Shown: positions 1 to 64,000 of the stretch, piece by piece
Numbering within the stretch: position 1 is the first letter of the stretch
Layout of the letters: the number at the start of each line of letters is the position of its first letter
From: an uncultured Candidatus Binatia bacterium
Lineage (GTDB): Bacteria; Desulfobacterota; Binatia; UBA9968; JAJDTQ01
Reading direction: 5' to 3'
Assembly (NCBI GenBank): GCA_958295985.1
Contig: OY282432.1
Span: 2,823,001-2,887,000 of the forward strand
DNA length: 64,000 nucleotides
Notes under the pieces: model-generated
Seen by the model: the letters and a program-made list of their open reading frames with translations, nothing else
Told to the model about the DNA's origin: nothing
The model's database searches: none
Position numbers and translations under genes: made by a program

Positions 1-588
1 CAGTTGCGAAACATCGCCAGCGTGGGCGGCAACCTGTGCAATGCCTCGCCGTCCGCGGACACGGCGCCGCCGCTCATGGCCCTGGGGGCCACCGCGAGCC
101 TGTGGACCGACGAGTCCCCGCGGCCGGCGGTGTCGGTAGAGAATTTCTTCGAGGGACCCGGAGCGTCGGTGCTGGGCGCCGGCGGATTGCTCCTGGCGGT
201 GGAAGTGCCGGAGCCGGAGCCGCTTACGGGCGACGCCTTCGAGCGGTTCACGCCGCGGTCGGCCATGGATATCGCCATTGCCAGCGCCGCGGCCGCGGTG
301 ACGCTGGACGCGGCCGGCCAAAAAGTGCGGGCGGTGCGCATCGCCCTGGGGGCGGTGGCGCCCACGCCCATCCGGGCTCTCCGGGCCGAGGATCTGGTGC
401 GGGAAAAGGAGCCGACCCCCAAGCTTCTGGAGTGGGCCGGCGCCGCGGCCATGGAGGAATGCCGGCCCATCGACGACATCCGCGGAACCGCGGCCTATCG
501 CAAGGAGCTGATACGGATTCTCGTGCAACGCGTGCTGCGGCGGGCCGTGGAACGGGCGCGGGGTAACGGCCGGACGGAAACGGTATGA
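1..588 (+). CDS. Molybdenum hydroxylase FAD-binding subunit (CoxM/NdhF type), 5' truncated by window edge
   Basis: This is the C-terminal part (about 195 residues) of the FAD-binding medium subunit of a xanthine-dehydrogenase-family enzyme, which passes electrons from the 2Fe-2S subunit to FAD. The visible part contains the flavin-binding stretch SVGGNLCNASPSADTAP near the start and the typical C-terminal region of the family (a run ending in RGTAAYRKELIRILVQR). Family members are about 280-300 residues, so roughly 100 residues lie outside the window. The stop codon overlaps the start of the 2Fe-2S gene by 4 bases (ATGA), which indicates translational coupling in one operon. The family assignment is firm; the substrate is not known. 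Confidence 0.93.
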   Translation, partial: QLRNIASVGGNLCNASPSADTAPPLMALGATASLWTDESPRPAVSVENFFEGPGASVLGAGGLLLAVEVPEPEPLTGDAFERFTPRSAMDIAIASAAAAVTLDAAGQKVRAVRIALGAVAPTPIRALRAEDLVREKEPTPKLLEWAGAAAMEECRPIDDIRGTAAYRKELIRILVQRVLRRAVERARGNGRTETV

Positions 589-1070
589 AACAGCGTTATG
601 CTCTCCGGGTGAACGGCGCCACCCGGGAAACCGAAGCGCAGCCCCATGAGTCCTTGCTGGACGTGTTGCGGGAGAACCTTCGGCTGACCGGCAGCAAGAA
701 GGGGTGCAACGAGGCCGAGTGCGGGTCGTGCACGGTGTTGTTGGACGGCAAGCCGGTGGTGTCGTGTCTGGTGCTGGTCCCGGACGCCGTGGATAAGGAG
801 ATCGTCACCATCGAAGCCCTGGCCGGGGCGGGAACTCCCCACCCGGTTCAACGGCAGATGGTGGAGCAGGGCGGCGTCCAGTGCGGGTACTGCACCCCGG
901 GGATGATCATGAGCGCGTACGCGCTGCTGCGGGAAAACCCGGATCCCACCGACGAGGAGATCCGTTTCGCCATCGCCGGGAACATCTGCCGCTGTACCGG
1001 ATACGGCAAGATCGTCAAGGCCGTGCGCGCGGCCGCGGTGGAACTCGCAAACGAGGGAACGGCGCCATGA
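585..1070 (+). CDS. Molybdenum hydroxylase 2Fe-2S subunit (CoxS/NdhS type)
   Basis: This 161-residue protein is the small iron-sulfur subunit of a xanthine-dehydrogenase-family hydroxylase. It has both [2Fe-2S] cluster motifs in order: the plant-ferredoxin-type motif GCNEAECGSC plus a downstream Cys in VVSCL (N-terminal half), and the C-terminal helical cluster motif CGYCTPG followed by CRCTGYGKI. Length is normal for the family. It overlaps the FAD subunit gene by 4 bases upstream and the large subunit gene by 4 bases downstream, so the three are translated as a coupled unit. No Tat signal is expected or seen on this subunit. Confidence 0.95.
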   Translation: MKQRYALRVNGATRETEAQPHESLLDVLRENLRLTGSKKGCNEAECGSCTVLLDGKPVVSCLVLVPDAVDKEIVTIEALAGAGTPHPVQRQMVEQGGVQCGYCTPGMIMSAYALLRENPDPTDEEIRFAIAGNICRCTGYGKIVKAVRAAAVELANEGTAP

Positions 1071-2374
1071 GCGAAGACACTTCCCGGGAAACCGGCCGCC
1101 CGTATCACTGGATCGGAAAGAACGTCACCAAGCCCGACGCGCTGGAGAAGGCGTTGGGGGCCACCGAGTACGTGGGCGACATGGTGATGCCCGGCATGCT
1201 CCACGCCAAGATCCGCTGGGCGGGAACGCCGCACGCGGTGATCCGGGGTATCGACACGCGGGAGGCGGCCCGGGTGCCGGGCGTGGCCGCGGTGCTGACC
1301 GCGGCGGACGTGCCCGGAACCAACCGTTACGGCCTCGCCTTGCTCGACCAGCGGGCGCTGGCGGACGACAAGGTGCGGTCCGCGGGCGACGCCCTGGCGC
1401 TGGTGGCGGCCGAGGATGAGGAGGCGGCCGAGGAAGCGGTGTCGAAGATCAAGGTCGACCTCGAGCCGCTGCGCCCCATCCTCACCTACGAGGACGCACT
1501 GGACCCGGAGGCGCCTTCGGTCCACGAGGGCGGCAACGTGTTCCAGCACACCACGGTGCGCAAGGGTGACCTGGAACGGGGCATCCGGGAGTCCGACGTG
1601 ATCGTGGAGGATAGTTACCACACCCATCGGATGGACCACGTGCCCATGGAACCGGAGGCGGGCCTGGCCTATCTCGATCCCTCGGGCATGCTGAACATCC
1701 TGGTGGGGACCCAGTACCCCTACCGGGACCGCCGCCAGATCGCGCCCGCCCTGGCCCTTGCCATGAACAAGGTGCGGGTGATCCAGGCGCCCCTCGGCGG
1801 CGGCTTCGGCCGCAAGGACGACATCACCGCCGAGATCCATGTGGGTCTCCTGGCGTTGAAGACGCGCCGGCCCGTGCGGCTGGTCTACACCCGGGAAGAG
1901 TCCCTCATCGCCAACACCAAGCGTCATCCCATGGCGATGAAGTTCCGCACCGGCGCCCGCGCCGACGGACGGCTGACTTTCCTGGACGGCGACATCTACG
2001 GCGATACCGGCTCGGGGGTGTCCCTCGGCGCCTACGTCATCAAGAAGGCGGGCATCCACGCCACCGGTCCCTACGACGTGCCCAACATCCGGGTGGACAC
2101 CTACACGCTCTACACCAACAACCTCGTCTCCGGAGCCATGCGCGGCTTCGGAGTGATGCAGGCGGCGGTGGCCCACGAGTCCCAGATGGACCAGTTGGCC
2201 CATCGCCTGGGCATGTCGCCGCTGGAGTTTCGGCTGAAGAACTGTCTCAAGCCCGGACTCGCCTCATCCACCGGGCAGTTGATGAACGAAGGCTGCGGCA
2301 TCGAGGCGACGCTGCAGCGAATCAAGGACTACATGAGCGCTCACGACCTGCGCTTCAAACGGCCATGGCAATAA
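1067..2374 (+). CDS. Molybdenum hydroxylase large subunit, N-terminal half (NdhL-like split subunit)
   Basis: This 435-residue protein covers the N-terminal half of the molybdopterin-binding large subunit of the xanthine dehydrogenase family, which is normally a single chain of 700-800 residues. The ATG at 1067 overlaps the 2Fe-2S gene stop by 4 bases. The molybdopterin loop GGGFGRKDD and the conserved AMRGFG segment are present, so the substrate-channel half is intact, but the protein stops after RFKRPWQ just before the second half. The following gene continues the domain in another frame, overlapping by 10 bases. A genuine precedent exists: nicotinate dehydrogenase of Eubacterium barkeri has its large subunit split into about 50 and 37 kDa chains (NdhL, NdhM), close to the sizes here. 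A frameshift (true or from sequencing) is the alternative. Confidence 0.85.
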   Translation: MSEDTSRETGRPYHWIGKNVTKPDALEKALGATEYVGDMVMPGMLHAKIRWAGTPHAVIRGIDTREAARVPGVAAVLTAADVPGTNRYGLALLDQRALADDKVRSAGDALALVAAEDEEAAEEAVSKIKVDLEPLRPILTYEDALDPEAPSVHEGGNVFQHTTVRKGDLERGIRESDVIVEDSYHTHRMDHVPMEPEAGLAYLDPSGMLNILVGTQYPYRDRRQIAPALALAMNKVRVIQAPLGGGFGRKDDITAEIHVGLLALKTRRPVRLVYTREESLIANTKRHPMAMKFRTGARADGRLTFLDGDIYGDTGSGVSLGAYVIKKAGIHATGPYDVPNIRVDTYTLYTNNLVSGAMRGFGVMQAAVAHESQMDQLAHRLGMSPLEFRLKNCLKPGLASSTGQLMNEGCGIEATLQRIKDYMSAHDLRFKRPWQ

Positions 2375-3378
2375 GAAAAGGCTTGGGCATCGGCTCCATG
2401 TACTACGGCATCGGCTACGGTTACAGCCGGGCCGACATCGGCTCGGCCGAGATCGAGATGGCCGAGGACGGCACCACCACGGTCTACTCGGGCGCCTGCG
2501 ACATGGGCCAGGGCGTCATGACCGTGGTGACCCAGGTGGCGGCGGAAGAGCTGGGCATCGAACCCGAGCAGATCCGCGTGGTGGCGGCCGATACCGGCAG
2601 CACGCCGGACGCGGGGCCCACCTCGGGCAGCCGCGCCACCTTCGTGCAGGGCGTGGCGGTGCAGCGGGCGGCCGAGGAGCTGCGGGGGGAGATCCTCGAC
2701 ATGGCCTCGCGCATGCTGGAGTGCCCGAAGGAGAACCTCGACGTGGGGCGGGGCCAGGTGTGCGAGATCGGGACCGGCCGGCCGCTGGTGTCGGTGGGCA
2801 AGGTGGCGCAGCAGCTCCACTTCCACGGACGGCGGTCGGCCGCCTGGGGCTGGCACGACAACACCACCGCGGACGTGGACCCGGAGACCTCCCAGGGCGA
2901 CGCCTACGCCACCTATGGCTGGGCCACCCAGTTGGCCGAGGTGGAGGTGGATACCGAGACCGGCCGCGTCCGCCTCACTAGGCTCGTGTCCGCGACGGAC
3001 GCGGGCAAGGCCATCAACCCGGCGGCGGTGGAGGGGCAGATCGAGGGCGGCGCCGCCATGGGGCTGGGCTACGGCCTCTACGAGCAGCATATCCTGGAGG
3101 ACGGCGTGCCGCGCACGTCGTCGCTGGCGTTCTATCTCGTGCCCACCGCCATGGACGTGCCGGACATCGAGTGCGAGATCGTGGAGGTGCCCGATCCCAA
3201 GGGGCCGTTCGGCGCCAAGGGCGTGGCCGAGCCGGCCACCATTCCCACCACCCCGGCCATCCTGAACGCCATCTACGACGCCATCGGCATCCGCATCACC
3301 GAGACCCCCGTCACGCCGGAACGGGTCTTCTTCGCCATCCAGCAGGCCAGGGCCCGGGGCGAGTTCGAGGACGCCTGA
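2365..3378 (+). CDS. Molybdenum hydroxylase large subunit, C-terminal half (NdhM-like split subunit)
   Basis: This 337-residue protein is the C-terminal half of the molybdopterin-binding subunit. It begins with the junction segment GLGIGSMYYGIGYG, then has MGQGVMT (a molybdopterin contact region), the late motif EGGAAMGLGYGLYE, and FGAKGVAEPAT, whose Glu corresponds to the catalytic base of the family (the GVGE motif). The start ATG lies inside the end of the preceding gene in another frame and has no good ribosome-binding site, so translation would have to be coupled, or the pair is one gene broken by a one-base shift near 2365-2374, next to an AAGAAAAG stretch. Both halves keep all key motifs, which favours a working enzyme either way. 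Confidence 0.85.
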   Translation: MAIRKGLGIGSMYYGIGYGYSRADIGSAEIEMAEDGTTTVYSGACDMGQGVMTVVTQVAAEELGIEPEQIRVVAADTGSTPDAGPTSGSRATFVQGVAVQRAAEELRGEILDMASRMLECPKENLDVGRGQVCEIGTGRPLVSVGKVAQQLHFHGRRSAAWGWHDNTTADVDPETSQGDAYATYGWATQLAEVEVDTETGRVRLTRLVSATDAGKAINPAAVEGQIEGGAAMGLGYGLYEQHILEDGVPRTSSLAFYLVPTAMDVPDIECEIVEVPDPKGPFGAKGVAEPATIPTTPAILNAIYDAIGIRITETPVTPERVFFAIQQARARGEFEDA

Positions 3379-3402
3379 GGCGGGAGGCAAGGAGGCAACC
3401 CA

Positions 3403-4110
3403 TTGAGTCTTCGAAGCGAAGCGGCTCGCCGGGTCGGACTGCTGATCCCGTCGTCGAATACGGTCATGGAGGTGGATTTCTACCGTCACCTGCCGCCCTC
3501 GGCCACGGTCCACCCCGGACGGATGTACATGGAGGCCACCACGGTCAAGGGCGAGGAAGAGATGCTCGACGAGCACTGCCTGCCCGCCGCGGGGAACGTG
3601 GCCACGGCCAGACCAGACGTGGTGGTTTTCGGATGCACCAGCGCGGGTGCGCTCCGGGGCAACGCCTACGACGCCGAGCTGTGCCGCCGGATCTCGGACG
3701 TCACCGCGAAGCCCACCATCAGCGTCATAGAGTCGGTGCGGCGCAAGCTCATGTCGCTGAAGGTCCGGCGGGTTGCCGTGCTGACGCCCTATATCGAGGA
3801 CCTCAACGTCCGTATCAAGGCCAGCGTGGAGGACGACGGCATCGAGGTGGCATCGATCCACGGCATGGGAATCAGCGTCAACTTCAACCTCGCGCTGGTG
3901 GAACCACCGGAGATCCTGGCCTTCGCCCGGGAGAGATTGGGCACGGACCCGCGGGTGGATGCGTTGTTCATCTCCTGCACCAACTATCAGGCGGTGGCGA
4001 CGCTGCCGCGGTTGAAGGAGACCTACGGCATGCCCATCGTCACCAGCAACCAGGCCGCCCTGGAGGCGGTGGGCCGGGCGCTGGACCTGGAGCTGGTGGG
4101 CATGGCATGA
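3403..4110 (+). CDS. Asp/Glu racemase superfamily protein, maleate isomerase-like
   Basis: This 235-residue protein belongs to the Asp/Glu racemase superfamily that includes maleate cis-trans isomerase and arylmalonate decarboxylase. The N-terminal VGLLIPSSNTVMEVDF matches the start of maleate isomerases. The two catalytic cysteines of the superfamily are both present, Cys78 in FGCTSAG and Cys192 in ISCTNYQ. TTG is used as start; it is preceded by a strong GGAGG site with normal spacing, 24 bases after the hydroxylase gene, so it belongs to the same operon. Maleate isomerase acts in nicotinate catabolism downstream of nicotinate hydroxylase, so the pairing with a split, Ndh-like hydroxylase is suggestive, but the true substrate is not known. 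Confidence 0.8.
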   Translation: MSLRSEAARRVGLLIPSSNTVMEVDFYRHLPPSATVHPGRMYMEATTVKGEEEMLDEHCLPAAGNVATARPDVVVFGCTSAGALRGNAYDAELCRRISDVTAKPTISVIESVRRKLMSLKVRRVAVLTPYIEDLNVRIKASVEDDGIEVASIHGMGISVNFNLALVEPPEILAFARERLGTDPRVDALFISCTNYQAVATLPRLKETYGMPIVTSNQAALEAVGRALDLELVGMA

Positions 4111-4171
4111 GCGGCGGCCGGCGCCCGCCCGGACCGCGGGCGCGCGCACAGGGCATAGAGGAGGACCCCCG

Positions 4172-5044
4172 ATGGAATTCATGAAACTCGACGGCGCCGT
4201 GGACCTGCACGTGCACTCCTATCCGTGCGTGTTCCAGCGGCGGGTGGACGACCGCCAGGCAGTGCAGGCCGCGTCGGACGCGGGCATGGCGGCCATCGTG
4301 CTGAAGTGTCATCACGAGAGCACGGTCAGCCGCGCCTACCTCATCCAGAAGGATTTCCCCGACATCAAGGTGTACGGCGGCGTGGTGATGAACCAGTTCG
4401 TGGGCGGCATCAACCCGGCCGCGGCCGAGGTCGGCCTCCGGCTCGGGGCCAAGGAGATCTGGATGCCCACCATCGACGCGGCGCATCACGTGGAGATCCA
4501 CGGCGCCCGGGGCAGCTACGACACCCAGACCAGCGGGTCGGACTTCGTCTGGGGCGACCCTATCTCCGCGGTCAGGGACGGCAAGGTGGTGGACGAGGCC
4601 ATCGTGGTGCTGGAGCTCATCGCCAAGTACGACGCGATCCTGGGAACCGCGCACCTCTCCCTCGCGGAGATCGAGCTCCTGGTGAAGGCGGCCCACGAAC
4701 GGGGGGTGAAGAAGATCCTCATCACCCATCCCTATTTCCGCGTGCCCGCGGGCATGAACCTCGATTTCCTGAAGCAGATGATGCGCTACGGCGCCATCGG
4801 CGAGTTCGGCTACTGCACCATCTCGCCCATGTGGGCCTACGTCAACCTGGAGTTCACCAAGGGCATCATGGACTCCATGGGTTTCGACAACTGCGTGGTC
4901 ATGAGCGACACCGGCCAGTCCCACAACCCGCTGCCGCCCGAGGCCCTGTGGCTCTACGCCCAGGGGCTCTACGAGAAGGGGGTCTCGCCGCGGAACGTGG
5001 AGAAGCTGATCGTGGACAACCCCAGGGCGATGCTGGGCCTGTAG
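4172..5044 (+). CDS. Amidohydrolase-like protein (DUF6282-type), metal-dependent hydrolase fold
   Basis: This 290-residue protein has the N-terminal metal motif DLHVHSYP of amidohydrolase-superfamily enzymes and further conserved histidines (LKCHHEST, GTAHLSL, ITHPYF) and a late acidic residue (VMSDTGQSHNP), the order expected for a TIM-barrel metal hydrolase. It resembles the family annotated DUF6282, which has no known reaction. An AGAGGAGG site precedes the ATG. It sits between the maleate-isomerase-like gene and two PLP enzymes, in the same direction, so it probably hydrolyses an intermediate of the same pathway. That role is inference. Confidence 0.72.
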   Translation: MEFMKLDGAVDLHVHSYPCVFQRRVDDRQAVQAASDAGMAAIVLKCHHESTVSRAYLIQKDFPDIKVYGGVVMNQFVGGINPAAAEVGLRLGAKEIWMPTIDAAHHVEIHGARGSYDTQTSGSDFVWGDPISAVRDGKVVDEAIVVLELIAKYDAILGTAHLSLAEIELLVKAAHERGVKKILITHPYFRVPAGMNLDFLKQMMRYGAIGEFGYCTISPMWAYVNLEFTKGIMDSMGFDNCVVMSDTGQSHNPLPPEALWLYAQGLYEKGVSPRNVEKLIVDNPRAMLGL

Positions 5045-5079
5045 CCGGCACGGCGAAGCGACGACTGGAAAGGACAGCC

Positions 5080-6114
5080 ATGACGGATTGGTCATCCCGG
5101 GGACGGATCGCGGAGGACGTTACCGAGGCGGCGGGACTGACGCCGCTGCTCCGGCTTCGCAAGGTCGCGGCGGGTCCGCAGGTCTTGTGCGGCAAGCTCG
5201 AGTTCATGAACCCGTCGTCGAGCCTCAAGGACCGGATCCTGCGCCGCATGGTCAGGAGCGCGGAGGAGCGAGGCGACCTCCGGCCCGGCATGACCATTCT
5301 GGAGGCCTCCACCGGCAGTACCGGCATCGCCACCTCGATGATCGGCGCCGTGTGCGGCTACCCGGTGGTGGTGGTGATGCCCGAGGGCATGAGCGACGAG
5401 CGCAAGGCCTCCATGCGCGCCTATGGCGCGGAGCTGGTGCTGACGCCCGGGGCGGAAAGCGACGTGGACCTGTGCCTGGAGAAGGTGGAGGAGCTCAAGC
5501 GCGCCGACCCGGGGCGTTACTGGGAGCCCGGCCAGTTCTCCAACCGGGACAACATCGCGGCGCACTACGAAACCACGGGTCCGGAGATCTGGCAGCAGAC
5601 CGACGGTGCAGTGGACGTGTTCGTGGCCTCGCAGGGCAGCGGCGGGACCGTGTCCGGGGTCGGCCGGTACCTGAAGGAGCACAACCCCGACGCCCGGATC
5701 TACGCGGTGGAGCCGGAGGAGTGTCCGATCCTGTCGGGCGGAGACTGGGGACCCCATGCCATCGAGGGCATCGGCGACGGTTTCATCCCGGAGAACCTGG
5801 ACCTGGACTACGTGGACGGGGTGGTGACGGTTTCCTCCCGGGACTCCATCGACATGGCCCGGCGCCTGGCGCGGGAGGAGGGCGTTCTGTGCGGCATCTC
5901 GTCCGGCTGCAACGTGGCCGCGGCCAACAAGCTGTCGGCGGCGCTGCCGTCCACCCGGATGATCGTCACCATGATCAACGACACCGGCATGCGTTACTTC
6001 TCCACGCCGCTCTTCGGGAAGGAGCCGACCGTCGAGATCCCCGACCGCGAGCATCCGGTGAGCGACGAAGACCGCGCCAACCTGGCGCGCCGGAACCTCC
6101 ACATCGTCCGCTAG
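5080..6114 (+). CDS. Cysteine synthase family PLP-dependent enzyme
   Basis: This 344-residue protein is a fold-type II PLP enzyme of the cysteine synthase/cystathionine beta-synthase family. The PLP lysine is Lys50 in SSSLKDRIL, the substrate-binding loop is EASTGSTGIATS, and the phosphate-binding glycine loop is SQGSGGTVSGVG. The start was set at the ATG at 5080, preceded by GGAAAGGA. Its place in a catabolic cluster, next to a threonine-synthase-like paralogue and far from sulfur genes, makes beta-elimination or replacement on a pathway intermediate as likely as cysteine synthesis. The family is sure; the reaction is not. Confidence 0.85.
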   Translation: MTDWSSRGRIAEDVTEAAGLTPLLRLRKVAAGPQVLCGKLEFMNPSSSLKDRILRRMVRSAEERGDLRPGMTILEASTGSTGIATSMIGAVCGYPVVVVMPEGMSDERKASMRAYGAELVLTPGAESDVDLCLEKVEELKRADPGRYWEPGQFSNRDNIAAHYETTGPEIWQQTDGAVDVFVASQGSGGTVSGVGRYLKEHNPDARIYAVEPEECPILSGGDWGPHAIEGIGDGFIPENLDLDYVDGVVTVSSRDSIDMARRLAREEGVLCGISSGCNVAAANKLSAALPSTRMIVTMINDTGMRYFSTPLFGKEPTVEIPDREHPVSDEDRANLARRNLHIVR

Positions 6115-6125
6115 CGTTTTCGACC

Positions 6126-7361
6126 ATGCCCCTTCCCGAAAGCCTGACCTGCGTCTCGTGCAGCGCCGCTTACCGGGAAGATCCCAACCAGTACAGTTGC
6201 CCCAAGTGCGGCGAACTGGGAACCCTGCGAGTCTCCTACGACTATGACCGGATCAGGGCGTCGGCGAGCCGGGACAGCCTCGCCGCGGCGCCGTTCCGGG
6301 ACCACTGGCGCTATCTGCCGCTGCTTCCCCTGGCCGCCGGGCCGGTAGAGTTCCCGCTGGCGGTGGGCGCAACGCCGCTCTACCCGGTCCCGGGGCTGAG
6401 GAAGGCCCTGGGCCTGGAACGGCTGTGGATCAAGGACGACACCGCCAACCCTTCCGCCTCCCTCAAGGACCGGGCCAGCGCGGTGGTGCTGCTCAAGGGG
6501 CTGGAGTTGGGCCGTCGCGAGTTCGCCGCTGCTTCCACCGGAAACGCCGGAGCGTCGCTGGCGTGCCTTTCGGCGGCCCTGGGGCTTCCTTGCCACATCT
6601 TCGTGCCGGAGTCGGCGCCGCGGGCCAAGGTGGCGCAGCTCCTGATCTTCGGCGCGGACGTGCTTTCCATTCGCGGCAGCTATTCCGAGGCCTTCAGCCT
6701 GTGTGTGGAGGCCAGTGAGTATTTCCTGTGGTACAACCGCAACACCGGCTACAATCCCTACACCGTGGAGGGGAAGAAGACCGTGGCGCTGGAGATCGCC
6801 GAGCAGCTCGGCTGGGAGCCTCCCGACACCGTCGTCGCCGCCGCCGGCGATGGCTGTATCCTGAGCGGCATCTGGAAGGGGTTCGTGGATCTTCACCGGC
6901 TGGGTTGGATCTCGCGGCTGCCGCGGCTGGTGGCGGCCCAGGCCGAGGGCTCCCAGTCCATCAAGCAGGCCTTCGACGGCGACGGCGCCATCCGTCCGGT
7001 GACGGAAGACACCCTGGCCGACAGCATCAGCGTGTCGTTGCCCCGAAACGGGGTGATGGCGGTCCAGGACTTGAAGGCCTCCGGAGGCAGCGCGGTGAGC
7101 GTGTCGGACGGCGAGATCCTCGAGGCCATGCCGTTGCTGGGGAAGAGGACAGGACTGTTCGCAGAGCCCGCAGCCGCAGCCGCGGTCGCGGCCCTGGTGA
7201 AGCTCGCGGGCGCAGGCGAACTCTCACGCGCCGAACGCATTGTCGTGGTCTCCACCGGCCACGGCCTCAAGGACGTCGATGCCGCGTTGCAGGCCGTCGA
7301 TCCGCCGGCGCCGCTCGACTGCGCCATCGACGCGGTACGGGAAAGGATCCACCATTCGTGA
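6126..7361 (+). CDS. Threonine synthase family protein
   Basis: This 411-residue protein is a fold-type II PLP enzyme of the threonine synthase family. It has the short N-terminal zinc ribbon seen in many of these proteins (Cys9, Cys12, Cys25, Cys28), the PLP lysine Lys114 in ASLKDRAS, and the loop ASTGNAGASLACL. The glycine-rich phosphate loop is AAAGDGCILSG. It starts 11 bases after the cysteine-synthase-like gene. Two PLP lyase-type genes together in a molybdenum hydroxylase/UbiD cluster suggest a role outside threonine synthesis, although a plain threonine synthase cannot be excluded. Confidence 0.82.
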   Translation: MPLPESLTCVSCSAAYREDPNQYSCPKCGELGTLRVSYDYDRIRASASRDSLAAAPFRDHWRYLPLLPLAAGPVEFPLAVGATPLYPVPGLRKALGLERLWIKDDTANPSASLKDRASAVVLLKGLELGRREFAAASTGNAGASLACLSAALGLPCHIFVPESAPRAKVAQLLIFGADVLSIRGSYSEAFSLCVEASEYFLWYNRNTGYNPYTVEGKKTVALEIAEQLGWEPPDTVVAAAGDGCILSGIWKGFVDLHRLGWISRLPRLVAAQAEGSQSIKQAFDGDGAIRPVTEDTLADSISVSLPRNGVMAVQDLKASGGSAVSVSDGEILEAMPLLGKRTGLFAEPAAAAAVAALVKLAGAGELSRAERIVVVSTGHGLKDVDAALQAVDPPAPLDCAIDAVRERIHHS

Positions 7362-7439
7362 TTCAGGGTTTGTCATTTGCCCGGGACAGATCCCGAACCG
7401 ATAATCCTGAACCGATCATTCCTTCAGAGGGAGAACCGA

Positions 7440-8807
7440 GTGTCACAGGATTTGCAAAGTTTCTTGAAGCGATTGAAGGACGAGTGCCCCGAGCAGTTCC
7501 TCGAGGTCCACGAGCCGGTGTCGCAGGAGTTCGAGGCCACGGCCATGGTGATGGAGGCCGAACGGCTGCCGTCCTGCCCGGCGGTGATGTTCCGCAACGT
7601 CACCGGGAGCGAGTTCACCATGGCGGCCAACGTGCTGGCGCACCGTCCGCGGCTCGCCTGGGCCTTCGGCGCGTCGGAGGAACGGCTGGTCCATGAGTTC
7701 AAGGAACGGATCCAGCGGCCCGTTCCCCCCAGGGTGACGAAGGACGCTCCCTTTCAGGAGAACAGTCTGCTGAACGAATCCGTGGACCTGCGGCAGCTTC
7801 CGATCCTGACCCATTTCGAGCAGGACGGCGGCCCCTACGTGACCGCGGGTCTGGTGGTGGCGCGGGATCCGCAGTCGGGCATGAGCACCGTGGGATTCCA
7901 TCGAATGCAGCTCAAGGGAGAGCGCAAGCTGGGAGTCAGCCTCCACTCCCGGCGGCGCATGTTCGAGTACTTCCGCCGGGCCGAGGAGAGGGGCGAATCC
8001 CTGGAAGCCGCAGTCTGCATCGGCGTGCACCCGCTGGTTTCCCTGGGGGCGCTGACGCTGCCGCCGGCGGGAACGGAGAAGTTCGCGTTGCAGGGGGGCC
8101 TGCTGGGTGAACCGCTGGAACTGACGCCCTGCGCAACGGTGGACGTCGACGTGCCCCGGTGGTCGGAGATCGTCATCGAGGGGCGGATCCTGTACGGAGT
8201 GCGGGAGAAGGAGGGGCCGTTCGGAGAGTTCACCGGTTATGCCTCGAACCGGAGCACGGAGAACGTCTTCGAAGCCACCGCGCTGCACTACCGGGCCGGC
8301 GCCGTTTACCAGGACATCAACGGCGGCGACAGCATGGAGCATTGCCGCTGCCTGTCCATGCCGCGGGAGGTGGAGTTCACCAACGTGCTGGAGAAGACCA
8401 TTCCCAATCTCAAGGCGGTGCACGTGCCGGTGCGGTCCGGCATCGGCAGCTTCCACTGCTACGTGTCCCTGCGAAAGACCGCCGAGGGCCAGGGGAAGCA
8501 GGCCATCTTCAGCGTCATGGGGGCCGACCACTACGTCAAGCTGGTGGTGGTGGTGGACGACGACGTTGACGTCTTCGACGAGGAACAGGTGCTGTGGGCC
8601 ATCGCCACCCGGATGCAGGCGAACCGGGACGTCTTCATCGTCGACTCCGCCATGGGAACGCTATTGGACCCGTCGGCCACCGATGCCGTCACCGCGAAGA
8701 TGGGCATCGACGCCACCAAGCCCCTGGGCGAGTTCGCCTCGACCCTTTCCATCGAGGCCGGAGCGGTGGAACGGGCACGGCGGCTCATGAGCAAGCTGAC
8801 GGGATGA
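7440..8807 (+). CDS. UbiD family decarboxylase
   Basis: This 455-residue protein is a UbiD-type (prenylated-FMN-dependent) carboxy-lyase, which acts on aromatic or alpha,beta-unsaturated acids. The conserved EGPFGEFTGYASN segment carries catalytic-site residues of the family, and the late VVVVDDDVDVFDE stretch is typical. The GTG at 7440 was chosen because an AGAGGGAG site lies at correct spacing; an in-frame upstream start at 7377 has no such site. No UbiX/flavin prenyltransferase gene is in the window. A second UbiD paralogue is at 62151. Together with the hydroxylase genes it points to breakdown of an aromatic or heteroaromatic acid. Confidence 0.93.
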   Translation: MSQDLQSFLKRLKDECPEQFLEVHEPVSQEFEATAMVMEAERLPSCPAVMFRNVTGSEFTMAANVLAHRPRLAWAFGASEERLVHEFKERIQRPVPPRVTKDAPFQENSLLNESVDLRQLPILTHFEQDGGPYVTAGLVVARDPQSGMSTVGFHRMQLKGERKLGVSLHSRRRMFEYFRRAEERGESLEAAVCIGVHPLVSLGALTLPPAGTEKFALQGGLLGEPLELTPCATVDVDVPRWSEIVIEGRILYGVREKEGPFGEFTGYASNRSTENVFEATALHYRAGAVYQDINGGDSMEHCRCLSMPREVEFTNVLEKTIPNLKAVHVPVRSGIGSFHCYVSLRKTAEGQGKQAIFSVMGADHYVKLVVVVDDDVDVFDEEQVLWAIATRMQANRDVFIVDSAMGTLLDPSATDAVTAKMGIDATKPLGEFASTLSIEAGAVERARRLMSKLTG

Positions 8808-9061
8808 CCCGATGGAGAACTTCCGGACCTTCCTGGACGATCTGCGCCAAATGCGGCATCGACGCCACGATTCCCGACGACGTCCCCAGGGCGCGTTTCC
8901 AGCGCATCCGCTATCCCCATGCCGCGGGCAGCGTCGGGGAGGTCGATTTCCAGTCCGTCGCCCGCGCCATGGGCGAGCTGCACGCGGCCCGGGAGATCGA
9001 TCAGGACTCCGAAGGACGTTATCGTCTGGCACTTGTTGACAGCGTTCATGGGCTGCGATAA
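8804..9061 (+). CDS. Small conserved-looking protein, possibly frameshifted at its 5' end
   Basis: The intact reading frame gives 85 residues starting at an ATG that overlaps the UbiD stop by 4 bases. The part from about codon 17 onward (CGIDATIPDDVPRARFQRIR and following) has strong GC3 coding bias. The bases before that show the same bias instead in the +1 frame, where a second ATG at 8812 would give MENFRTFLDDLRQ. The two join cleanly if one A is removed from the AAA at about 8850. So the true product is probably an 82-residue protein with a one-base error or shift. Function is unknown; position suggests a partner of UbiD or the next enzyme. Confidence 0.5.
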   Translation: MTRWRTSGPSWTICAKCGIDATIPDDVPRARFQRIRYPHAAGSVGEVDFQSVARAMGELHAAREIDQDSEGRYRLALVDSVHGLR

Positions 9062-9073
9062 CAGCCTCCCATC

Positions 9074-10066
9074 ATGCTCTTTCTGACGGAGGAAGACGTT
9101 CTCAGGGCGATGGAGGGACGGAACGCTTACGGGGAAGCGGTCGCGGTCATCGAGGAGGTGCTGCGCCAGCAGTCCGAAGGCAGCACCTTCCATCTCAAGC
9201 GCCTGACCATGGAACATCCCGATCACCCGGGTCATCTCTGGCACAACATCCGCATCCTGCCGGGCATGGCGCCGGACCTGGGTTTCGCCGCGGTGCGGGT
9301 CTACTCGGGATACCGGGGAACCAATCGCTCCGAGGTCATCTGCCTCTTCAAGTGGGAAGACATGGAGATGGCGGCCATCATCTCGGACTATCATCTGCAC
9401 GCGGTCCGCACCGCGGCTCCCTACGGCGTGGCGGCCAGGCATCTGGCCCGTGCGGATGCCGAGACGCTGGGGGTCATCGGCACCGGACGCTACGCCCGCG
9501 GCTTCGTCCAGGCGTGCAGCGCAGTGCGCGACATCCGGCACGTCAAGGCCTACAGCCGGAGCCCGGAGAACCGCCGGCGTTTCTCCGAAGAGATGACCGC
9601 GGTCCTGGGTATCGAAGTATCGGCGGTGGAGTCGGGCCGGGAAGCCGTCGAGAACACCGATATCATGCTGCTGGCCACCTCCGGGAACACCGTCGTGTTC
9701 AAGGGCGACTGGCTGGAGCCGGGAGCGCTGGTCATGTCCCTGGCGCCCGGGGAATTCGACGAGGCCACGGTGGAGAGGTCACGGGTGTTCCTCTCCGGCA
9801 CCGACCAGGTGCTGGGCGACAGCCCGCCCCGAAAGCCCTTCCCCTCGTTGCTGGCCAGCGGGAAATTCTCGAGGGACGACGTGGCCGCGGAGTTCTGCGA
9901 CGTGGTGTCCGGGAAGAAGCCCGGACGCCGGAGCGACGACGAGACCCTTCTCTACGAGTCACCGGGCATGGGCATCCTGGACGTCGGCATCGCGAGTTGG
10001 GTCTACCGGCTGGCGCGGGAAAAGGGCCTGGGAACCGAGCTGCCTTTCGGGGAAAACCCGGGATAG
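9074..10066 (+). CDS. Ornithine cyclodeaminase/mu-crystallin family protein
   Basis: This 330-residue protein belongs to the ornithine cyclodeaminase family, which includes NAD(P)-dependent deaminating cyclases and imine reductases. It has the dinucleotide-binding GVIGTGRYARG motif in the middle and the typical N-terminal FLTEEDVLRAM start. Length is normal. Thirteen bases separate it from the small protein upstream. In this cluster it could reduce a cyclic imine or remove ammonia from an amino acid intermediate, which would fit a nitrogen-containing substrate; this is inference. Confidence 0.87.
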   Translation: MLFLTEEDVLRAMEGRNAYGEAVAVIEEVLRQQSEGSTFHLKRLTMEHPDHPGHLWHNIRILPGMAPDLGFAAVRVYSGYRGTNRSEVICLFKWEDMEMAAIISDYHLHAVRTAAPYGVAARHLARADAETLGVIGTGRYARGFVQACSAVRDIRHVKAYSRSPENRRRFSEEMTAVLGIEVSAVESGREAVENTDIMLLATSGNTVVFKGDWLEPGALVMSLAPGEFDEATVERSRVFLSGTDQVLGDSPPRKPFPSLLASGKFSRDDVAAEFCDVVSGKKPGRRSDDETLLYESPGMGILDVGIASWVYRLAREKGLGTELPFGENPG

Positions 10067-10076
10067 GGGAGACAGA

Positions 10077-11564
10077 ATGCGCACGTTGATTCGCGGTGGT
10101 TGGATCGTCGGCTTTCAGGGGGAGACCCACGCGCTCGTGCGCGACGGCGTGGTGGTGTTCGAGGACGGGAGCATCCTGCACGTGGGCGCTGACTTCGACG
10201 GGGAGGTGGACCGCGAGATCGACGCTCGCGGGATGCTGGTGGCGCCGGGATTCATCGACATGCACGTTCACGGCGGCCATCGGGCGTCGCACCGGCTGAT
10301 TACCGACATCGGCCGGCCGGACTACTTCGGCCAGCCGTTCCTGGAGATCAGCGTGCCGCGGGAGGGGACGCGGCCCGCGGGGGATCCGCGGTACACGAGG
10401 CCGGACCAGGCCGGGGCGAACGAAGGCACGGACCTGCACGCGACCTTCACGGTGACGGAGCTGCTGCGGAACGGCGTCACCACGTTCATGGAGATCGGCA
10501 GCCAGCTCCGGGTCCAGGAGGGACTGCTGGAAGAGGTGGACCGGCTCGGGGCGCGGGCGTACCTGGGACCCGGTTTCGACTCGGGCCGCTGGGTGGCGGA
10601 CCCCAGGGGCCGTCTCAAGCGCGCGCCGGACGAGGCCGCGGGTTGGCGGGAGTTCGAGGGCGCGGTTGACTTCATCAAGCGCGTGAACGGCAGTTGCGGC
10701 GACCGGGTCCGGGGGATACTGATCCCGCGGGAGTCCGAGAGCTGCACGCCGGATCTCCTGCGGGCCACGCGGAAGGCGGCAAACGAACTCAAGGTCCCGA
10801 TATCGACCCACGCGGCCTATAACGTCATCGAGTTCTTCGAGCTCGTGGCCGAGCACCGCATGACCCCGGTGGAACTGCTGGAGTCCGTGGGGCTTCTGGG
10901 TCCCGACCTCACCATCGGTCACGGGAACCTCGTGGCCGAGAACCCGCAGATGAACTTCTCCGGCGGTCGAGACGTAGAGCTCATGGGCGAATACGGCGTG
11001 TCCATCTCCCATTGCCCGGTCAACATCGCTCGCCGGGGGCGTTGCCTCGACTCGTGGGAACGGTACCGCAAGGCCGGCGTCAACATCGCCCTGGGCAGCG
11101 ACACCTACCCGCGAGACTTCATGATGCAGATGCGCGTCGCGTCCTACTTCGGCAAGGTCATCGGACACAACCTGCGGGCGGCCACGGCCGCGGAGGTCTT
11201 CGAGGCGGCTACGCTGGGAGGCGCCCGGGCGCTGGGGCGCGACGACCTGGGGCGGTTGGCTCCGGGTGCGCGAGCGGACATCATCATCATCGACATTTCC
11301 GGAAGGGGCACGTTGAGGTACGGGCCGGTGCGGGATCCCATCAAGAGCCTGGTGGAGTGCGGCATCGGCGATGATGTCCGGACGGTCATCGTCGACGGCG
11401 AGGTCCGCATGGAGCAGGGGCGGATCCCGGGGGTGGACCTGGAAGCGTTGCGGCGGCAGGCCCAGGAGGCCGCCGAGTTCGCCTGGGGTCACCTGCAGGA
11501 CTGGGACGCGCTGGGACGGACCGCCGAGGAGATGAGCCCGTGGTCCTTTCCGATGCTCGAATGA
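10077..11564 (+). CDS. Amidohydrolase family protein
   Basis: This 495-residue protein is a metal-dependent amidohydrolase. Metal ligands are visible in order: the HxH in GFIDMHVHGG, a His in ISTHAAYN, a His in TIGHGNLV, and the Asp in LGSDTYPRDF. The C-terminal part returns to the small beta-sandwich (an ADIIIIDISG segment). A GGGGAG site precedes the ATG. It is the last gene of the 5' cluster and faces the DMT exporter gene. Homologues with this layout act on cyclic amides, deaminate rings or open ureides; the exact substrate cannot be told. Confidence 0.88.
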   Translation: MRTLIRGGWIVGFQGETHALVRDGVVVFEDGSILHVGADFDGEVDREIDARGMLVAPGFIDMHVHGGHRASHRLITDIGRPDYFGQPFLEISVPREGTRPAGDPRYTRPDQAGANEGTDLHATFTVTELLRNGVTTFMEIGSQLRVQEGLLEEVDRLGARAYLGPGFDSGRWVADPRGRLKRAPDEAAGWREFEGAVDFIKRVNGSCGDRVRGILIPRESESCTPDLLRATRKAANELKVPISTHAAYNVIEFFELVAEHRMTPVELLESVGLLGPDLTIGHGNLVAENPQMNFSGGRDVELMGEYGVSISHCPVNIARRGRCLDSWERYRKAGVNIALGSDTYPRDFMMQMRVASYFGKVIGHNLRAATAAEVFEAATLGGARALGRDDLGRLAPGARADIIIIDISGRGTLRYGPVRDPIKSLVECGIGDDVRTVIVDGEVRMEQGRIPGVDLEALRRQAQEAAEFAWGHLQDWDALGRTAEEMSPWSFPMLE

Positions 11565-11688
11565 ACGTCGCAGGCCGGCGTGCGGTCTTGACCAACGGCG
11601 CGGTGCGGGCGCGGACCGGTTTGGAACCCGCTCCGAAACGCTCCTGAACCTTGTCTTGCCGCGCCGCGGGCGGCGGGGCGCGTGCGGG

Positions 11689-12564
11689 TCAGCGGGTCCC
11701 GCGTTGGAGCACGATGCCGGCGACGATCAACGCCAGTCCTGCCACGGTGCCGGGGTAGATGGGCTCCCCTACGAACAGTCCGATCACCCATAGCGAGAGG
11801 AACGGCGTCAGGAAGATCAGTTGACCCACCTGCGCCGTGGTGCGGGAGAGTTTCAGCGCCCGGAGCCAGGTGACGAACGCGATACCCATCTCGAACGTGC
11901 CGATGTAGGCCGCGCCCGCCAGACCCGGCGTGGAGGGCGTTTCCAGGTTGCCCGAGAGCCACAGGCAGCCACCGGAAAGCGCGCATCCGAACACGAAATT
12001 GGCCAGCAGGCGGGTCACCGGGTCGCGCGTATCCTTGACCCCGTAGATCCAGTAGAGCGCCCATATCAACGTGCTTCCCAACGCCAGAACCACCCCCCGC
12101 GGGTTGGCCAGGTCGAGCCCCAGCAGGTCTCCCCGGGTGGCGATGACGGCCACGCCGGAGAAACTCACGGCCATGGCCGCGACGGCGCGGACGCTGATGG
12201 GTTGCCGGAGCAGGAGCATGGAGAACAGCGCCAGCACCATGGGCCAGATGAAGTTCAGGGTCAGAGCCTCCTGCGCGGGCAAGAGGTCATAGGCTCTGAA
12301 GAGGACGCGGTAATAGAGGAAGGGGTTCAGGAAGCCCAGCCAAAGCGAGGTGCGAAGATCGCCGGCGGTCCACTCCCGGAGTTGCTTGAGCCGCCCGGTG
12401 GCCAGGGTGATGCAGAGCAGCACCAGCACGGAAACCAGCGAGGAGTAGAACACCAGCACGTCGGCGGCGACATGGCGCAGGGAGAGCTTGAACGCCGTCG
12501 CCACGGTGGACCAGAACAGCACGGTGACCGTGGCATAGAGATAGGCTTGGGTCTGCTTTCGCAT
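11689..12564 (-). CDS. EamA/DMT superfamily transporter
   Basis: This 291-residue integral membrane protein has about ten hydrophobic segments arranged as two EamA-type halves, the usual layout of drug/metabolite transporters. The start was set at the ATG at 12564 (MRKQTQAYLYATV), just before the first membrane segment; upstream codons in the frame are not coding-like. It is transcribed toward the preceding amidohydrolase gene and divergently from the aromatic amino acid operon. Likely an inner-membrane exporter of amino acids or metabolites; the substrate is unknown. Confidence 0.88.
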   Translation of the reverse strand: MRKQTQAYLYATVTVLFWSTVATAFKLSLRHVAADVLVFYSSLVSVLVLLCITLATGRLKQLREWTAGDLRTSLWLGFLNPFLYYRVLFRAYDLLPAQEALTLNFIWPMVLALFSMLLLRQPISVRAVAAMAVSFSGVAVIATRGDLLGLDLANPRGVVLALGSTLIWALYWIYGVKDTRDPVTRLLANFVFGCALSGGCLWLSGNLETPSTPGLAGAAYIGTFEMGIAFVTWLRALKLSRTTAQVGQLIFLTPFLSLWVIGLFVGEPIYPGTVAGLALIVAGIVLQRGTR

Positions 12565-12714
12565 GGACGGGACACCGGGAGGGTACCATGATTCCCCTCC
12601 GGCATCGACGGAACGGTGCGATGGGCAAACACCTGTGGCGACGCGGAGTTGCAATTGCACGGGAGTTCCGCTAACGTGGCCTTTCGGTTGCAATCCTTCC
12701 CCCCGAGGTTTTCA

Positions 12715-13791
12715 TTGAGCCGCAGAGAATCGGTAGATGCCCTCCGCAAAAAGATCGATCGAGTTGATTCCCGGATTGTAGCCCTTCTCAACGAGAGAGC
12801 GTCCCTCGCCCTGGAGATCGGGCGCCAGAAGAATCGCACAGGAAGGCCCGTTTACGTGGCGAGCCGCGAACGGGCGGTGTATCGGCAGGTATCCGAGGCC
12901 AACGCGGGTCCGTTGCCGGCCGCGTCCGTTCGCGCCGTCTACCGGGAGGTCCTGTCGGCCTGTCGGGGCATCGAAGCCCGGATGCAGGTGGCGTTCTTCG
13001 GCCCGGAGGCGACCTTCACCCACATGGCCGCCCAGCGGCATTTCGGCAGCGCGGTACGCTACTCCTCCGAGCCCACCATCGGCGACGTCTTCCGGGAGGT
13101 CGGCGCGCGCAACGTCGACTACGGCGTCGTGCCCGTGGAAAACTCTACCGAAGGGGTGGTGACGCACACCCTGGATCTGTTGCAGGAGTCGAACGTTCAG
13201 ATCTGCGGCGAAGTCAGCGTCGATATCGAGCTCTGCCTGCTGTCCCGATCGGGCCGGGCAAAGGACGTACGCCGTATTCTTTCCCATTCGCATGCCCTGG
13301 GCCAATGCCGCCGTTGGCTGGCCGCGCACTGCGCCGGCGCTGCCGTCGAGGAGGTGTCGAGCACGGCACAGGCCGCCAGGGAGGCGCGTTCGGACCGGGA
13401 GGTGGCGGCGGTGTCCAGTCGGCTGGCGGGCGAGGTATACGGACTCAGGATCGTCCAGGCCAACATCGCGGACAATCACGACAATATCACCCGGTTCTTC
13501 GTCATCGGAGACGATCCCCCGTCGCCCACGGGCGAGGACAAGACCAGTATCGTCTTCGCGGCCAAGGACCGCGTCGGCGTGCTCCATGACCTGCTGGCGC
13601 CCTTTGCGAAACACGGCATCGACCTGACCAAGATCGAGTCGCGCCCCTCGCGCCAGAAGGCATGGGAGTACGTTTTCTTCATCGATTTCAGAGGGCATCA
13701 GGAAGAGCCGCAAGTGAAGAGCGCCCTGGAGCAGCTCTCCGGGAACTGCATGTTCCTGAAGGTCCTCGGCTCCTATCCCCGCAGCCTATGA
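12715..13791 (+). CDS. pheA: Bifunctional chorismate mutase/prephenate dehydratase (P-protein)
   Basis: This 358-residue protein makes phenylpyruvate from chorismate. Domains in order: AroQ chorismate mutase (about residues 5-85, with LRKKIDRVDSRIVALLNER), prephenate dehydratase (about 90-265, with VAFFGPEATFT and VPVENSTEGVV), and a C-terminal ACT domain with the ESRPSRQ phenylalanine-binding motif, so feedback inhibition by phenylalanine is expected. TTG at 12715, preceded by GAGG, is the likely start because it begins right before the mutase domain. It opens the operon pheA-hisC-tyrA-aroA-cmk-rpsA-ihfB. Confidence 0.94.
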   Translation: MSRRESVDALRKKIDRVDSRIVALLNERASLALEIGRQKNRTGRPVYVASRERAVYRQVSEANAGPLPAASVRAVYREVLSACRGIEARMQVAFFGPEATFTHMAAQRHFGSAVRYSSEPTIGDVFREVGARNVDYGVVPVENSTEGVVTHTLDLLQESNVQICGEVSVDIELCLLSRSGRAKDVRRILSHSHALGQCRRWLAAHCAGAAVEEVSSTAQAAREARSDREVAAVSSRLAGEVYGLRIVQANIADNHDNITRFFVIGDDPPSPTGEDKTSIVFAAKDRVGVLHDLLAPFAKHGIDLTKIESRPSRQKAWEYVFFIDFRGHQEEPQVKSALEQLSGNCMFLKVLGSYPRSL

Positions 13792-14894
13792 GCATCGCCG
13801 AAAAGGTTCCGGATCACATTCGCCGCATCGTGCCCTACGTGCCCGGCAAGCCCATCGACGAGGTGGAGCGGGAGTACGGAATCCGGGGATCGGCCAAGCT
13901 GGCGTCCAACGAGAACCCGCTGGGGCCGTCGCCGAAGGCGGTGGCGGCGTTGCGGGAGCGGCTGGGGGAGCTGCATCTTTACCCGGACGGCGGCTGTTTC
14001 CATCTCCGGCGTGCGCTGTCCGCCAAGTTGAGCGTTGCACCCGAGCGGCTGGTCTTTGGCAACGGCTCCAACGAACTCATCGATCTCGCGGTCCGGACCT
14101 TTCTGCGCCCCGGAGACGAGGCGTTGCTGTCCCAGGGCACCTTCGTGGCGTACGGCCTCTCGCTCGGCGCCATGGGCGCGGCCGTGCGGACCGTGCCGCT
14201 GAAGGACTTCGTTTGCGACCTCGAAGCCATGGGCCGGGCGTTGACGCCCAAGACCCGTTGCGTCTTCCTTGCCAACCCCAACAACCCCACGGGAACGATC
14301 TACCGGCGCCCCGAGTGGGAGGACTTTCTCGAGCGGGTGGGACCCGATGTGCTGGTGGTGGCGGACGAGGCCTACTTCGAGTACGTGGACGACCCGGGCT
14401 ACCCCGATTCCCTCGACGATCAACGGGAGGACCGTGCGGTCTTGACCCTGCGGACCTTTTCCAAGGTCTACGGGCTGGCCGGCCTGCGGATCGGATACGG
14501 CATCGCCCATCCCGACGTCGTCGCGATGATGGATCAGGTGCGGTCGCCCTTCAACGTCAATGCCGCGGCCCAGTGGGCGGCGACCGCGGCGGTGGACGAT
14601 GCCGAACATCTCCGCCGGAGCGTCGAGGTCAACCGGCGGGGCCTGGCCTTTCTGGCCGAGGGACTGACGGCCTTGGGGGTCGAATGGGTCCCGAGCCAGG
14701 CCAATTTCATCCTCGTGCGAACCGGCCGGGTGGGTCACGTCTACGAAGAGCTGTTGCGGCAGGGGGTCATCGTGCGGCCCGTGGGCCCGGAGTTTCCCGA
14801 GCACGTGCGCGTCACCGTGGGGACCCCGGACGAAAACCGCAAGTTCCTGGACGGCCTTTCGCGAATCCTGGGAAGGAGCGGGGACGGCGCCTGA
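13788..14894 (+). CDS. hisC: Histidinol-phosphate/aromatic aminotransferase (HisC family)
   Basis: This 368-residue PLP enzyme is a fold-type I aminotransferase of the HisC family. It has the substrate region ASNENPLGPSP, the NPNNPTGT motif, the PLP-contact VADEAYFEY, and the PLP lysine in RTFSKVYGLAG with the phosphate-binding RIGYG. Its start overlaps pheA by 4 bases and its stop overlaps tyrA. Between pheA and tyrA, a HisC-type enzyme commonly serves as the aromatic aminotransferase for phenylalanine and tyrosine, so it may act on phenylpyruvate and hydroxyphenylpyruvate as well as, or instead of, histidinol phosphate. Confidence 0.9.
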   Translation: MSIAEKVPDHIRRIVPYVPGKPIDEVEREYGIRGSAKLASNENPLGPSPKAVAALRERLGELHLYPDGGCFHLRRALSAKLSVAPERLVFGNGSNELIDLAVRTFLRPGDEALLSQGTFVAYGLSLGAMGAAVRTVPLKDFVCDLEAMGRALTPKTRCVFLANPNNPTGTIYRRPEWEDFLERVGPDVLVVADEAYFEYVDDPGYPDSLDDQREDRAVLTLRTFSKVYGLAGLRIGYGIAHPDVVAMMDQVRSPFNVNAAAQWAATAAVDDAEHLRRSVEVNRRGLAFLAEGLTALGVEWVPSQANFILVRTGRVGHVYEELLRQGVIVRPVGPEFPEHVRVTVGTPDENRKFLDGLSRILGRSGDGA

Positions 14895-15748
14895 TGTTTC
14901 GGACCCTGGTGATCGCGGGTGTGGGGCTCATCGGCGGCTCCCTGGCGTTGGCCGCCAGGGAACGCGGTCTGGTGGAGCGGGTGGTGGGATACGGGCGCAA
15001 CGAGAAGACACTGCGCCGCGCCCGGAAACTCGGCATCCTGGATGCCTACTTCACGGACGCCGAGGATTTCCCCACGGATGCCGACTTTCTGGTGTTGGCA
15101 ACGCCCGTCAGCGCCATCGCGCCGGTGACCCGATCATTTCTGCCGCGCATCCATCGGGAATGCCTCATCAGCGACGTGGGCAGCGTGAAACGCCGGGTGG
15201 TGGCGGCCATGGAGCGTTTGTTGAAGGGGGGTCCCTCCTTCGTCGGGGCCCATCCCATTGCCGGTAGCGATCAATGGGGTCCCGATCCGGCGAGAGCGGA
15301 CCTGTTCGTCCGCCGCCGCTGCATCCTCACGCCCACCAGGAGGACCGATCCCGGCGCGTTGAAGAAGCTGCGGACGTTCTGGCGGCGGGTCGGAGCCAGG
15401 GTGGAGTTGATGGACGTCAGGCTCCACGACCGGATTCTGGGCGTGGTGAGCCACTTGCCTCACGTCGCAGCCTACGCGCTGGTGAACGCCCTGGAACGGA
15501 CCCGGGTGGAGTCGCTGGATCTTGCCGGATATTGTGGGGCGGGTTTCAAGGACACCACCCGCATCGCCGCCAGCCGTCCGGAGTTGTGGCGCGATATCTG
15601 CCTGCTCAACCGTGAGGCCGTGCTCAAGGGGCTTGGGGAGTACGCTCGCGGGCTCGAGAGGATCGCGGATTGCATCCGCCGGGACGACGGGCCCGGACTG
15701 GAGCGGGAATTCGATCAGGCGTTGGCGGCGCGCAAGAGGATGTCGTAA
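14894..15748 (+). CDS. tyrA: Prephenate dehydrogenase
   Basis: This 284-residue protein oxidatively decarboxylates prephenate (or arogenate) for tyrosine synthesis. The N-terminal Rossmann motif VGLIGGSLALAARERG and the signature regions SDVGSVKR and GAHPIAGSDQWG are present. It overlaps hisC by one base. There is no ACT domain, so tyrosine feedback is not visible here, in contrast to pheA. Confidence 0.94.
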   Translation: MFRTLVIAGVGLIGGSLALAARERGLVERVVGYGRNEKTLRRARKLGILDAYFTDAEDFPTDADFLVLATPVSAIAPVTRSFLPRIHRECLISDVGSVKRRVVAAMERLLKGGPSFVGAHPIAGSDQWGPDPARADLFVRRRCILTPTRRTDPGALKKLRTFWRRVGARVELMDVRLHDRILGVVSHLPHVAAYALVNALERTRVESLDLAGYCGAGFKDTTRIAASRPELWRDICLLNREAVLKGLGEYARGLERIADCIRRDDGPGLEREFDQALAARKRMS

Positions 15749-15750
15749 CC

Positions 15751-17031
15751 GTGGCCGTCAGGGTGGAACGGGTTTCGCGTCCCCTGAGGGGCGAGCTGGA
15801 GGTGCCGGGGGACAAGTCCATCGGCCATCGTGCCGTGATCCTGGGATCCGTGGCCCGGGGCGAGACGCGCATCACCAACCTGTCGGCCGGGGCTGACAAT
15901 TCCAGCACCGTGGCGGCCTTCAGACGCATGGGGGTGGGGTTCCGGCGCGAGGGCGACAGCCTGTGTATCGAGGGCGGGGGTTGGGACGGACTGCGGGCGC
16001 CGCCGGAGACCATCGATTGCGGGAATTCCGGGACCACCATGCGTTTGCTGACGGGACTCCTGGCCGGCCGGCCCTTCGACGTCAGACTCGACGGCGACGG
16101 CTCGCTGCGCAGCCGTCCGATGAAGCGGGTGATCGAGCCGCTCACGCGAATGGGCGCCCGGGTCACCGGACGGGACGGCCGCGCGCCCCTGGAGATTCAC
16201 GGCCGACCGCTCCGGGGCATCGAGTACGCCTCGCCGGTGGCCAGCGCCCAGGTCAAGTCCGCGGTCCTGCTGGCGGGGTTGCAGGCGCAGGGGGAGACAC
16301 GGTTCGAGGAGCCGTATCGATCCCGGGATCACACCGAGATCATGGCGCGCGGGTTCGGCGCCTCGGTGGAGAGCGCCGGCCCGAGGGTGACGGTCCGGGG
16401 CGGGCAGGAACTTTCGGGAACACGCCTCAGGGTTCCCGGAGACGTGTCGTCGGCCGCCTTCATCGCCGTGGCCGCGGCCACCATCCCCGGATCGGACGTG
16501 GCCATCCGGGCGGTGGGCTGCAATCCCACGCGCAGCGGCGTAGTCGAGGTGCTGCGGGCCATGGGCGCAGACATCGAGATGACGCGCGCCTGGGACGAGG
16601 CAGGTGAGCCGGTGGCCGACTTCCGGGTGAGGGGCGGGGTGTTGCAGGGTACCGAGGTTCAGCCGGAACTCGCCCCCCGCACCATCGACGAGTATCCGGT
16701 GCTGTTCGTGGCCGCGGCCCTGGCCAGGGGGTCCACCCTGTTCCGCGACGTCGGCGAGCTGCGGTTCAAGGAATCCGACCGGATCGCGACCATGAGCCTG
16801 GAGCTCTCCAAGATGGGCGTGAGGACGGAAGTGCGGGGCGACGACGTGACGGTCGAGGGCGCCGGCGAGCTCGGAAGCGCCTCGGTGGAGAGTCACGGCG
16901 ACCATCGGGTAGCCATGGCGTTGGCGGTTGCCGGCTTGTCGACCCGTGGTGGAATCGCGCTGTCGAACGAGGAATGCGTCAAGGTATCGTTCCCGGGTTT
17001 CTTCGAAAGCCTCGGGAAAATCAGTGGTTGA
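15751..17031 (+). CDS. aroA: 3-phosphoshikimate 1-carboxyvinyltransferase (EPSP synthase)
   Basis: This 426-residue enzyme condenses shikimate-3-phosphate and PEP. Key motifs: GDKSIGHRAVILGS at the start, the GNSGTTMRLLTGLLAG loop, ASAQVKSAVLLAG, the catalytic-Asp/Glu region TIDEYPVLFVAAA, and RFKESDRI. The GTG at 15751, two bases after the tyrA stop, is the best start as the product begins right at the first beta strand. The GNSGTTMR variant (rather than GNAGTAMR) is typical of the class with reduced glyphosate sensitivity; that is family knowledge only. Confidence 0.95.
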   Translation: MAVRVERVSRPLRGELEVPGDKSIGHRAVILGSVARGETRITNLSAGADNSSTVAAFRRMGVGFRREGDSLCIEGGGWDGLRAPPETIDCGNSGTTMRLLTGLLAGRPFDVRLDGDGSLRSRPMKRVIEPLTRMGARVTGRDGRAPLEIHGRPLRGIEYASPVASAQVKSAVLLAGLQAQGETRFEEPYRSRDHTEIMARGFGASVESAGPRVTVRGGQELSGTRLRVPGDVSSAAFIAVAAATIPGSDVAIRAVGCNPTRSGVVEVLRAMGADIEMTRAWDEAGEPVADFRVRGGVLQGTEVQPELAPRTIDEYPVLFVAAALARGSTLFRDVGELRFKESDRIATMSLELSKMGVRTEVRGDDVTVEGAGELGSASVESHGDHRVAMALAVAGLSTRGGIALSNEECVKVSFPGFFESLGKISG

Positions 17032-17086
17032 CGGCATGGCCGGCGGCGCCGCCGGTTGTGCCTCGTGCGAAGTGAGGATAGGATAG

Positions 17087-17758
17087 TTGATCGTGGCCAT
17101 CGACGGCCCGGCGGGTGCCGGCAAGAGTACGGTTGCCAAGGCCGTGGCGAAGCGTCTCGGATATCGTTATATGGATACGGGAGCCATGTATCGGGCATTG
17201 GCATGGAAAGTCATGCGCCGTGGAGCGGACCCCGATGACGAGAACGCCTTGGGAAGGATTCTGGAAAGCACCGACGTCGACCTTGGGACCGACCACACGG
17301 TGATGCTGGACGGCGCGGACGTAAGCGGAGCGATCCGTACGCCGGAGGTGGGGCAGATGGCTTCCCGGGTTTCCGGCCTGAAGGTCGTACGGCAGCGGAT
17401 GGCCGATCTGCAGCGCTCCATGGGCCGCAGCGGGTGCATCGTCGCCGAGGGCCGTGACATGGGCACCGTGGTCTTCCCGGAGGCCGAGGTGAAGGTTTAC
17501 CTGGACGCCTCGCCGGAAACGCGCGCCCGCCGGCGCTTCGACGAGTTGGCCGGAGAGGATTCGACGCTGACGCTGGAGCAGACGCTCGCGGATGTCGTGC
17601 GCCGGGACCGGCGGGACAAGGAGCGAAAGGTGGCGCCCTTGCGCAAGGCCGATGACGCGGTGTTCATCGACTCGACCGCGCTGTCGGCGGCCGCTGTCGT
17701 CGACAGGATACTGGAAGAAGTGAATTCGAAATCCAATGAGAATGGGAGAACTGTTTAA
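17087..17758 (+). CDS. cmk: Cytidylate kinase
   Basis: This 223-residue P-loop kinase phosphorylates CMP and dCMP. It has the Walker A AIDGPAGAGKST, the CMP-binding YMDTGAMYRA and the lid region RDRRDKER. The start is TTG at 17087, preceded by a GAGGATA site. A stretch of 55 bases separates it from aroA. The stop overlaps the rpsA start (TAATG), the widely conserved cmk-rpsA arrangement. Confidence 0.95.
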   Translation: MIVAIDGPAGAGKSTVAKAVAKRLGYRYMDTGAMYRALAWKVMRRGADPDDENALGRILESTDVDLGTDHTVMLDGADVSGAIRTPEVGQMASRVSGLKVVRQRMADLQRSMGRSGCIVAEGRDMGTVVFPEAEVKVYLDASPETRARRRFDELAGEDSTLTLEQTLADVVRRDRRDKERKVAPLRKADDAVFIDSTALSAAAVVDRILEEVNSKSNENGRTV

Positions 17759-19821
17759 TGACGGAAGGTGAGGCGAACAAGAGCCAGGAGACGCCGGATG
17801 GCCAGGTAGCTGCGGAAGGTCAGGTAACTGCGGAGAACCAGGTAATTGCGGAAGGTCAGGTAACTTCGGAGAGCCAAGCAACTTCGGAGAGCCAAGCAAC
17901 TTCGGAGAGCCAAGCAACTTCGGAGAGCCAAGCAACTTCGGAGAGCCAAGCAACTTCGGAGAGCCAAGCAACTTCGGAGAGCCAAGCAACTTCGGAGAGC
18001 CAAGCAACTTCGGAGAGCCAGGTAGCCACGGAGGACCGGGCAGCTTCGGAGGACCAGGCCATTTCCGAGGAGCGGGAGACTTCGCAGGACTCGGAAGCGG
18101 TGGCCCCCGAAGACGACTTTCAGTCTCTGTTCGAGGAGAGTTTGCAGTCGGTGAAGCCGGGCGGGGTGGTCACCGGCAAGGTGGTTGACGTCAACCCGAC
18201 CCACGTGGTGGTTGACGTGGGTTACAAGACCGAGGGCCGCATCCCGGTCCAGGAGTTCCAGGGCCGTGACGGAACGCTCCAGATCGGTGTTGGCGACGAT
18301 GTGGACGTCTTCTTCGAATCTCCCGAAGGAGACCGGGGCGAGATCGTGCTCTCCCGTCAAAAGGCCGAGAGCATCAAGGTCTGGGACCGAATCGAGACGG
18401 CGCACGATCAGATGACCCCTATCGAGGGCATGATCGTCGCCCGGGTCAAGGGCGGATTCAAGGTCGACCTCGGCGTCGACGGCTTTCTTCCCGGCTCCCA
18501 CGTGGACATTCGGCCGACCCGGAACCTCGACCAGTTCGTGGGCAAACGGGATCGGTTCACCATCCTCAAGTACAACAGGATGCGTGACAACGTGGTGGTA
18601 TCGCGCAAGGTCCTGCTCGAGCGGGAACGGGAGGTGCTCAAGAAGGACACCCTCGCGGTTCTGGACGAGGGTGTGATCCTGGAGGGCGTGGTCAAGAACA
18701 TCACGGATTACGGTGCTTTCGTCGATGTCGGCGGCATCGACGGGATCCTGCACATCACCGACATGTCGTGGGGCCGCGTCAATCACCCGAGCGACCTGTT
18801 GGGCCTCGGGGAGACCATCCGGGTGGTGGTGCTCAAGTTCGACAAGGAAAGAGAACGGATCTCCCTGGGTATGAAACAAATCACCCCGGATCCCTGGGAG
18901 TCGGTGGCGGACCGGTATCCGGTTGACTCCAAAATTACCGGAAAGGTCGTGGGCTTGACGGACTATGGCGCGTTCGTGGAGCTGGAGAAGGGGGTCGAGG
19001 GACTGATCCACGTATCGGAGATGTCCTGGGCCAAGAAGCTCTCGCACCCCTCGAAGGTCGTCCAGGCCGGGGAAACCGTGGAAGCCATGGTCCTGAACGT
19101 GGACCCCGGGCGCCGGCGCATCTCGCTGGGGCTTCGTCAAGTGCTGCCCAATCCGTGGTTCCTGGCGAAGGAAAAATATCCCGAAGGCAGCGTCATCAAG
19201 GGGCCGGTACGCAACATCACGGACTTCGGAGTTTTCGTGGGAGTCGAAGAGGGAATCGACGGGTTGATCCACATCTCGGATCTGGACTGGACCAAGAAGG
19301 TCAAGCACCCGTCGGAGCTCTACAAGAAGGGTGACATCGTCGAAGCCAAGGTGCTCGGCGTCGACCCGCAGGTAGAGCGGTTCTCGCTCGGAGTGAAACA
19401 GTTGACCATGGATCCGTGGGAACGCGTGGTCAGCGAGCATCCGCCGGGGTCACGGGTCACGGGCACCATCGTTCGCGTGCTCGACTTTGGAGTGTTCGTG
19501 CGCGTGGCCGAAGGCGTGGAGGGGCTGGTCCATGTCTCTCAGCTCAGCACCGAGCACGTCGAAAAGCCTTCCAGCGTGCACCAGGTGGGCGACGTCGTCG
19601 AGGCCGAAGTGATCAATATCGACCTTCAGGAACGGAAGATCGGCCTCAGCATCCGCGCGCTCAAGCGATCGGAGGAAAGGGAAGAGCTGGAGACGTATTT
19701 GCAGCGGGAGAAAGAGGCGGGACGTTTCTCTTTCGAGACCATTCTGAACGAGGAGTTGAAGCTGGACCGGGAAGGTCACCCGGGGGCAGAGACGCAAGAC
19801 AGCGAGAAAGACAAGGGATAG
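17758..19821 (+). CDS. rpsA: 30S ribosomal protein S1 with repetitive N-terminal extension
   Basis: This 687-residue protein contains six S1 RNA-binding domains, starting at about residue 133 (GGVVTGKVVDV) and repeating roughly every 85-88 residues through VTGTIVRVLDFGVFV. Normal S1 is about 550-580 residues; the excess is an N-terminal, acidic, low-complexity extension of about 115 residues built from hexapeptides of the form SESQAT/QVTAEN, encoded by an 18-bp tandem array (17802-18089). Variation in unit number would keep the frame. The S1 part looks normal and should mediate mRNA binding on the 30S subunit. The extension is likely disordered; its role is unknown. Confidence 0.95.
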   Translation: MTEGEANKSQETPDGQVAAEGQVTAENQVIAEGQVTSESQATSESQATSESQATSESQATSESQATSESQATSESQATSESQATSESQVATEDRAASEDQAISEERETSQDSEAVAPEDDFQSLFEESLQSVKPGGVVTGKVVDVNPTHVVVDVGYKTEGRIPVQEFQGRDGTLQIGVGDDVDVFFESPEGDRGEIVLSRQKAESIKVWDRIETAHDQMTPIEGMIVARVKGGFKVDLGVDGFLPGSHVDIRPTRNLDQFVGKRDRFTILKYNRMRDNVVVSRKVLLEREREVLKKDTLAVLDEGVILEGVVKNITDYGAFVDVGGIDGILHITDMSWGRVNHPSDLLGLGETIRVVVLKFDKERERISLGMKQITPDPWESVADRYPVDSKITGKVVGLTDYGAFVELEKGVEGLIHVSEMSWAKKLSHPSKVVQAGETVEAMVLNVDPGRRRISLGLRQVLPNPWFLAKEKYPEGSVIKGPVRNITDFGVFVGVEEGIDGLIHISDLDWTKKVKHPSELYKKGDIVEAKVLGVDPQVERFSLGVKQLTMDPWERVVSEHPPGSRVTGTIVRVLDFGVFVRVAEGVEGLVHVSQLSTEHVEKPSSVHQVGDVVEAEVINIDLQERKIGLSIRALKRSEEREELETYLQREKEAGRFSFETILNEELKLDREGHPGAETQDSEKDKG
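17802..18089 (+). repeat. 18-bp in-frame tandem repeat array in rpsA
   Basis: Sixteen consecutive 18-bp units can be laid out from 17802. Eight units from 17874 to 18017 are identical (ccaagcaacttcggagag); four degenerate units precede them and four follow. Each encodes a hexapeptide (SESQAT and variants). The identical core has much lower GC than the rest of the gene, which suggests recent expansion by slippage. Confidence 0.96.
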
Positions 19822-19852
19822 CTTCCGCCGGACGCGCCTTTCGGGGAACTGC

Positions 19853-20155
19853 ATGACCAAACGAGACCTGATCGAAGAAATCAACGACCGGTTTCCCCAC
19901 TTGTCGCGCTTCGATGCGGAGGTGATCATCAACTCCGTCTTCGACTCCCTGATCGCCGCGCTGCAGCGGGAAGAACGAATCGAGATCCGGGGTTTCGGCA
20001 GTTTCGTGGTAAAGCACCGGAGGGCCCGGGACGGGCGCAACCCCAAGACCGGGGAAATCGTCTCCGTATCTTCCAAGAGAGTCCCGTTTTTCAAGGTTGG
20101 CAAGGAACTTCGCCTGCGGGTCAACCAGAGCCCCGCGGTGGAGGACGGCCGTTAG
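19853..20155 (+). CDS. ihfB: HU/IHF family DNA-binding protein, IHF beta-like
   Basis: This 100-residue protein is a nucleoid-associated DNA-bending protein. The start TKRDLIEEI, the beta-arm region IEIRGFGSFVVKHR and the signature RNPKTGE followed by VPFFKVGKELR place it in the HU/IHF family, and the position right after rpsA is the classic place for ihfB. It would act as a dimer, bending DNA in recombination and transcription. The C-terminal tail is slightly longer than in HU. Confidence 0.9.
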   Translation: MTKRDLIEEINDRFPHLSRFDAEVIINSVFDSLIAALQREERIEIRGFGSFVVKHRRARDGRNPKTGEIVSVSSKRVPFFKVGKELRLRVNQSPAVEDGR

Positions 20156-20294
20156 TGCGGAGGTCCGTCCCGCTCATCAGGTGTTCCGCGGCCATGGTCC
20201 CGTACAAGGGCGCCGGTATATGGACTTCGGACAGGGACACCGGGGTTCGAGAACGATACCAACAGGAATCAAAGGCTTGGCAGGAGGTACTGGT

Positions 20295-21692
20295 GTGAAA
20301 CCGATCAACACCTTGGGCGAATTGAAACGCAACGGAATTGTCGTAAGGTCCGTGCGCGATGAGATGCGCCACAATCTCATGGAACTTCTCAAGTCCGGGG
20401 AGCGTATTCTGCCGGGAATCGTGGGCTACGACGAGACCGTGATCCCGGAGATCGAGAACGCGGTACTGTCGGGCCACCACATGGTCTTTCTCGGCGAGCG
20501 GGGTCAGGCGAAGTCGCGCATCATCCGCGGCCTCACGATGTTGCTGGACGAGGAGATCCCGAGGGTCCGGAGTTGCGAGATCAACTGCAATCCCTTCGAC
20601 GTCATCTGCGCTCCGTGCAGGCGCCGTCTGGCCGAGAAGGGCGACGAGCTGGAGGTGGAGTGGATCGGCCGGGAACATCGGTACGGCGAGAAGCTGGCGA
20701 CCCCGGACGTGTCCATCGCCGATCTCATCGGCGAGATCGATCCCATCAAGGTTGCGGAAGGGCGCTATCTGGCCGACGAGGAGACGATTCATTACGGCCT
20801 CGTGCCCCGCACCAACCGGGGCGTGTTCGCGGTCAACGAACTGCCGGATCTCACGGAGAAGGTACAGGTCGGGCTCTTCAACCTGATGGAAGAGAAGGAT
20901 GTCCAGATCAAGGGGTACAAGATCCGCCTTCCCCTCGACGTGATCATCGTGGCCAGCGCGAACCCCGAGGACTACACGAGCCGCGGCCGCATCATCACGC
21001 CCCTGAAGGACCGCTTCGACGTGCAGATAAGGACCCACTATCCGCGCGTGGTGGAGCACGAGATCGACATCATGGAGCAGGAATCGGCCTCGCTCGACGA
21101 CCGTAGCCGCACGGTGGTGATTCCGGACTTCATGAAAGAGGTCCTGGGCCACCTGACTTTCGAGGCGCGCAACTCCAGCGAGATAAACCAGTCCTCCGGC
21201 GTCAGCGTCCGGATCAGCATCAACAATTACGAGAGCATGGTCAGCAACGCGGAGAAACGGGCGTTGCGGGCGGGCGAGACCGACATCGTGCCGCGGGTCA
21301 GCGATCTGCACGCGGTGCTTCCCTCCACCTGCGGCAAGATCGAGGTGGAGTACGTGGGTGAGGAGAAGAACGAGGAAGAACTCATCGAGCGGCTGTTGAA
21401 CCGGGCGATACTCAAGACGTTCGACGCCCGGCTCGACATCAACTCGCTGCAGAGCGTCATCGAGTACTTCAACTCCGGCTGGGGGGTGGAGGTCTCCGAC
21501 GAAATGCGCTCGGAGGACTATCTCGAGGGCATCCGGGAGATACCCGGCCTGCAGGATGCGATCCGCTCCCTGGGCGACGTCGATTCGCCCGGCTTCCTGG
21601 CCTCGGCCACGGAGTTGGTGCTGGAAGGCCTGCACCTGCATCAGAAACTCAACAAGGAAGCCGCGGGCGGGCGAATCACCTATGGCAAATAG
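20295..21692 (+). CDS. MoxR/magnesium-chelatase-like AAA+ ATPase
   Basis: This 465-residue AAA+ ATPase has the Walker A GERGQAKS, an arginine/sensor region (VASANPEDYTSRG) and ends in a helical lid. Unusually, four cysteines (CEINCNPFDVICAPC) lie shortly after the first strand, which could bind a metal. GTG at 20295 was chosen because AGGAGG lies 7 bases upstream. It is directly followed by a VWA-domain gene, the typical MoxR/VWA pair, in which the ATPase and the VWA protein act together as a chaperone or metal-insertion system. Client proteins are not known. Confidence 0.85.
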   Translation: MKPINTLGELKRNGIVVRSVRDEMRHNLMELLKSGERILPGIVGYDETVIPEIENAVLSGHHMVFLGERGQAKSRIIRGLTMLLDEEIPRVRSCEINCNPFDVICAPCRRRLAEKGDELEVEWIGREHRYGEKLATPDVSIADLIGEIDPIKVAEGRYLADEETIHYGLVPRTNRGVFAVNELPDLTEKVQVGLFNLMEEKDVQIKGYKIRLPLDVIIVASANPEDYTSRGRIITPLKDRFDVQIRTHYPRVVEHEIDIMEQESASLDDRSRTVVIPDFMKEVLGHLTFEARNSSEINQSSGVSVRISINNYESMVSNAEKRALRAGETDIVPRVSDLHAVLPSTCGKIEVEYVGEEKNEEELIERLLNRAILKTFDARLDINSLQSVIEYFNSGWGVEVSDEMRSEDYLEGIREIPGLQDAIRSLGDVDSPGFLASATELVLEGLHLHQKLNKEAAGGRITYGK

Positions 21693-21714
21693 GCCGGACC
21701 GCGGTTGACGCGCC

Positions 21715-23307
21715 ATGATCCACGCTCGCTACAGTCGCTGGAACGGTTTCCAGGACCGCTCCATCCGGCCCGACGAGGTGTTCGACGAACTCAACGAACA
21801 CCTCGACGAGACCGGCGATCTGCAACAGTCCATGCGCCGCCTGATGCAGCGCGGCATGGGCGAGGACGAGGAGCAGGTTTCCGGGCTCGACGACCTGCTT
21901 TCCCGGGTGGCCCGGGAAAAGCGGCGGATGTATGAGCAGTACCAGATCCGGTCGGCCCTGGACGAGATCCAGGAGAAGTTGCAGGACATCGTCTCCAGCG
22001 AGCGCGAGACCTTGCAGCAGCAAGAGGACCGGGCGGAGGCCGAGAAGAAGGACGAGTTCCTGCAGCACCTCCCGCCGAAGCTGAGCGACGCCATCGAGCG
22101 TCTGGCGGGCTACAGCTTCGAGAACCCCGAGGCCAGGAAGGACTTCGAGGAAATCCTCTCTCAACTGGACAAGATACGCCGGCTTGAAAACTATATTCGA
22201 CGTGAAGGAAATCTGTTCAGAGGCCAGGAATCGTTGAACTTCGAGGAGGCTACGGAGCTCCAGGAACGCATGGAAGGGCTGCAGAAGCTGGAGGGTCAGC
22301 TTTCCAGCAGTCAGCCCAAGGACGTGGACATGGATCTCTTGAACAGCCTTCTTGGCCCCCAGGCGCAGGAGGACTACGAGGGCGTCATGCGTCTGGAGTC
22401 CTCCCTTGAGGAGGGCGGCTACGTGGTCGACAAGGGCGACCACTTCGAGTTGACGCCGCGCGGCGTCCGGCGCATCGGCCAGATCGCCCTGCGGGACATC
22501 TACAAGCAGCTCAGCCGGGATGCCGCGGGCCGGCATCAGATTGCCCGGCACGGATCCCGGGAGGTCGTGCCCGAGAGCAGCAAACCCTATGTATCCGGCG
22601 ATGCGCTCAACCTGAATCTCAACGAAACGCTGAGGAGCGCCTTGCGCCGCGACGCGAAGTTGCCGTTGAGCCTCGATCCGAGAGACTTCATGGTCTTCGA
22701 CTCGCAGTATTCGACCCGGGCCGCCACGGTCCTGTTGCTGGACATGAGTTGGTCGATGAGTTGGGACGGGCGTTTCGCCGCGGCCAAGAAGGTGGCCCTG
22801 GCGATGGAGTCCCTGTGCCGTTCCAAGTATCCACAGGACTACTTCGGCATCGTCGGGTTCTTTACCCGGGCGGTGGAGTTGAAGGCCAAGGACCTGCCGG
22901 AAGCGACATGGAACATGGGGGACCCCTTCACCAACCTTCAGGACGGACTCCACATGGCCATCGACCTGTTGAAGAAGCGGAGCTCGACCCGCAATCAGCA
23001 GATCATCGTCATCACCGACGGCCAACCCACGGCCTATTGCCGCCAGGGGCGGCTCTACTGCGAGTGGCCGCTCAGCTTCGGTGGCATCAGTCAGCGCGCG
23101 GCCGAAGAGACCCTGAAGGAGGCGAAGAGGGTCACCCAGCGGGGCATCACCATCAACACGTTCATGCTGGACGACAGCCCGGTGTTGAAGGGGTTCGTGG
23201 ACGAGATGACCCGGCTCAACAAGGGCCGGGCGTTCTACACCCGTCCCGACCGTCTCGGACAATACCTCCTGGTGGACTATCTGCTGGGCCAGCGGCGCAA
23301 GGTCTAG
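21715..23307 (+). CDS. VWA domain-containing protein, partner of the upstream AAA+ ATPase
   Basis: This 530-residue protein has a long charged, coiled-coil-rich N-terminal half (about residues 1-190, many Glu/Lys/Gln) and a C-terminal von Willebrand A domain with an intact MIDAS start DMSWSMS and the later ITDGQPTAY. There is no signal peptide, so it is cytoplasmic. It lies 22 bases after the ATPase gene. In known MoxR/VWA pairs the two proteins form a complex that remodels or activates a metalloenzyme; with two molybdenum hydroxylases in this window such a client is possible but unproven. Confidence 0.87.
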   Translation: MIHARYSRWNGFQDRSIRPDEVFDELNEHLDETGDLQQSMRRLMQRGMGEDEEQVSGLDDLLSRVAREKRRMYEQYQIRSALDEIQEKLQDIVSSERETLQQQEDRAEAEKKDEFLQHLPPKLSDAIERLAGYSFENPEARKDFEEILSQLDKIRRLENYIRREGNLFRGQESLNFEEATELQERMEGLQKLEGQLSSSQPKDVDMDLLNSLLGPQAQEDYEGVMRLESSLEEGGYVVDKGDHFELTPRGVRRIGQIALRDIYKQLSRDAAGRHQIARHGSREVVPESSKPYVSGDALNLNLNETLRSALRRDAKLPLSLDPRDFMVFDSQYSTRAATVLLLDMSWSMSWDGRFAAAKKVALAMESLCRSKYPQDYFGIVGFFTRAVELKAKDLPEATWNMGDPFTNLQDGLHMAIDLLKKRSSTRNQQIIVITDGQPTAYCRQGRLYCEWPLSFGGISQRAAEETLKEAKRVTQRGITINTFMLDDSPVLKGFVDEMTRLNKGRAFYTRPDRLGQYLLVDYLLGQRRKV

Positions 23308-23530
23308 CGGTCAACCCGGGGCTACCGGTGACGAGCTCGATGGTCCTGCCGCAGAGTGAGGTGCTCCTGGTTTACAGGACAGGTTAGCGGCAGAATCGAG
23401 GTGGATTCAGGGTTCCCCTACCTACTTGACCACAGTGAAATTCTGCTATACTGCGTTTGGAACATCAGGTCAGGGAAACACGATGATCATGGACCGGGAC
23501 GCCCGACGGCTCGGCTGTAACTGAAGCAGG

Positions 23531-23800
23531 ATGCCGGCAATGGACGAAAGTATCCAGGCAGAAGTAGACGCTAATTTCGAAGCCTTCCAGAAGATGCTCC
23601 CTGCGTTGATGCTTCGAGAGGCCAATCGCTGGGCATTGATGAGACGGGGCAAGTGTGTCGGATTCTACGACACATTGCGCGATGCCCATGTCGCAGCCCA
23701 GGCCCTGTACGATGACGATCTGTTCTCTGTGCAGCAGGTATCGGACGCCGTAGCGATTTCGCTGGACATTTCACCTTCTCCATGTAGCAACCTTGCATAA
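23531..23800 (+). CDS. Small hypothetical protein
   Basis: This 89-residue protein has an acidic helical N-terminus (EVDANFEAFQKMLPALM) followed by a compact stretch (WALMRRGKCVGFYDTLRDA, then LFSVQQVSD) that resembles small conserved proteins seen next to aspartyl-protease-like genes in environmental genomes; I recall this pattern but cannot verify it. The last 15 residues look unlike the rest and may be out of frame or degenerate. A weak promoter-like pair (TTGACC at 23426 and TATACT at 23447) lies upstream. Function unknown. Confidence 0.55.
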   Translation: MPAMDESIQAEVDANFEAFQKMLPALMLREANRWALMRRGKCVGFYDTLRDAHVAAQALYDDDLFSVQQVSDAVAISLDISPSPCSNLA

Positions 23801-23986
23801 CTTCATATCCTTCTCCAACACTTCCGCATTCCCTACCGACTCCCCGCCCGCCAAGTTCAACAGCACCCATGCCAACACCACTTCGCTGTTCCCTTCACCC
23901 CTGTCCCCCCTCTGAGGTGGTCCCGAAACCTCCCGCCAAGTCCCATCACATCCCAATAACATCCCGAAATACCGCCCCGCCGTTCC

Positions 23987-24015
23987 TTGACAAGTCGCAG
24001 CAATCTTTCTAATTT
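23987..24015 (+). promoter_or_regulatory. Sigma-70-like promoter for the MerR gene
   Basis: A consensus TTGACA (23987-23992) is separated by 17 bases from TAATTT (24010-24015). The transcript would start about 40 bases before the MerR coding region. Confidence 0.65.
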
Positions 24016-24024
24016 GAAACCAAT

Positions 24025-24044
24025 TGAAAACACTGTTGTTTTCA
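24025..24044. promoter_or_regulatory. Inverted repeat, possible MerR operator
   Basis: Perfect 7-base arms TGAAAAC and GTTTTCA with a 6-base spacer lie between the promoter and the MerR coding region. A role in autoregulation is inference. Confidence 0.4.
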
Positions 24045-24060
24045 TCGGAGGCATGAACAT

Positions 24061-24534
24061 CTGAACACGTTCGACAGCAAGACCGTTGCCCGGCTGGTGG
24101 GCCTGTCGCTACGGCAGATCCAGTACTGGGACGAGCGGGGGATCCTTTGCCCATCGGTGCAAAGGGCCTCGGGAAAGGGCACCCGGCGGCTCTATTCGTT
24201 CGCCGACCTGGTCAAGCTGCGGCTTGCCAGGGGGTTGCTGGATTACGGTATGGCTCCGAGCCGGATCCGCGCGTGTCTGAGTCACCTCAAGGGATTCGCG
24301 GCCGATCCAGCGGATTCGTCGGAGGCGCTCAAGTACCTGACCGATGGGCGGAAACGGTTCGTCATTACCGATGACAGCAGGAAGATCCTGGAGGTGCTCA
24401 ACGACCCGTTCGTCTTCTCGCTGGGGATCGGCAGCGTCGTCAACGAGTTGAACGGTGAGGTCCGGCGGCTGGGGCGGGAGCCGGAGGGGTCCGCGAAGAT
24501 CTCCCGGACCCCGATGACGGAGGCCGAGGGGTGA
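24061..24534 (+). CDS. MerR family transcriptional regulator with probable CTG start
   Basis: The product (157 residues) begins NTFDSKTVARLVGLSLRQ and continues IQYWDERGIL, the winged-helix DNA-binding start of MerR proteins, followed by KGTRRLYSFADLVKL. No ATG, GTG or TTG in the frame lies at the right place: the first GTG (24097) would delete the recognition helix. A GGAGG (24047-24051) is 9 bases before the CTG at 24061, so CTG is the probable start; the nearby ATG at 24053 runs into a stop after three codons. No cysteine-rich effector site is visible, so the signal is unknown. It is followed immediately by mutS. Confidence 0.8.
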   Translation: MNTFDSKTVARLVGLSLRQIQYWDERGILCPSVQRASGKGTRRLYSFADLVKLRLARGLLDYGMAPSRIRACLSHLKGFAADPADSSEALKYLTDGRKRFVITDDSRKILEVLNDPFVFSLGIGSVVNELNGEVRRLGREPEGSAKISRTPMTEAEG

Positions 24535-24538
24535 CGTG

Positions 24539-27133
24539 ATGGAGCGCACGCGGCTCACGCCCATGATGCACCAGTACCTGGAGATCAAGGACCGGCACAA
24601 GGACGCGATCCTGTTCTTCCGGCTCGGGGACTTCTACGAGATGTTCTTCGAGGACGCGGAAAAGGCGTCGAAGGTGCTCGACATCGCCCTGACCAGCCGC
24701 AACCGCCACGACGGCGCTCCGGTGCCCCTGTGCGGCGTGCCGTACCACGCGGCCACCCCTTACATCGGCAAGCTGCTGTCCGCGGGGTTCAAGGTGGCGG
24801 TCTGCGAGCAGACCGAGGACCCCAGGCTCGCCAAGGGCGTGGTGCGGCGGGAGGTGGTCAAGGTCGTCAGCCCCGGCACCCTCACCGAGGGAGAGGGGCT
24901 GGACGCCGAGGTCAACAACTTTCTGGTGGCCGTCACCGCGGCTCGCGACGAGTACGGCCTGTCGTTCGCCGACGTCACCACCGGAGAGTTCCGCTTCACC
25001 CAGATGAAGGGCTACGCCGCCCTCACCGGCGAGCTCGGGCGGATCCAGCCCCGGGAGCTGTTGATTCCCGAGGCCCATTCAGGTCCGCTCTCGAACCTGC
25101 GCCGGGACTACGCTCAGGTGCATTGCACGCCGGGACCCGAATCGTGGTTCTCGGGCGCCGCGGTCCGGAAGCTGAACGGCGCCGGCATCCATGACGGTGT
25201 GCCGGAGGAGTGGCCCTTGGGAATCCGCGCCGCGGGCGCCATCCTGGCCTACCTGGAAGACCGCTCGCCCGGGGCCGTGCCCGTGCTGACCGCGCTGGAA
25301 CCCTATCGCGCTTCCCAGTTCCTCATGCTGGACGAGACCACCCAGGCCAACCTCGAGCTGGTGCGGAACTTCGACGGCGGCAAACGCGGTTCGCTGCTCG
25401 GGGTCCTGGAGCCTGCCCGCACGGCCATGGGAGCGCGAGAGCTGCGGAAGTGGCTGCTCTATCCGTTGCTGGACGAGCGCCTGATCCGGCAGAGGCAGGA
25501 CGCGGTGGAGCAGCTCGTGGACGACCCGGAGACGCGGCACAGGCTGCGGGACGCGCTCCACGACGTCCAGGACCTGGAGCGTCTGTCGGGACGCATCGCC
25601 TCCCGCAGCGCCACACCCAGGGACGCGGCCGCGGTCAAGGACACGCTGCGCGCGTTGGAGAGGGTGCGCGAGGAGATGCGACGGTGCGACGGCGAGATGC
25701 TGGCGCAGCTTCGATCGGGATTGCGCGCCGTGCCGGAAGTGGTGGAGTTGGTGGAGCGGGCCATCGTGGACGAGCCGCCGGCAACCGCACGGGCGGGGGG
25801 GTTCGTGCGCCCCGGTTACGATGCCGATCTCGATGCCCTGTCGGCCCTTCGCAGCAACGCCACGGGCTGGATCGCCGAGCTGCAACACAAGGAGCGGCAG
25901 CGCACCGGCATCAACTCCCTGAAGGTGCGCTACAACAAGGTGTTCGGTTATTACATCGAGGTCACCAAGGCCAACCTCGTCAACGTTCCCGGCGACTACA
26001 TCCGCAAGCAGACCCTGGTCAACTGCGAACGTTTCATCACCCCGGAGCTCAAGGACTACGAAGCCAGGGTGCTCGGATCGGGCGAGGAGATACTGAAGAT
26101 CGAGACGCGACTTTTCGCGGATCTGCTCGACCGCATCGCCGTACACTATCCGTCCCTCAGGGAATCGAGTCTGGCGCTGGCGAAGCTTGATGCGCTGCTG
26201 GCGCTGACGGAGACCGCGGAGTCCCGCCATTTCGTCCGCCCGCGGGTGGATTCGAGCCTGACCCTGACCATGAGCGGCGCGCGCCATCCAGTGGTGGAGG
26301 CGTCGCTGGGCCGCGACGGATTCGTCCCCAACGATTGCGCGATGGATTCGGAGACCACCCAGATCAAGCTCCTGACCGGCCCCAACATGGCGGGCAAGTC
26401 CACTTACATGCGGCAGGTGGCGTTGGTGGTCATCCTCGCCCAGATGGGCAGCTTCGTGCCCGCGGCCGCCGCCCACGTGGGACTGGTGGACCGTCTGTTC
26501 ACCCGTTTCGGCGCCACCGACGCGCTGGCCGCGGGAGAGTCGACGTTCATGGTGGAGATGAAGGAAACGGCCCGCATCCTGCGCCTGGCCACGCCCCGCA
26601 GCCTGATCCTCCTGGATGAAGTGGGGCGCGGCACCAGCACCTTCGACGGCATCTCCATCGCGTGGTCGCTTGCGGAGTTCCTGCATGAGTCGCCGCACCG
26701 TCCGCGAACCCTGTTCGCCACCCACTACCACGAGTTGACCGGCTTGGCCCGGACGCGGGAGCGCGTGAAGAACTTCAACTTCGCGGTCAAGGAATGGCAA
26801 GGCGAGGTGATCTTCCTGCGCACCCTGAAGGAAGGTCCCGCCAGCCGCAGCTATGGCATCCAGGTGGCCGGTCTCGCCGGATTGCCGCGTGCCCTCATCG
26901 ACCGGGCCAAGGAGATCCTGAAGAACCTCGAAGGCGAGGAGTTGAACGCCTGGGGACAACCCCGACTGGCGGGAGCCGAGCCGGCGTCGGAAGGGGCTCA
27001 GTTGATGTTGTACGAGCCCCGTCAAGACCGGCTGGGGGAGAAGCTCCAGGCCATCGACACCAACGCTCTCACGCCCCTGGAGGCGTTGAACGTGCTGGAG
27101 GGGCTCGTGACGGAGGCGAGACGGAGAGACTGA
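24539..27133 (+). CDS. mutS: DNA mismatch repair protein MutS
   Basis: This 864-residue protein recognises base mismatches. The mismatch-binding motif GDFYEMF is at the N-terminus, and the C-terminal ABC-type ATPase has Walker A GPNMAGKSTYM and the signature/Walker B DEVGRGTSTFDG. Length is standard. A GTG three bases upstream (24536) could also serve as the start. No mutL is in the window. It is followed without a gap by the amidase gene. Confidence 0.97.
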   Translation: MERTRLTPMMHQYLEIKDRHKDAILFFRLGDFYEMFFEDAEKASKVLDIALTSRNRHDGAPVPLCGVPYHAATPYIGKLLSAGFKVAVCEQTEDPRLAKGVVRREVVKVVSPGTLTEGEGLDAEVNNFLVAVTAARDEYGLSFADVTTGEFRFTQMKGYAALTGELGRIQPRELLIPEAHSGPLSNLRRDYAQVHCTPGPESWFSGAAVRKLNGAGIHDGVPEEWPLGIRAAGAILAYLEDRSPGAVPVLTALEPYRASQFLMLDETTQANLELVRNFDGGKRGSLLGVLEPARTAMGARELRKWLLYPLLDERLIRQRQDAVEQLVDDPETRHRLRDALHDVQDLERLSGRIASRSATPRDAAAVKDTLRALERVREEMRRCDGEMLAQLRSGLRAVPEVVELVERAIVDEPPATARAGGFVRPGYDADLDALSALRSNATGWIAELQHKERQRTGINSLKVRYNKVFGYYIEVTKANLVNVPGDYIRKQTLVNCERFITPELKDYEARVLGSGEEILKIETRLFADLLDRIAVHYPSLRESSLALAKLDALLALTETAESRHFVRPRVDSSLTLTMSGARHPVVEASLGRDGFVPNDCAMDSETTQIKLLTGPNMAGKSTYMRQVALVVILAQMGSFVPAAAAHVGLVDRLFTRFGATDALAAGESTFMVEMKETARILRLATPRSLILLDEVGRGTSTFDGISIAWSLAEFLHESPHRPRTLFATHYHELTGLARTRERVKNFNFAVKEWQGEVIFLRTLKEGPASRSYGIQVAGLAGLPRALIDRAKEILKNLEGEELNAWGQPRLAGAEPASEGAQLMLYEPRQDRLGEKLQAIDTNALTPLEALNVLEGLVTEARRRD

Positions 27134-28270
27134 TTGGCGCGTTGGCTGGCCCTGTTGTTCGTGTTGTGCGTCTTCGGCCCGGCGTCGGACGTCCACGCCG
27201 TGGCGCCGAAGGCGCGCCTTACGGGCGTGCGCTTCCTGTCCTCGGTCAACTATACGCGGGTGATACTCGATCTCACCGGTCGGGTGAAATTCACCATCCA
27301 GCCCCTGGCCGGGTCTCCCCGAAAACGCATTCCTCCGAGGGTCTACCTGGACCTGTCCGGGACCCGTCTGGCGACCCCGCGCCCCCGTGTCGAGGTCAGG
27401 GACCGGATGGTGCAGCGGGTTCGGATGAGTCAGTACAAGGCGGGCGTGGTACGCGTGGTGCTCGACCTGAAGCAACCCGGCAACCACGAAGCGGTACTGC
27501 TGGCCAACCCGCACCGGATCGCGGTGGACGTCGAGCGGAAGGGAGGCTTTCCGGTCCGGACGGAAGGGGCGGTTCGAAGATCGGTCCGAAGGATCGTGCT
27601 GGACCCGGGACACGGAGGAAAGGATCCGGGGGCGGTGGGCGTGAACGGCCTCAGGGAGAAAAACATTGCGCTGAGCATTGCCAGGATGCTGGCCCGAAGA
27701 CTTCGGCGGGAAATGGGGGTTGACGTGGTTCTCACCCGGGACCGGGACGTCTTCGTTTCGCTGAAAGAGCGGACGAACATCGCGACCCGAGAGGCTGCCG
27801 ACCTGTTCGTCTCCATCCACTCCAACGCCAGCACGAACCGCGCGGCCGCGGGCCTCGAAACGTACTACCTGGATCACCGGATCACGGACAGGGCCATCCT
27901 CAAGTTGGCGGCCAGGGAGAACGGCACTTCGCTCAGGAACGTAACGGACCGCGACTACATCCTCAGCGACATGAAGCTGGGTCGATTCGCCTGCTTCACG
28001 CCGCTTCTCGCGGGCAACTTGCAGTCGTCGCTGGTGCGCAAGGTTCGGCCCCGTTACAGCCGGGTCCGCGACCTCGGGGTCAAGAAAGGCCCTTTCTACG
28101 TTCTGACCGTGGGTGAGATGCCCGCGGCGCTGGTGGAGTTGTTCTTCGTGAGCAATCGCCGGGAGGCTCGCGCGCTGCGCCGGCAGGCGGTTCGGGCCGC
28201 CATCGTCGAAGGACTGTTCCACGGCGTCAAGGAGTACGCCGACGGACTGCGGAAAACCCGTTGCCGTTGA
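27134..28270 (+). CDS. N-acetylmuramoyl-L-alanine amidase with AMIN domain
   Basis: This 378-residue exported enzyme cleaves the stem peptide from peptidoglycan, typically during cell separation. It has an N-terminal signal peptide (hydrophobic up to about residue 22), an AMIN domain (about 25-130, ending IAVDVERKGG) that targets the septum, and an Amidase_3 catalytic domain with zinc ligands in LDPGHGGKDPG, the Glu in LREKN, His in SIHSNAS and the catalytic Glu in ALVELFF. The TTG start is the first codon after mutS, with GGAGAG at proper spacing. Confidence 0.93.
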   Translation: MARWLALLFVLCVFGPASDVHAVAPKARLTGVRFLSSVNYTRVILDLTGRVKFTIQPLAGSPRKRIPPRVYLDLSGTRLATPRPRVEVRDRMVQRVRMSQYKAGVVRVVLDLKQPGNHEAVLLANPHRIAVDVERKGGFPVRTEGAVRRSVRRIVLDPGHGGKDPGAVGVNGLREKNIALSIARMLARRLRREMGVDVVLTRDRDVFVSLKERTNIATREAADLFVSIHSNASTNRAAAGLETYYLDHRITDRAILKLAARENGTSLRNVTDRDYILSDMKLGRFACFTPLLAGNLQSSLVRKVRPRYSRVRDLGVKKGPFYVLTVGEMPAALVELFFVSNRREARALRRQAVRAAIVEGLFHGVKEYADGLRKTRCR

Positions 28271-28282
28271 TGAGGACATGCC

Positions 28283-30991
28283 ATGGCGAAGTCGGAAGCG
28301 CCCTCTGAGGCCTGGCGCCGGCTCCTGGATGAGCAGGTCGCGAGCCTCGGGTCCGGCGCCGGCGTCCGGGCTTACATCGACCTGGGGCGGCAGCGACTGC
28401 TGGAGTCCCACCGCGCCGGGGCCTCGGGCACAGAGGTGGTGCGGGCGCACGGCGCGATGATCGACCGCCTGCTGCGGCGTCTGTTCGAGTTGGCGGAGGG
28501 GGACGGCGGCGGGGCGTCGAAAGGGCGTTGCGCGGTGGTGGCCCAGGGCGGGTACGGGCGCGGCGAACTGAACCCCCACTCGGATATCGACATCCTCTTC
28601 CTGTACGGCTGGCGCGCTGCCGATTACGTGGAATACATCGCCGAAAAGATCCTCTATCCCCTGTGGGACGCCGGCTTGACGGTGGGCCACGCGGCCCGGA
28701 CGGTGACCGAGTGTGCGCGCCGCGCCCGGCGCGACCACGTGATCCAGACGGCCCTGGTGGACGCGCGTTACGTTTGCGGTGAGGTACGGTTGTACCGGGA
28801 CCTGGAGCGGGTGGTGCGGCGGCAGCTCGGCGGCGGCGCCGGCGACAGGTTCGTGGAAACGAAGATCAGCGAACACGGCCGGCGGCGCCGGCGGCACGGC
28901 GAGTCCGTCTTCCTGCTGGAACCCGACATCAAGGAGGGGCAAGGGGGCTTGCGCGACATCCACACCGCCATGTGGATTGCCCGGGTCAAATGCGGCGCGG
29001 TCGAACTCCATGACCTGCCGGGAACGGGTTTGCTGGAACCCGGGGACGCGGCGGTTCTGGAACGCGGGCGGGATTTCCTTTGGCGCACCCGAAACGAGCT
29101 GCATTTCCTGGCGGGACGGCATCAGGACCGGCTGACCTTCGAGTCCCAGGAACAGGCCGCCCGGGGGCTGGGTTGCGACAAGGTGGAGAGGTTGAGCGAG
29201 GTGGAGACCTTCATGCGCTCCTACTACCTGCACGCCGAGGAGGTCAACCGGCTGTCGTCCCTCGTCATCCACCGCGCGGTGGACCACGACCCCTCCCAAC
29301 GCAGGAGGCCTCGGCCGGGGCGCGAGTTGCGTCCCGGCGTGCGGATCGCGGAACGGACCCTGGCCGTGGCGCCCGAAAACGGCTGCCGCGGCGGTCCCGA
29401 GGAGCTGCTCGACCTTTTCACCGACCTGCAAAGGTATCGGCTGAGCCTGGGACAGGATTCGCGGGAGATCGTCAGGACCCGGGCGGAAGCCATGGAAGGG
29501 ACCCTGTCGGGCTCCGCGGCAGCCAACCGCCGGTTCCTCGATATCCTGCGCGGCAGCGACTGGATCTACGAAACCTTGCTGGAGTTGCACCGTACCGGCG
29601 TGCTGGATGCCTTGATCCCGGAATTCGGCCGGGTCCGCTGCATGGCGCTTCACGACCTGTATCACATCTATACCGTGGACCAGCACCTGATGCGGGCGGT
29701 CAGGGAGTTCGAGCGTCTGCGGTCGGGGGAGTTCGAGGATTCGCTGCCGCGGCTGTCGCAGCTCGCCCGGGAGGTGGCAAGGCCGGAGATCCTGATCCTG
29801 GGCATCCTGTTCCACGATATCGGCAAGGGCCAGGGCGGCGGCCACTCGGAGTTGGGGCGGGTCATGGCGCTGGAGGCGGCCGCGCGCATGGGTCTCAACG
29901 TGGACGAGCGGGAGTTGCTGGCCTTCCTCGTGCTCCATCACCTGTTGCTCACCGGCACCGCTTTTCGCCGGGACATCCAGGACGAAAAGACCGTGCGGGA
30001 TCTGGCCGATACCATGGGCACGGTGGAAAACCTCAAGTCCCTGTACGTGCTCACGTATTCGGACGTGAAGGCGGTGGGGCCGGACGTGTGGAACAACTGG
30101 AAGGCGGCGCTGTTGGAGGAGCTTTTCAACCGCACCCTCCACGTGCTGGAGGAGCGCGAGAAGGGTGAGTTCGCGAGACCGGACCGGGACCTGAGAGTGC
30201 AGCGGATCCAGGACCGGCTCATGGTCCGGCTCGGCGCGGAATATCCGCCCGGGGAAGTGCAGCGGGATTTCATCGATGCCATGCCCAAGCGCTACTTTCT
30301 CACCATCCCCGAGGAGACCATGCCCTTGCACTACCGGCTGTTGCGGCGGCTCGGCGACGGTCCGTTTCTGGCGGCCGTGTCCCATCATCCCGAGCACGGC
30401 TACAGCGAGGTCGCCATCGGCGCCCATGACCGGCCCGGTCTGTTCGCGTCCATTGCCGGCGTTTTCGCCGCCATGGAGTTGAACGTGTTGAGCGCGCGCA
30501 TCAGCACCCGCCGGGACGGACTGATCCTCGACGTTTTCCGCATCTCCCATCAGGGCAAGGCCGAGGTGGTCATGGACCCCGGGAAGTGGTCACGCATGGA
30601 GCTGGCCCTGAGCCGGGTCCTGGAGGGGAAGGCCGACGTCGTGGAGTTGGCGGGCCGGTCGCGGCCGTCGTACTTGCAGAGACCCGCGGTGAAGGTTCCC
30701 ACCCATGTCCGCTGGGACAACGCTGCGTCGGATGATTTCACCGTCGTCGAGGTCTACACCCAGGATCGACCGGGGGTGCTGTTCACCATTACCTATTGGC
30801 TCTCGCAACTGGACTATTCCATTCATCTGGCCAAGATCTCCACCGACGTCGACCAGGTGGCCGACGTGTTCTACGTCGCGGACGAGGACGGCGGGAAGAT
30901 CCTGGACGAGGGGCGTCTTCAAGCCCTGGGCGAGGCCCTCCACCGCGAACTGGACCCGAAAGATGACAGACGAACTCACGCGGCCGGTTGA
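28283..30991 (+). CDS. glnD: [Protein-PII] uridylyltransferase/uridylyl-removing enzyme
   Basis: This 902-residue protein is the nitrogen sensor that modifies PII according to glutamine level. Domains in order: nucleotidyltransferase (GGYGRGELNPHSDIDILFL, about residues 90-110), helical GlnE-like region, HD hydrolase domain (GILFHDIGKGQGGGHS, about 510-530), and two C-terminal ACT domains (around HDRPGLFASIAGVF and QDRPGVLFTITYWL) that bind glutamine. All parts are intact. Its end overlaps xerD by 29 bases. Confidence 0.96.
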   Translation: MAKSEAPSEAWRRLLDEQVASLGSGAGVRAYIDLGRQRLLESHRAGASGTEVVRAHGAMIDRLLRRLFELAEGDGGGASKGRCAVVAQGGYGRGELNPHSDIDILFLYGWRAADYVEYIAEKILYPLWDAGLTVGHAARTVTECARRARRDHVIQTALVDARYVCGEVRLYRDLERVVRRQLGGGAGDRFVETKISEHGRRRRRHGESVFLLEPDIKEGQGGLRDIHTAMWIARVKCGAVELHDLPGTGLLEPGDAAVLERGRDFLWRTRNELHFLAGRHQDRLTFESQEQAARGLGCDKVERLSEVETFMRSYYLHAEEVNRLSSLVIHRAVDHDPSQRRRPRPGRELRPGVRIAERTLAVAPENGCRGGPEELLDLFTDLQRYRLSLGQDSREIVRTRAEAMEGTLSGSAAANRRFLDILRGSDWIYETLLELHRTGVLDALIPEFGRVRCMALHDLYHIYTVDQHLMRAVREFERLRSGEFEDSLPRLSQLAREVARPEILILGILFHDIGKGQGGGHSELGRVMALEAAARMGLNVDERELLAFLVLHHLLLTGTAFRRDIQDEKTVRDLADTMGTVENLKSLYVLTYSDVKAVGPDVWNNWKAALLEELFNRTLHVLEEREKGEFARPDRDLRVQRIQDRLMVRLGAEYPPGEVQRDFIDAMPKRYFLTIPEETMPLHYRLLRRLGDGPFLAAVSHHPEHGYSEVAIGAHDRPGLFASIAGVFAAMELNVLSARISTRRDGLILDVFRISHQGKAEVVMDPGKWSRMELALSRVLEGKADVVELAGRSRPSYLQRPAVKVPTHVRWDNAASDDFTVVEVYTQDRPGVLFTITYWLSQLDYSIHLAKISTDVDQVADVFYVADEDGGKILDEGRLQALGEALHRELDPKDDRRTHAAG

Positions 30992-31880
30992 CCTCTTCAT
31001 CGAGATGGCGGCCGTGGAGCGGGGATTGGCGGCCAATACCCTGGAGGCCTACAGCCGTGACCTGAACCGGTTGGCGGAGTTCCTCTCCGGTCGGGGCGTC
31101 TGCGCCTGGGGCGACGCCACCCAGGCGGACCTGCGGGCGTACATCGCCGATCTCAGGGGGCGCCCGCTGAGCGAGCGGTCCGTGGTGCGCCTGTTGGGCA
31201 GCATGCGGCGGTTCTATCGCTTCCTGCTGCAGGAGGAGATGGTCTCAAGCGACCCTGTCCCCGACTTTTCGGCCCGCGGCGCCACGGGCCGCCTGCCCGA
31301 GATCCTCGGCAGCGCGGACATGCGCGCGTTGCTGGATCAACCCGACGAAGCGAAACCCCTGGGCGAACGGGACCGCGCAATGCTGGAGCTGCTCTACGGC
31401 AGCGGGCTGCGGGTCTCCGAGCTGGTCTCCCTCACGCTGCCGCAGGTCAACCTGGAGGGCAACTACCTGACCGTCAAGGGAAAGGGCGCCAAGGTCCGGC
31501 TGGTCCCCTTCGGCCGTTGGGCGCGGGACCGTCTCCAGCGATACCTGCGGGAGGTCCGTCCGCGTTTCCTGACGCGCGGCTACAGCGACTACGTCTTCCT
31601 CACGCGCTCGGGCAAGCCGCTCACGCGCCAGGGGTTCTGGAAGCTGCTGCGCGGATACGCCCGCCGGGCCGGGTTGCAGCACCGGGTCACGCCCCATACG
31701 CTGCGCCACTCGTTCGCCACCCACCTGCTCGAGGGAGGCGCCGACCTGCGCGCGGTCCAGTCGATGCTGGGGCATTCGGACATCGCCACCACCCAGATCT
31801 ACACGCACGTCAGCCGAAGCCGCATCAAGAAGGTCCACCGGCGTTTCCATCCCCGGGAGGCGCCCGACCCGAAGCGCTGA
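30963..31880 (+). CDS. xerD: Tyrosine recombinase XerD
   Basis: This 305-residue site-specific recombinase resolves chromosome dimers. It has the SAM-like N-terminal DNA-binding domain (about 5-90) and the catalytic domain with the conserved residues R (LYGSGLRVSELVSL), K (VKGKGAKVRLVP), HxxR (TPHTLRHSFATHL), H/W (LGHSDIATTQIY) and the nucleophile Tyr in QIYTHVS. It starts inside the 3' end of glnD. The size and housekeeping context indicate XerD rather than a phage integrase. Confidence 0.93.
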   Translation: MTDELTRPVDLFIEMAAVERGLAANTLEAYSRDLNRLAEFLSGRGVCAWGDATQADLRAYIADLRGRPLSERSVVRLLGSMRRFYRFLLQEEMVSSDPVPDFSARGATGRLPEILGSADMRALLDQPDEAKPLGERDRAMLELLYGSGLRVSELVSLTLPQVNLEGNYLTVKGKGAKVRLVPFGRWARDRLQRYLREVRPRFLTRGYSDYVFLTRSGKPLTRQGFWKLLRGYARRAGLQHRVTPHTLRHSFATHLLEGGADLRAVQSMLGHSDIATTQIYTHVSRSRIKKVHRRFHPREAPDPKR

Positions 31881-31943
31881 ACGTCCTGCGGCCGTGCCGG
31901 AAGCCGTGTTGTGTTTTTGCAGCGCGTCCCTTAAGAAGTTCCA

Positions 31944-32600
31944 ATGCCCCAAGACTTCCTGTGGCAGCTATCCATCTGGGCTTTCCCGGTGCTGGTGGCC
32001 ATCGTCTTTCACGAGGTCGCGCACGGCTGGGTGGCCTATCGTTTGGGAGATCCCACCGCTGCCATCATGGGCCGGCTGACGCTGAACCCCATTTCCCACA
32101 TCGACATCGTTGGAACGGTGCTGCTCCCCGCCTTGCTGATCTGGGCCGGCGGGCCGGTGTTCGGCTACGCCAAGCCCGTCCCGGTGGACTACGACAACCT
32201 GAAGGATCCGCGGCGCGACATGATCCGCGTGGCTCTGGCGGGGCCCGGCGCCAATATCGTCCTGGCCGTGTTGAGTCTGGTGCTGGTGAAGTTCATCCTG
32301 ATGAGCGGCGGCTCCGTGACCGGTTCGGTAGCCTCCTACCTGTGGTACATGGCCCTCACCAGCGTCCGCATCAACGTCATGCTGGCGGTGTTCAACGTTT
32401 TGCCCGTGCCGCCGTTGGACGGGGGGCGGGTCTTGGTGGGTATTCTGCCGGAGGCGCAGGCGATGCAGGTGGCTCGCATCGAGCCCTTCGGGTTCATCAT
32501 CATCGTCGCGCTGTTGATGACCGGAGCGCTGACGTACACGTTGGTGCCGATCATGGACTTCGTGATCTGGTTTCTGGCCGTCATCGTCGGAGTTGTATAA
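31944..32600 (+). CDS. Site-2 protease family (M50) membrane metalloprotease
   Basis: This 218-residue membrane protein has the zinc motif HEVAHG in the first membrane segment and the second motif NVLPVPPLDGGR, which brings the Asp ligand; five to six hydrophobic segments are seen. It is the short M50 type without a PDZ domain, common next to trpS and scpA in deltaproteobacterial-type genomes. It cleaves within membranes; its substrate is not known. Confidence 0.92.
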   Translation: MPQDFLWQLSIWAFPVLVAIVFHEVAHGWVAYRLGDPTAAIMGRLTLNPISHIDIVGTVLLPALLIWAGGPVFGYAKPVPVDYDNLKDPRRDMIRVALAGPGANIVLAVLSLVLVKFILMSGGSVTGSVASYLWYMALTSVRINVMLAVFNVLPVPPLDGGRVLVGILPEAQAMQVARIEPFGFIIIVALLMTGALTYTLVPIMDFVIWFLAVIVGVV

Positions 32601-32609
32601 GTTGAAGCC

Positions 32610-33587
32610 ATGGAAACCATCGTAAGCGGGGCGCGCCCCACCGGACTCCTTCATCTGGGCCATCTCCACGGGGCCCTGCGCAACTGGGTCGGACTGCAGG
32701 AGAACTATCGCTGTTTCTTCTTCATCGCCGACTGGCACGCGCTGACCACGGACTATCAGTCCCCGGACGGCATTTCGGAAGCCGCCCGGGCGATGGTGGT
32801 GGAATGGCTCAGCGTCGGCCTCGATCCGGAGAAATGCACGATCTTCCGGCAGTCCGACATCAAGGAGCATGCCGAGCTGCATCTGCTGCTGTCCATGTTG
32901 ACGCCCGTTTCCTGGCTGGAACGGAACCCGACCTACAAGGAACAATTGCGGGAGCTCAGCGAGCGGGACCTGTCCACCTACGGGTTCCTCGGTTACCCGG
33001 TGCTGCAGGCCGCCGACATCATCATGTACAAGGCGCACCGGGTCCCGGTGGGGGTGGATCAGGCGCCCCACGTGGAGCTGACCCGGGAGATCGTCCGGCG
33101 GTTCAACGGCTTTTACGGTCCGGTGTTTCCCGAACCGGAGGTGTTGCTCACGGAGACCCAGCGATTGCCCGGCCTGGACGGACGCAAGATGAGCAAGAGC
33201 TACGGCAACTCGGTGTCGCTCTCGGATTCCCCCGAGACCATCGACCGGAAGCTCAGCCGCATGGTGACGGACACCGCCCGCGCCAGGCGGACCGACCCCG
33301 GTGAGCCGGAGAAGTGTCCGGCCTTCAACCTGCACAAGGTCTACTGCACTCCGGAAGAGATCCGGGAAGTGTCCGACGGATGCCGTAGCGCCGGCATTGG
33401 CTGCCTGGAGTGCAAGAAGGTGATGATTCGCCACGTCATCGACGACCTCGCCCCCTTCCGGGCGAAAAAGGCCTACTACGAGAAGCGTCCTGACGACATC
33501 CGGGACGTGGTCGCCGAGGGCAACCGGGTCGCCGGTGAAGAGGCCGCGAACACCATGAGCGAAGTCCGGTCGGTGTTGACGCTGTAG
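32610..33587 (+). CDS. trpS: Tryptophanyl-tRNA synthetase
   Basis: This 325-residue class I aminoacyl-tRNA synthetase has the HIGH-type motif GLLHLGHLHG near the N-terminus and KMSKSYGNS near residue 195. It lies 9 bases after the M50 gene and 11 before scpA, in one operon. Confidence 0.96.
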   Translation: METIVSGARPTGLLHLGHLHGALRNWVGLQENYRCFFFIADWHALTTDYQSPDGISEAARAMVVEWLSVGLDPEKCTIFRQSDIKEHAELHLLLSMLTPVSWLERNPTYKEQLRELSERDLSTYGFLGYPVLQAADIIMYKAHRVPVGVDQAPHVELTREIVRRFNGFYGPVFPEPEVLLTETQRLPGLDGRKMSKSYGNSVSLSDSPETIDRKLSRMVTDTARARRTDPGEPEKCPAFNLHKVYCTPEEIREVSDGCRSAGIGCLECKKVMIRHVIDDLAPFRAKKAYYEKRPDDIRDVVAEGNRVAGEEAANTMSEVRSVLTL

Positions 33588-33598
33588 CGGCCTGTCCC

Positions 33599-34369
33599 AT
33601 GGCGGTGCACGTTCAACTGAAGATCTACGAAGGCCCGTTGGACCTGCTGCTCCATTTGATCCGGAAGAACGAGCTCAGCATCGCCGACGTTCCCATCGCG
33701 TCCATCACGGAGCAGTATCTCGCAACGTTGGAGTTGATGCAGGGTCTCAACCTCGACGTTTCCGGGGAGTACCTCGTCATGGCCGCGACCTTGCTGCACA
33801 TCAAGTCGAAGACGCTGCTCCCGCCGGACGAAGATGATGATGAGGATGACGACGAAGAGGCGGGCGATACCCGGGAAGAGCTGATCCGCCGCCTGCTGGA
33901 ATACGAGCGCTTCAAGGGCGCCGCCAAAGAACTGGAGGAGCGGGAGATCCTCAACCGGGACGTGTTCGTCCGCCAGGACCGGTCCGAGCGGGTCACGGAC
34001 GTGAGCTTCGAGCAGCTTTCCGTGTTCGACCTGGTGTCGGCGCTGCAGCGGGTGCTGGAACGGTTCCCGGGACCGTCCGTGCACAGGGTGGTGCAGGAGA
34101 CGGTTTCCGTGCGCGAACGCATGACCTTCATCCTCGACGAGTTGCACCGAAGGCCGTCGGTGCTCTTCCAGGATCTGTTCGATTCGGCACGATCGAGAAT
34201 GGACGTGGTGGTGACCTTTCTGGCGCTGTTGGAGCTGATCCGGATTCGGGCCGTGCACGCGGTTCAGAAGGACCGGCTTGGCCCCATCGTCATGGAGCCG
34301 ATGCTCTCGCTCTCCGAGGCCGGCGAAGCCATGAAGACGGACGTGCCGGAGGATGACTATGGAGAGTGA
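33599..34369 (+). CDS. scpA: Segregation and condensation protein A
   Basis: This 256-residue kleisin links the SMC ATPase heads. The start, with YEGPLDLLLHLIRKNE, is the ScpA signature, followed by an acidic linker (a DEDDDEEA run near residue 80) and a C-terminal winged helix. Its end overlaps scpB. Confidence 0.95.
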   Translation: MAVHVQLKIYEGPLDLLLHLIRKNELSIADVPIASITEQYLATLELMQGLNLDVSGEYLVMAATLLHIKSKTLLPPDEDDDEDDDEEAGDTREELIRRLLEYERFKGAAKELEEREILNRDVFVRQDRSERVTDVSFEQLSVFDLVSALQRVLERFPGPSVHRVVQETVSVRERMTFILDELHRRPSVLFQDLFDSARSRMDVVVTFLALLELIRIRAVHAVQKDRLGPIVMEPMLSLSEAGEAMKTDVPEDDYGE

Positions 34370-34967
34370 GCGGCTCAAGGCGATCCTCGAGAGCCTCCTT
34401 TTGGCCGCGGAGGGTCCGGTATCCGCGGACCGTTTGAGGGACGCCGTGAGCGAGGTCCCGCGCAAGGAGATCACCGATGCCCTGGGCGAGTTGCGGGAGG
34501 AGTACGAGCGGACCGGCAGAGGGCTGCGCCTTGCGGAAGTGGCCAACGGCTACCAGTTGAGGACGCCCAGGGAGCACGCGGAGTTCGTTCGCAGGCTCAC
34601 CGCGGTCAAGCCCGCGCGGATGAGCCGCGCGAATCTCGAAACCCTGGCCATCATCGCGTACCAGCAGCCCGTGACCCGGGCGGAGATCGAGGGAATTCGC
34701 GGGGTCAATGTCGACGGTGTCGTGTCCACGCTCCTGGAGCGGCGCCTGATACGGATCGTGGCCCGCAAGGACGTGGCCGGCAAGCCTTTCCTCTACGGCA
34801 CCACCCGTGAGTTTCTCGAGGCGTTCAACCTCAAGGACCTGGCGAGCCTGCCGACCCTGCGGGAGATGGAGGACATGACCCAGGCGTTGCGGGAGCCCGA
34901 CCTGGCCGGCTCGGAAGCGGAGGGTGGTCAGGAAGACCCGTCGGGCGACGAGAGAGACCCGGACTGA
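34359..34967 (+). CDS. scpB: Segregation and condensation protein B
   Basis: This 202-residue protein binds ScpA and carries two winged-helix domains; ALGELREEYERTGRGLRL and TLAIIAYQQPVTRAEIE are typical. The ATG at 34359 is preferred over the one at 34353 because the GGAGGA site (34348-34353) overlaps the earlier ATG and has correct spacing to the later one. The tail after about residue 180 is acidic. Confidence 0.94.
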   Translation: MESERLKAILESLLLAAEGPVSADRLRDAVSEVPRKEITDALGELREEYERTGRGLRLAEVANGYQLRTPREHAEFVRRLTAVKPARMSRANLETLAIIAYQQPVTRAEIEGIRGVNVDGVVSTLLERRLIRIVARKDVAGKPFLYGTTREFLEAFNLKDLASLPTLREMEDMTQALREPDLAGSEAEGGQEDPSGDERDPD

Positions 34968-34970
34968 CCC

Positions 34971-35696
34971 GTGGAACGGCTTCAGCGGATCATTGCGCAC
35001 GCGGGGCTGGCTTCCCGGCGCCAGGCCGAACAATGGATTCTCGAAGGCCGCATCACGGTCAACGGACGCCGGGTCCACGAGTTGGGAACCCGCGCGGACG
35101 CCGCCCGGGACACCATCCGGGTGGACGGCCGGGTGCTGCGGCCCGCGGCGTCCAGGGTCTATCTCGCGTTCCACAAGCCGGCCGGCGTCATCACCACCAT
35201 GCGGGACACGGAAGGGCGGCCCTCGGTGGCGGACTACCTGCGGGCCGGCGGCCATCCGCCCGGCGTCGTTCCCGCCGGCCGTCTGGACTACGGCACGGCG
35301 GGCCTGTTGCTGCTGACCAACGACGGTGATCTGGCCCACCGGCTGACCCACCCCCGCTATGGCGTCCGCAAGACCTACGAGGTCAAGTTGAGCGGGATGC
35401 CCACGGAAGCACAACTGGACCGGCTGCGCCGGGGCGTGAGGCTGGGAGACGGGGTAACCGCGCCCGCGGACGTCACGGTCCTGCGACGGTTGAAACAGAA
35501 GGTGTGGCTCCGGGTCGAGCTCCGCGAGGGTCGGAACCGGGAGATCCGCAGGATGGTGGAAGCGGTAGGGCACACGGTGGAGACGCTCCTGAGGAGCCGT
35601 TTCGGCCCCATCGCCCTCGGCCAACTGAACCGGGGCGAGATACGTCCCCTGACGGAGCAGGAGGCGGCGCGGCTCAGACGAGCGGTAGCCCTGTAG
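34971..35696 (+). CDS. rluB: 23S rRNA pseudouridine synthase, RluB/RsuA family
   Basis: This 241-residue protein has an N-terminal S4 RNA-binding domain (about 1-60) and the RsuA/RluB catalytic domain with VPAGRLDYGTAGLLLLTNDGD, containing the catalytic Asp, and the later REGRNREIRRM motif. The GTG start is 3 bases after scpB. The scpA-scpB-rluB order is widespread. Whether it modifies 23S or 16S rRNA is inferred from the context. Confidence 0.93.
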   Translation: MERLQRIIAHAGLASRRQAEQWILEGRITVNGRRVHELGTRADAARDTIRVDGRVLRPAASRVYLAFHKPAGVITTMRDTEGRPSVADYLRAGGHPPGVVPAGRLDYGTAGLLLLTNDGDLAHRLTHPRYGVRKTYEVKLSGMPTEAQLDRLRRGVRLGDGVTAPADVTVLRRLKQKVWLRVELREGRNREIRRMVEAVGHTVETLLRSRFGPIALGQLNRGEIRPLTEQEAARLRRAVAL

Positions 35697-35785
35697 GGAC
35701 GGGGTTCGAGCCTGCCCCCGTCCGCGACGTCGGGAACGCCGCCGACCGGCCCTTTCCCGTCCCGTCATCGAGGAAAGAGCAGCCC

Positions 35786-36352
35786 ATGGCAACTCACGAT
35801 CATCATCACCACCACGACCACGCGCATCGTCGCGGAGGCGGCGGCTATCGCTTCTGTCCCCGTTGCGCCGGGCCGCTGGCGCCGCGCACCCTCAAGGACA
35901 ACGAGCCCAGGCGGCTGGTGTGCGAGAAGTGTTCCTTCATCTTCTATCAGGACCCCAAGGTCGTTGCGGGAACCATCTGCACGCTGGACCGCGGCGTGGT
36001 GCTGCTGCGCCGCGGCATCGAGCCGGCCATGGGGAAGTGGGTCTTCCCCGGCGGTTACGTGGACCGGGGCGAAAGCACCACGGAAGCGGCGGTTCGCGAG
36101 ACTCGGGAGGAAAGCCGCCTGGAGGTGGTGACCCGATCGCTCCTGGGGGTGTATTCCTATCCCGGTTCGCCCAACGTGATCATCGTCTACGTGGCGGACG
36201 TGGTGGGAGGAACCCTCGCGGCCGGGGACGAGAGCACCGAAGCCGGAACCTTCCCGTTGTCGCGGATTCCCTGGGACGATCTCGCTTTTCCAAGCACCGT
36301 GGAAGCCCTCAAGGAGTTCGTGCGCCTTTGTGGCGCCGGGGAAATATGTTAG
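35786..36352 (+). CDS. Nudix hydrolase with His-rich N-terminus and zinc ribbon
   Basis: This 188-residue protein has a Nudix box (GYVDRGESTTEAAVRETREE, about residues 90-110), which hydrolyses nucleoside diphosphate compounds. Before it is a zinc ribbon (CPRC and CEKC, about residues 26-53), as in NADH pyrophosphatase-type and related Nudix proteins. The first 20 residues are unusually rich in His (HDHHHHHDHAH), which may bind a metal. The start ATG is preceded by AGGAAAGAG. The substrate is unknown. Confidence 0.88.
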   Translation: MATHDHHHHHDHAHRRGGGGYRFCPRCAGPLAPRTLKDNEPRRLVCEKCSFIFYQDPKVVAGTICTLDRGVVLLRRGIEPAMGKWVFPGGYVDRGESTTEAAVRETREESRLEVVTRSLLGVYSYPGSPNVIIVYVADVVGGTLAAGDESTEAGTFPLSRIPWDDLAFPSTVEALKEFVRLCGAGEIC

Positions 36353-36437
36353 GGATGTGTCTCACCAACAGGTTGCAAACGTGCCGGCCCTCGTTTGTGA
36401 AACACAACGCTGAACACCTCGGAAAGGAGATGGTTTG

Positions 36438-36896
36438 ATGGCGATGCCAAACGTGGGGGAGAAAGCCCCCGAATTCAGCCTGCCGGTGTCCCGGGACGAA
36501 AACGTGTCCCTGGGGGACTACGCGGGCAAGAAGAACGTCGTGCTGGCGTTCTACCCGCTGGATTTCACCGGCGGCTGAAAGCAGGAGTTGAGCAACTTCG
36601 AGGCTGACAAGGCCAGCTTCGAAGCCAAAGACGCTCAGGTTCTGAGCGTGAGTGTTGATTCGGTGTTTGCCCACAAGGCGTTTGCGGAGACCATGGGCGG
36701 GATCAGTTTCCCGATGTTGTCGGACTTCTTTCCCCACGGATCCGTCTGCGAGCAGTACGACTGCCTGCGTCCCCAGGGCTTTCCCAAGAGAGCGGTCTTC
36801 ATCATCGACAAGCAGGGAACCGTGCGGTTCGCCAAGGTCTACGAGGGCGGCATCCCGGAGAACAGCGACTTGTTGGCCGAGCTCGACAAGCTGTAG
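36438..36896 (+). CDS. Selenocysteine-containing peroxiredoxin (in-frame TGA read through)
   Basis: Read through one TGA, the frame gives a 152-residue peroxiredoxin. The TGA (36576-36578, codon 47) lies exactly at the peroxidatic cysteine in the PxxxTxxC signature: FYPLDFTGG-U-KQEL. Both sides are conserved peroxiredoxin sequence (AMPNVGEKAPEFSLP before; VLSVSVDSVFAHKAF, FPKRAVFIIDKQGTVRF after), and coding bias continues unbroken. A hairpin 17 bases past the TGA fits a bacterial SECIS element. Two cysteines (104, 109) could be resolving residues. Selenocysteine peroxiredoxins (PrxU) are known. AAGGAGA precedes the ATG with 7-base spacing. A nonsense mutation is the alternative but would be a coincidence at this codon. 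Confidence 0.9.
36596..36624 (+). promoter_or_regulatory. Candidate bacterial SECIS hairpin
   Basis: Arms CTTCGAGGCTG (36596-36606) and CAGCTTCGAAG (36614-36624) pair over 11 base pairs with a single G-U, closing a 7-base loop ACAAGGC. The stem starts 17 bases after the TGA, within the distance seen for bacterial SECIS elements, which recruit SelB. If the top pair opens, the loop starts with G as is usual. Confidence 0.75.
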
Positions 36897-36924
36897 TCAT
36901 CCGCACCACAGAGAACAGGGTGGG

Positions 36925-36963
36925 AAACAGGGGGGCGGCGCATGCGTCGCCCCCCTGTTTTTC
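36925..36963 (+). terminator. Rho-independent terminator after the peroxiredoxin gene
   Basis: A long GC-rich inverted repeat (AAACAGGGGGGCG ... CGCCCCCCTGTTT, 36925-36960) is followed by a T run. It could serve both the peroxiredoxin gene and the convergent YgfZ-like gene. Confidence 0.85.
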
Positions 36964-37033
36964 TTTCCTGCCTGGGGATGCCCCGGCTCGCGGGCGTCGG
37001 GGAGTGTTGCCGGGTTGCCGTTCCGGCGGTGGA

Positions 37034-38101
37034 TCAAAAGGGCAGGGCATGCACCGTGGCCGGAACCTTCACCTCTCCGTGTCCGATGGTGACGGCGCTG
37101 CCCGGCTCGAGGTAGTCCCGATGGACGTACCCGAGGGCGATGGGGCATTGGGACCTGGGCGAGGCAACGGCGCTGGTCACGCGCCCGATGTTGCGGTCAT
37201 CGTCCAGCACCGGGTCGCTCGGGTCCGGCACCACGTCCCCCGCGGCCTTGAGGCCCACCAGCCTGCGGTTCACGTGGCCCCGGGAGTGGATGCGCTCCAC
37301 GGTTTCCTGCCCCAGATAGCATCCCTTGGTGAAGCTGACGGCGTCGTCGAGACCGGTCTCCAACAGGAGCGTGTCGGCGTCCATGTCGATCCCGTATTGG
37401 GGGATCCCGGCCTCAATCCTCAGGGTTTCCCGGGCATGAAGCCCGATCCACGGGATGTTCCGGGCGGCCGGGAGCGCGGCCATGGCTGGGAGCCGCCGCC
37501 GCGGCACCACCAGGTCGAAGCCGGGCTCTCCGGTGTGCGTGGCCCGGGCCACCCGGACTCTGTCGCCGGCGATTGCGAAGTCTCCATGGGACAGGTTCTT
37601 CGCGGGCAGTGAGCCCGCATCCAGGAGTGCGGACAGCGCCGTTTCCGCCTGCGGTCCCTGAATGGACAGCATGGCGAGGGCGCCGGAGAGGTCGGAGATC
37701 TCCACCTCGTCCGCGATCAGGTAGCGGTCCAGATGTTCCAGGACGCCCGGTACGAGCGGCTCGCTCAAATCCAGGAGGAACGCGTCGTCGGTACGGAACA
37801 CCCTTACGTCCGCCAGGACCTTGCCCTGGATGTTCAACACCGCAGCCGGTACGCCGTCGCCCGCGCCCAGCGCCTTGACGTCGTTGGACAGCATCCCCTG
37901 GAGCCACTCGGCGCCGTCCGCTCCGGTGATGGAGAGGACGGCCCGGTCCGCCAGATCGAGCCAGCCGGCGCCGGAGCGCACGGCTTCGTATTCCGCGGCG
38001 GGATCGCCGAAGTGGGCCGGCAGGTTCCATCCCCCACGTTCGAGAAAGACCGCGCGGTTCCCTTTGTGGAAGTCATCGAGGGGCGATATCTTCATCTCCA
38101 T
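37034..38101 (-). CDS. YgfZ/GcvT domain folate-binding protein
   Basis: This 355-residue protein has the GcvT-like folate-binding fold and the YgfZ signature KGCYLGQETVERI (about residue 255), whose Cys is needed for YgfZ function in iron-sulfur cluster repair. The start was set at the ATG at 38101, where alignment to the family begins; codons further upstream in the frame are not coding-like. It is divergent from the LysR gene and convergent with the peroxiredoxin gene. An aminomethyltransferase role is less likely because the YgfZ motif is present. Confidence 0.88.
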   Translation of the reverse strand: MEMKISPLDDFHKGNRAVFLERGGWNLPAHFGDPAAEYEAVRSGAGWLDLADRAVLSITGADGAEWLQGMLSNDVKALGAGDGVPAAVLNIQGKVLADVRVFRTDDAFLLDLSEPLVPGVLEHLDRYLIADEVEISDLSGALAMLSIQGPQAETALSALLDAGSLPAKNLSHGDFAIAGDRVRVARATHTGEPGFDLVVPRRRLPAMAALPAARNIPWIGLHARETLRIEAGIPQYGIDMDADTLLLETGLDDAVSFTKGCYLGQETVERIHSRGHVNRRLVGLKAAGDVVPDPSDPVLDDDRNIGRVTSAVASPRSQCPIALGYVHRDYLEPGSAVTIGHGEVKVPATVHALPF

Positions 38102-38177
38102 GATTACCGTATCCGGGTTGGCGCCGCATGGCAACGGGCTCTGACCGCGGCGTCGCGATGAACGAGGGAAAGAGATC

Positions 38178-39125
38178 ATGACCAAGGCTTCCAGGGACCT
38201 GGACCTCCGCAAGCTCGAGATCTTCTATTGGGTGGCGGAGCTCCACAGCTTCTCGCTGGCGGCGAAGCATTTCTCCCTCCGACAGCCCACGGTGACCGCC
38301 CACATCCGGACTCTCGAACAGCAACTGGGTTCCAGGCTCTTTACGCGGTTCGGGGGCAAATTCGATCTCACCCCGGCCGGATGGCTTCTCTACGAGCAAG
38401 CCGGCGCCGTGCTGAAGTTGAAGAACCAGACGCTGGCGGCGCTGGAGCGCATCCAGGGAAAGGTGGAGGGGCAGCTCCGCGTGGGCGGCAGCAATGTCCC
38501 GGGGGAATACATCCTGCCGGGGATGCTGGGAAGCTTCGTGGCGCGCTTTCCGGACGTGCGCCCGGTGCTCCGCATCGGTGATTCGGCTACCATCGTGGGC
38601 GCGATCCTCGACGGCGCGGTGGAACTGGGCTTCACGGGGTTCCGGACCCATGAGCGCTGGCTCAGCTATCGCAAGACGTGGCAGGACGAGATGGTCGTGG
38701 CCGTGCCCGCGAACCACCCCTGGGCGGGGCTCAAGCAGGTCGCTCTCCAGGACCTGGGCAAACACCCCTTCATTGCCCGGGAGGCCGGGTCCGGCACCCT
38801 GCGTTCGTTCCAGCAGCTCGTGGTCAAGGGCGGCCACGACCCGGAGCGACTCCTCAAGGTCGGGATGGAGCTCGGGAGCACCGCGGCGGTCAAGGAGGCG
38901 CTCATGGAAGGGCTCGGGTTCTCCATCCTCTCGCGGGCGGCGATCCGGCGCGAGGTCCAGCACGGCTTGATCAGGGAGATCCGCATCGAGGGTCTCGACC
39001 TCGTGCGGCCCTTCTTTCGGGTGACCCACCGCGACCGTCCCCTGGCGCCGGTGCCGCGGGCGTTCGTGCAGTTCCTGGGCCGGGCTCCGCAGCCGCATCT
39101 ATGGCAGGGTGCATACTATAGCTAA
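38178..39125 (+). CDS. LysR family regulator, possibly selenium-metabolism-associated type
   Basis: This 315-residue protein has the N-terminal LysR helix-turn-helix (about residues 10-70: LEIFYWVAELHSFSLAAKHF, RQPTVTAHIRTLE) and a C-terminal periplasmic-binding-like effector domain (from GQLRVGGSNVPGEYILPGML). The effector start and the following FPDVRPVLRIGDSATIVGAI resemble the LysR group found next to selenium genes, as I recall it. It lies 66 bases upstream of the transporter binding protein in the same direction and probably controls that operon. The ligand is unknown. Confidence 0.88.
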   Translation: MTKASRDLDLRKLEIFYWVAELHSFSLAAKHFSLRQPTVTAHIRTLEQQLGSRLFTRFGGKFDLTPAGWLLYEQAGAVLKLKNQTLAALERIQGKVEGQLRVGGSNVPGEYILPGMLGSFVARFPDVRPVLRIGDSATIVGAILDGAVELGFTGFRTHERWLSYRKTWQDEMVVAVPANHPWAGLKQVALQDLGKHPFIAREAGSGTLRSFQQLVVKGGHDPERLLKVGMELGSTAAVKEALMEGLGFSILSRAAIRREVQHGLIREIRIEGLDLVRPFFRVTHRDRPLAPVPRAFVQFLGRAPQPHLWQGAYYS

Positions 39126-39191
39126 ACTCTATTTGACATATAGGTTGTTTTGATATCCACTCACCCGGAATACTTGCTCCGGGAGGCTTCG

Positions 39192-40051
39192 ATGAAACGC
39201 AGACTGACTTGGTTGCTTTGCTTGGTGGTCCTGGTTGCCTGTTCGTCAGGCGGGGTTGGCGTTGCGGACACCTTACGGGTTTCCGCGATCCCCGACGAAG
39301 ACCCGCAGGAGTTGTTGCGCAAGTACAAGCCCTTCGCCGATTACATCGCCAAAGAGGTAGGGGTCCAGGTCAAGTTCGTTCCGGTGGTGGACTATGCGGC
39401 CACCGTGGAGGGGCTGGCCGCCGATCGGCTGGACATCGTCTGGTACGGCGGCTTCACCTCGGTGCAGGCGACGCAGCGGGCGAAGGGCGCCACGCGGTTG
39501 GCCATGCGCGAGGAGGACGCGAGCTTCAAGAGCCTTTTCGTCACGCGCACCGATTCCGGCATCAAGACCCTCGCGGACCTGAAGGGCAAGACCTTCGCGT
39601 TCGGCAGCGTGAGCTCCACCTCCGGACACCTCATGCCGCGTTACTTTCTGAAGGCGGCCGGGGTCGAGCCGGAGCGGGACTTCAAGAGGTTCGGCTTCAG
39701 CGGCGCCCACGACGCCACCGCGGCCTGGGTGGAGGCGGGGCGGGTGGACGCCGGCGCCCTCAACTTTCTGGTGTGGAGGAAGCTGGTCGAGAAGAAGAAG
39801 ATCGATACCGGGAAGGTCCACGTGTTCTGGACCACCCCGCCGTACGTGGACTACGTGTGGGTGGCTCGGGGCGGCGTGCCCCGGGAGATCCGGGAGAAGT
39901 TCACGCAGGCGCTGCTGAAGCTCGACTACTCCAATCCCGAGCACAAGCAGGTCATGGACCTTCAACGCACCCGGAAGTTCATTCCGGCCAAGGACTCGGA
40001 TTGGGACGGCATCAAGGAGGCGGCCATTGCCGCGGGCATGCTGAAGGTCAA

Positions 40052-40055
<4 letters not shown>
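39192..40055 (+). CDS. ABC transporter substrate-binding lipoprotein, PhnD-like, putative selenate clade
   Basis: This 287-residue protein has a lipoprotein signal (lipobox LVAC, about residues 13-16) and then a PhnD-type binding domain: LRVSAIPDEDPQELLRKY, DIVWYGGFTSVQA, GKTFAFGSVSSTSGHLMP and FSGAHDATAAWVEAGRVDAG. These segments match best, from memory, the clade named putative selenate-binding proteins within the larger phosphate/phosphite/phosphonate group. The ATG at 39192 has a GGGAGG site; an earlier in-frame TTG at 39150 is less likely. It overlaps the ATPase gene. Phosphonate or phosphite uptake is the alternative, but no C-P lyase or phosphite dehydrogenase is nearby, whereas a selenoprotein is. 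Confidence 0.85.
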
Positions 40056-40863
<808 letters not shown>

Positions 40864-40864
<1 letters not shown>

Positions 40865-41721
40865 TGTCCCCTCGCTTCAACTCCAGGACAGACACACTGG
40901 GGTCGCGGTCGATCTTCCCCTACGTGTTCGGCGGGCTGTTCCTCCTCCTGCTGGTGGATAGCTGGCGCCGTGCCGAGGTGAACCTGGGTTTCTTCTTCGA
41001 AGCCCAGGGCAGGGAACACGTGTGGAAGTTCGTCACCGGCATGTATCCGCCCGAGCTGTCCCGGGACTTCCTCGAACTGATGATCCGGCCCACCCTCGAG
41101 ACCATCCAGATCTCGGTGATGGGGACGCTGATCGCGGTGTTGATCGGGTTTCCCCTCGGCTTGCTGGCCACCAGCACCTTCAGCTTCCAGGGCATCCTCC
41201 ATGAGACCGAGTACCGGGGCTTCGGCGTGAGGCACGGCCTCAAGGTCTGTCTCTACGGCCTTGCCCGGGCCCTTTTGAGCCTGTTTCGCTGTATTCCGGA
41301 GTTCGTCTGGGCCTTCATGTTCGTGCGCGCCGTGGGCCTGGGGCCGTTTCCGGGAGTGCTGGCCATCGGCGTCGCCTACGGCGGGATGCTGGGCAAGGTG
41401 TATTCCGAGATATTCGAGTCGGTGAACGAACGGCCGCTGGAGGCCATCCAGTCCACCGGCGCCGGGAGGCTGCAGATCTTCTTCTATGGCTGGTTCCCGC
41501 AGGTGCTGCCCAACATCACCTCCTACACGTTGTACCGGTGGGAATGCGCGGTGCGGACCTCGGCCATCCTGGGCCTCGTGGGCGCAGGCGGCATCGGCCA
41601 GCAGATCGAGATCTCGATCCGGATGTTCAACTTCCACGAGGTGAGCACTCTGCTGGCGATCCTGTTCACGCTGGTGGCGGGAGCCGACTACGTCAGCGCC
41701 AAGGTGCGCTCGCTGCTATGA
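40864..41721 (+). CDS. ABC transporter permease, PhnE-like (first)
   Basis: This 285-residue membrane protein has about six hydrophobic segments and the permease-ATPase coupling region (AIQSTGAGRLQIFFYGWFPQVLP, with the conserved EAA-type glycine at about 200-215). GTG start overlaps the ATPase stop by one base. It is about as similar to the next gene as expected for a heterodimeric permease arising by duplication. Confidence 0.92.
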
Positions 41722-42587
41722 ACCGCCCCGCCACGACTCCGGTTGACCTGGCTGTCCTGAGGACCCGCGACCGCTCGCGGTTGTCCACGTATCTGCTGCT
41801 GGCGTTCCTGGGGGCCCTCTTCGTCTGGAGTTATCAGGGGTCCGAGATCAACCTCGGCATGCTGTTCAGCACCGAAGGCGGCGGCGCCATCGTCGAGTAC
41901 GTCGAACGCCTGTTCCCCCCGGATCTCTCCGGCAAGGTGGTGGCCGATGCGCTCGCCGGCGCGTGGGAAACCCTCGCCATCTCGTTGATCGGCACCTTGC
42001 TGTCCGTGGTCATCGCGCTGTCGCTGGCGTTCTTCGGCTCGCGCAACCTGGTATACGCCGGGCTGCTCTACGAGATGGAGTCCCGGCGTCACCGGGTCCT
42101 GCTGCGGCGCATCCCGTATCTGACCGCCAAGGCCATCCTCAATTTCCTGCGCACCATCCCGGAAATGCTGTGGGCGCTGGTGTTCGTCTTCCTGGTGGGT
42201 CTGGGCCCCTTTCCCGGCGTGCTGGCCCTGGGAGTCCACACCGGCGGCGTGCTCGGGAAGCTGTTCGCGGAGGTGCTGGAGGACGTGGACCGGCAGCCCG
42301 TCGAGTCCCTGCAGTCCACCGGCGCCGGCAAGATCCAGATCCTGTTCTACGGCATCCTGCCGCAGGTGCTGCCCCAGTTCGTCTCCTACACCCTGTATCG
42401 CTGGGAGGTGAACATCCGCGTGGCCGCGGTCCTCGGCTTCGTGGGCGCCGGCGGGTTGGGCCAACGGATCCACATCGCCATGAGCCTGTTCCTCGAACAA
42501 CAGCTCCTGACGCTGCTCATGGCGCTCTACATCCTGGTGACCGGGGTGGACTACCTGAGCGCGTACCTGCGGCGCCGGGTGGTGTGA
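41718..42587 (+). CDS. ABC transporter permease, PhnE-like (second)
   Basis: This 289-residue membrane protein is a paralogue of the preceding permease: both share FRCIPE/FLRTIPE, VGLGPFPGVLA and QSTGAGKIQI segments. It overlaps the first permease by 4 bases. Two permease genes with one ATPase is the usual layout for PhnE-type systems with heteromeric membrane parts. Confidence 0.92.
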   Translation: MNRPATTPVDLAVLRTRDRSRLSTYLLLAFLGALFVWSYQGSEINLGMLFSTEGGGAIVEYVERLFPPDLSGKVVADALAGAWETLAISLIGTLLSVVIALSLAFFGSRNLVYAGLLYEMESRRHRVLLRRIPYLTAKAILNFLRTIPEMLWALVFVFLVGLGPFPGVLALGVHTGGVLGKLFAEVLEDVDRQPVESLQSTGAGKIQILFYGILPQVLPQFVSYTLYRWEVNIRVAAVLGFVGAGGLGQRIHIAMSLFLEQQLLTLLMALYILVTGVDYLSAYLRRRVV

Positions 42588-42592
42588 TCCTC

Positions 42593-43627
42593 TCAGGGGC
42601 GGACCACCACCTTCAGGACCTCCTTCGCCATCATGGACCGCAGCGCGTTTTCCAGGTTCTCCAGCGGCACCTCGGCCGACAGCAAGGGCCGCGGGTCCAA
42701 CGTCTTCCGGCTCAGCATGTCCAGGGCCTGTGAAACCGTGGCCGGGCGATGATGATAGGCGCCCTTGAGGGTGAGTTCGTTGTAATGAACGAGGGCGGTG
42801 TCCAGGGAGATCCGCGTTGCCGGCGGGCAGCCGCCGAAGAAGTTCACGACGCCGCCGGGACGCACGCAGGAGACGGCGTCCTGCCAGACCTCGGGCACGC
42901 CGGTGGCGTCGATGGCGCAGTCGAAGCCGTCTCCGTCCCGCGAATACGTTCGAAGACGGCCGGCCTCTCCGCTGCCTCGGGAAACTTCCACCGTCTCCCG
43001 GGCGCCGAGGACCCGCGCGACCTCGAGCCGCTGCGGGTTGGGATCGGCCACCGCCACCCGATGGCCTCCGGCCGCGAGCACGGCCGTCAACAAGAGACCT
43101 ATGGGGCCGGCTCCATAGACCAGGGCTTCGGCGCCATCGCCGAGCTTGCAGGCGTCGACTCCGTGGACGACGCAGGCCAGCGGCTCCAGCAGCGCTGCGA
43201 CCTCGTAGGGAAGGTCGCCGTCGAAACGATGTGTGCTGGTGCGGACGAACCGTTCGGGAATCCGGATGTAATCCGCAAACGCGCCGTTGAGATACTGGAG
43301 ATCCCGGCACAGGTTCTCGCGACCCGCCTCGCAGTACGCGCAACGGCCGCACGGCGCCGAGTTGGCCACCACCACGCGGTCGCCAGGCTCGTATCCGGTC
43401 ACGCCGGGACCCGATTCCTCCACCGTACCCGCAAACTCGTGCCCGAACGGCGTCGGGACCTGAAGCATCCGCGGATGCCCGCCCCGCCGGAACACCTTCA
43501 CGTCCGTCCCGCAGGTGATGGCCGCCCGAATCCGCACCAGCAGCTCCCCCTCCCGAGGCAAGGGCACGGGCTCTTCCCGCAACTCGATATGCTCGGGGCC
43601 GAGCAGGTATGTGACCCGGTGGTTCAT
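42593..43627 (-). CDS. Zinc-dependent alcohol dehydrogenase family protein
   Basis: This 344-residue medium-chain dehydrogenase has the catalytic zinc residues (Cys in ITCGTDVK, the GHEF His-Glu pair), the structural zinc loop with four Cys (CGRCAYCEAGRENLC) and the Rossmann motif YGAGPIGLLLT. Sorbitol, threonine and related dehydrogenases have this layout. It is convergent with the transporter operon, only 5 bases from the last permease. The substrate is unknown and no direct link with selenium is visible. Confidence 0.9.
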   Translation of the reverse strand: MNHRVTYLLGPEHIELREEPVPLPREGELLVRIRAAITCGTDVKVFRRGGHPRMLQVPTPFGHEFAGTVEESGPGVTGYEPGDRVVVANSAPCGRCAYCEAGRENLCRDLQYLNGAFADYIRIPERFVRTSTHRFDGDLPYEVAALLEPLACVVHGVDACKLGDGAEALVYGAGPIGLLLTAVLAAGGHRVAVADPNPQRLEVARVLGARETVEVSRGSGEAGRLRTYSRDGDGFDCAIDATGVPEVWQDAVSCVRPGGVVNFFGGCPPATRISLDTALVHYNELTLKGAYHHRPATVSQALDMLSRKTLDPRPLLSAEVPLENLENALRSMMAKEVLKVVVRP

Positions 43628-43767
43628 TCGATGGAGGACGGGCAGTGAGCCGTTCCCACGGCTTAGCAGTTCCGAGAGGGGAGAGGCAAACGTGCGCCTC
43701 TGACAGGGCGACCCCTATAGTTGACTCCAGATTCAGGGAAGGAATGCGGGACGGGGCCGCCGGCGCC

Positions 43768-43947
43768 TCACTGGAACACTTCGCCCAAACCGTGGTTCCT
43801 GACGAACGGCGCCAGCAGGACGGCGAGATTGAGCGAAACTCTCTGGTGCGTCGTCGTCGGCGCCGGCTCCATGGTCAGCAGCTCTCCGTCGATGAGCTCG
43901 TAACGGACGTCAGCGGGGGTGTTCAGGTAATCCCGATAAGTGGATTG
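43768..43947 (-). pseudogene. Remnant of a Uma2 family (DUF820) endonuclease-like gene
   Basis: On the minus strand a 59-codon stretch reads TYRDYLNTPADVRYELIDGE and then LLTMEPAP, THQRVSLNLAVLLAPFV, GLGEVFQ followed by a stop. This is the N-terminal pattern of Uma2 proteins (about 190 residues), cut off at about residue 60. No start codon with a ribosome-binding site is evident. It lies between the dehydrogenase gene and a tRNA gene. The rest of 43628-44115 shows only a small hairpin (AGAGGC/GCCTCT, 43681-43700) and no other gene. Confidence 0.65.
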
Positions 43948-44115
43948 GGCGCGGCGTGGCCGGTAGCCGGTTGGGTAACCATAACGTGCCTCCCGTATTG
44001 TCCCGGTTTGAAATTCTGCCGTGTGCGCTCGCGGCAGTCAAGCCGTGAGTTTCCAAGCGCTGACGGGCATGGTAGTGTTTATTCAGCACACTCGTGTGGT
44101 GTCTCGATAGCTTGT

Positions 44116-44205
44116 GGAGAGGTGGCCGAGTCCGGTTGAAGGCGCCTGACTCGAAATCAGGTTTACCTACGGGTAACGGGGGTTCGAATCCCTCCCTCTC
44201 CGCCA
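44116..44205 (+). tRNA. tRNA-Ser (anticodon CGA)
   Basis: The sequence folds into a tRNA with acceptor arms GGAGAGG and CCTCTCC, a long variable arm (TTACCTACGGGTAA) as in class II tRNAs, the T-arm GGTTCGAATCC, and the anticodon loop CTCGAAA giving anticodon CGA, reading UCG. The 3' CCA is encoded. It is not the selenocysteine tRNA, which would have UCA. Confidence 0.95.
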
Positions 44206-44228
44206 CGGCATCTTCATGGATAGCGGCC

Positions 44229-44359
44229 GGGATGTTGATTGCTGGCAGTCGGGTCCCGTGCAAGCGGGCCCCGCAAACCCCGTCAGGTCCGGAAGGAAGC
44301 AGCGGTAGCGGACCGCCCCTGTGCCACGGGGAAGCCTGGCTGTCGGCAATGAGCATCCC
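44229..44359 (+). ncRNA. ffs: Signal recognition particle 4.5S RNA
   Basis: The universally conserved SRP hairpin GTCAGGTCCGGAAGGAAGCA lies in the middle (from about 44281), flanked by pairing arms, with outer ends GGGATG (44229) and CATCCC (44354-44359). The short bacterial type lacking an Alu domain is seen. Position between tRNA-Ser and dnaX is a common arrangement. Exact ends are estimates. Confidence 0.94.
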
Positions 44360-44456
44360 GCCGCGCGCAGGGATTTCGGCGCGAAATCGGGGCGGTCCAT
44401 TCACTTTCCGATGATGGCTCGAAGGCTCACCGGGGGCGCGGAGCGCCCTGAACGTC

Positions 44457-46142
44457 ATGTCTTATCTCGTCCTGGCCCGTAAGTGGCGCCCGCAGAGTTT
44501 CGCGGACATGGTGGGGCAGCAGCACATCGCCCGCGTGCTCACCAACGCCATCCAGAGCGGCCGCATCGCCCATTGCTACCTGTTCACCGGGGTTCGCGGC
44601 GTGGGCAAGACCAGCGCCGCGCGCATCCTGGCCAAGGCTCTGAATTGCCTCGACGGACCCACGCCTGCGCCCTGCAACGAGTGCGTTCGTTGCAGGGAGA
44701 TCAACGAGCCCCGGTCCCTTGACGTCTACGAGATCGACGGCGCCTCCAACCGGGGCATCGATGAGGTTCGGCAGATCATCGAGAACGTGCGCTACCAACC
44801 GGCCGCGGCGCGCTTCAAGGTGTACATCATCGACGAGGTCCACCAGGTTACCCGGGACGCCTTCAACGCTCTTCTCAAGACCCTGGAGGAACCGCCGTCG
44901 TTTGCCAAGTTCATCCTTGCCACCACCGAGGTCCACCGCCTCCCGGAAACCATCCTGTCACGCTGCCAGCGGTTCGATTTCCGCCTCATCGGGGTCCACG
45001 ACATCCACGAGCGGTTGCGGCGGATCGCGGACGTGGAGGGCCTGAACATCACCGACGGTGCGCTGACGTTGATGAGCCGCGCGGCCCAGGGCAGCATGCG
45101 CGACGCGCAGTCGTTGCTGGAGCAGGTGCTCTCTTTCACGGAACCCGCGGCGGAGGGCGGCGCCGTGGACGAGCCGCTGCTGCGGGACATCCTGGGCGTG
45201 GCCGAGCGGCGGGTGCTCTACGAGGTCTCGGCCGCGGTGATCGCGGGGGATGCCGCGGCGTGTCTCCGGTTGGTCGCCGAGGTGGCCACTCACGGGGTGG
45301 ATCTTGCTGCTCTCTCCCGGGAGTTGGTGGAGCACTTCCGCAACCTTCTGGTCGTCCGCCTGATGGAGCGCGGGACGGACACGGTCCCGGACGCCGGAGA
45401 AGGGGGTGGGGCCCGACGTCTGATGGACCTGACCGACGAGGAAATCTCGCTGCTGCGCGACCAGGTGGTGTCCGTGGACCCCGAGACCCTCATCGGCTAC
45501 TATCGGTTCGTGGTCCAGGGCGATGAGATCGTGGCTCGTTCACCTTATCCCAGGTTCGATCTGGAGGTATCGCTGGTGCGGGTGGCAACCATGCCCCGCA
45601 CCGTGAACATCACCGATGCCATCGAAGAGCTGCGGCGGCTCGAACAGAGACTGGAGGGGACCGGGCCGGCCCGTGAGTCCGAACCGCGGAGGGAAGCGGA
45701 GCCGCTCCGGGAACCTGCACCGGACCGCAACGAAGAAGCGGACCATGCCGCCCCGGATCAGGCGCCTCCGGCTCCGCCGGTGGAGACGGAGCCCGCGGCG
45801 CCGGAACCAGGCCCCGCTGCATGGAAAGGGTTCCTGGATTTCGTCGCCGGCGAACAGCGGGTTCTGGCCTCGTATCTGGAGCAGGGCAAGCTCCTGGAGA
45901 TCTCCGGGGACGGTCTCAAGCTGGGCCTCAAAGGGTTGTACCGGAGCTATTTGCAGGATCGGGAGAACATGGCTCTCCTGGAACGGTTTCTCGAGCGTTT
46001 CTTCCGACGGGAGATGACCGTGACGGTGGTGTTGCCGCCGGAAGGGGAGGCCGTCTCCGAAGACCCGTCGGATTCGGACCAGGAGGGCGCCGGGGACATC
46101 ATCGACGAGGCGGCAAGGATTTTCGGCGGTACGGTGAAGTAG
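44457..46142 (+). CDS. dnaX: DNA polymerase III subunits gamma/tau
   Basis: This 561-residue clamp-loader ATPase has the start YLVLARKWRP, Walker A GVRGVGKTSAAR, a zinc module (CNECVRC), the Walker B YIIDEVHQ and sensor LKTLEEPPS. A Pro/Glu-rich linker (about residues 395-450) leads to a C-terminal tau-like domain. No obvious A-rich slippery site for a gamma frameshift was seen. Confidence 0.95.
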   Translation: MSYLVLARKWRPQSFADMVGQQHIARVLTNAIQSGRIAHCYLFTGVRGVGKTSAARILAKALNCLDGPTPAPCNECVRCREINEPRSLDVYEIDGASNRGIDEVRQIIENVRYQPAAARFKVYIIDEVHQVTRDAFNALLKTLEEPPSFAKFILATTEVHRLPETILSRCQRFDFRLIGVHDIHERLRRIADVEGLNITDGALTLMSRAAQGSMRDAQSLLEQVLSFTEPAAEGGAVDEPLLRDILGVAERRVLYEVSAAVIAGDAAACLRLVAEVATHGVDLAALSRELVEHFRNLLVVRLMERGTDTVPDAGEGGGARRLMDLTDEEISLLRDQVVSVDPETLIGYYRFVVQGDEIVARSPYPRFDLEVSLVRVATMPRTVNITDAIEELRRLEQRLEGTGPARESEPRREAEPLREPAPDRNEEADHAAPDQAPPAPPVETEPAAPEPGPAAWKGFLDFVAGEQRVLASYLEQGKLLEISGDGLKLGLKGLYRSYLQDRENMALLERFLERFFRREMTVTVVLPPEGEAVSEDPSDSDQEGAGDIIDEAARIFGGTVK

Positions 46143-46166
46143 CGTGCCCGCTGAAGGGAGCAGTCT

Positions 46167-46493
46167 ATGAGTGAGGGTATGGGCGGTATGGGCGGCCTCA
46201 TGAAGCAAGCCCACGAGATGCAGGCGAAGCTTGCCAGGATCCAGGAGGAGCTGGCGAAGAAGACGGTGGAAGCCACCTCGGGCGGTGGCATGGTCCGGGT
46301 CACTGTCAACGGCCAGTTCACGCTTGCTTCCATCAAGGTGGACCCCGCCGTCGTCGATCCGGAGGAAGTGGAGATGCTGGAGGATCTGGTGCGCGCCGCG
46401 GTCAACGAGGGACTCAGGCGTGCCCGCGAAATGGCTTCGGAGGAGATGAGCAAGCTCACGGGAGGGTTCAAGATCCCCGGACTGACGCCATGA
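46167..46493 (+). CDS. ybaB: YbaB/EbfC nucleoid-associated protein
   Basis: This 108-residue protein has the typical coiled N-terminus (MKQAHEMQAKLARIQEEL) and central beta part (GGGMVRVTVNGQ) of the YbaB family of DNA-binding proteins. Its stop overlaps recR by 4 bases. The dnaX-ybaB-recR order is strongly conserved. Confidence 0.93.
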   Translation: MSEGMGGMGGLMKQAHEMQAKLARIQEELAKKTVEATSGGGMVRVTVNGQFTLASIKVDPAVVDPEEVEMLEDLVRAAVNEGLRRAREMASEEMSKLTGGFKIPGLTP

Positions 46494-47110
46494 CCGGGTA
46501 TCCCGCGCCGCTGGCACGGGTCATCGAGCAGCTTTCCAGGCTTCCCGGCATCGGGGAGAAGACCGCCGGCCGCCTGGCCTTTTTCCTGCTGAAGGAAGGG
46601 AAGGAGTCGGTGCTGGCGCTGGCCGGAAGCATGGAGAGGCTGAAGCGGGAGATGGGTCTTTGTCCCCAATGCTTCGGCCTGAGCGAAATACCCGCGGGAA
46701 CGGAGGAGGTCGCGCCGTGCAGGGTGTGCCGTGACCCCGGCCGCGACAACCACACCATCTGTGTAGTGGAGGAGCCGTCGGACCTCATGGCGGTCGAGCG
46801 TTCCGGGGAGTACAAGGGCCTTTACCACGTGCTCCACGGCGCCATCTTCCCGCTCAACGGGGTCGGACCCGACGCGCTGAAGATCAAGGAACTCATGGCG
46901 CGGGTCCGCGCTCATCCCCCCGTGGAAATCATCGTCGCCACCAACGCCACCCGGGCAGGGGACGCGACCGCCCTCTACCTCGCCAAGATGGTCAAGCCCC
47001 TTGACATCCGCATCACCCGCATTGCCCGCGGCCTGCCCATGGGCGGAGAGATCGAGTACACCGATGCCGGCACCCTGGGCGAAGCCCTCGACGGAAGGCG
47101 CGAGCTGTAA
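46490..47110 (+). CDS. recR: Recombination protein RecR
   Basis: This 206-residue protein acts with RecF and RecO in loading RecA at gaps. It has the helix-hairpin-helix (RLPGIGEKTAGRLAFF), a four-cysteine zinc finger (CPQC and CRVC) and the Toprim domain (ICVVEEPSDLMAVER). It ends 32 bases before the left inverted repeat of the accessory island. Confidence 0.95.
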   Translation: MTGYPAPLARVIEQLSRLPGIGEKTAGRLAFFLLKEGKESVLALAGSMERLKREMGLCPQCFGLSEIPAGTEEVAPCRVCRDPGRDNHTICVVEEPSDLMAVERSGEYKGLYHVLHGAIFPLNGVGPDALKIKELMARVRAHPPVEIIVATNATRAGDATALYLAKMVKPLDIRITRIARGLPMGGEIEYTDAGTLGEALDGRREL

Positions 47111-47141
47111 GCTCGGCCGGCCGCAAGAACCCCTTGCAGGT

Positions 47142-47161
47142 GGTAGTGGCTCAGTTTGAAA
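47142..47161 (+). repeat. Left terminal inverted repeat of the island
   Basis: Twenty bases identical to the reverse complement of 54007-54026. It lies 32 bases after the recR stop codon. Confidence 0.9.
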
Positions 47162-47231
47162 ATCAGGCAGGCGGTTTTCGTGATTTTGGACTTGACGCAA
47201 TGAACAGCGGTTTTGGGGCACTCAGGCGTTC

Positions 47232-47645
47232 GTGGTTCAGTCTGGGGACCGTTCCGGGAGTGCTCCGGTAGAGCGAGCGACCTATGCGGGGGGCATGGTA
47301 GGGGTGATAGCCAACGATGAGCGCTCAGTGTACGGGGACGCGAGCCTTGTTTACACGAGTGACTTTAATGCAGGTCCGGGGACGGTGGGCTTCCTGGATG
47401 CCCGGTTTAACAACATCGTGGCTGAAGACGGCGGGGTGCTGGACAAGAGGTCCTTCAGCATCGACAACATTCCGGTGTCGGGTGCCGGCCGGCGAGTGGG
47501 AGGAGGCAATGCAGGGTTAGCGCGGGAGTACCAGGATGTGGTGTTTGCAGGACCCGACCATGAGGAGGTGTTCGGGACTTTTGTCGAGCCCAACTTCCAC
47601 AACGGCAATTCTTTGCACGGCGCGTTCGGCGCGGACAAGCAGTAG
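47232..47645 (+). pseudogene. Truncated transferrin-binding-protein-like (TbpB C-lobe-like) surface protein gene
   Basis: The frame encodes about 120 residues resembling the C-terminal beta-barrel lobe of TbpB-type or factor-H-binding-type lipoproteins: ATYAGGMVG, a beta-strand-rich middle, GPDHEEVFGTFVEP and the typical end LHGAFGADKQ. There is no signal peptide or handle domain, and the 5' part is missing next to the left island repeat, so it is a 3' remnant. The first 17 codons (from GTG 47232) look unrelated to the fold. Assignment is from pattern memory and should be treated as tentative. Confidence 0.55.
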
Positions 47646-47676
47646 GGCACGGGTGGGCGGCGTCAGGGAGGCTCAG

Positions 47677-47856
47677 ATGCTGTATTCAAAGGACGATGGC
47701 GACATCATCGTGACGCTGCCTCCGGGCATGACGTTGGCGCTTCACCCAATAGACCGGCGGTTCCTGGAGAGCATCCGCCAGGACGGGCAGCGGCACCCGG
47801 TGTATGTGTGGGCGAAAGAGAGTTGGGCGAGCCCGCCAACAGCACGTTGTTGCTGA
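47677..47856 (+). CDS. Small hypothetical protein
   Basis: A 59-residue product with a clear GGGAGG ribosome-binding site 6 bases before the ATG. The sequence (GDIIVTLPPGMTLALHPIDR, then FLESIRQDGQRHPVYVW) reads like a real small soluble protein, but the last residues (ASPPTARCC) may be out of frame. It follows the TbpB-like remnant by 31 bases. Function unknown. Confidence 0.45.
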   Translation: MLYSKDDGDIIVTLPPGMTLALHPIDRRFLESIRQDGQRHPVYVWAKESWASPPTARCC

Positions 47857-47905
47857 TCGTCTTCCAGTCCATACGATTCTCCTGTCAGTCGGCGCCTGGA
47901 GACTA

Positions 47906-48496
47906 TCAGGCAGTTTCGTTCGGAATAGCGGCTCGAATAGCTGCTTTCAGCGCGCACGGGAAGATAAACCAAGTCTTCCACTCCCCCCGGTGTGGAAAGC
48001 CAAGCTCCCCTTCCTTGTTCCAGCGTATGGCGAGCACGTCACGCCAGTCGTCGTTTTTGTCCCTGTCCCACTGTCCTTTTGCGAGCAACCACTCCTTGTC
48101 CCTGTCCCGGTCCCCGTAGATGACCTTGGTTGACCGCCACTTGGCTGGGGGCCTGAATTCGGCGGTTTCGTTCAGTTTCGCAAGGTGGCTTGGGCTGAAT
48201 CCGGCTTTCAGTTGCGTAAGCTTGGGGCTGAATTCGGCGGTTCCTTTCAGTTTCTTAATCTCGTTTAGAATAGCTGCTTGCAGCGCGGCCGGCAAGATAA
48301 ACCAAGCCGGTTTGCCCCCCGTGAATGGATGGCCACTAGGGTTAGGCTCCCCTTCCTTGCCGTTCCAGCGTATGGCGAGCACGGGCTCGTTTTTCCACCG
48401 TCCTTCTGCGACCGACCACTCCGTGTCCGTGTCCTTGTAGATGGTCTCGCCAAACTGCCAACGGTCCTTGGGGTTGATCACGGCTTCCGGATCCAT
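47906..48496 (-). CDS. Hypothetical protein with two tandem copies of one domain
   Basis: This 196-residue protein consists of two related halves of about 70 residues. Copy one (about 12-83) and copy two (about 117-190) share the order: W-basic start, VIYGD/TIYKD, EW, G.W, VLAIRWN followed by EGE, then WFI.P.AL.AAI. They are joined by a repetitive linker (AEFSPKLTQL, AGFSPSHLAKL, AEFRPPAKW). There is no signal peptide. A GGAGG site 5 bases before the ATG and a palindromic promoter region upstream support expression. Function unknown; the fold may be a small beta-alpha domain. Confidence 0.65.
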   Translation of the reverse strand: MDPEAVINPKDRWQFGETIYKDTDTEWSVAEGRWKNEPVLAIRWNGKEGEPNPSGHPFTGGKPAWFILPAALQAAILNEIKKLKGTAEFSPKLTQLKAGFSPSHLAKLNETAEFRPPAKWRSTKVIYGDRDRDKEWLLAKGQWDRDKNDDWRDVLAIRWNKEGELGFPHRGEWKTWFIFPCALKAAIRAAIPNETA

Positions 48497-48531
48497 CTGT
48501 ACCTCCGTAAGTAACTAAGCCTTAATACGAA

Positions 48532-48551
48532 AAGTATACGCTAAGTATACT
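48532..48551. promoter_or_regulatory. Palindromic operator/promoter upstream of the two-domain hypothetical gene
   Basis: The sequence aagtatacgctaagtatact contains two GTATAC palindromes 5 bases apart, about 40 bases upstream of the minus-strand start at 48496, in an AT-rich patch with a TATACT -10-like element. It looks like an operator for a dimeric regulator. No regulator gene is adjacent. Confidence 0.45.
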
Positions 48552-48743
48552 AATGTTGTGAAGCACCAGACCAACCCCGGACTGCTGTTCGGTGACTTCG
48601 GCGGGGAGCTTCAGTAAACGGAGGCATGCTCGGGTTCGAGTAGGTGGTGTCTCCGTCCGGAGACGGCCGCACCAGCCGGCTGGATTTTTGACACCTGAAA
48701 ATCAGGACCCGGCGCGGATCGGAATCTCGAAAGTGAGGGAGGC

Positions 48744-48988
48744 ATGACGGCTGACACCACAAGGGCGGCGTTCGAGCGCAACCCGCCGTTGCAAAGGATT
48801 TGCGAGCCGCGTTGGTGGCGGCACATGACATATGCGCGGCGGTAGCGGATATCGAGACGGACTATTACCGTGAGACCAAGGAGTTGCCGGAGCTGGTGGC
48901 GACGTTGGAGGAGTTGAAGGGCAAGGTGCCGGGGTTGAACGGGGTGTTGAACAAGGCGGTCAAGGAGTTGTCCGGGCTGATTCAGTAG
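48744..48988 (+). pseudogene. Small hypothetical gene, probably frameshifted
   Basis: An ATG at 48744 with a strong GAGGGAGG site opens a frame (MTADTTRAAFER) that soon becomes non-coding. The coding-like continuation (VAKDLRAALVAAHDICAAVA, then ETDYYRETKELPELV and a helical end GVLNKAVKELSGLIQ) is in another frame that has no good start except a TTG at 48800. The two parts probably formed one helical protein of about 80 residues before a shift near 48770. Function unknown. Confidence 0.4.
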
Positions 48989-49000
48989 AGGGTTCGAGTC

Positions 49001-49195
49001 ATGTTGATGGCGTCTGTTGTAGGGGCTGCGGGGGATTCGAGAGTTGCACGGTTGACGAACAAGGATCGCCACCCGGAGTTCGAGCGGTTGGTGAGGGAGT
49101 TGTTGATGGCTGGCTCTCGGGTCCACAACGAGCTGAACGGCGCAGCACGCATACATACCGACTCGAAACGAACGATGCCGAAATGCAGCCGATAG
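49001..49195 (+). CDS. Small hypothetical protein
   Basis: A 64-residue frame following the previous gene by 12 bases. The middle (LTNKDRHPEFERLVRELLMA, GSRVHNELNG) looks like a real helical protein, whereas the end does not. The ribosome-binding site is weak. It may be a decayed member of the same cassette. Confidence 0.35.
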   Translation: MLMASVVGAAGDSRVARLTNKDRHPEFERLVRELLMAGSRVHNELNGAARIHTDSKRTMPKCSR

Positions 49196-49265
49196 TGACG
49201 GTCGAACAAGTTGAAGAACCAAGGCAGAATGTATGGTTTGAACTATCCGACTGTGTAATTCGGGT

Positions 49266-49291
49266 AAACGGCTTTACCATTGGCCGTTTTT
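49266..49291 (+). terminator. Hairpin with T tract
   Basis: Arms AAACGGC (49266-49272) and GCCGTTT (49283-49289) are followed by T residues. It would end transcription after the small hypothetical genes. Confidence 0.6.
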
Positions 49292-49442
49292 GTTCAGCCC
49301 CGATGGGATGGGAGAGTTTGTCGTCTACACATCAACGGCAAGGAGCAGCACTCTGAACTGTGGCAGATTAGTCAACAAGCACTTGGGCATTGGGCATCTG
49401 TTCTTCGGGTGATCTTCTTCCCTTTCGCCACTATTCGCTATA

Positions 49443-49793
49443 ATTCCCATAAGAAGGTGCTCATCATCCGGTGCTTGACCGAGGGCATGAGTTTGCGGGC
49501 GGTTGCGCGGATCGCGGACGTATCCCGGAACACGGTTGCGAAGCTGCTCGCGGACGCGGGTCGGGCTTGCGCGGACTTCCAGGACAAGGCGCTTTGGAAC
49601 CTGCCGTGCCAACGCATCCAGGCTGACGAGATTTGGAGCTTCGTCTACGCCAAGCAGAAGAACGTGCCGCGTGCGAAATCGGCGCCACCGGAAGCCGGGG
49701 ATGTCTGGACGTGGACGGCCATCTGCGCGGACACGAAGCTGGTGCCGTCCTGGCGCTTGGGCGACCGTTCCGGGGCTACCGCTCTGGACTTAA
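49443..49793 (+). pseudogene. IS1-family transposase remnant (5' and 3' truncated)
   Basis: The frame encodes KKVLIIRCLTEGMSLRAVAR, a helix-turn-helix (VSRNTVAKLLADAG), CQRIQADEIWSFVYAKQKN and DVWTWTAICADTKLVPSW followed by GDRSGATALDL, the N-terminal two-thirds of IS1-type transposases with the first catalytic Asp (DEIWSF). It lacks a proper start codon; a TATAAT sits at 49439. It ends abruptly near 49793, where the sequence changes to the last codons of a TbpB-like gene. So the element is truncated and the catalytic triad is incomplete. Confidence 0.75.
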
Positions 49794-49821
49794 GGGCGCG
49801 TTCGGGGCGGAGAAGCAGTAG
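49794..49821 (+). pseudogene. 3' tail of a second TbpB-like gene
   Basis: The codons for KGAFGAEKQ and stop match the end of the TbpB-like remnant at 47645 (HGAFGADKQ, stop). The upstream part of the gene has been replaced by the IS1-type remnant. It is only about nine codons, so the call is tentative. Confidence 0.35.
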
Positions 49822-49871
49822 AGGGACTGGGCGGGGCGGTTTCGGCCGCTCCGCGTATGGAAGGAGGTGCT

Positions 49872-50342
49872 GTGAAAAGTCGAAAAGAAGAGATACTAGC
49901 GAATCGAAAAGACAGGTGGGAGCTTCTTCAACTTGCAAAGGAGCGTCCAGATGGGCAGCTTCATTATGATTTGATGCATGACCGCGACAATCCCGCTCTT
50001 GGTTACATAAATGGTCCAGGTTATGTGACCGAGGGCGATGAGAAAATTCAGGATCGCCTTGTTATAGACATGGCGGAGTATCAACTCTTGTGTGAAATGG
50101 CGGACGAGGGGTTGTTGGAGCCAATCCGGATGACCGATCTTTTACCTTCAAAGAGTTCCCGGCAGCAGATTCTTCATTCGGGGTTTCGGGTTACGAGTAA
50201 GGGGCTGTACCGGCTGTCTTGGAAGTACCGTCGAGATCGGATAGCCGACTTTGTGTGGAAGTGGGTTTTGGTGGGTTCTGGGGCCTTTGTGTTCCTCTGC
50301 AAGCAGATGTGGGGCTGGGCGGTGTGGCTTCAACTGATTTGA
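49872..50342 (+). CDS. Hypothetical protein with C-terminal membrane segment
   Basis: This 156-residue protein has a charged N-terminal region and a single hydrophobic segment near the C-terminus (WVLVGSGAFVFLCKQMWGWA). GTG at 49872 is the likely start, since AAGGAGG is 5 bases upstream; an ATG at 49857 precedes that site. The middle part (DMAEYQLLCEMADEGLLEPI, then HSGFRVTSKGLYRLSW) suggests a small winged-helix-like fold. Codon use is less GC-biased than in the chromosome around the island. Function unknown. Confidence 0.55.
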   Translation: MKSRKEEILANRKDRWELLQLAKERPDGQLHYDLMHDRDNPALGYINGPGYVTEGDEKIQDRLVIDMAEYQLLCEMADEGLLEPIRMTDLLPSKSSRQQILHSGFRVTSKGLYRLSWKYRRDRIADFVWKWVLVGSGAFVFLCKQMWGWAVWLQLI

Positions 50343-50368
50343 ACTAGGTAGGGATGAGTGGGTGAGCC

Positions 50369-51262
50369 ATGAAACAACTGATCGGGGTGTGTTTGTTGGC
50401 GGTTGCCGTTGCGTTTCCTACGGCGGGTTTGTCGGAGTGGCAGGTAGTGGAGTTCGAGGGTGATCCTTTCGATGAGCCTCCGGTGTCTACTTGGTCGCGG
50501 TTTCGGAACCGGCAAAGCCGCGGAGGGACTTTAAGGAGTACCCGCTCAAAGGGATGGAGGCAAGGGTTCGGCTTCATTGCGAAGCTGACAGTGAGTTTGT
50601 TCATGCCGACGTGATTTTTCTGAAACATGATGAGCGGATTGAGTATCAGGGTAGATCGAGCATTTGGGTGAGGCATAACTTGGCGCGGGATGACCGTGGC
50701 GAGATTCGCACGTTGACCTATAATGGATTCTTTGAGTACGACGACCGTGAGCGGTTGGTTCGTGAGTGGAAGGCGGGCGGTCGGTTCCATGTTAGGTTCG
50801 CGTGGGGGGTATCGGGTTTTCTCATTTGATTTGACGGGTGCGGAACAGGCCATCAACACGCTTTATGAGAAGTGCCCAAAAAAGTTGGTGTGGGACAAGA
50901 CGGTGGCGTTTCAACAGGAGTTAGAGAAGGAATTGGAACGCGAGAAGGGTAAGCCGGGGGTGGGTCGTGAGGATCGCGTGTGGCAGTATTACGAGCAGCG
51001 GAAGCGGGAGTTTTGTGCGGAAGTGCCACAGTCCTTTCTTTGCAAGGAAGAGGAACCAGTGGTTGAGCAACGCGATTCTCGGGGATTGGACCGGGAAAGG
51101 CTGGCAGAGTTTTGCGCCGAGCTGCCGGAGTCTGCAATCTGTCAAGATCGGGATAAAGAAGTCTTGCAAAATGAGGTTGAGAGTAAGGTCTGTCCGGCTG
51201 GACAAGCGCCAAAGGTGGTTCGGTCTAGTACACGCGATTTTGTGATTTGCGCTCTGCAATAG
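50369..51262 (+). pseudogene. Secreted hypothetical protein gene broken by two frameshifts
   Basis: The 5' frame encodes a signal peptide (MKQLIGVCLLAVAVAFPTAG, LS) and SEWQVVEFEGDPFDEPPVST. Coding then moves to another frame near 50490 (KGMEARVRLHCEADSEFVHA, then LVREWKAGGRFHVRFAWG), and returns to the first at a run of six G (50804-50809), continuing FSFDLTGAEQAINTLYEKC and a Cys-containing tail. Joined, it is an exported protein of about 295 residues, the middle part resembling secreted stress- or immunity-type beta proteins ending FDLTGAEQAI. Two frameshifts, one in a homopolymer, mean pseudogene, phase-variable gene, or sequence error. Confidence 0.6.
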
Positions 51263-51332
51263 AGGAGCGTAGGGGTCGGGAAGGGCGAGCGGCAATCGGG
51301 GCCGCCAAGAGACAGAAAGCGGGGGTGTTGTT

Positions 51333-52427
51333 ATGAGGTTTTTGATCGCGGTTCTAGTGCTGATAGTAGGGGGGCTTGTAGTTAGCTGCGGACCGACGCA
51401 TCAAGCGCCCGTAGTGAGTGAGGCGGAGGAAGCCGCGGAGGCGGCGTATCAGGAGCGGCGGGCGTTTCAGCGGTGGCACGGGCAGCATGTGAGGGTGTTC
51501 AACATATGGGACCGGCTAGCGGCTGCGAACGCGGAGTTTTGCCCTGAGAAGATTCCGGCTGTCGGTTGGTGGGTGAGTACTCCGGGGGGAGTTTCGGAGA
51601 CCTTGCGTGGGGAGTACGTGAGAAAGTTTGGCGGCGGGGACATTCCTCGAATCACGTATTTGCATGCTGGCGGGGTTGCGGAGAAAGCGGGGATGCGTGC
51701 AGGGGATCAAGTAGTCTCCGTGAATGGCGTGGTGTTGGCGATTGGATGGAACGGACAGATGAGCAATTGGCGGACGTGGAAAGAGACGAGTCCCTTGAAG
51801 GTGGAGTACCTTCGAGGCGGGAAGCGTCGGTTGGTGAACTTGACGCCGGTGGAGGCATGCAAGTTCAACGTGGTGGTGGGTCCCGAGACGACGGTGAACG
51901 CCACAGCGTCAATTGATACGATTTCGGTATCGGTGGGGATGCTGGATTTCCTCACGAGTGACGACGATCTCGCGTTGGTGATCGGGCATGAGCTGGCGCA
52001 TCACACGGAAGGGCATATCGCAAAGAAGATGCAGAATCAGGTGGTGGGCGCGGTTTTCGGAGCCGTGATTGGTGCTGCTATCGGGTTGCCGGGCTTGGGC
52101 TATTCGGGTGGGACCATCGGAGCGATGGCGTTTTCAAAGGAGTTCGAGTCGGAGTCCGATTACGTGGGGTTGTATTACACGGCGCGGGCCGGGTATCGGA
52201 TAGATGGGGCGTCGGAGTTGTGGAGGCGTATGGGTGAACTGGACCCGAATTCAATCAACTTCGGGAGTACCCATCCCACGTCGGCTAAGCGTTCCGTGGC
52301 GTTGTCTCGCGCCGTGCGTGAGATAGAGCGGCGTCGGGAGGCGGGAGAGCCGTTGGTGCCCAAGCGGAGGCATCCCGTGGTGGAGAAGGCGGACAAGGGC
52401 GATTCGTTTGAAGATCGGATGAACTAG
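51333..52427 (+). CDS. M48 family metalloprotease lipoprotein with PDZ domain
   Basis: This 364-residue protein has a lipoprotein signal (lipobox VVSC, Cys19), a PDZ domain (about residues 104-170, HAGGVAEKAGMRAGDQVVSV) and an M48 peptidase domain with the zinc motif HELAH (219-223) and the third ligand in ESESDYVGLYY. Between the last two is a glycine-rich hydrophobic hairpin typical of BepA/Oma1-type proteases. It should act in the periplasm, anchored to a membrane, in protein quality control. It is intact although neighbours are broken. Confidence 0.87.
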   Translation: MRFLIAVLVLIVGGLVVSCGPTHQAPVVSEAEEAAEAAYQERRAFQRWHGQHVRVFNIWDRLAAANAEFCPEKIPAVGWWVSTPGGVSETLRGEYVRKFGGGDIPRITYLHAGGVAEKAGMRAGDQVVSVNGVVLAIGWNGQMSNWRTWKETSPLKVEYLRGGKRRLVNLTPVEACKFNVVVGPETTVNATASIDTISVSVGMLDFLTSDDDLALVIGHELAHHTEGHIAKKMQNQVVGAVFGAVIGAAIGLPGLGYSGGTIGAMAFSKEFESESDYVGLYYTARAGYRIDGASELWRRMGELDPNSINFGSTHPTSAKRSVALSRAVREIERRREAGEPLVPKRRHPVVEKADKGDSFEDRMN

Positions 52428-52437
52428 AGGACGGTCC

Positions 52438-52466
52438 GGGCGGGGGCTGCGGCTCCCGCCCTTTTC
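52438..52466 (+). terminator. Rho-independent terminator after the M48 gene
   Basis: A GGGCGGGGGC...GCTCCCGCCC stem is followed by TTTT, 11 bases after the protease stop. Confidence 0.75.
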
Positions 52467-52483
52467 GGGTGAAGGGGAGTTGG

Positions 52484-52807
52484 GTGATAAAGACGTTGAT
52501 GTTGCTGGTAGGGTGGGGGCTTGTATTTGCGTTAGCAGTGGAAGCGTTGGCGGAGTGGCCCTGGGAGAGGTCTGCGCGTGTGCAGAAGGAGGTGGCGGAG
52601 CAAAAGGCGCGGCGTGAGGCGGAGTATCAGAAACGGGTAGGTCGCGGGGAGGCGAGGCCGATAGAGGGGGCTGTATACGATGCGGATTGCGATGACGGAA
52701 GTTATTTCGTGAGGCGTCGTCCGTTGGTGTGGGACTTCTTGCGGGGCGGGTATGAGACGAATCGGGTTGCATTGGATGATTGGCTGGTTGTGGCGTCAGG
52801 AAGGTAA
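52484..52807 (+). CDS. Small exported or membrane-anchored hypothetical protein
   Basis: The 107-residue product begins with a hydrophobic segment (IKTLMLLVGWGLVFALAVEA) that may be a signal peptide, cleaved after ALA, then a charged helical stretch (RVQKEVAEQKARREAEYQKR) and a short conserved-looking end. GTG at 52484 follows an AAGGGGAG site; a GTG at 52469 is the alternative. Function unknown. Confidence 0.55.
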   Translation: MIKTLMLLVGWGLVFALAVEALAEWPWERSARVQKEVAEQKARREAEYQKRVGRGEARPIEGAVYDADCDDGSYFVRRRPLVWDFLRGGYETNRVALDDWLVVASGR

Positions 52808-52815
52808 ACCGTTAA

Positions 52816-53814
52816 ATGTCAAGTCGGGAACAACAGCGTCAACTTGAGGAAGTTAGGGAGCGGGATGGCAACTTGTGCGGGCATCATTATGGCGGTTGCG
52901 GGGAGAGCGTCGGGTCAGACGCGACAATGGATCACATTGTTCCCGAGAAGATGCTGCCTCCGTCGGCTCGGGACAACTACATACACTTTGAAGCTCGAAG
53001 AGAGGCTTTTTCAAGATCAAGTGGTGGTTGGCAGAAGTGGTTGAAAAACTTGAATCTTCAACTGATGCACAAGGATTGCAATCGTCGGAAAGGCAGTGTG
53101 TTCCCCGACCCTTTCATTGACAGTCGCTGTGAGTGTTGTCGGTGGTTCTACGGTGTGCAGTATCAAGATGGCGGTATTCGTCCAGTGATGCCGGGAGATG
53201 ATGACCCGGCGTGTGATCGGGGTTCGCATAGAATCCTTTTGATGCGGTCGATTTCGATTCTAGGTGAGGACAAGACCGTCTTTGTCGGGATTCCATTCGG
53301 GCCGTGGTTTCGTGGTTTGCGCATGACTGGGGAGACGTTTGGACCTGTAGCCTCTATTCTTACGTATCAGAGTGATGGCAAGGTTGTTGTAGGAGGCAGC
53401 CGCGGAACTCCGTTGTCCTTGATGGCCATGCGATGGAATAACGTTCCGTTGGGCATTGAGGGGGTAAAGCCTTTTATGGAACGAGGGTCCGATGTTGCCG
53501 AAGGATCGAATCCGAATCAGAGTGAGATAGATGAATCCATTGCTCATTGTGAATCTTTTGGGATGGAAATGTCGGGGGTTCCGGTTTGGACGGGGGACCT
53601 GTACGTCAGTGATTTCCGTAGGGTTCGATACCCTGTGGATGATGAAGGGAGGGAGGAGGTTCGTCGGGACGTTCAGTCGTCTGTATCCCTTCGAGATAAA
53701 GCGGGCATGTGGTATTCAGGGCCGCTTTATCTGAGAGTGTGCGGGAAGGGAGAACGATTGATGGATGTGTCGGGGCCTGAAGGTTGGGTTTCTCGGAAGA
53801 GGACTGCCTTCTAG
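52816..53814 (+). CDS. HNH-type endonuclease domain protein
   Basis: This 332-residue protein has an HNH nuclease fold in the first 95 residues: zinc-type cysteines (C21, C28), the DH pair in MDHIVPEK (39-40), an Asn (NLNLQL) and HKDCNRRKG (H85, C88). A further Cys pair (CECC) follows. The remaining 220 residues have no recognised domain. Codon use differs from the host (more A/T-ending codons), which suggests recent transfer. It may be a restriction-type or mobile-element nuclease; there is no methylase or immunity gene beside it. Confidence 0.7.
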   Translation: MSSREQQRQLEEVRERDGNLCGHHYGGCGESVGSDATMDHIVPEKMLPPSARDNYIHFEARREAFSRSSGGWQKWLKNLNLQLMHKDCNRRKGSVFPDPFIDSRCECCRWFYGVQYQDGGIRPVMPGDDDPACDRGSHRILLMRSISILGEDKTVFVGIPFGPWFRGLRMTGETFGPVASILTYQSDGKVVVGGSRGTPLSLMAMRWNNVPLGIEGVKPFMERGSDVAEGSNPNQSEIDESIAHCESFGMEMSGVPVWTGDLYVSDFRRVRYPVDDEGREEVRRDVQSSVSLRDKAGMWYSGPLYLRVCGKGERLMDVSGPEGWVSRKRTAF

Positions 53815-53982
53815 GGTTGTATGGGTGGAATAGCGGCCGGATGAGGGGTAGGCGCGGCAACCGCGCTCGTTCTGATTCTGTAGAGTTGGTGCTGGATTAC
53901 GCTGAGGCTCAAAAGTGGATTTCGACTATTTCGACTTGGCCGAAGCCCAACTGACCCGCGAGCTACCGTAAGCGTGGCGAGA

Positions 53983-53997
53983 TTTCAAACTGAGCCA
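53983..53997 (-). repeat. Internal copy of the island's terminal repeat
   Basis: TTTCAAACTGAGCCA repeats the inner 15 bases of the right terminal repeat 24 bases inward. Confidence 0.75.
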
Positions 53998-54006
53998 TTG
54001 CCCAAC

Positions 54007-54026
54007 TTTCAAACTGAGCCACTACC
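54007..54026 (-). repeat. Right terminal inverted repeat of the island
   Basis: Exact reverse complement of 47142-47161. It lies 40 bases past the end of the COG0523 GTPase gene. Confidence 0.9.
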
Positions 54027-54066
54027 TTGCGGGTTCGTCCACGAGCTTCGGGTTCAGGATACGACA

Positions 54067-55305
54067 CTAACAGCACGGCATCGGATTCTCGATGAGGTTG
54101 TAGACGCTGTCGAAGTTAACCTCGTTGATGGTCTTCTGGATCTTGTAGAAGCGCGGCGGCTCCGCTTCCAGGAACACCATGATGGCGGTCTCGATGGGGG
54201 GGCAGCCCGGCTTGACGCAGGGGACCTCCTTGACGATGATGGGGGTCTTCGACGGGAATTCCAGGGCCTGCCGGACCCAGATGCAGATCTGGTCCAGGGT
54301 GAAGGAAGACACGTCGCGATAGATATCCAGCTCGCCGTCCGTCCCGGCTTCGTGCTCCGAGCGAAGGCAGGTCTTGAGCCCGCTCCGCAGCGCCTCGCCA
54401 TCGAGGTCCCGGCCGATGAACACCAGCCGGTTGAGCCGTTCCTCATCCGTATCCCACTCGCGTCCCAGACGCCCCTCGAACATGCTGTGGACTCCGTGAA
54501 ACACGAACTGGTGGGAGTCGCCGTGCATGTTGAGGATGCCCTTCATGCGCAGGATGTCGGCCCCCTTCTCCGCCAGCACCGACCGGAACCAGTGGCTCAG
54601 GCGGGTCTTGTCGAGATCCCCGGGCTGCACGAACGAGACGGTCCCGACCGAGGGTTGGTGCTCGTGGCGATGGCCGTTCTCGACCGCGTGGCGTCTGGCT
54701 TCCAGGTCGAAGGCCCGCATCTCCAGCAGTTCGCCGATGTCCACCTCCGCGTTCCGCGTGGGGGTGACCCGGGCCGTGGGGTTCAGCTCGGTGAGCCTGC
54801 CGGTCAACGCTTCCGCTTCCTCCGGCGTGATGAGGTCGGTCTTGTTGAGCAGGATGGCGTCCGCGCAGGCGACCTGTTCGCGGGCCTCGTGGTGGGCGGC
54901 GAGTTGCTGCTCGACGTGCATGCCGTCCGCCACCGTCACCACGGCCTGGAGCTCGAAGTCCTGGCGAATCCGTTGGTCCAGCAACAGGGTCTGGACGATG
55001 ACCGTGGGGTCCGCGAGGCCGGAGGTCTCCACCACCAGGTAGTCGAAGGTATCGCGCCGTTCCAGCAGTTGCAGCAGCACCCGCAGCAGGTCGCCCTGGA
55101 CCGTGCAGCAGATGCAGCCGTTGTTCATCTGGAAGATTTCCTCTTCCGAGGCGACGATGAGGTGGTGGTCGATGCCTACCTCGCCGAACTCGTTGATGAC
55201 CACGGCGATGCGGTGGCCGTGAGGCGCGGTGAGGATGCGGTTCAGCAGCGTGGTCTTGCCGGCCCCAAGAAAGCCCGTGAGGATGACGACGGGGATCTTG
55301 GTCAT
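54067..55305 (-). CDS. COG0523 (CobW/P47K) family GTPase, metallochaperone-like
   Basis: This 412-residue protein has the P-loop GFLGAGKTTL (11-20), the family CxCC metal motif NNGCICC (Cys64, 66, 67) and the G4 motif NKTD. A His-rich spot (GHRHEHQ) lies in the middle and the protein ends in PMPCC. COG0523 GTPases deliver metals such as zinc, cobalt or nickel to proteins. It is the last gene of the molybdenum hydroxylase operon, 3 bases after the large subunit gene, so it may serve maturation of that enzyme. The C-terminal 60 residues after EVPCVKPGC look like an extension beyond the usual CobW C-terminal domain. Confidence 0.88.
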   Translation of the reverse strand: MTKIPVVILTGFLGAGKTTLLNRILTAPHGHRIAVVINEFGEVGIDHHLIVASEEEIFQMNNGCICCTVQGDLLRVLLQLLERRDTFDYLVVETSGLADPTVIVQTLLLDQRIRQDFELQAVVTVADGMHVEQQLAAHHEAREQVACADAILLNKTDLITPEEAEALTGRLTELNPTARVTPTRNAEVDIGELLEMRAFDLEARRHAVENGHRHEHQPSVGTVSFVQPGDLDKTRLSHWFRSVLAEKGADILRMKGILNMHGDSHQFVFHGVHSMFEGRLGREWDTDEERLNRLVFIGRDLDGEALRSGLKTCLRSEHEAGTDGELDIYRDVSSFTLDQICIWVRQALEFPSKTPIIVKEVPCVKPGCPPIETAIMVFLEAEPPRFYKIQKTINEVNFDSVYNLIENPMPCC

Positions 55306-55308
55306 GAC

Positions 55309-57600
55309 TTACTTCCGGTCGCGCTCCTCCAGGGCCCGGAACACCCGTTCCGGGGTCAGCGGAAGCTCGCGGACACGGGACTTGATGGCGTCCGCCACCG
55401 CGTTGCCGATGGCCGCGGGGGTGGGCGCGAGCCCGGGCTCGCCCAGGCCCTTGGCGCCGTAGGGGCCCTCGGGCTCGGCGCACTCGACGATGATGGGAAT
55501 GATCTCGGGCACGTCCAGCGACGTCACCAAGTGGTAGTCGAGGAACGAGGGATTCCGCACCTTGCCGTTTTCGTCGATGACCAGGTTCTCGTGGAGCGCG
55601 GCGCCGATGCCCATGGCCACGCCTCCCTCGATCTGGGCCGCGCAGTTGAGCGGGTTGATGGCCTTGCCCACATCGTGGGCCGCGGACACCCGGTGCAGCC
55701 GGACCCGGCCGGTCTCCTCGTCCACCGATGCCTCCGCGGCCTGGGTGGCGTACATGTAGAATGCGGATGCGTGGTCGCTGTGGCCCGTCTCCAGGTCCAG
55801 GTCCTTGCCGGTCTCGTAGGTGTAGTCGCCGTCCCCGCGCAGCAGCGCGCCGGCCCCCAGCTTCCGCCGGATCAACTCGCCGAAGGTCAGGGCCATCTCC
55901 TCATGGTCCTCGAGGTGCACCTTGCCGTCGGCCAGCACCAGCTCTTCCTGCTTCCCTTCGAGCATGGGGCCGGCCATCTCCAGGAGCTGTTCGCGCACGT
56001 CGATGGCGGCGCGGCGCACGGCGTTGCCCATGTGATAGGTGCTGCGGCTGGAGGTGGTGGAGGCGTCGAACGGGATGACGTCGGTATCCAGCGGCGCCAC
56101 CCGTACCTGCTCGATGGGTATCCGCAGCTCTTCCGCGGCGACCTGCGAGAGGATCGTGCTGCATCCCTGGCCGATCTCTACCGTGCCCGCCAGCACCGTC
56201 ACCTCGTTGTCGGCGTCCAGCAGCACGCCGGCCTTGGAGGTGGTGGGCGACCGGGTGGGCTTGGAGATGCAGGCCAGGCCCCGTCCCACCCCCGCGGGGC
56301 GCGGCTTGTCCCAGTCGATGGCCGCGGCCGCCTTGGTCAGGGTCTCGGTGAGGCCCACGCTGTGGAGCTGCTCGCCCCAGTAGGCCACGTCGCCGTCCAC
56401 GAAGACGTTCTTGAGGCGGAACTCCAGGGGATCCATGCCGAGCCTGCGGGCGAGTTCGTCCATGTGCTGCTCGGTGGCCCAGGCCCCCTGGGGGATGCCG
56501 TAGCCGCGAAAGGCCCCGGCCACGGGCTTGTTGGTGTACACGGCATAACCGTCCACGTGGACGTGGGGGATGCGGTAGGGGCCGGGAGAGGGGAGGCTGC
56601 CGCGGATGCACACCGTGGGGCTCTTCTCGGCGTAGGCGCCGCCGCCCCAGTACAGGGTCATGTGCCGGGCCATCAGCGTGCCGTCGTTCCTGACGCCGCT
56701 CTTGACGCGCACCGTGGCCTCGTGGCGCACCAGCGTCGAGATGAAGGTTTCCTCGCGGTTGAACTTCACCCGCACCGGCCGGCCGTTGGTGTGGAACGCC
56801 AGCCCCATGGCGATGGGCTCCAGCTTGAGGCCGCCCTTGGAGCCGAAGCCGCCGCCCTGGAGCGGGTTGATGAGGCGGATCTGTTCCTGAGGCAGGCCCA
56901 GGGCTTCGGCCACCTCGGTCAGCGCCCGGAAGGGCGCGTCGTTGGCCACCCAGACGGTGACCCGTCCGGTCTCGGGGTCTACCTGGGCATGGGCCGAATG
57001 GGGCTCCATGGCCGCGTGCTGGATGACCGGCACGTAGTAGCTTTCCTCCAGCACCACGTCCGACTGCCTGAACCCTTCGGCGGTGTCCCCGGTGCGCAGC
57101 TTGAAGTGTTCGCACACGTTGGGCATGGGCGCGCCGACGATGAAAGGGGCCTTGCGATAGCCTTCGAAGTCCTCATGGATGGCCACGGCGCCGGGCCGGC
57201 AGGCTTCCTCGGGCGTGAAGTAGGCGGGCAGGTCCTGGTACTCCACTTCGATGAGTTTCAGCGCGGCCTGGGCGGTGTCTTCGTCCACCGCGGCCACCGC
57301 GGCCACGGGCTCGCCGACGTAGCGCACCTTGCCCTGGGCCAGGAAGGGCTTGTCCTTGATGGACTCGCCGTGGGTCCACGGCGCGTCGGCGCCGGAAATG
57401 GCCGCCACGACCCCCGGATGCCGGCGCGCCTTCTCCAGGTCGAGCCTGACGATGCGCGCGTGGGGCCGGGTGCTGAACAGGACCTTGCCGTGCAGCATGT
57501 CCGGCAGCGCCAGATCGTACCCGTAGGTGGCCGCGCCCGTGATCTTGTCGTCCACGTCGACGCGGGTGACCGGATGGCCGACTACCTTGAGCTCACTCAT
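55309..57600 (-). CDS. Molybdenum hydroxylase large (molybdopterin-binding) subunit
   Basis: This 763-residue protein is a full-length, unsplit xanthine-dehydrogenase-family catalytic subunit. Motifs in order: the N-terminal a/b hammerhead with [14 protein letters not shown], the molybdopterin loop [29 protein letters not shown], the late [12 protein letters not shown] and [10 protein letters not shown] with the catalytic Glu. Its start overlaps the 2Fe-2S gene by 8 bases. It is a paralogue of the split subunit at 1067-3378. Substrate unknown. Confidence 0.94.
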
Positions 57601-58090
57601 GGTCCCGTCCCTGACCGGCGCGCCGGCGAAGCTCGGCGGCTGCGTCCTGGACCGCCTCCACGATCTTCACGTATCCGGTGCAGCGGCACAGGTTGCCCGA
57701 AAGGGCGAAGCGGATCTCGTCGTCCGTCGGGTCGGGGTTCTCGTCGAGGAACGACTTGGCCATCATCAGCATGCCCGGGGTGCAGTAGCCGCACTGGGCG
57801 CCGCCGTCGGCGATGAAGGCCGCCTGGACGGGGTGGTAGGCGTTGCCGTCCTTGAGCCCCTCGATGGTGACGATATCGGCCTCGTTGAGCTCGCCGGCCA
57901 GCACCAGGCACGAGTTCACCGGCCTGCCGTCGAGGAAGACCGTGCAGGCGCCGCAGTCTCCGGTGCCGCAGCCCTCCTTGGTGCCGGTGAGGCCGATCTC
58001 GTCCCGGAGCAGATCCAGGAGCAGGCGGTGCGCCGGGGTGGTCACCGAAGCGGCCTCCCCGTTCAGCGTGAATTCGATGGTTTGATTCAT
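57593..58090 (-). CDS. Molybdenum hydroxylase 2Fe-2S subunit
   Basis: This 165-residue subunit has the two iron-sulfur motifs [16 protein letters not shown] with NSCL, and CGYCTPGM with [11 protein letters not shown]. It lies between the FAD and large subunit genes in the same direction; it ends 8 bases inside the large subunit gene. Confidence 0.95.
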
Positions 58091-58186
58091 GGATTCAAAG
58101 GCTCCTTCTCCAAAGGCTCCTTCCCGGCCGTGAACGCTCGCGGTGTCACGAGACCGGGCAAACCGGCCGGCGCTCCGCCCCGCGGC

Positions 58187-59104
58187 CTATCCGTATCGCC
58201 GGTCCCGCCGGCGGGTCCACGGCGCCGGGCCGCTTCCCGCGGCGGCGTTCAGCAGCGCCCGCGCGGTGTTCACTCGCACCATGGCCCTGCGGTACTCGGC
58301 GGAGGAGCGCACGTCGCTGATGGGGCTGCATTCCTCGGATGCCTGCCTGCCGGCCCGGTGCGCAAGCTCCTCGGTCAATACCTGGCCCCGGAGCAGGCCT
58401 TCGGCCTGGGGCGCCCGCATGGGCGTGGGCGACACTGCCCCGAGGGCGATGGCCACCGACTCGCAGCGCCGGCCGGCTTCGGCCAGCGTCAGGGTCACGG
58501 CCACCCCGATGTAGGCCAGGTCCATCATGTCCCGCGGCGAGAACTTGATGTACTCTCCCACGAGACGCGGGTCCTGGGGCGGAATCGAGAGCTCGGTCAG
58601 GACCTCACCGGTCTGCGCAACGGTTTGGCCGGGTCCGCGAAAGAAATCCCGGAGCTCCATCACCCGTTCGCCGCCGGCGCCGCTCAGCCGGGCCCTGGCG
58701 TCCAGCGCCAGCAGCGCCGGCGCCACGTCCGCCGAAGGGGTGGCGTTGGCCATGTTGCCGCCGATGGTGGCGCGGTTGCGGATCTGGATGGAGCCCACCT
58801 CCGCGGCGCTCCGGGCCAGGAACGGATAACGTCCGGCGATGAGAGGGGAGGTCTCTACCTCCCGCAGCGTGGTCAGGGCGCCGACGGCAATGCCCCCGCC
58901 GGCCTCTTCGCGGATCCCCGACAGGGACGGTATCTTCTTGAGATCCACCACGTATTTGGGCACCAGCCCCTTTTCCTTCATGGCGATGACCAGGTCGGTG
59001 CCGCCCGCCAGAAAGTGGCCTCCGGGCCCGCGGTCCAGCATGATCCTGGTAGCTTCCGCCAGGCTCGTGGGCTGGTGAAATTCCAGCGGCTCAGTGCGTT
59101 TCAT
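58187..59104 (-). CDS. Molybdenum hydroxylase FAD-binding subunit
   Basis: This 305-residue protein has the flavin-binding motifs FLAGGTDLVIAMKEKG near the N-terminus and TIGGNMANATPSADVAP at about residue 115. It is a complete version of the subunit that is cut off at the left end of the window. A gap of about 96 bases separates it from the 2Fe-2S gene. Confidence 0.94.
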   Translation of the reverse strand: MKRTEPLEFHQPTSLAEATRIMLDRGPGGHFLAGGTDLVIAMKEKGLVPKYVVDLKKIPSLSGIREEAGGGIAVGALTTLREVETSPLIAGRYPFLARSAAEVGSIQIRNRATIGGNMANATPSADVAPALLALDARARLSGAGGERVMELRDFFRGPGQTVAQTGEVLTELSIPPQDPRLVGEYIKFSPRDMMDLAYIGVAVTLTLAEAGRRCESVAIALGAVSPTPMRAPQAEGLLRGQVLTEELAHRAGRQASEECSPISDVRSSAEYRRAMVRVNTARALLNAAAGSGPAPWTRRRDRRYG

Positions 59105-59211
59105 GCTCCTCCTCGCACTTGAGAGTTTCTCGTTTCCGTTCGCCCTGGGCCTGGCGCCGGCGAACTCGAAGGGCGCTCAGGACCATTCGGCACAGGCCCT
59201 TCCGGTCTGCT

Positions 59212-60585
59212 TCAGTCCGGTGTCGGCGCCACCATGCGTCCGATGGGCCGGCCCACGGGCTCGCCGTCCTGCATCTGCACGTGGCCCCGCACGACGGCCG
59301 CCACGGGCATTCCCTTCACCTTCCAGCCGTGCCACGGCGAGGGGTTGTTCTTGCTGTGCAGCCTGGTGATGTCGATGGCGCCTTCCTTGTCCATGTCCAC
59401 GATGGTCACGTCGCCGTCGGCGCCCACGCGGAGGGCGCCTTTCCGGGGATAGAGTTGCCAGACTTTTGCGGGGTTTTCCGATGCCAGCTTAACGTAATGG
59501 TTGAGACTCATGCGGCCCTTGTTGACCTCCGTGAGCATCAGCGGGACGCCGGTTTCCACCCCGCAGAAGCCGGAGATGCAGTCCCAGATGGCGGGCTTCA
59601 GCATGTTGCCGTGGATGTCCGCGCCCTTTTCCTCCAGCGTGTGGGGCGAGTGATCGGTGGCGATCATGTCCACGTATCCGTTGAGCAGGCCGTCCCACAG
59701 CGCCTCGCCGTGGTCCCGGGTCCGCACCGGCGGGTTCATCTTGAGCAGGGGACCCGCCTTGTCCATGTCCCTGGGCTCCCGCAGCAGGTAGTGGGGCCCG
59801 GTCTCGGCCGTGACCCTGAGTCCCCGGGCCTTGGCGTCCCGGACCAGCCCCGCGGCCTGCTTGGAACTCATGTGCAGGACGTGGAGCTTGGTGCCGAAGG
59901 TCTCCGCAAAGAAGATGGCGTGGTGCACCGACTCCGCCTCGCACAGATACGGGCGGGTGGACTCCCAGTTGACCGGATCGGTCTTGCCTTCCTCCTTGAC
60001 GCGGTTCAGGTGGTGGTACATGATCTGGCGGTTCTCGGCGTGGATGCACAGTGGCAGCCGGGACTCGGTGATGTTCTGGAACACGTCCTGGCACACGCCG
60101 TCATCCGGGAAGGGCAGGTTGCCGATGGTCTCGCCGAAGAAGATCTTGTAACCCACCGCTCCAGCCCGGGCCATGGGCAGGATCTGGTCCGCGTTGGTCT
60201 GCACCACCACCCCGAGGAGCGCGAAATCCACCAGCGACTTCTCCTCGGCCAGCCGCTTCTTCTCCTCCACCTGCTCGGGATGGGTCACCGGCGGGATGGT
60301 GTTCGGCATATCCACCACGAAGGTGATGCCGCCGGCCACGGCCGCCCGGGACCCCGTGCCGAAGTCTTCCTTGTGGGTCATGCCCGGCTCGCGGAAGTGG
60401 ACGTGGCCGTCGATCAGTCCGGGCAGGATGTGCTTGCCCCTGGCGTCGATCTCCTGGACGCCTTCCGGGAGCGAGTCGTTGGTGCCGATGGCCACGAACT
60501 TCTCGCCGTGGATCGCCACGCCGCCGTCGAAGGTGTTCTCGGGCGTTACCACGGTGCCGTTCCTGATCACCAGATCTGCTTTCAT
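59212..60585 (-). CDS. Dihydroorotase/allantoinase family amidohydrolase
   Basis: This 457-residue enzyme hydrolyses a cyclic amide or ureide. Metal ligands: HVHFREPG, a carbamylatable Lys in VGYKIFFGE, His in CIHAENR and VLHMSSK, and Asp in IATDHSPHTL. The chain ends in the usual second beta-sandwich (LRVGADGDVTIVDMDK). It is the first gene of the minus-strand operon with the molybdenum hydroxylase, so the ring-opened product or substrate of that enzyme is a likely target. With pyrimidine genes absent, it is unlikely to be the biosynthetic dihydroorotase. Confidence 0.88.
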   Translation of the reverse strand: MKADLVIRNGTVVTPENTFDGGVAIHGEKFVAIGTNDSLPEGVQEIDARGKHILPGLIDGHVHFREPGMTHKEDFGTGSRAAVAGGITFVVDMPNTIPPVTHPEQVEEKKRLAEEKSLVDFALLGVVVQTNADQILPMARAGAVGYKIFFGETIGNLPFPDDGVCQDVFQNITESRLPLCIHAENRQIMYHHLNRVKEEGKTDPVNWESTRPYLCEAESVHHAIFFAETFGTKLHVLHMSSKQAAGLVRDAKARGLRVTAETGPHYLLREPRDMDKAGPLLKMNPPVRTRDHGEALWDGLLNGYVDMIATDHSPHTLEEKGADIHGNMLKPAIWDCISGFCGVETGVPLMLTEVNKGRMSLNHYVKLASENPAKVWQLYPRKGALRVGADGDVTIVDMDKEGAIDITRLHSKNNPSPWHGWKVKGMPVAAVVRGHVQMQDGEPVGRPIGRMVAPTPD

Positions 60586-60851
60586 GGAGGCTCCCTTCGC
60601 GTCGAATGAACGGATGTCCCGCGCGCAGCTTGCGGACGTGCCGGTCGGGTGTCGGTACGGTGGTCCCGCGCGACAAACTGTTGTTAGGAAAAAACCGCCC
60701 CGAAATCAACCCTGGGACCGCCGGTTTCAAGTTGAAATCCCGCAGCCAGTGTGCAATAGGTGGCTCATTCCAGTGCCCGGGCCGGTGCGCGTGTCGGGTG
60801 GTTGTTCCCCTCTATCGAACGCGGCAGCGCTGTCCGCGACGGAGGTTGCCG

Positions 60852-62000
60852 GTGAGTGACGACAGAGTCATGGTCGAAATCAGGAGCCTCGAGAAGTACT
60901 TCGGGGAAGGCGCCGAAAGGGTCCACGTTCTCAAGGGGGTTTCGCTGAGCATCCCCGAGGGCTCGCTCTACACCTTCCTGGGTCCCAGCGGTTGCGGCAA
61001 GACCACCACGCTGCGTTGCGTCGCCGGACTGGAGCGGCCGGAGAGCGGTGTCATCGACATCGACGAGAAGCCGGTGTTCAACTCCGCCGGCGGCGCCTAC
61101 GTCCCGCCCAACCACCGGCCCATCGGCATGGTGTTCCAGTCCTACGCCATCTGGCCGCACATGACGGTGGCGGAGAACGTGGGTTACCCGCTGACCATTC
61201 AGCGCCGTCCCAGGGCCGAGATCCGCAGCCGGGTGGAAGATGTGCTCAAGATCGTGGGTCTGGGGGGACTCGAGGAACGGCCGGCCCCCAAGCTGTCCGG
61301 CGGTCAGCAGCAGCGGGTGGCCTTTGCCCGGGCGCTGATCAACGAACCCAAGGTCATGCTGCTGGACGAGCCCCTCAGCAACCTCGACGCCAAGCTGCGG
61401 GAGCAGATGCGCTTCGAGATCAAGGCGCTCCAGCGGCGGGTCAATATCACGACCATCTACGTGACCCATGACCAGGCCGAGGCCCTGGCCATCTCCGATC
61501 AGATCGCGGTCATGCACGGCGGCAAGCTCATCGAGGTAGGGGACCCGCACCAGCTCTACGCCAAGCCCAAGCGCAAGTTCACCGCCACGTTTCTGGGTCT
61601 GACCAACCTCATCAACGGAAAGGTTGCGGAGGCCGGGGCCAATTCTCACCCCAGCCGGCTGGATACCGCGTTCGGCATGCTCTCGTTCGTTCCCGCGGTG
61701 CCCATGGAGAAGGGCGCCCATGCAGTGATCTCGATACGTCCCGAGAACATCACCGTGGCGTCCGAGGCGCCGGCGGAAACGGGGAACGTGCTGCAGGGGA
61801 CGCTCCACGACGCCGTGTTCATGGGCGACGCGTATCATTGCCAGGTCAGTGTCCGGGAGCAACTGATCCGTGTGCACACCCATCCCGCCAACGCCGTACC
61901 CGTGGGAACCAACGTCTATCTGACCCTCGACCCGGATAGCTGCAACGGATTGCCCGCGGACGACACGGAGGGCATGGACGACACCATGTTGGGGGACTGA
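60852..62000 (+). CDS. ABC transporter ATP-binding protein, PotA/UgpC/MalK type
   Basis: This 382-residue ATPase has Walker A GPSGCGKTTTL, the Q-loop VFQSYAIWPHMTV, signature LSGGQQQRVAFARAL, Walker B VMLLDEPLSNLD and a C-terminal TOBE-type region (from about residue 270). GTG at 60852 has GGAGG at proper spacing. It is divergent from the amidohydrolase operon; the 266 bases between them show no clear promoter by eye. No permease or binding protein is adjacent, so its partners are elsewhere. Iron, polyamine, thiamine or sugar systems use this type. Confidence 0.9.
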   Translation: MSDDRVMVEIRSLEKYFGEGAERVHVLKGVSLSIPEGSLYTFLGPSGCGKTTTLRCVAGLERPESGVIDIDEKPVFNSAGGAYVPPNHRPIGMVFQSYAIWPHMTVAENVGYPLTIQRRPRAEIRSRVEDVLKIVGLGGLEERPAPKLSGGQQQRVAFARALINEPKVMLLDEPLSNLDAKLREQMRFEIKALQRRVNITTIYVTHDQAEALAISDQIAVMHGGKLIEVGDPHQLYAKPKRKFTATFLGLTNLINGKVAEAGANSHPSRLDTAFGMLSFVPAVPMEKGAHAVISIRPENITVASEAPAETGNVLQGTLHDAVFMGDAYHCQVSVREQLIRVHTHPANAVPVGTNVYLTLDPDSCNGLPADDTEGMDDTMLGD

Positions 62001-62091
62001 AGTCGCGTTGGCAGAGTCCGCCGTCCCCGTCATTTCGGCTTTCTCCGGGACGACGGTTCGGGCGTTTCCTTCCGGTGACGAACCGGGCTTG

Positions 62092-62120
62092 TTGATCGGA
62101 TCTCCCGTAGGGGCTATGGT
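62092..62120 (+). promoter_or_regulatory. Sigma-70-like promoter for the second UbiD gene
   Basis: TTGATC (62092-62097), a 17-base spacer, and TATGGT (62115-62120) lie 31 bases before the UbiD start. Confidence 0.55.
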
Positions 62121-62150
62121 AATACGAACATCGAAGGAAGGAGCCGTTTT

Positions 62151-63638
62151 ATGGCCGCAGTAGAGGCAACCAAGATCACTGAGAAGGAAATCATGGCCGG
62201 GGAAACACCCCGCTACACCGACCTGCGGGAGTGGCTGGAGATCGTGGAGAGCTTCGGGCAACTGAAGAAGGTCGACGGGGTGGACTGGAACCTGGAGATG
62301 GGAACCCTGTCGGAGCTCATCGCCCAGGGGAGCAAGGGTCCCGTACCTGCGGTTCTCTACGACAACATCAAGGATTACCCCGAGGGATACCGGGTGTTGT
62401 TCGCCCAGAACGCCTCGTTCAAGCGCATGGCGCTGGCGCTGGGCCTGCCCATCGACCTCACCGACCTGGACCTGGTGCGGGCCACCCGGGAGAAGATCTC
62501 GCAGCACAACCCGATCCCGCACCGGGTGGTGGAGACCGGCCCGGTGATGGAAAACGTGCTCATGGGCTCCGACATCAACCTGCTCAAGTTCCCGGTGCCC
62601 TTCATCCACGAGATGGACGGCGGACGCTACATCGGCACCGGGTGCCTCGTCGTGACCAGGGACCCGGACGAGGGCTGGGTCAATTTCGGCACCTACCGCG
62701 GCATGGTCCAGGACGAGAAGAGCATGAACGTCTACATCTCGCCCGGGAAGCACGGCCGCATCCAGCGCGACAAGTGGTTCGACCGGGGCGAGAAGTGTCC
62801 CGTCATCGTTTGCGTCGGCCAGGACCCGGTGCTGTTCATGGTGTCCGGCAACGAGGTGGACTACGGCGTGTCCGAATACGACTACGCCGGCGGGCTCAAG
62901 GGCCAACCCATCGACGTCATCCAGGGGCAGGTGACCGGACTGCCGTTTCCCGCCCACGCGGAGATCGTCATCGAGGGCTACATGGACCCCGAAGAACGGG
63001 CCACGGAAGGGCCGTTCGGCGAGTGGACCGGATACTACGCCAGCAACACCCGCCCGGAGCCGCTGATCCGGGTGCAGCGGATCTATCATCGCAACGACCC
63101 GATTCTCACCGGCGCCCGGCCCGGGCGTCCGCCTTCGGACTACTCCATCGCGAAGTGCATGGTGAAGGCCGCCCTCATCTGGGACCAGGTGGAAAAGGCC
63201 GGGGTGCCGGACGTCAAGGGCGTGTGGTGCCACGAGGCCGGCGGCGGACGGTTACTGAACATCATCTCCATCAAGCAGCGCTACCCGGGTCACGCGCGTC
63301 AGGCCGGGATGGTGGCCTCACAGGTGCACGCCGGGGCGTATCTCGGACGCTACGTCATCGTGGTGGACGACGATATCGATCCCACCAAGACCTTCGACGT
63401 GCTCTGGGCCCTGGCCACCCGCTCGGATCCCGTGGATTCCATCGATATCCTGCGGCGCTGCTGGAGTGGACCGCTGGACCCGCGTATCCCGCCGGGCAAG
63501 AAGGGCTTCAACTCCCGCGCCATCATCGACGCCACCCGGCCCTTCGAGTGGATGAAGGATTTTCCGCCCGTGGCCGAGTCGACACCCGAGCTCAAGCAGA
63601 AGGTGTTCGACAAGTGGCGCCACGTGATTGAAGGATAG
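62151..63638 (+). CDS. UbiD family decarboxylase (second copy)
   Basis: This 495-residue protein is a UbiD-type prenylated-FMN decarboxylase with ATEGPFGEWTGYYASNTR, IVVDDDIDPTKTFDVLWA and the C-terminal ATRPFEWMKDFPP. AAGGAAGGAG precedes the ATG. It is clearly diverged from the copy at 7440. It is transcribed away from the molybdenum hydroxylase operon but within the same neighbourhood, which repeats the hydroxylase + amidohydrolase + UbiD combination of the left cluster. Confidence 0.95.
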   Translation: MAAVEATKITEKEIMAGETPRYTDLREWLEIVESFGQLKKVDGVDWNLEMGTLSELIAQGSKGPVPAVLYDNIKDYPEGYRVLFAQNASFKRMALALGLPIDLTDLDLVRATREKISQHNPIPHRVVETGPVMENVLMGSDINLLKFPVPFIHEMDGGRYIGTGCLVVTRDPDEGWVNFGTYRGMVQDEKSMNVYISPGKHGRIQRDKWFDRGEKCPVIVCVGQDPVLFMVSGNEVDYGVSEYDYAGGLKGQPIDVIQGQVTGLPFPAHAEIVIEGYMDPEERATEGPFGEWTGYYASNTRPEPLIRVQRIYHRNDPILTGARPGRPPSDYSIAKCMVKAALIWDQVEKAGVPDVKGVWCHEAGGGRLLNIISIKQRYPGHARQAGMVASQVHAGAYLGRYVIVVDDDIDPTKTFDVLWALATRSDPVDSIDILRRCWSGPLDPRIPPGKKGFNSRAIIDATRPFEWMKDFPPVAESTPELKQKVFDKWRHVIEG

Positions 63639-63660
63639 ACTTCGGTTCCCGCTTCATGCG

Positions 63661-63696
63661 AAAGGGCCAGGAGCTTCACGCTCCTGGCCCTTTTTC
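63661..63696 (+). terminator. Rho-independent terminator after the second UbiD gene
   Basis: Arms AAAGGGCCAGGAG and CTCCTGGCCCTTT with a 7-base loop, followed by a T tract. It lies between convergent genes and may work in both directions. Confidence 0.9.
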
Positions 63697-63729
63697 GTTA
63701 CGTTGGATGCGGCTTCGAGACGAGCGGCA

Positions 63730-64000
63730 TCACTGCAACTCCCGCCGCTCGGAGGTCAAGGCGCCGAAAGGATCCGGTTTCAGTAGCCGCTTGCGGGCAT
63801 CCTCGTCTCCCTTGAGATGCCAGTCGAACCATGCCCGCGCGTACCAGTCGCGGATGACGTGGGGCAGGTAGACCTCGCCGGTCTCGCCGACGGCAGACCA
63901 ACCCAACTGGGTGTAGCGCTCCCCGACTCCTCCCGGCGGGCCGAAGGCGCGCTTGCCCGTGGGCTTGCGGTGGCGCTCCGGGGTCTGGCCGAAGGGCAGC
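63730..64000 (-). CDS. C-terminal end of a probable alpha/beta hydrolase, truncated by the window edge
   Basis: The minus-strand frame open to the window edge encodes 89 residues ending VIRDWYARAWFDWHLKGDED, ARKRLLKPDPFG and a stop at 63730-63732. Codon bias is as in neighbouring genes. The end pattern (a short helix with W/F-D-W-H-LKGD) resembles the C-terminus of dienelactone-hydrolase-like alpha/beta hydrolases. The catalytic residues would lie beyond the window or cannot be placed, so the family is tentative. Confidence 0.55.
   Translation of the reverse strand, partial: LPFGQTPERHRKPTGKRAFGPPGGVGERYTQLGWSAVGETGEVYLPHVIRDWYARAWFDWHLKGDEDARKRLLKPDPFGALTSERRELQ

Follow-up and report, generated by a model that had tools for sequence, protein, structure and literature searches.

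The window, a 64,000-nucleotide stretch of DNA from an uncultured Candidatus Binatia bacterium, carries at 36438-36896 on the forward strand a gene for an AhpE-like peroxiredoxin of 152 amino acids. The gene is a single frame whose sole TGA, codon 47 (36576-36578), falls at the peroxidatic position of the motif PLDFTGGU. A Shine-Dalgarno-like AAGGAG (36423-36429) lies 5' of the ATG at 36438, and a terminator-like element (36925-36962), consisting of a G+C-rich inverted repeat and then a run of T, lies 3' of the TAG stop. Both were recognized by reading the sequence, and the repeat is absent from the output of a terminator pattern scan. Its position after the TAG fits a gene that extends over the full frame. 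On the opposite strand a 142-codon open frame (36309-36737) overlaps the selenocysteine (Sec) region, and nothing marks it as a gene. A search of the window for further Sec genes, based on read-through frames with coding-like composition, passed 0 of 28 candidates; the known gene also failed the filter, so this count has no bearing on absence.

The Pfam AhpC-TSA match (125.7 bits) covers residues 6 to 131 and spans the TGA, confirming the description in a sequence-only reading of a peroxiredoxin frame intact but for this codon. An AlphaFold model of the protein has a mean pLDDT of 87.8. In a Foldseek search against the PDB, the top 11 matches are all Mycobacterium tuberculosis AhpE, with a TM score of about 0.90 and 38% identity. 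The peroxidatic-site column is invariant among 28 aligned proteins. A check for a resolving Cys showed C104 and C109 in most of 24 close sequences, with neither present in all. The sequence-only reading had also set the protein beside selenoproteins of the PrxU type. The protein scores 79.4 bits against the NCBIfam PrxU model (NF040737), whose cut-off is 270. That model corresponds to the Sec-peroxiredoxin of Eubacterium acidaminophilum. The window protein is AhpE-like and below the PrxU family cut-off.

Conservation of the TGA and the Sec machinery

Matches to the window protein were found in 36 of the 58 genomes searched, its own included. Twenty-four of them, one from the window itself and 23 from relatives, cover the site at 64% identity or more, and each contains exactly one TGA, at the site; the match L032 begins 3' of the site and is outside this set. 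Relatives at 88-91% identity are labelled Candidatus Binatia, a class within the phylum Candidatus Binatota, and those at 93-95% are labelled only Deltaproteobacteria. Among 23 of the 24 close sequences (L016, cut at its end, was left out), codons 1-46 have a pN/pS of 0.20 and codons 48-152 one of 0.22, so selection is similar on the two sides of the TGA. A scan of the GTDB collection gave 491 relatives, of which the best 80 were kept. The site is legible in 108 loci and reads TGA in 95 and Cys in 13. Removal of identical stretches left 73 distinct Sec and 13 distinct Cys homologs, none of them chosen by RNA.

The host genome (4.29 Mb in 4 contigs, listed as 99.95% complete with 6.58% contamination) encodes a tRNA-Sec with anticodon TCA (73.1 bits) together with adjacent selA (580 bits), selB (376 bits) and selD (377 bits) genes, which bears out the expectation that the organism decodes UGA as Sec. 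Only one SelB scores above the cut-off. The selD gene has its own in-frame TGA, and SelD (L118:10206) is itself predicted to contain Sec. A truncated selA start with upstream sequence (L118:23-703, about C1:756022-756702; 97 model positions) sits roughly 6.6 kb before the intact selA, through either duplication or an assembly artefact. The selB gene ends in TGA, so UGA has a second use here, as a stop. From the TGA at the site in all close orthologs and the Sec machinery in the genome, we predict that 36438-36896 encodes a selenoprotein with one Sec, U47, at the peroxidatic residue.

Two other readings of the TGA were considered. A pseudogene, or a sequencing error at a Cys codon, would account for a stop inside a conserved frame, with TGC and TGT only one nucleotide away. 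Against this, the TGA is present in 23 of 23 relatives covering the site, pN/pS is about 0.2 on both sides and the Sec machinery is complete. The same relatives contradict a misread Cys codon at 36576-36578 and agree with the earlier placement of Sec at the peroxidatic residue; we regard this reading as refuted by the ortholog data and its probability as negligible. Genome-wide reassignment of UGA to another amino acid is no more credible. Such a code would allow the read-through, but selB ends in TGA, a tRNA-Sec with anticodon TCA is present, and those non-TGA relatives that were read have Cys at the homologous residue, all of which disfavour it.

Two hairpins within the coding frame

Downstream of the TGA and on the same strand are two hairpins, termed here helix I and helix II. 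Helix I (36596-36624) has 11 bp and a 7-nt loop (36607-36613), with an energy of -17.1 kcal/mol; it is present just as the sequence-only reading gave it. Helix II (36631-36649), which that reading did not mention, is the better conserved of the two. It pairs 36631-36638 with 36642-36649 (8 bp, -10.8 kcal/mol) around a GUU triloop (36639-36641) that starts 60 nt after the UGA. Rfam returned no SECIS family at the site, either for the window at gathering scores or around the site at E values up to 10. The reverse complement of helix II, on the minus strand, was scored as terminator-like, probably just reflecting a strong hairpin.

An alignment of the 24 close sequences shows helix I and a nearly invariant helix II, both with two-sided pair changes. 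To separate pairing from coding, we used a recoding control in which synonymous codons are drawn from each locus's own usage. The 73 Sec homologs form on average 7.68 of the 8 helix II pairs as Watson-Crick pairs (7.86 when G-U is included) versus 4.85 under recoding, and 59 of the 73 exceed recoding individually at p<0.05. The 13 Cys homologs have 5.23 of 8 pairs at this site versus 4.63 in the control, and none reaches p<0.05. When all positions were scanned in the 73 Sec homologs, the loop at +60 was the outlier (z 14.7), and in the Cys set no position rose above z 3.4. Synonymous change is low over helix II, with pS of 0.40 for codons 65-72 versus 0.68 for codons 73-152. A plain triloop search is less specific: the longest stem that it finds in the window gene is a different one, with 10 pairs when G-U is counted and its loop at +79, and in 13 of the 73 homologs the longest stem is away from +60.

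Folded alone, the 40-nt segment between +12 and +51 after the UGA forms one hairpin, helix I, in 73 of 73 Sec homologs. The region is more stable than its synonymous recodings in every one of them (mean z -2.55). The helix I loop starts a median of 27 nt after the UGA (range 23-31). Among 4000 recodings of the window gene alone, 1.7% had 8/8 helix II pairs, 0.9% matched the stability of helix I and 0.05% did both. If the first bases after the UGA are included in the fold, the helix II strand can instead pair at long range with about the same stability (-30.1 kcal/mol). We rejected this pairing, the upstream strand of which differs in most relatives and which is absent from their consensus fold.

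Adding paralogs brings the number of distinct Sec sequences to 92. Of these, 77 count as far-type, having either 7 or more of the 8 pairs or 6 inner pairs, and 15 do not. One of the 15, L101, with 6 of 8 pairs and an A-C mismatch at the closing pair, was afterwards reclassed as far, giving 78 far-type sequences. This set is selected by helix II itself, and its helix II figures depend on that selection: 97.9% of helix II cells are paired versus 50% in the best slid register, at least 7 pairs occur in 77 of 78 versus 14.3 expected under recoding, the mean pair probability is 0.99, and the tree requires at least 20 changes between Watson-Crick pair types. The loop opens with GU in all 78, but the invariant Val codon demands GU too, so this is not independent evidence. 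Helix I loops vary in size and sequence and carry G[G/U] in only 3 of the 78. With helix I looped out, 20-31 nt separate the UGA from the helix II loop in all 78 far-type sequences, and about 31 nt in the window gene, a value partly set by the 40-nt folding window. The helix I energy test is stronger evidence than the collapsed path length.

For comparison with known elements we applied the constraints of the bacterial SECIS model of bSECISearch as described in the accessible part of PMC13188914, in place of the program itself. There the loop lies 16-37 nt after the UGA, the stem has 4-16 bp, the loop has 3-9 nt with a G in its first two positions, and the MFE is at most -7.5 kcal/mol. Helix II is within the stem, loop, G and MFE limits but outside the distance limit, at 60 nt versus 16-37 nt; the path with helix I looped out falls inside that range. 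For helix I of the window gene to agree with the near model, its last G-C pair has to be opened; the loop then starts at 27 nt and the energy is -12.3 kcal/mol. Near-model matches at helix I occur in 13 of the 73 homologs versus 6% expected under recoding.

Both helices accompany Sec

In the class of the Zixibacteria genome G070, the protein occurs in 84 of 132 genomes. Among the 88 matches listed, 14 have a TGA and 74 are without a stop. The comparison covers every one of the 14 TGA rows and, from the other 74, a set of 57 taken mainly from the strongest matches, together with loci of this group collected earlier. The class holds 14 distinct Sec sequences, 6 already in the first set and 8 new, and each of the 57 distinct non-TGA orthologs has Cys at the site. 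The Sec orthologs average 7.86 of 8 helix II pairs versus 5.28 under recoding, with 8/8 in 12, and their helix I z is -2.85. The Cys orthologs average 4.75 pairs versus 4.59 under recoding, with 8/8 in none and 7/8 in 4, and their helix I z is +0.10. By the presence rule used for the class (at least 7 pairs, 5 inner pairs and a GU loop), all 14 Sec sequences have helix II and none of the 57 Cys sequences does; two Cys rows pass without the GU clause. A helix I z below -1.5 is seen in the 14 Sec rows versus 3 of 57 Cys rows. The Sec/Cys label changes only about 4 times on the class tree, with two independent supported pairs, hence replication inside the class is small; across phyla it comes from the first set. 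Helices I and II therefore go with Sec and are missing, on average, from Cys homologs.

Many of the Cys orthologs in this class (among L157-L226) have an extra Cys at the former helix II region, in a D/N-C-Q-L motif. It may be a resolving Cys that arose together with the Cys form.

Fourteen Sec paralogs are other than far-type. Nine of these near-type paralogs (L124-L130, L135 and L136) have a 6-7 bp hairpin at +18 and lack helix II, three (L132-L134) have a weak GUU hairpin at +18, and L141 has a GUA hairpin at +16; no hairpin was found in L131. In the host genome, 5 of 9 AhpC-TSA matches, the window gene included, have one TGA. The other four carry candidate hairpins at +16, +16, +17 and, weakly, +25, and the selD gene has a candidate hairpin GGUGCAG-GUC-CUGCACC at +33, all given with no chance estimate. 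The helix II cap, CAG-GUN-CUG, recurs in this selD element. With a single SelB above the cut-off and candidate near elements beside the far one, one SelB appears to serve both kinds in this genome. By reading alone, four other host TGA genes (L141, L145, L146 and L147) look PrxQ/BCP-like, TlpA-like, peroxiredoxin-like and deiodinase-like. Elsewhere, SelB is above the cut-off in 19 of 20 chosen genomes with far-type genes, the exception being the MAG G077, and in 3 of 7 genomes with Cys forms.

Judged from the titles of the records and their NCBI lineage, the far type is found in about seven phyla: Binatota, Acidobacteriota, Bacillota, Zixibacteria, Wallbacteria, Chloroflexota (one MAG) and Myxococcota (two MAGs labelled Deltaproteobacteria). 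Cultured far-type examples include Tumebacillus, Ammoniphilus and Schinkia strains. L072, labelled Ignavibacterium, groups in the Zixibacteria class and is not counted separately. A tree of 112 proteins requires 3 changes for the far rows and 4 for the Cys rows, with the deep order unsure because of some long branches (L111, L112 and L141). A second far-type Sec-peroxiredoxin paralog (L034-L037, L120-L123 and L137) belongs to another family of the same order and is about 41-46% identical to the window protein.

A probable distant SelB site and its relation to known systems

The Sec codon, the machinery, selection on the two helices beyond coding and their tie to Sec are what the data show. The explanation that best fits them, and one that we consider probable, is a one-Sec AhpE-like peroxiredoxin in which helix II is the SelB site and helix I a spacer. 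SelB and Sec-tRNA would read the UGA at 36576-36578 as Sec, with SelB bound to helix II at the GU-containing loop that begins 60 nt downstream. Helix I would fold the intervening RNA away and bring the path to the helix II loop back into the usual range. That SelB binds helix II is, if anything, slightly better founded than the explanation as a whole; the spacer role of helix I is favoured with noticeably less assurance. The sequence-only reading had pointed to the 11-bp hairpin, 17 bases downstream of the TGA. That hairpin is probably the spacer helix, and the SECIS-like conserved hairpin is helix II. More generally, it seems fairly likely that these genes define a distinct and old class of bacterial SECIS, made of two hairpins, in which the SelB-binding one lies 60 nt downstream and a conserved hairpin of variable sequence shortens the path.

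The main competitor is that helix I is an ordinary SECIS, with its apical loop about 27 nt after the UGA, and helix II an accessory, for example a pausing or efficiency hairpin. Helix I does sit at the canonical distance, is stabler than the recoding controls in all 73 and, once one pair is opened, agrees with the near model in the window gene. Its loops, however, vary in size and sequence and seldom show the favoured G[G/U]; helix II has the cap topping the selD element, and most near-type paralogs combine the +18 hairpin with a missing helix II. We hold this competitor to be unlikely, at roughly a quarter of the weight given to SelB binding at helix II. A much less probable view is that helix II is a by-product of the protein motif D-T/A-Q-V-L-G/S-V/I and no RNA element at all. 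This motif is palindrome-prone, as the pairing that survives recoding shows, the GU of the loop belongs to a Val codon, and a few Cys rows come within one pair of the full helix. Pairing in the 73 homologs, which were not selected for it, is nonetheless far above recoding, pS is depressed over the helix, and Cys orthologs average at the control level. On these grounds pairing forced by the protein is rejected.

Sec-peroxiredoxins are already known (PMC13188914, PMC1088965 and PMC1794560, in their accessible parts). According to the accessible part of a 2026 review, which there gives no description of the present element, a subset of bacterial elements fail the model (PMC13188914), so exceptions as such are known as well. 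In open PMC text, whose coverage is partial, with figures and supplements outside it and an earlier mention possible, neither a bacterial SECIS this far from its UGA nor a far two-hairpin element came to light. Within that scope the far two-hairpin arrangement would be new. A search limited to the published 16-37 nt would miss the far class or assign it the wrong hairpin. If the reading proposed here is true, it suggests that SelB and the ribosome require a certain distance in the folded RNA, not in the sequence, and the near, far and Cys orthologs would be a natural set for testing this idea.

The window protein shares fold, length and peroxidatic site with AhpE of M. tuberculosis (Rv2238c), a 1-Cys peroxiredoxin. 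The M. tuberculosis enzyme has Cys, whereas the window protein has a predicted Sec and RNA elements for its insertion. Like PrxU (NF040737), it has the Sec at a TxxU peroxidatic site, but PrxU is another peroxiredoxin subfamily (79 versus 270 bits). The E. coli element, as given in the accessible part of PMC8659212, is a stem-loop 11 nt from the UGA with G23 and U24 in the apical loop. Helix II resembles the bSECISearch model, so far as its accessible description goes, in its 8-bp stem, its small loop with G then U, and a covarying closing N1-N2 pair; it differs in lying at 60 nt with a conserved hairpin between. Within the same genome, the candidate loops of the other TGA redox genes lie at +16, +16, +17 and weakly +25 versus +60 for helix II, and the selD element has a CAG-GUC-CUG cap like that of helix II but with its loop at +33.
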